From assembly GCA_903931355.1 (NCBI GenBank), contig CAIZCB010000194.1, forward strand, positions 1 to 12,519: DNA of 12,519 nucleotides, given 5' to 3'. The DNA is from an uncultured Pseudomonadota bacterium. Lineage in GTDB: Bacteria; Pseudomonadota; Gammaproteobacteria; Methylococcales; Methylomonadaceae. The stretch's first letter is position 1; every line of letters begins with the position of its first letter. The position numbers were made by a program, and so were the translations under genes. The notes beneath the pieces were generated by a model. It saw only the letters and a list, made by a program, of their open reading frames with translations. It did no database searches and had not been told where the DNA came from. Shown here piece after piece: positions 1 through 12,519 of this stretch.

Positions 1-261
1 CGAAATAAAAACCGCGACTACAAACGCTAATTTAAACGGGGTAAAAAACGGCGAGGCGACATCAATTGCAATCATGCTGCTGTTTTTCGGCATATGTTGC
101 AACAAAGGCTCAGCTAGATAATGGTAAATCTCGTTGGCATAAGTTGCGGTGCCAATAAAAATCAGCAACACACAAAAAATCATCTTTAACAGCCGATCTC
201 GTAACTCGATTAAGTGACTGATAAACGGCTGTTCGTTACCTAATTCAGGCAGGTTTGTCAT
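1..261 (-). CDS. tatC: Sec-independent translocase subunit TatC, N-terminal 87 codons (cut by window edge)
   Basis: TatC is the polytopic inner-membrane receptor that, with TatB, binds twin-arginine signal peptides and, with TatA, exports folded proteins. The visible part reads from ATG at 261. It carries the family's cytoplasmic N-terminus with HLIELRDRLL (residues 16-25), then a first membrane segment and the periplasmic stretch with YANEIYHYLAEPLL, then MIAIDVASPFFTPFKL leading into the second membrane segment. These are characteristic TatC signatures. The gene runs off the window at position 1, so roughly two thirds of the protein (usual length about 250 residues) is not seen. Its start overlaps the end of tatB by 17 nt, which implies translational coupling in a hisE-tatABC operon. 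Identification is near certain; completeness cannot be judged. Confidence 0.96.
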   Translation of the reverse strand, partial: MTNLPELGNEQPFISHLIELRDRLLKMIFCVLLIFIGTATYANEIYHYLAEPLLQHMPKNSSMIAIDVASPFFTPFKLAFVVAVFIS

Positions 262-559
262 GATTGTTCAAATCCTTTGAAAGGCTTTCACTGCTGGTTT
301 TGATGTCGTTGACTACCTGCTGAGTCTCGGCTACCAATTGCTGCACATCCTCAACAATGCTTTGTTGCTGCATGATTTGCCGCATTTCTTCGGCATGTAA
401 TTGCTGTTTGATTTCGATCTTTACGTTGGCAATGGTGCTTTGGAGCTTACCTATCCACAACCCAGCTATGCGAGCAGCAGTTGGCAAACGCTTAGGACCA
501 ATGACAATCAAAGCCACCAAGCCCACCATCACTAATTCTGAAAAGCCAACTTCAAACAT
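245..559 (-). CDS. tatB: Sec-independent translocase subunit TatB
   Basis: This 104-residue protein is the TatB component, which pairs with TatC to form the twin-arginine signal-peptide receptor in the inner membrane. It has one N-terminal membrane helix (about residues 5-21) that contains a glutamate at position 8 (FSELVMV). The hinge GPKRLP (21-26) follows, then an amphipathic helix and a long charged, Gln-rich cytoplasmic tail likely to be helical. The Glu8 plus GPKRLP combination marks TatB, in contrast to the FGTKRL hinge of the neighbouring TatA. An AGGTC ribosome-binding sequence overlaps the tatA stop. The gap to tatA is 8 nt, and the 3' end overlaps tatC by 17 nt. The length is a little short but within the usual range. 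No oddity seen. Confidence 0.95.
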   Translation of the reverse strand: MFEVGFSELVMVGLVALIVIGPKRLPTAARIAGLWIGKLQSTIANVKIEIKQQLHAEEMRQIMQQQSIVEDVQQLVAETQQVVNDIKTSSESLSKDLNNHDKPA

Positions 560-567
560 TTTGTGAC

Positions 568-777
568 CTATTGCTTATCTTTATGGCTAACTTCGCCTTC
601 CAAGACGTCATCATCTTTAACTGTGGTTTTTTGCTGTTCGCTACCGTCGTTAATGGCTTTACGGAAGCTTTTAATCGCTTCGCCCAAATCACCACCGACA
701 TTTTTAAGGCGCTTGGTACCGAATACCAAAATCACGATCACTAATACCACTAATAAGTGGGGAATACTGAAACCCAT
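568..777 (-). CDS. tatA: Sec-independent translocase subunit TatA
   Basis: TatA is the small protein that oligomerises to form the export conduit of the twin-arginine translocase. This 69-residue product has the expected N-terminal membrane helix (about residues 4-20), the hinge [14 protein letters not shown] and an amphipathic helix ([13 protein letters not shown]). A short acidic, hydrophilic tail ends it. TatE is a close paralogue of similar length, but the position directly before tatB and tatC makes TatA the right name. A good ribosome-binding site, TAGGAG, lies about 7 nt before the ATG and overlaps the hisE stop codon. The 9-nt gap to hisE indicates co-transcription. No missing residues or frame problem seen. 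Confidence 0.96.
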
Positions 778-786
778 GGTCTACTC

Positions 787-1110
787 CTATTTAGATGTAT
801 TACGTTGCGCTTTTTCTTCTAAGCCCGATAAACCGAAACGACGCTGTAATTCGGCAATCACCAAATCTGGCCCCAAGCCTTGATGCGCCAGCATTACCAT
901 ACTGTGAAACCAAAGATCGGCAGTTTCGTAAATAATCTTGTCTTTGTCGCCATCTTTAGCGGCAATCACGGTTTCAGTGGCTTCTTCACCGATTTTTTTC
1001 AGAATATGATCCAAACCTTTTGCGTACAAACTGGCTACATAGGATTGATCGGCGGATTGCTGTTTACGTTGTTCTAAAACGTCAGCTAATTGCTGTAAAA
1101 CGTCACTCAT
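787..1110 (-). CDS. hisE: Phosphoribosyl-ATP pyrophosphatase
   Basis: HisE hydrolyses phosphoribosyl-ATP to phosphoribosyl-AMP and pyrophosphate, the second step of histidine synthesis, in the cytoplasm. The 107-residue reading from ATG at 1110 has the all-alpha MazG-like fold signature: the metal-binding EExxE motif (GEEATE, residues 41-46) followed by ExxD (ETAD, 62-65). This start is preferred over the upstream in-frame ATG at 1137. AAGAG precedes it at suitable spacing, the extra nine residues (MPKFPRVLA) are not typical of HisE, and the upstream start has no ribosome-binding site. hisE is followed at 9-nt spacing by tatA, an order (his genes then tatABC) common in Gammaproteobacteria. 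Here hisI is not adjacent on the 5' side, so HisE is a stand-alone enzyme, not a HisIE fusion. Confidence 0.94.
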
Positions 1111-1139
1111 TGCTAATACTCTTGGGAATTTGGGCAAAA

Positions 1140-1167
1140 ATCATAACACGTTGCTTTATCGGCCAAA
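1140..1167 (-). promoter_or_regulatory. Predicted promoter of hisE-tatABC
   Basis: On the minus strand a -10 like TATGAT (1145-1140) follows a weak -35 like TTTGGC (1167-1162) with a 16-nt spacer. It lies between the upstream intrinsic terminator and the hisE start. The -10 matches the sigma70 consensus at five of six positions; the -35 is poor. The position fits, because the terminator at 1178-1211 should separate the operon from the gene upstream. Confidence 0.45.
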
Positions 1168-1177
1168 AACGACAGGC

Positions 1178-1211
1178 AAAAAAAACCTCCCAGTGCTTAC
1201 GCAGTGGAAGG
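1178..1211 (-). terminator. Intrinsic terminator of the small-ORF/anti-SD RNA unit
   Basis: Read on the minus strand, an 11-position stem (CCTTCCACTGC with GCACTGGGAGG, one C-C mismatch and one G-T pair) is closed by a GTAA tetraloop, a GNRA type. Eight T follow directly (A run at 1178-1185 on the plus strand). This is a classical Rho-independent terminator and it defines the 3' end of the transcript from the 50-codon ORF. Confidence 0.85.
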
Positions 1212-1280
1212 CAAAAAACCAAGCAGAATGCTATGAGGAGGGTCTGCTAGTTATTACAACACCAGGAGGTAGTTACAAAT
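1178..1280 (-). ncRNA. Putative 3'-UTR-derived regulatory RNA with anti-Shine-Dalgarno loops
   Basis: Directly after the stop codon of the 50-codon ORF the minus strand can fold into three consecutive hairpins. Hairpin 1 (1278-1254) pairs TTGTAAC with GTTGTAA (two G-T pairs) around an 11-nt loop, TACCTCCTGGT. Hairpin 2 (1248-1222) pairs AGCAGA with TCTGCT around a 15-nt loop that starts CCCTCCTC. Hairpin 3 is the terminator with its eight-T tail. Both upper loops display CCUCCU, complementary to Shine-Dalgarno sequences. The arrangement of small ORF, CCUCC-loop hairpins and terminator resembles, from memory, the CcsR/'cuckoo' RNAs of alphaproteobacteria such as Rhodobacter, which lie downstream of a small DUF1127 protein. 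The protein here is not of that arginine-rich type. No expression evidence is available. Alternatively these are ordinary 3'-UTR stem-loops. Confidence 0.5.
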
Positions 1281-1287
1281 TTGGAGC

Positions 1288-1440
1288 TTAGCTGTTTGAT
1301 GAAGCTATGCTGGCAATGTTGGTAAACATTGAGGCAGTGGCGAAAAGCACTGCAGAGATGACGAAGAGTCCAGAAATGAAGCTTGAGATGCCGGCGATAT
1401 ACAATGCGCCTACTAAGATGTCTTTACTTAAGTTGTTCAT
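1288..1440 (-). CDS. Small hydrophobic (probably single-span membrane) protein, 50 residues
   Basis: This is a short ORF of 50 codons plus stop starting at ATG 1440. Residues 8-37 are almost entirely hydrophobic or small (segment ILVGALYIAGISSF followed by ISGLFVISAVLF), enough for one membrane helix or a tight hairpin. The N-terminus (MNNLSKD) is short and polar, and the tail (NIASIASSNS) is Ser/Asn-rich. An AAAGGA ribosome-binding sequence sits about 6 nt before the start. Codon choice (GGC, ATC, GCC mixed with TTA, AGT) is ordinary. A plausible promoter lies upstream and a strong terminator downstream, so this is an independent unit and not part of the hisE operon. I do not recognise a family. 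It is divergent from a LysR-type regulator, which may control it. A non-coding leader for the downstream hairpins is the main alternative. Confidence 0.65.
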   Translation of the reverse strand: MNNLSKDILVGALYIAGISSFISGLFVISAVLFATASMFTNIASIASSNS

Positions 1441-1455
1441 GCTTTTCCTTTACCT

Positions 1456-1475
1456 AACTTGTGCTTTCACAAGTT
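1456..1475 (-). promoter_or_regulatory. Leader hairpin before the 50-codon ORF
   Basis: A perfect 8-bp inverted repeat (AACTTGTG, loop AAAG on the minus strand, CACAAGTT) lies 15 nt before the small ORF's start codon, just upstream of its AAAGGA ribosome-binding site. If the promoter at 1533-1506 is used, this hairpin sits in the 5' leader, where it could stabilise the mRNA or affect translation. No poly-T follows, so it is not a terminator. Confidence 0.5.
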
Positions 1476-1505
1476 CTCTATGTCGTTTCTCTTTAATTGC
1501 TGATC

Positions 1506-1533
1506 ACTATACAGCATAAACATAAGTTTACAA
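1506..1533 (-). promoter_or_regulatory. Predicted promoter of the small-ORF/anti-SD RNA unit
   Basis: On the minus strand TTGTAA (1533-1528) and TATAGT (1511-1506) are separated by 16 nt. The -10 matches sigma70 consensus at five of six positions and the -35 at four of six. Transcription would start near 1499, giving a leader of about 60 nt that contains the 1456-1475 hairpin. The prediction rests on sequence resemblance only. Confidence 0.45.
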
Positions 1534-1551
1534 TTAGGCAGACGCTAAACA

Positions 1552-1565
1552 AATTGTATACAATT
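1552..1565. promoter_or_regulatory. Perfect 14-bp palindrome, candidate LysR-type operator
   Basis: AATTGTATACAATT is a perfect palindrome in the divergent intergenic region, 54 bp before the LysR-type gene. It fits the LysR-box form T-N11-A (T at 1554, A at 1566). Its right half TACAATTA (1559-1566) recurs exactly 30 bp away at 1529-1536, where it overlaps the predicted -35 of the divergent small ORF. This arrangement suits a LysR-type protein that represses itself and controls its divergent neighbour, but binding is inferred. Confidence 0.45.
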
Positions 1566-1580
1566 AAGAAACAATAAAAA

Positions 1581-1599
1581 TGTCAATCATTTTTTGACA
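1581..1599. repeat. Inverted repeat TGTCAA-N7-TTGACA upstream of the LysR-type gene
   Basis: Six-base arms TGTCAA (1581-1586) and TTGACA (1594-1599) are separated by seven nt, TCATTTT. The repeat lies 20 bp before the regulator's ATG and just upstream of its ribosome-binding site. It could be a second operator or an mRNA hairpin. TTGACA also equals a -35 consensus on either strand, but I see no good -10 at 16-18 nt from it. Confidence 0.3.
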
Positions 1600-1618
1600 A
1601 CTATAAGGGAGTCGCCTA

Positions 1619-2524
1619 ATGGACAAATTAACTAGCATGAACGTGTTTGTGCGCGTCGCCAAAGCCGGAAGCTTTGCCGGTGCAGCCAAGGATTTGGACA
1701 TTTCCCGCGCCATGGCAACCAAACACATTATGCAGCTGGAAAACGAACTCAACACCCGTTTATTCAACCGCACTACCCGTAGCTTAAGCCTAACCGAAGC
1801 CGGTGAAGAATATTTAGATCGCTGCCAACAGGTGCTTTTAGACGTTGATGAAATGGAATCGGCTGTCACCAAATTACAAACCGAACCGCGTGGCATTTTA
1901 AAAATCTGCGCGCCACCAGTGATTGGTGCGACACACATTTCCCCCGCCATGACTGATTATCTTAAAAACTATCCCGACCTATCAGTGGAAATGGTTTTAA
2001 AAGGCGGTCAGGTCGATTTAATTGATGAAGGCGTCGATATTGCGATTTATCTTGGCCAATTAAATGACACCAGTTTAGTGGCACGGAAAATTGCCACTTC
2101 ATCTCTAGTCGTTTGCGCATCACCGGAATATCTAAAAACCCACGGTACCCCGCAAGACCCAGAAGACTTGGAAAATCACAGCTGCTTAATCAACTGGGCG
2201 ATCCCACCACGTAATAAATGGCGCTTTAAAGGTATCCTCGGTGAACGGATGGTTAAAGTCACCGGCCGAATGCAAGCGAATATGGCCGACCCAATCCGTA
2301 ATGCGGCGGTTAACGGCTTAGGGGTGATTATGCTGCCCCGCTACATCGTTGGTCGCGATATTGAACTGGGTCGGCTGGAAGTGATCATGGAACAATACGG
2401 CATTGCCCCGCTGGAAATTTACGCGGTTTATCCACACCGTAAATATTTATCCGCTAAAGTCCGTTCGTTTTTGGAATTTATCCAAGACTGGCTACCGCAC
2501 CGGATTGGCATGGATCCACCTTAG
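1619..2524 (+). CDS. LysR-type transcriptional regulator
   Basis: This is a 301-residue cytoplasmic DNA-binding regulator of the usual LysR length. The N-terminal winged helix-turn-helix (about residues 1-60) is typical: MNVFVRVAKAGSFAGAAKDL, then the recognition helix region and the wing LFNRTTRSLSLTEAGEEYL. A linker helix (about 62-88) leads to the effector-binding domain (about 90-295), which contains the family features VDIAIYLG and NGLGVIMLP. The overall style, including NRTTRSLSLTEAG and a Cys-Ala-Pro-Pro start of the sensor domain, resembles the CrgA/AaeR-like branch. Neither ligand nor targets can be read from the sequence. AAGGGAG precedes the ATG by 7 nt. It is divergent from the 50-codon ORF and shares with it a region rich in palindromes, so autoregulation and control of that neighbour are plausible. 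Confidence 0.93.
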   Translation: MDKLTSMNVFVRVAKAGSFAGAAKDLDISRAMATKHIMQLENELNTRLFNRTTRSLSLTEAGEEYLDRCQQVLLDVDEMESAVTKLQTEPRGILKICAPPVIGATHISPAMTDYLKNYPDLSVEMVLKGGQVDLIDEGVDIAIYLGQLNDTSLVARKIATSSLVVCASPEYLKTHGTPQDPEDLENHSCLINWAIPPRNKWRFKGILGERMVKVTGRMQANMADPIRNAAVNGLGVIMLPRYIVGRDIELGRLEVIMEQYGIAPLEIYAVYPHRKYLSAKVRSFLEFIQDWLPHRIGMDPP

Positions 2525-2752
2525 CCAATTAGCAACAAAATCATCCCCAAACTGCCATTGTCACAATCCGTTTTCTTGACCGAACCCTGTGTAATGCGAT
2601 AATGGCAGCCTTAAATCGACTGGCTTACTGTTTTATCAAACATTTAGCCGCAAAAAACCCGTCAGAAAAGACCTGTTTTTTACCCCAAATGACACCCCAA
2701 TCGGCACTTGCAGCGCAGCTGATTAACCAAACTCATCGCGGAGCGAAGCTAA
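2525..2752 (+). promoter_or_regulatory. Intergenic region with predicted promoter of rhodanese-typA
   Basis: The region holds a good sigma70-like promoter: TTGACC (2576-2581), a 16-nt spacer and GATAAT (2598-2603). Transcription would start near 2610, leaving a leader of about 140 nt before the rhodanese gene. In that leader AAAAAAC and GTTTTTT (2652-2681) can pair around an inner GTC/GAC stem, an AT-rich hairpin ending in T's that could act as a weak attenuator. Just upstream of the -35 is ATTGT-C-ACAAT (2557-2567), whose half-sites match the 1552-1565 palindrome. No convincing gene or LysR-gene terminator is visible here. Confidence 0.55.
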
Positions 2753-3145
2753 ATGATAGAAAACCTCGACCCAAAACAAGCTTGGGACTTATTACAAAGT
2801 AATCCAGCTGCTGTGCTGATTGATGTCAGAACTGCGATTGAACACGGCTTTGTTGGCCATCCACTAAAAGCGATTCATGTCGCTTGGAAAGAGTTTCCTG
2901 GTATGCAGCTCAACGCTAATTTTGTTAATCAAGTTCAACAACATGCCAGCGACAAAAGTGCACCGGTTCTTTTACTTTGCCGTACCGGTGTGCGTTCAGT
3001 TGAAGCCGCCAAAGCTTTAGAAGCTGCAGGCTATCAACATTTAATTAATATCGTTCAAGGCTTTGAAGGTGCATTAGACGAAAACAAACACCGTGGCAAC
3101 ATCGACGGCTGGCGTTTTCACGGCCTACCTTGGCAACAAAGCTAA
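2753..3145 (+). CDS. Single-domain rhodanese-like sulfurtransferase
   Basis: This 130-residue cytoplasmic protein has one rhodanese domain. Such proteins carry a persulfide on the active-site cysteine and move sulfur to cyanide or other acceptors. The visible features are the N-terminal helix (NLDPKQAWDLLQ), the strand-turn LIDVRTAIEHGFVGHP (22-37) and the active-site loop CRTGVRS with Cys76 (76-82). The loop length is that of sulfurtransferases, not Cdc25-type phosphatases. A C-terminal GWRFHGLPW segment is common in proteobacterial homologues. There is no signal peptide. GGAG precedes the ATG by 9 nt. typA begins 68 nt downstream on the same strand, so the two may share the promoter at 2576-2603. 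The physiological acceptor is unknown. Confidence 0.9.
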   Translation: MIENLDPKQAWDLLQSNPAAVLIDVRTAIEHGFVGHPLKAIHVAWKEFPGMQLNANFVNQVQQHASDKSAPVLLLCRTGVRSVEAAKALEAAGYQHLINIVQGFEGALDENKHRGNIDGWRFHGLPWQQS

Positions 3146-3163
3146 ACCTCACTAAATAACCCT

Positions 3164-3179
3164 TGGGTTAATTGACCCA
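3164..3179 (+). promoter_or_regulatory. Weak hairpin between the rhodanese gene and typA
   Basis: TGGGTT and GACCCA pair (five Watson-Crick pairs plus one G-T) around an AATT loop. The T-rich stretch CTTTTT begins only 8 nt later, so this would be at best a leaky terminator. I see no convincing promoter in the 68-nt gap, which leaves read-through from the rhodanese promoter as the likely source of typA mRNA. Confidence 0.3.
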
Positions 3180-3213
3180 CCCTATTCTTTTTAAAAACCA
3201 TTAAGTAAATCCT

Positions 3214-5031
3214 GTGATAGAAAAACTCAGAAATATTGCCATCATCGCTCACGTTGACCATGGCAAAACCACCCTCGTTGACCAACTTTTGCAACAATCC
3301 GGCACTTTCGACTCTCACGAAAAAGTCGATGAACGAGTCATGGACTCCAACGCGTTAGAAAAAGAGCGCGGCATTACCATTTTGGCGAAAAACACCGCTA
3401 TCGACTGGAACGGCTATCACATCAACATCGTTGACACCCCAGGCCACGCCGACTTTGGTGGCGAAGTTGAACGGGTTTTATCGATGGTTGACTCAGTATT
3501 ATTGCTGGTTGACGCGGTTGACGGCCCAATGCCACAAACCCGTTTCGTTACCCAAAAAGCCTTTGCTTTAGGCTTGAAACCTATCGTTGTTATCAACAAA
3601 ATCGACCGCCCAGGTGCGCGTCCTGATTGGGTTATCGACCAAACTTTCGACTTGTTCGACCGCCTTGGCGCAACTGACGAACAATTAGACTTCCCTATCG
3701 TTTACGCTTCAGCCCTAAAAGGCTACGCTGGCTTAGATAGCTCAGTGGAAGGCGGCGATATGACCCCACTATTTGAAACCGTTGTCGAAAAAGTTAGCCC
3801 TCCACCCGTTAACATCGACGGCCCATTCCAAATGCAAGTCATCAGCTTGGATTACAACAGCTATGTGGGCGTTATCGGCATTGGTCGTATTCAACGTGGT
3901 GCGGTTAAATCCAACCAACAATTGACTTTGATTAACCGTGAAGGCGCAACCCGTAACGTCCGTATGTTGCAAATCTTTGGTTTCAAAGGCTTGGAACGTG
4001 TCGAAGTGCCACAAGCGCAAGCGGGCGACATCATCGCTTTCACCGGTATCGACAAACTGGAAATCTCCGACACCTTGTGCCAACAAGATTCTGTTGAAGC
4101 TTTGCCACCATTAAAAGTTGACGAACCGACTGTGAGCATGACTTTCCAAGTCAACAACTCACCGTTCGCTGGTAAAGAAGGTAAATTCGTTACTTCTCGC
4201 CAAATTCGCGACCGTTTAAACAAAGAACTCCAACACAACGTAGCCTTGCGCGTTGAAGACACTAGTGACCCAGACAAATTTAAAGTCTCTGGTCGTGGCG
4301 AACTGCATTTATCAATTTTGATTGAAAACATGCGCCGCGAAGGTTTCGAATTGGGCGTTTCAAGACCCGAAGTAATCATCAAAGAAATCGACGGCGTGAT
4401 GAGCGAACCGTTTGAAATGGTCACTATCGAAGTCGAAGAAATTCACCAAGGTGCGATCATGGAAAAACTTGGCGAACGTAAAGGCGACTTGTTGAACATG
4501 GTTCCCGATGGCAAAGGCCGTATTCGTTTGGAATACATGGTGCCATCACGCGGCTTGATCGGCTTCCAAACCGAATTTATGACTGCGACTTCAGGCTCAG
4601 GCTTGTTCTACCACGTTTTCGACCATTACGGCCCAACCAAACCAGGCGTTATTGGCATGCGTAAACGCGGTGTATTGGTGTCAATGGTACAAGGTAAAGC
4701 CTTGGCTTACGCGCTGTTCGCTCTGCAAGAACGTGGTGAATTGTTCTTGGTTCACGCTGACGAAGTTTATGAAGGTATGTTGGTCGGTATCCACTCGCGT
4801 GCTAACGACTTAGTGGTTAACCCAACTAAAGCCAAACAGCTAACCAACATCCGCGCCGCAGGTACTGACGAAAACTTAATCTTAACCCGTATCCAAAAAA
4901 TGACTTTGGAACAGGCTTTAGAGTTTATTGATGAAGATGAGTTAGTCGAAGTAACCCCACAATCGATTCGTTTACGGAAAAAATTATTATCTGAAAACGA
5001 TCGTAAACGCGCAGCAAGAGCGTCTGAGTAA
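3214..5031 (+). CDS. typA: Ribosome-associated translational GTPase TypA/BipA
   Basis: TypA/BipA is an EF-G-like GTPase that binds the ribosome and supports 50S assembly and growth under stress such as low temperature. The 605-residue length is normal. The G domain shows G1 AHVDHGKT (12-19), G2 RGIT (52-55), G3 DTPGH (74-78), G4 NKID (128-131) and G5 SAL (166-168). A beta-barrel domain, EF-G III/V-like domains ([19 protein letters not shown] and [14 protein letters not shown] regions) and the basic C-terminal domain follow. The start is GTG: the residues [20 protein letters not shown] match the family N-terminus exactly and no upstream ATG fits. No good Shine-Dalgarno sequence is visible before it, only TAAG, so translation may be weak or regulated. 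A strong terminator follows 12 nt after the stop. Confidence 0.98.
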
Positions 5032-5042
5032 AAGCTAGTAAT

Positions 5043-5073
5043 AAGGTGGTGGGCAAATCCCACCACCTTTTTT
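5043..5073 (+). terminator. Intrinsic terminator of typA
   Basis: A perfect 11-bp stem (AAGGTGGTGGG with CCCACCACCTT) around a CAAAT loop ends in six consecutive T's. It lies 12 nt after the typA stop and 22 nt before the stop of the convergent RND gene. On the opposite strand the tail is only TTATTA, so termination of the efflux operon from this hairpin would be weaker. Confidence 0.93.
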
Positions 5074-5094
5074 CTGATCTTGCTTAGCCTAACT

Positions 5095-8000
5095 TTAATC
5101 CCTCACCCCAAACCAAGCCGCATACAAAGCCGGTAAAAACAGTAAGGTCAACGCTGTCGCGACCATCAACCCACCCATAATCGCTACCGCCATCGGTCCG
5201 AAAAATGCGCTTTGCGTTAATGGAATCATAGCTAAAATTGCAGCCGCAGCAGTCAATACAATCGGCCTAAACCGCCGCACGGTAGAATCGACTATCGCCT
5301 CTAAATCAGAATGCCCCGCCTGTTTATCTTGATCAATCTGATCGACCAAAATCACCGAGTTACGCATAATCATTCCCGATAAAGCGATGGTGCCAAGCAT
5401 GGCCACGAAGCCGAATGGCTGGTGAAATATCAGTAAAAACAAGGTCACCCCGATCATTCCTAACGGTGCGGTCAACAATACCAAGGCCACCCGTGCAAAG
5501 CTTTGCAACTGAATCATCAATACGGTTAACACACTAAACAAAAACAACGGCATCCCCGCCGCTACCGAACTACCGCCTTTGGCCGATTCTTCCACCGCAC
5601 CGCCGGTTTCCAGATAATAACCAATAGGCAAACTGGCTTTAATCGTTGCCAATTCTGATTCAACTTGCGCTGAAACTGTTGGTGCTTGAGTTTTGCCGTA
5701 AACATGAGCACGTACAGTGATAGTTGGAATCCGGTTGCGCCGCCAAATCACACCTTCCTCAAAACCATAATCAAAACTAGCGATTTGCGACAACGGCACA
5801 CTTTGACCCGTAGCGGTGTAAATCATCAAACTCTGCAAGCGCGATAAACGCTGACGCTCAGCTTCCATCCCACGGATAACCACATCAATTCGCTCAATCC
5901 CTTCGCGAAATTCGGTGACATATAAACCTTGCCAAGCACCGTTAATTAAATTGGCGATTTGACTGGATGACACGCCTAACAAACGCGCTTTAGATTGATC
6001 AATATTGACCTGCACCACCTTCACCGGCTCATCCCAGTCCAATTGCACATTGGATAAATTAGGATTAGCCCGCATCACATCCGCCACTTGCCGAGCTACA
6101 CCGCGCAAGGTTTGCAAATCTGGCCCGGAAACACGAAATTGCACCGGAAAACCCACCGGCGGGCCATTTTCTAAACGCAAAACGCTGGCACGTAAGCTGG
6201 GAAAATCGTTTTCAAACAAGGCCAATAACTGTAATCGCAGTTGTTCGCGTTGCTTGGGGCCTTCGGTCAAAATCACCACTTGGGCAAAACTACGCTGCGG
6301 CATTTGTTGATCTAAAGGCAGATAAAAGCGCGGGCTACCCGTGCCGATATAGGCCACATAATTTTCAATACCGCTTTGTTTTTCCAACCACGCTTCCAAT
6401 TTTTTAACTTCGCTGGCACTAGCATCAAACGATGCGCCTTCGGCTAAGCGTAAATCGACAATGATTTCTGGCCGCGTTGAATCAGGAAAGAACTGCTGCT
6501 GAACGTATTTAAAACCAAAAATCGACAAGGCAAAAATCACCACTGTAATCGCAATCACCCACCAACGATTCTTAACACAAGCGGTCACTAAGCCCCGAAA
6601 ACGCTGATAAAAACTGCTTTGATATAAATCATGGTGGCTGTGTTGAGGAATCGGTAACGGCTTGCGACGCATCCGCGCCCACCAAGTTTGCATAACACTG
6701 GCTTGTGGAGCATGGTCACTTAAATCCGGTAACAGCCGATAACCCAAATACGGCACGACGATCACCGCCGCTAACCAAGACACCAATAAAGCAATCACCA
6801 CCACTTGAAATATCGAGCGGGTGTATTCGCCAGTGGACGATGCAGCGGTAGCAATCGGTAAAAAACCAGCGGCAGTGACTAAAGTACCACTGAGCATCGG
6901 CATGGCGGTCGATGTATAAGCAAACGCCGCCGCTTTACCACGCTCCCAGCCTTGCTCCATTTTTGAAGCCATCATTTCAACGGCAATAATCGCGTCATCG
7001 ACCAATAAACCCAGCGCCAAAATCAAAGCACCCAGCGAGATTTTATGTAACCCAACGCCAAACAAGTACATCAACCAAAACGTCACCGCCAATACAATCG
7101 GAATACTAATCGCCACCACAATCCCGCTGCGTAACCCCAATGACAACAAACTCACTGCCAACACGATCACCACCGCTTCGGTCAGCGATTTCACAAATTC
7201 GTGCACCGAATTTTTTACGGCTCTCGGCTGCGAAGACACCATTTGTAACTGCAAACCAACCGGTAATTGCGCTTGGATTTTGGCAACCGCTGCATCCAAA
7301 TCAAGACCAAGCTTAATAATATCGCCACCCTGCCGCATCGAAACACCCATCAATAACGCCTCTTGGCCCATGAATCGCACTCGCTCTTTAGTCGGTTGTT
7401 CATAACCGCGCTTGACGGTTGCCACATCACCGAGACGAAATTCACTGTTCCGAGTACCTAAACGTACTTCTCGTATTTGCTGTAAATCATCATAAGTGCC
7501 AGACACATCAAATCGAATATGCTCATCGGCCGAATCATAAGCGCCTGCAGCTGCCATCAGGTTTTGCGCCTGTAGCATTTGTAAAAACGTGGCGGTATCG
7601 ATGCCAAAGGTGGCTAATTTGGCATTGGATAATTCGATATAAATCTTTTGGCTTTGCTCACCAAAAAAATCGACTTTGCCAACATTGGCGACCCTTAATA
7701 ACTCCGCTCGCACCACATCGGCTTGGCGTTTCAGCTCAGCATCGTCGTAGCCTTGACCACTTAAAGCGTACAAATTGCCGTAAACATCACCAAATTCATC
7801 ATTAAAAATCGGGCCTTGGACACCATTAGGTAAGGTGTAACGAATGTCGCCGATTTTTTTGCGGGCTTGATACCAAATATTTGGAATTTCGCTAGGCAGT
7901 GCCGAATCTTTAGCTTGCAGGAAAATCAACGATTCACCAGCGCGGGAGTAACTTTTCAGCACATCCAGCCACGGTACTTCTTGCAGTTTTTTCTCTAATT

Positions 8001-8205
8001 TATCGGTGAGTTGTTGCTCTACCTCTAAAGCATTCGCCCCCGGCCAAGCACTACGAATCACCATCACTTTAAAGGTAAATGGTGGATCTTCCGATTGCCC
8101 CAGCTTGCTATAAGAAGCCATGCCAATAATGGTTAGCGCCAGCATTGCATACAACACCAACGCCGGATGCCGCAACGACCATTCGGATAAATTAAAGCTT
8201 TTCAT
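5095..8205 (-). CDS. RND-family efflux pump, inner-membrane permease (TriC-like)
   Basis: This 1036-residue protein is a proton-driven pump of the resistance-nodulation-division superfamily. It takes substrates from the periplasm and inner membrane and passes them to an outer-membrane channel. It has the twofold RND plan: an N-terminal helix after LSEWSLRHPALVLY, a large periplasmic loop, a membrane block, a second loop and a second block, twelve membrane segments in all. The proton-relay aspartates are D403-D404 (GLLVDDAIIAVE). The lysine usual in segment 10 of AcrB (K940) is replaced by arginine (about R948, in SGMIMRNSVILVDQI), which may be a subfamily trait. The N-terminal block EDPPFTFKVMVI and WPGA resembles TriC-type pumps, but substrates cannot be assigned. 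Its ATG overlaps the stop of the membrane-fusion protein gene (TAATG). No TolC-like channel gene is nearby, so a channel encoded elsewhere is expected. Confidence 0.95.
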   Translation of the reverse strand: MKSFNLSEWSLRHPALVLYAMLALTIIGMASYSKLGQSEDPPFTFKVMVIRSAWPGANALEVEQQLTDKLEKKLQEVPWLDVLKSYSRAGESLIFLQAKDSALPSEIPNIWYQARKKIGDIRYTLPNGVQGPIFNDEFGDVYGNLYALSGQGYDDAELKRQADVVRAELLRVANVGKVDFFGEQSQKIYIELSNAKLATFGIDTATFLQMLQAQNLMAAAGAYDSADEHIRFDVSGTYDDLQQIREVRLGTRNSEFRLGDVATVKRGYEQPTKERVRFMGQEALLMGVSMRQGGDIIKLGLDLDAAVAKIQAQLPVGLQLQMVSSQPRAVKNSVHEFVKSLTEAVVIVLAVSLLSLGLRSGIVVAISIPIVLAVTFWLMYLFGVGLHKISLGALILALGLLVDDAIIAVEMMASKMEQGWERGKAAAFAYTSTAMPMLSGTLVTAAGFLPIATAASSTGEYTRSIFQVVVIALLVSWLAAVIVVPYLGYRLLPDLSDHAPQASVMQTWWARMRRKPLPIPQHSHHDLYQSSFYQRFRGLVTACVKNRWWVIAITVVIFALSIFGFKYVQQQFFPDSTRPEIIVDLRLAEGASFDASASEVKKLEAWLEKQSGIENYVAYIGTGSPRFYLPLDQQMPQRSFAQVVILTEGPKQREQLRLQLLALFENDFPSLRASVLRLENGPPVGFPVQFRVSGPDLQTLRGVARQVADVMRANPNLSNVQLDWDEPVKVVQVNIDQSKARLLGVSSSQIANLINGAWQGLYVTEFREGIERIDVVIRGMEAERQRLSRLQSLMIYTATGQSVPLSQIASFDYGFEEGVIWRRNRIPTITVRAHVYGKTQAPTVSAQVESELATIKASLPIGYYLETGGAVEESAKGGSSVAAGMPLFLFSVLTVLMIQLQSFARVALVLLTAPLGMIGVTLFLLIFHQPFGFVAMLGTIALSGMIMRNSVILVDQIDQDKQAGHSDLEAIVDSTVRRFRPIVLTAAAAILAMIPLTQSAFFGPMAVAIMGGLMVATALTLLFLPALYAAWFGVRD

Positions 8206-9275
8206 TATTCGCTCCGCACTACCGGTGTTGGTCTTACCACTTGACCTGGCACCAAGGTTTGTAACCCTGCAATCACCACTTGATCACCCGCTTGCAAGCC
8301 CTGACTAATCAACACCCCATCTTCACGAAACCCAGCAATTTGCACCGGTTTTGGCTGAACTTCGCCATTTTCAGTGTTGACTACCCACACCACCGATTGC
8401 CCATCACGTTGTGTAACGCCTGTCATCGGCAATAACCAATCATGCGAATTTTGATAATAAAAACGTACTCCAGCGGTCATACCTAATCGCATCACACGAC
8501 TATCAACCTCACCTAATGCCACGCGAACACGAAAAGTTCGCGTCACACTCTCTGCAGCAGGGGCAACTTCTCTAACTTTGGCGGGATAAACGGTTTTCGG
8601 ATCAGTCCACAACCGTACTTCCGCTGCCGTGCCAACCGCCACGCCATCCATCCGCGATTCCGGCACAGCAATCGCTACTTCCATCTCACGTGGCATGGCA
8701 ATATGCACCACAGGATCCCCGGCAATAACCACTTGCCCCGGCTCGGCCCGAATCTCGGTCACCACCCCATCACGTTCAGCCACTAATTGCGTGTAATTAG
8801 ATTGATTGCCACTGACTGCCGCTTGCGCTTTAACCTGCTTAACCCTTGCAGCCGCGGCTTTGAATTTTGCTTCTTGAATTTCTAAAGCTTGAGTGGCGAC
8901 AAATTTGCGTTGGTGTAATTGACGGTATCTATCTAGCTCAGCTTGTGCCAAATCTAAATCAGCTTCGGCAGCTTTAACTTCTGCTTGTGCAGCTTGGCTG
9001 GTTAAACCAGTATCAATGCTGTCCAGTTTGGCCAACACTTGGCCTTTTTTAACTTCGCTACCGACATCAACTAATCGCTGAATAATTTTGCCGTCGATTC
9101 TAAAACCTTGGGCGGTTTCATAACGGGAACGGATTTCACCGACTAAAGCCATCGGAGTAGCCGTTGTCTGTTCTCCAACGCTAACCACTAGCGCCGGACG
9201 AGGCACTGGTGGTGCAGGTGGTGTTTGCTCGCAAGCAGTTAACACCATCACCAAAACGGCTAATAGATAACGCAT
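8205..9275 (-). CDS. RND efflux periplasmic adaptor (membrane-fusion lipoprotein)
   Basis: This 356-residue adaptor links the RND pump to an outer-membrane channel. The N-terminus MRYLLAVLVMVLTAC is a lipoprotein signal with lipobox LTAC and Cys15, so the mature protein should be lipid-anchored in the periplasm. After a Pro-rich spacer come the first half of the lipoyl-like domain (GFRIDGKIIQRLVDVGSEV), an Ala/Gln/Glu-rich alpha-helical hairpin (about residues 93-155) and the second lipoyl half (AERDGVVTEIRAEPGQVV). A beta-barrel and a membrane-proximal domain ending in GLQAGDQVVIAGLQTLVPGQ complete the adaptor plan. AAGGAG lies 6-7 nt before the ATG. The stop shares one base with the pump's start, giving translational coupling. 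Unlike triclosan-type loci with two adaptors, only one is present. No regulator gene is adjacent. Confidence 0.94.
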   Translation of the reverse strand: MRYLLAVLVMVLTACEQTPPAPPVPRPALVVSVGEQTTATPMALVGEIRSRYETAQGFRIDGKIIQRLVDVGSEVKKGQVLAKLDSIDTGLTSQAAQAEVKAAEADLDLAQAELDRYRQLHQRKFVATQALEIQEAKFKAAAARVKQVKAQAAVSGNQSNYTQLVAERDGVVTEIRAEPGQVVIAGDPVVHIAMPREMEVAIAVPESRMDGVAVGTAAEVRLWTDPKTVYPAKVREVAPAAESVTRTFRVRVALGEVDSRVMRLGMTAGVRFYYQNSHDWLLPMTGVTQRDGQSVVWVVNTENGEVQPKPVQIAGFREDGVLISQGLQAGDQVVIAGLQTLVPGQVVRPTPVVRSE

Positions 9276-9514
9276 GTATTCTCCTTAATTTCCCACCCCG
9301 AATCGTGGGCGATTGACTCAAAACTAATCTATTACCTTAACTATATTCGCTAAGTAATTAAAATTTAACATCATTTAACCTTTTATTTTTTTGTTTTAGG
9401 TTAGAATCCACAAAGTTGGCAACACAACAACTGTCTTAACCTATTTAGCCGGCCACTGATTGGCAGGCGTTATACATCAAATTAATAACAATAAATAACT
9501 AAGGTACACACCTG
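9276..9514. promoter_or_regulatory. Divergent intergenic region between the efflux operon and the lipoprotein gene
   Basis: This AT-rich region should hold both promoters. Toward the efflux operon the minus strand has a -10-like TATAGT (9345-9340), without a clear -35. Near the adaptor start, GTGGG and CCCAC can pair in a short leader hairpin (about 9294-9309). Toward the lipoprotein gene TTGGCA (9460-9465) lies 17 nt before TAATAA (9483-9488), a moderate match. I see no strong operator palindrome that would indicate a TetR- or MerR-type regulator. Confidence 0.35.
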
Positions 9515-9937
9515 ATGAAATCACTTGTCGTTTTAACAGCTATCGCCACACTCACACTCTCTGGTTGCGCCACTACTCACGTTAGCCAACCCAGCAGTCC
9601 AATTCAATCGAAAGTAGAAGCGCCTTTAAGAGCTGATTTAAGCATTGGCAACAAAATCTACGGCAGCGCAAAAAACATCCAAATCCTTGGCTTGTTTAAT
9701 TTTGGCCCTAGCAAATTTGCCGATGGCGTGAATTATGGTGCGGGCAGCGAAATTAGCATATTTGATAAATTCGCACCGGTAAAAGCCGCAGCGGCTTATG
9801 AAGCAACCACAAAAGCTAAAGCGGACGTGATTATTGCCCCTAAATACACGGTCGAAACCAAAGATTATTTTTTGTTTAACATCACCACCGCCAAAGTAGA
9901 CGGCTTTAAAGGCAGCTTGAACGGCGTTAGCAAATAA
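9515..9937 (+). CDS. Uncharacterised small lipoprotein, probably outer-membrane
   Basis: This 140-residue product has a clear lipoprotein signal: a basic start, a hydrophobic core and lipobox LSGC with Cys18. The +2 residue is Ala, so outer-membrane sorting is expected. The mature part begins with a Ser/Pro/Gln-rich linker (about 19-38). A compact domain follows with a YGSAKNIQILGLFNFGPSKF segment and the later stretch ADVIIAPKYTVETKDYFLFNITTAKVDG in two parts, alternating in the way of beta-strands. I do not recognise a characterised family; it recalls small 'domain of unknown function' lipoproteins such as DUF6567, with low certainty. AAGG lies about 11 nt before the ATG. It is monocistronic, with a strong terminator just after the stop. 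No link to the efflux genes upstream is evident beyond the shared intergenic region. Confidence 0.85.
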   Translation: MKSLVVLTAIATLTLSGCATTHVSQPSSPIQSKVEAPLRADLSIGNKIYGSAKNIQILGLFNFGPSKFADGVNYGAGSEISIFDKFAPVKAAAAYEATTKAKADVIIAPKYTVETKDYFLFNITTAKVDGFKGSLNGVSK

Positions 9938-9940
9938 AAT

Positions 9941-9979
9941 AAAAGCGCAATACTTGCTAATCTAGGTATTGCGCTTTTT
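9941..9979 (+). terminator. Intrinsic terminator of the lipoprotein gene
   Basis: A 13-bp perfect stem (AAAAGCGCAATAC with GTATTGCGCTTTT) around a 12-nt loop begins 4 nt after the stop and ends in five T's. The other strand also has a T-rich tail (TTTTATTTTATTT), so it can work in both directions. Confidence 0.9.
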
Positions 9980-9981
9980 AC

Positions 9982-10012
9982 TTGATCGTCTGTCACAATT
10001 TTTAAGTACAAT
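9982..10012 (+). promoter_or_regulatory. Predicted promoter of the yefM-yoeB operon
   Basis: A good -10 TACAAT (10007-10012) is preceded by TTGATC (9982-9987) at a long 19-nt spacing. The -10 overlaps the left arm and spacer of the inverted repeat at 10001-10026, so an antitoxin bound there would block transcription. Confidence 0.5.
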
Positions 10013-10026
10013 AATACGTACTTAAA
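10001..10026. promoter_or_regulatory. Inverted-repeat operator of the toxin-antitoxin operon
   Basis: TTTAAGTAC (10001-10009) and GTACTTAAA (10018-10026) are perfect 9-bp arms with an 8-nt spacer containing AATAATAC. The repeat ends 20 nt before the antitoxin start and covers the -10 element. Phd/YefM antitoxins repress their own operons at palindromes with GTAC-containing cores, so this is the expected operator. Binding is inferred. Confidence 0.7.
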
Positions 10027-10046
10027 TTAAAAAACCACCTATTCAA

Positions 10047-10298
10047 ATGGACACTATCAGTTACTCAAATTTCCGCAGTCATTTAGCTGGTACTTTAGAT
10101 AAAGTCAATGACGATCATGTCCCCGTATTAATCACCCGACAAAATGGCAAACCGGCGGTATTAATTTCTCTGGAAGACTTTAAGTCCTACGAAGAAACTG
10201 CTTATTTAATGGCCAGCCCCAAAAATGCAATGCGTTTAAATCAAGCCATCGCTGAAATTGAAGCAGGAAACATCACTGAACACAGATTATTAGAATAA
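10047..10298 (+). CDS. yefM: Type II antitoxin, Phd/YefM family
   Basis: This 83-residue antitoxin should bind and neutralise the YoeB toxin encoded next to it and repress the operon with it. The N-terminal Phd/YefM fold (about residues 1-55) has the typical start TISYSNFRSHLAGTLDKVNDDHVPVLITR and the NGKPAVLISLEDFKSYEET block, each within the family pattern. The acidic C-terminal part (about 56-83) is the toxin-wrapping tail, disordered when free. No strong Shine-Dalgarno sequence precedes the ATG. The stop overlaps the toxin's start by one base (TAATG), a coupling common in these operons. The inverted repeat at 10001-10026 is the likely autoregulatory site. Confidence 0.94.
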   Translation: MDTISYSNFRSHLAGTLDKVNDDHVPVLITRQNGKPAVLISLEDFKSYEETAYLMASPKNAMRLNQAIAEIEAGNITEHRLLE

Positions 10299-10552
10299 TG
10301 ATTTTGTCTTGGGCTGAGACAGCATGGGAAGATTATTTGTATTGGCAAGCAAACGATAAAAAATTACTTAAACGTATCAATTTGCTAATTACCGATATTC
10401 AACGTCATCCTTTTTCAGGTTTAGGCGATCCAGAACCCCTTCGACATAATTGGACTGGTTATTGGTCTCGCCGCATCGACCGCGAACACCGTATCGTTTA
10501 TAAAGCCACCGATAACAGCATCATCATTGCCCAATGCCGCTATCACTATTAA
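10298..10552 (+). CDS. yoeB: mRNA interferase toxin YoeB
   Basis: YoeB is a ribosome-dependent endoribonuclease of the RelE/ParE superfamily that cuts mRNA in the A site when the antitoxin is degraded. The product has 84 residues, the same as E. coli YoeB. It keeps the key residues at the same positions: Glu46 (PEPL), Arg65 (EHRIVY) and the C-terminal CRYHY with His83 and Tyr84. The middle motif GYWSRRI is also typical. The toxin therefore looks intact. It starts inside the antitoxin stop (TAATG). Its last 4 nt overlap the end of the convergent rmuC gene, and no terminator lies between them, so the two mRNAs are likely to overlap. Confidence 0.96.
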   Translation: MILSWAETAWEDYLYWQANDKKLLKRINLLITDIQRHPFSGLGDPEPLRHNWTGYWSRRIDREHRIVYKATDNSIIIAQCRYHY

Positions 10553-11901
10553 ATATCCTCTCCGCCTTCTTCTAAGTCCATTTGCTCAGTCAAAGTTTTT
10601 GGTAGTTTCTTTTTGATTTTTACCCCCAGCTCTTCAAAGACGCTGGCTTGGCGTAATAAATTACCGTTACCACTGCTGAGTTTGTTAACGATGCCATCAT
10701 AAGTTTTATGCGCGGTGTTGAGCTGATTACCCAGTTTTTCAATATCTTCGGCAAAACCACGAATCTTGTCGTACAAAGCGCCAGCTTTATCCGCAATTAA
10801 ACGGGCGTTTTCATTTTGCTGTTCATAACGCCAGATGTTTTGCACGGTGCGTAATGTCGCTAATAAAGTCGTCGGAGTAACCACGACAATTTTGTGTTCA
10901 AAAGCATCATTAAACAGTTTTTCATCGGCCTGAAACGCCGCCATAAACGCCGCTTCTATCGGCATAAACAACAAGACAAAATCCAACGAACGCAAGCCTT
11001 TTAAACTGGAATAGTCTTTATTGCTTAAGCCTTTAATGTGATTCCGCACCGCTTCGGTGTGTTGTTTTAAGGCTTCCAAACGCTGTTGATCATCTTCTGT
11101 TGAACAGTAACGCTCATAAGCCACTAGCGACACTTTAGAATCGATAATCACATCTTTGTTTTCCGGCAAACGCACAATCACATCGGGCTTAAACAAACGA
11201 TTATCTTCATCACGAAACGCGCCTTGAGTTTCGTATTCGATACCTTTCCGCAAACCGGATTGTTCCAGCACTTTTTCCAGAATCATCTCGCCCCAGTTAC
11301 CTTGGGCTTTGTTGTCGCCTTTTAAAGCTTTGGTTAAATTCAAGGCTTCTTGATTCATTTTGGCGGTATCTCGGCGCAAAGAAACAATTTCTTCACGTAA
11401 GCTAATTCGGTCTTTGGTTTCGTTGTCGTAAACGGTTTCGACTCGGGTTTTAAATTCGCCTAATTGTTGCTTGAGCGGCGCGACCAAGTTTTCGATGCTT
11501 TGTTGGTTTTGTTCGCTGAATTGTTTACCGCGTTCTTCAAAAATTTTGTGGGCTAGGTTTTCGAATTGGGTTTTGAGTTGATTTTCAGCATTGAGTAACA
11601 AACGGATTTTGTCATCATAGCTTTTACGCTGCTCTTGTTGCCGTGCATCTAAATCGGCATTTTCAGCAGTCAGTTGCAACACCTGTTGTTGTAACTCATA
11701 CAACTCACTTTGTTTTTGTTGCCCCGATTGCAAGCGTTCATCAGCAACCGCCAACTTAAGCGCTTGATTTTGTAGTTGCTGATTTAAACTATCAATCTGC
11801 ACCAATAATTGCTGGCGATGCTGACGGCTTAGCCAAGTGCTGGCAGCGTATCCAATAAGCAACCCCACAACTGCCACCAAGGGCAAAATCCAAGTTTCCA
11901 T
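10549..11901 (-). CDS. rmuC: DNA recombination protein RmuC
   Basis: RmuC limits inversions between short inverted repeats and contains a PD-(D/E)xK-type nuclease-like core. The 450-residue reading starts at ATG 11901, METWILPLVAVVGLL, a membrane anchor (about residues 4-21). A long Gln/Glu-rich coiled coil follows (about 25-195), then the RmuC domain with GNWGE (201-205), KPDVIVRLP (238-246) and the catalytic-type IIDSKVSL with D254 and K256. A further upstream in-frame ATG at 11961 is rejected because those 20 extra residues translate the REP palindrome. AGAGG precedes ATG 11901 at suitable spacing. Its 3' end overlaps that of yoeB by 4 nt. It may be co-transcribed with the RAYT gene upstream through the REP element. 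Confidence 0.95.
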   Translation of the reverse strand: METWILPLVAVVGLLIGYAASTWLSRQHRQQLLVQIDSLNQQLQNQALKLAVADERLQSGQQKQSELYELQQQVLQLTAENADLDARQQEQRKSYDDKIRLLLNAENQLKTQFENLAHKIFEERGKQFSEQNQQSIENLVAPLKQQLGEFKTRVETVYDNETKDRISLREEIVSLRRDTAKMNQEALNLTKALKGDNKAQGNWGEMILEKVLEQSGLRKGIEYETQGAFRDEDNRLFKPDVIVRLPENKDVIIDSKVSLVAYERYCSTEDDQQRLEALKQHTEAVRNHIKGLSNKDYSSLKGLRSLDFVLLFMPIEAAFMAAFQADEKLFNDAFEHKIVVVTPTTLLATLRTVQNIWRYEQQNENARLIADKAGALYDKIRGFAEDIEKLGNQLNTAHKTYDGIVNKLSSGNGNLLRQASVFEELGVKIKKKLPKTLTEQMDLEEGGEDI

Positions 11902-11917
11902 CAAACCTCTATTATAT

Positions 11918-11947
11918 GTAGGGCGGATAAGCGCAGCGCCATCCGCC
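11918..11947 (+). repeat. REP element (GTAG plus palindrome)
   Basis: GTAG (11918-11921) is followed directly by the arms GGCGGAT (11922-11928) and ATCCGCC (11941-11947), a 7-bp perfect stem whose middle contains GCGC-A-GCGC. A hairpin with a 5' GTAG tetranucleotide is the form recognised by RAYT transposases. It sits in the 60-nt gap between rmuC and the RAYT gene. I see no second copy in the window. Confidence 0.88.
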
Positions 11948-11961
11948 ATGTAAAGCCTCAA

Positions 11962-12501
11962 TCATAGCCATTCCCCCAAATCGATACCCAAAGGCTCTAT
12001 TGCCACACCACCCCAATCCACCGAATAAACACCAGTTTTGACTAAGTTATGAAAGCTAGAAAATGGCCACTCCCTAACTGATTTAGCCCAACCATGTTTC
12101 ACCGGATTGTAATGTAGGTAATCCATATGGGCAGCATAATCGGCTTCATCACGAATTGTGTGCTCCCAAAAACGCCTTTGCCAAATACCGCGTTCGTGAC
12201 GACGAATTTGCACCTCGGAACGCGATTCGATCTTAGGAATAGTTTTAGAAAACGCTTTTTTGATTGCCTGCCAGCGTTGTGAATAGCAGTCATCGTCCGG
12301 AGGTAAAGTCCAAATAGTGTGCATATGTTCAGGTAACACCACCCAACCGTCGATATGAAATGGATGTTGTCGCCGAACTGCACGAACAGCCTCACGCAAT
12401 TCAGCAATGTGATCAATTAACAAAGTTGATTTTCGGTCATGCAAATTCACAGTGAAAAAATAAGTGCCGCCGAGAACACGATTTCGATGGTAATTAGGCA
12501 T
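11962..12501 (-). CDS. REP-associated tyrosine transposase (RAYT, TnpA-REP family)
   Basis: RAYTs are single-copy HUH/Y1 relatives of IS200/IS605 transposases that nick REP hairpins and are thought to spread them. The 179-residue product has the usual length and motifs in order: [17 protein letters not shown] at the start, the metal-binding HUH motif His-Met-His (59-61, in LPEHMHTIW), [15 protein letters not shown] (105-119) and [11 protein letters not shown] (127-137). The nucleophilic tyrosine is expected in that last motif. All look intact, so the enzyme could be active. A REP with the GTAG guide lies 15 bp beyond its stop. The start ATG at 12501 has no clear Shine-Dalgarno sequence in the 18 nt visible upstream. 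No terminal inverted repeats or target duplications of an insertion sequence are seen. Confidence 0.94.
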
Positions 12502-12519
12502 AAAGTTAATTGATTTAGC

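Follow-up and report, generated by a model that had tools for sequence, protein, structure and literature searches.

RNAs with anti-Shine-Dalgarno (anti-SD) sequences in hairpins are a kind already known. Three described systems come closest to the present locus. In the Rhizobiales, NfeR1 has three hairpins with the motif CCUCCUCCC, is activated by the LysR regulator LsrB and silences ntrBC by base pairing where its translation starts (PMC10746234). In Rhodobacter, CcsR/cuckoo with CcaF1 is a stress-linked arrangement in which one transcript carries a small-protein gene, several sRNAs and a terminator (PMC10253847). The operon watR-smtM-rstM of Methylomonas sp. DH-1 begins with the LysR gene watR; lactate tolerance went together with the loss of 2 bp from the gap in front of watR, and a cassette without watR gave no lactate tolerance (PMC6767647). 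WatR binds ATTGTT-N11-AACAA and, in the acetate response, controls an RND pump together with five smORFs, watS1-5, that had not been annotated; the words sRNA and UTR are absent from the main text of that study (PMC10355033).

The locus described here lies in a window of 12,519 nt (contig CAIZCB010000194.1, from an uncultured member of the Methylomonadaceae), and it shares some features with each of these. With NfeR1 and alpha-r14 (SmelA075) these are tandem hairpins, an unpaired anti-SD sequence, variable stems and, probably, LysR control (PMC10746234, PMC3927594), but those RNAs belong to Alphaproteobacteria and carry CCUCCUCCC in three hairpins, whereas here the motif is CCUCCU, in two hairpins, and a peptide gene usually comes first. 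With CcsR/CcaF1 it shares the arrangement of small-protein gene and sRNA, but CcaF1 is a 71-aa RNA-binding protein with DUF1127 (PMC10253847), and the window protein is hydrophobic, with no match in Pfam (E 1) or NCBIfam, so that it has no DUF1127. With WatR-WatS it very probably has the regulator in common, and also the DNA motif; its peptide is of a similar kind, about 50 aa with one transmembrane segment (PMC10355033, PMC6767647).

An earlier note on this DNA had proposed a dual-function mRNA/sRNA analogous to the cuckoo RNAs. The analogy holds to the extent that the 3' UTR contains a structured RNA and that the protein encoded before it, hydrophobic and unrelated, is under coding selection, and the general feature of several hairpins with diverging stems and an anti-SD sequence in an unpaired loop is present, in two such hairpins. 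Membership of the cuckoo/CcsR/alpha-r14 group was rejected, since the partner protein differs, the loop motif CCUCCUCCC is absent from the window RNA, and no family of that group was found in Rfam at an E-value of 5 or better. No Rfam family at all matched the window RNA above its gathering cut-off; the lowest E-value below the cut-off belonged to Hrs13 (19.4 bits against 52 needed, E 0.0074) and was treated as chance. Our preferred reading, with a probability of roughly 0.6, is that the locus specifies a WatR-controlled dual-function mRNA/sRNA that would block ribosome-binding sites, like NfeR1 in its action and yet outside the NfeR1 family. It draws on comparative evidence for structure, conservation, exposed loops, WatR-type sites and independence of the RNA from the ORF.

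Fold of the RNA

Three hairpins, the last of them an intrinsic terminator, follow the stop codon of a 50-codon ORF on the minus strand (Table 1). The earlier note had read them in the same way, with CCUCCU in both of the first two loops and a terminator with a GTAA loop and eight T, and both folding and coordinates agree with that description.

Table 1. Features at the locus, with positions numbered along the window.
Feature	Position	Strand	Remarks
Structured RNA, type A (model R1)	1178..1281	-	about 104 nt; terminator preceded by two hairpins with CCUCC
Hairpin 1	1254..1278	-	UUGUAAC-U-ACC[UCCU]GGU-GUUGUAA; CCUCCU at 1264-1269
Hairpin 2	1217..1252	-	covarying stem; CCUCCU in loop at 1236-1241; followed by U6
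Intrinsic terminator	1178..1212	-	CCUUCCACUGC-GUAA-GCACUGGGAGG-U8; covarying stem at 1185-1212
Small ORF	1288..1440	-	50 aa, hydrophobic, WatS-like peptide
Promoter-like sequence	1506..1533	-	-35 TTGTAA (1528-1533), -10 TATAGT (1506-1511), 16-nt spacer; read from the sequence
Predicted WatR site	1554..1575	-	ATTGTT-N11-TACAA; one mismatch to the published ATTGTT-N11-AACAA
Probable watR orthologue	1619..2524	+	LysR-type regulator; transcript with small ORF and RNA runs divergently
rstM of the watR operon, presumably rhodanese-like	2753..3145	+	from operon order

The RNA has a minimum free energy (MFE) of -29.6 kcal/mol (z = -2.47), and 4 of 200 shuffled sequences folded as stably or more so. 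One correction to the note concerns hairpin 1: CCUCCU has its first two C paired across nearly the whole ensemble, and only the four bases after them are open. In the window loops the motif is followed by GG or CA. Hairpin 2 and the six U after it could act as a first terminator. A fold in which the hairpin-1 CCUCCU pairs with GGGAGG of the terminator arm, hiding the loop, had also been suggested. It is possible in the window, at 1.4 kcal/mol above the MFE, but two or more paired bases are expected in only one of the 41 copies of the structure alignment (see below), and a conserved alternative fold was therefore rejected. This pairing of hairpin 1 with the 3' arm of the terminator would suit an RNA that acts as leader or attenuator for the gene after it, hisE in Methylomonas, by changing from the terminator to the alternative fold and back. 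Such a role is very improbable given the single copy in which the pairing is appreciable, and given that 22 of the 94 loci fetched have a hisE match directly after the RNA and that, of the 40 selected with the covariance model, this is true only of L133-L135, which all belong to the same genus as the window. Since hisE is not conserved downstream, the hisE leader was rejected.

Conservation and spread in one methanotroph family

A covariance-model search, which the earlier note had proposed as a way to find further copies, yielded many: within a single family of methanotrophs, model R1 matches 177 of 237 genomes, from 26 of 29 genera, with one copy each in 35 of the 37 genomes of the genus set. 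There were no matches in 24 genomes of sister families, and only two in a class sample of 274, namely the window genome and one other of the same family. A 20-base pattern scanned against a collection of 84,980 species gave 54 stretches, all titled Methylomonas, Methylobacter, Methylovulum, Crenothrix, Methylococcaceae, Methylococcales or 'uncultured proteobacterium'. By these titles the genus is Methylomonas or a very close one. The element is probably a regulatory RNA that is conserved within a single family of methanotrophs, most likely the Methylomonadaceae. Among the literature matches listed (most subscription papers lying outside the coverage), no RNA of this type is described from gammaproteobacterial methanotrophs, and although the kind of RNA is already known, the lineage, the partner peptide and the regulon appear to be new.

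Within the genus, conservation was measured over 30 type-A loci, made up of 29 of the 30 best-hit loci and L058; the best hit left out, L030, is a paralogue with a related RNA that is not type A. The alignment of these loci (A1) keeps 21 rows after removal of nine identical copies. Pairwise identity is 0.89 over the RNA and 1.00 over its first 29 nt, which include hairpin 1 and are invariant in all 30 loci, against 0.50 in the spacer before the RNA, 0.55 in the 60 nt after it and 0.62 in the 100 nt before the ORF. The small ORF shows coding selection over the same loci, codon positions 1 and 2 being 0.83 identical and position 3 0.49. From these identities it follows that selection acts on the RNA as well as on the peptide.

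Outside the genus the stems change with pairing kept, and the UCCU core is mostly kept. This was followed in a structure alignment of 41 sequences (the 40 model-chosen loci and the window), which, being aligned to the model, is biased towards structure. Standard pairs fill 92.1% of its cells, compared with 32-48% in slid controls, two-sided changes occur at 19 of 27 pairs, and none of 500 shuffles reached any of the measures of pairing or covariation. UCCU is mostly unpaired at both places, with 0.94 for the first (n = 41) and 0.90 for the second (n = 35). Conservation and covariation together are strong evidence, from comparison of sequences, that the hairpins are more than chance and represent a real and conserved RNA.

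The loop motif itself was counted over distinct loci. The 94 loci fetched comprise 85 distinct ones (L166 is probably a further repeat, of L104), and 84 of the 85 could be parsed by hairpin, L166 running off its contig. Of these 84 loci, 75 keep CCUCC in hairpin 1 and 62 keep it in hairpin 2, the exact motif being lost in 9 and 22, respectively; hairpin 2 has UCCUC or CUCCU in 81. The 54 pattern-fetched loci have CCUCC in hairpin 1 by construction. The 40 model-chosen loci show CCUCC in hairpin 1 of 31 and in hairpin 2 of 26, in both hairpins of 18, and UCCUC or CUCCU in hairpin 2 of 37. From these counts, the exact five-base motif is often shorter outside the genus. The earlier note had looked to relatives for kept CCUCC loops and compensatory stem changes; the compensatory changes are there and CCUCC is mostly kept, with this shortening as the exception.

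The small gene, its paralogues and the WatR-type site

Matches to the small protein were found in all 37 genomes of the genus set, in several copies in most of them, and in 24 genomes of other families there was one weak match. In every locus where the ORF was found, the RNA lies directly downstream of it. This, together with the U6 after hairpin 2 in the window, would be expected if the hairpins were a cis element that merely terminates or stabilises the watS-like mRNA, or controls its own translation through its Shine-Dalgarno sequence. Against this, the ORF was not found by tblastn in 15 of the 94 loci (14 of the 85 distinct ones), all of which keep the RNA, and it is decayed or broken, again with the RNA kept, in L107, L108 and L149. 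In L119 and L120, -10-like boxes lie 52 and 45 nt upstream of the RNA, which leaves no space for this small gene. L129 and L136, second type-A copies in their genomes, have neither the small ORF nor a LysR/watR gene that could be found nearby and are apparently stand-alone RNA genes. Invariant loops, moreover, are not needed by terminators, and a purely cis-acting role is accordingly rather improbable. Loss of the ORF with the RNA kept argues that the element acts as an RNA, usually co-transcribed with the peptide, and, as the transcript usually encodes the peptide too, that it is a dual-function mRNA/sRNA of which the RNA alone is left in some lineages. In L149 (Methylomonas lenta), with its broken ORF, the promoter-like sequence, the LysR gene and the RNA are all kept.

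The peptide, of about 50 aa, is WatS-like and may belong to the WatS family; it has homologous paralogues with WatR-type sites. Paralogues with a start like MNKSNNLYRDI mostly have another 3' RNA, type B (alignment A3), which also exposes CCUCC and reads roughly UUGU.GUACCUCC..CGUUGU, followed by a hairpin and terminator; a few, such as L035, L041, L056 and L061, are without it. Model R2, for type B, matches 26 of 41 genomes, including 24 of 25 in the genus set with up to eight copies per genome, and two weak matches lie elsewhere. Its weak matches include the type-A loci of three genomes (G007, G013 and G014), which suggests that type-A and type-B RNAs are akin. Of 16 usable type-B loci, 15 have an ORF and one, L199, has none that was found. 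Type-B loci (L030-L070, L198-L227) occur several to a genome, downstream of watS-like paralogues, and the RNA of L199 is well kept without a watS-like ORF. In the copies examined of a third type of paralogue (MNDLQKDILNGLAF and similar), no tandem RNA of this sort was found.

Sequences resembling a promoter are found upstream of the RNA in relatives, with a TGTATAGT-like box in 57 of 67 loci scored as ORF-intact, a score given to 67 of 94 by a crude motif that undercounts and serves for promoter distance only. The WatR motif, with at most one mismatch, as in the window, occurs in 27 of the 30 type-A loci of the genus, 133-148 nt before the ORF (L003 offers only 60 nt of upstream sequence). Of 40 paralogue loci, 32 have it, usually near -116 or -100, the one at -51 in L057 being perhaps due to chance. 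In shuffled controls it turned up in 0-3 of 50 per locus. Among the wider type-A loci, chosen by pattern and model, the motif is found in only 57 of 88 (six loci with short upstream sequence were left out).

The LysR gene of the window is 91% identical to the copy in genome G002 and, because of operon order, is equated with WatR, the published weak-acid regulator, which it very probably is. The gene was found in 70 of the 85 distinct loci and is divergent in all 78 of the 94 where it was found; at least six of the 16 loci without it end within about 540 nt upstream. The order in G002 is tatC-tatB-tatA-hisE (names that we take to apply to these tat and his genes), small ORF, LysR, methyltransferase, rhodanese, and 454 nt separate the end of the RNA from the start of LysR. 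In the window, no methyltransferase lies between LysR and rhodanese (2524-2753), unlike in G002 (L196 6000-6578). A stretch like AACGTG-TTATGAT after the terminator (1130-1165), before hisE in the best-hit Methylomonas loci, is possibly a hisE promoter. Two genes near LysR (5095-9275) presumably code for a subunit of an RND pump and for the fusion protein that goes with it; two adjoining short ORFs (10047-10552) look to us like a YefM/YoeB toxin-antitoxin pair, and an ORF at 11962-12501 we take to resemble a REP-associated tyrosine transposase.

If, as we infer, G002 corresponds to strain DH-1, the 454 nt mean that the 500-bp watR promoter cassettes would also have included both the small ORF and its RNA (PMC6767647). 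ChIP was done in a strain with an altered watR promoter and did not detect the watR promoter, so that the ORF and RNA adjacent to watR are probably not among watS1-5 (PMC10355033).

Candidate targets and proposed action

In the proposed mechanism, transcription would start from the promoter divergent to watR and be controlled by WatR under weak-acid stress; the two exposed CCUCC/UCCUC loops would pair with strong Shine-Dalgarno sequences of a few mRNAs and block ribosome loading, as for rhizobial NfeR1. With related CCUCC RNAs after paralogous genes, a cell would hold several such RNAs. Transcription, processing, pairing with targets and a phenotype are predictions of this model.

Pairing with targets was examined in one genome (G025), using a 400-kb sample with first-ATG gene starts that gave 271 start regions, 10 of which contain GGAGG. 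Duplex energies were slightly better at start regions than in coding controls, both for the loop of hairpin 1 (-7.34 vs -6.86) and for that of hairpin 2 (-5.68 vs -4.70), and energies of -9 or lower were reached in 29.5% vs 22.5% and 13.3% vs 4.4%, respectively. Shuffled loops gave -6.60 (sd 0.49) and -5.87 (sd 0.55), so that in this sample the real loops are not clearly better than shuffled ones, and for this reason no target is claimed. One candidate site lies before an ORF that we take to be bacterioferritin-like. The energies and the rarity of GGAGG count against the preferred reading and fit either few targets or a protein partner.

The latter would be Hfq, a CsrA-type protein or another factor, with the CCUCC loops as a recognition or sponge motif and not an antisense seed. 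Besides the target energies, this has in its favour that the 29 invariant nt in the genus include the stem of hairpin 1, which goes beyond what an SD seed needs, and that Hfq is encoded in five of six genomes tested (it was not found in the window genome, which is incomplete). However, CsrA recognises GGA, which is absent from the loops, and stems that change with pairing kept around a mostly kept UCCU core outside the genus would also suit a seed. A protein-binding role is on balance unlikely, and pairing with ribosome-binding sites is preferred.

A wider view, which we offer tentatively, is that methanotrophs have a WatR regulon of dual transcripts, in which membrane peptides would tune an acid efflux pump and anti-SD RNAs would lower the translation of certain mRNAs; the RNAs would then account for some of the weak-acid phenotype of watS/watR manipulation. 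If the preferred reading is true, gammaproteobacterial methanotrophs would have a family-wide regulatory RNA next to a regulator altered in a lactate-tolerance evolution experiment, and the peptide-only model of acetate tolerance would become directly testable. It would also provide an independent, apparently convergent case of anti-SD hairpin RNAs near a LysR regulator.
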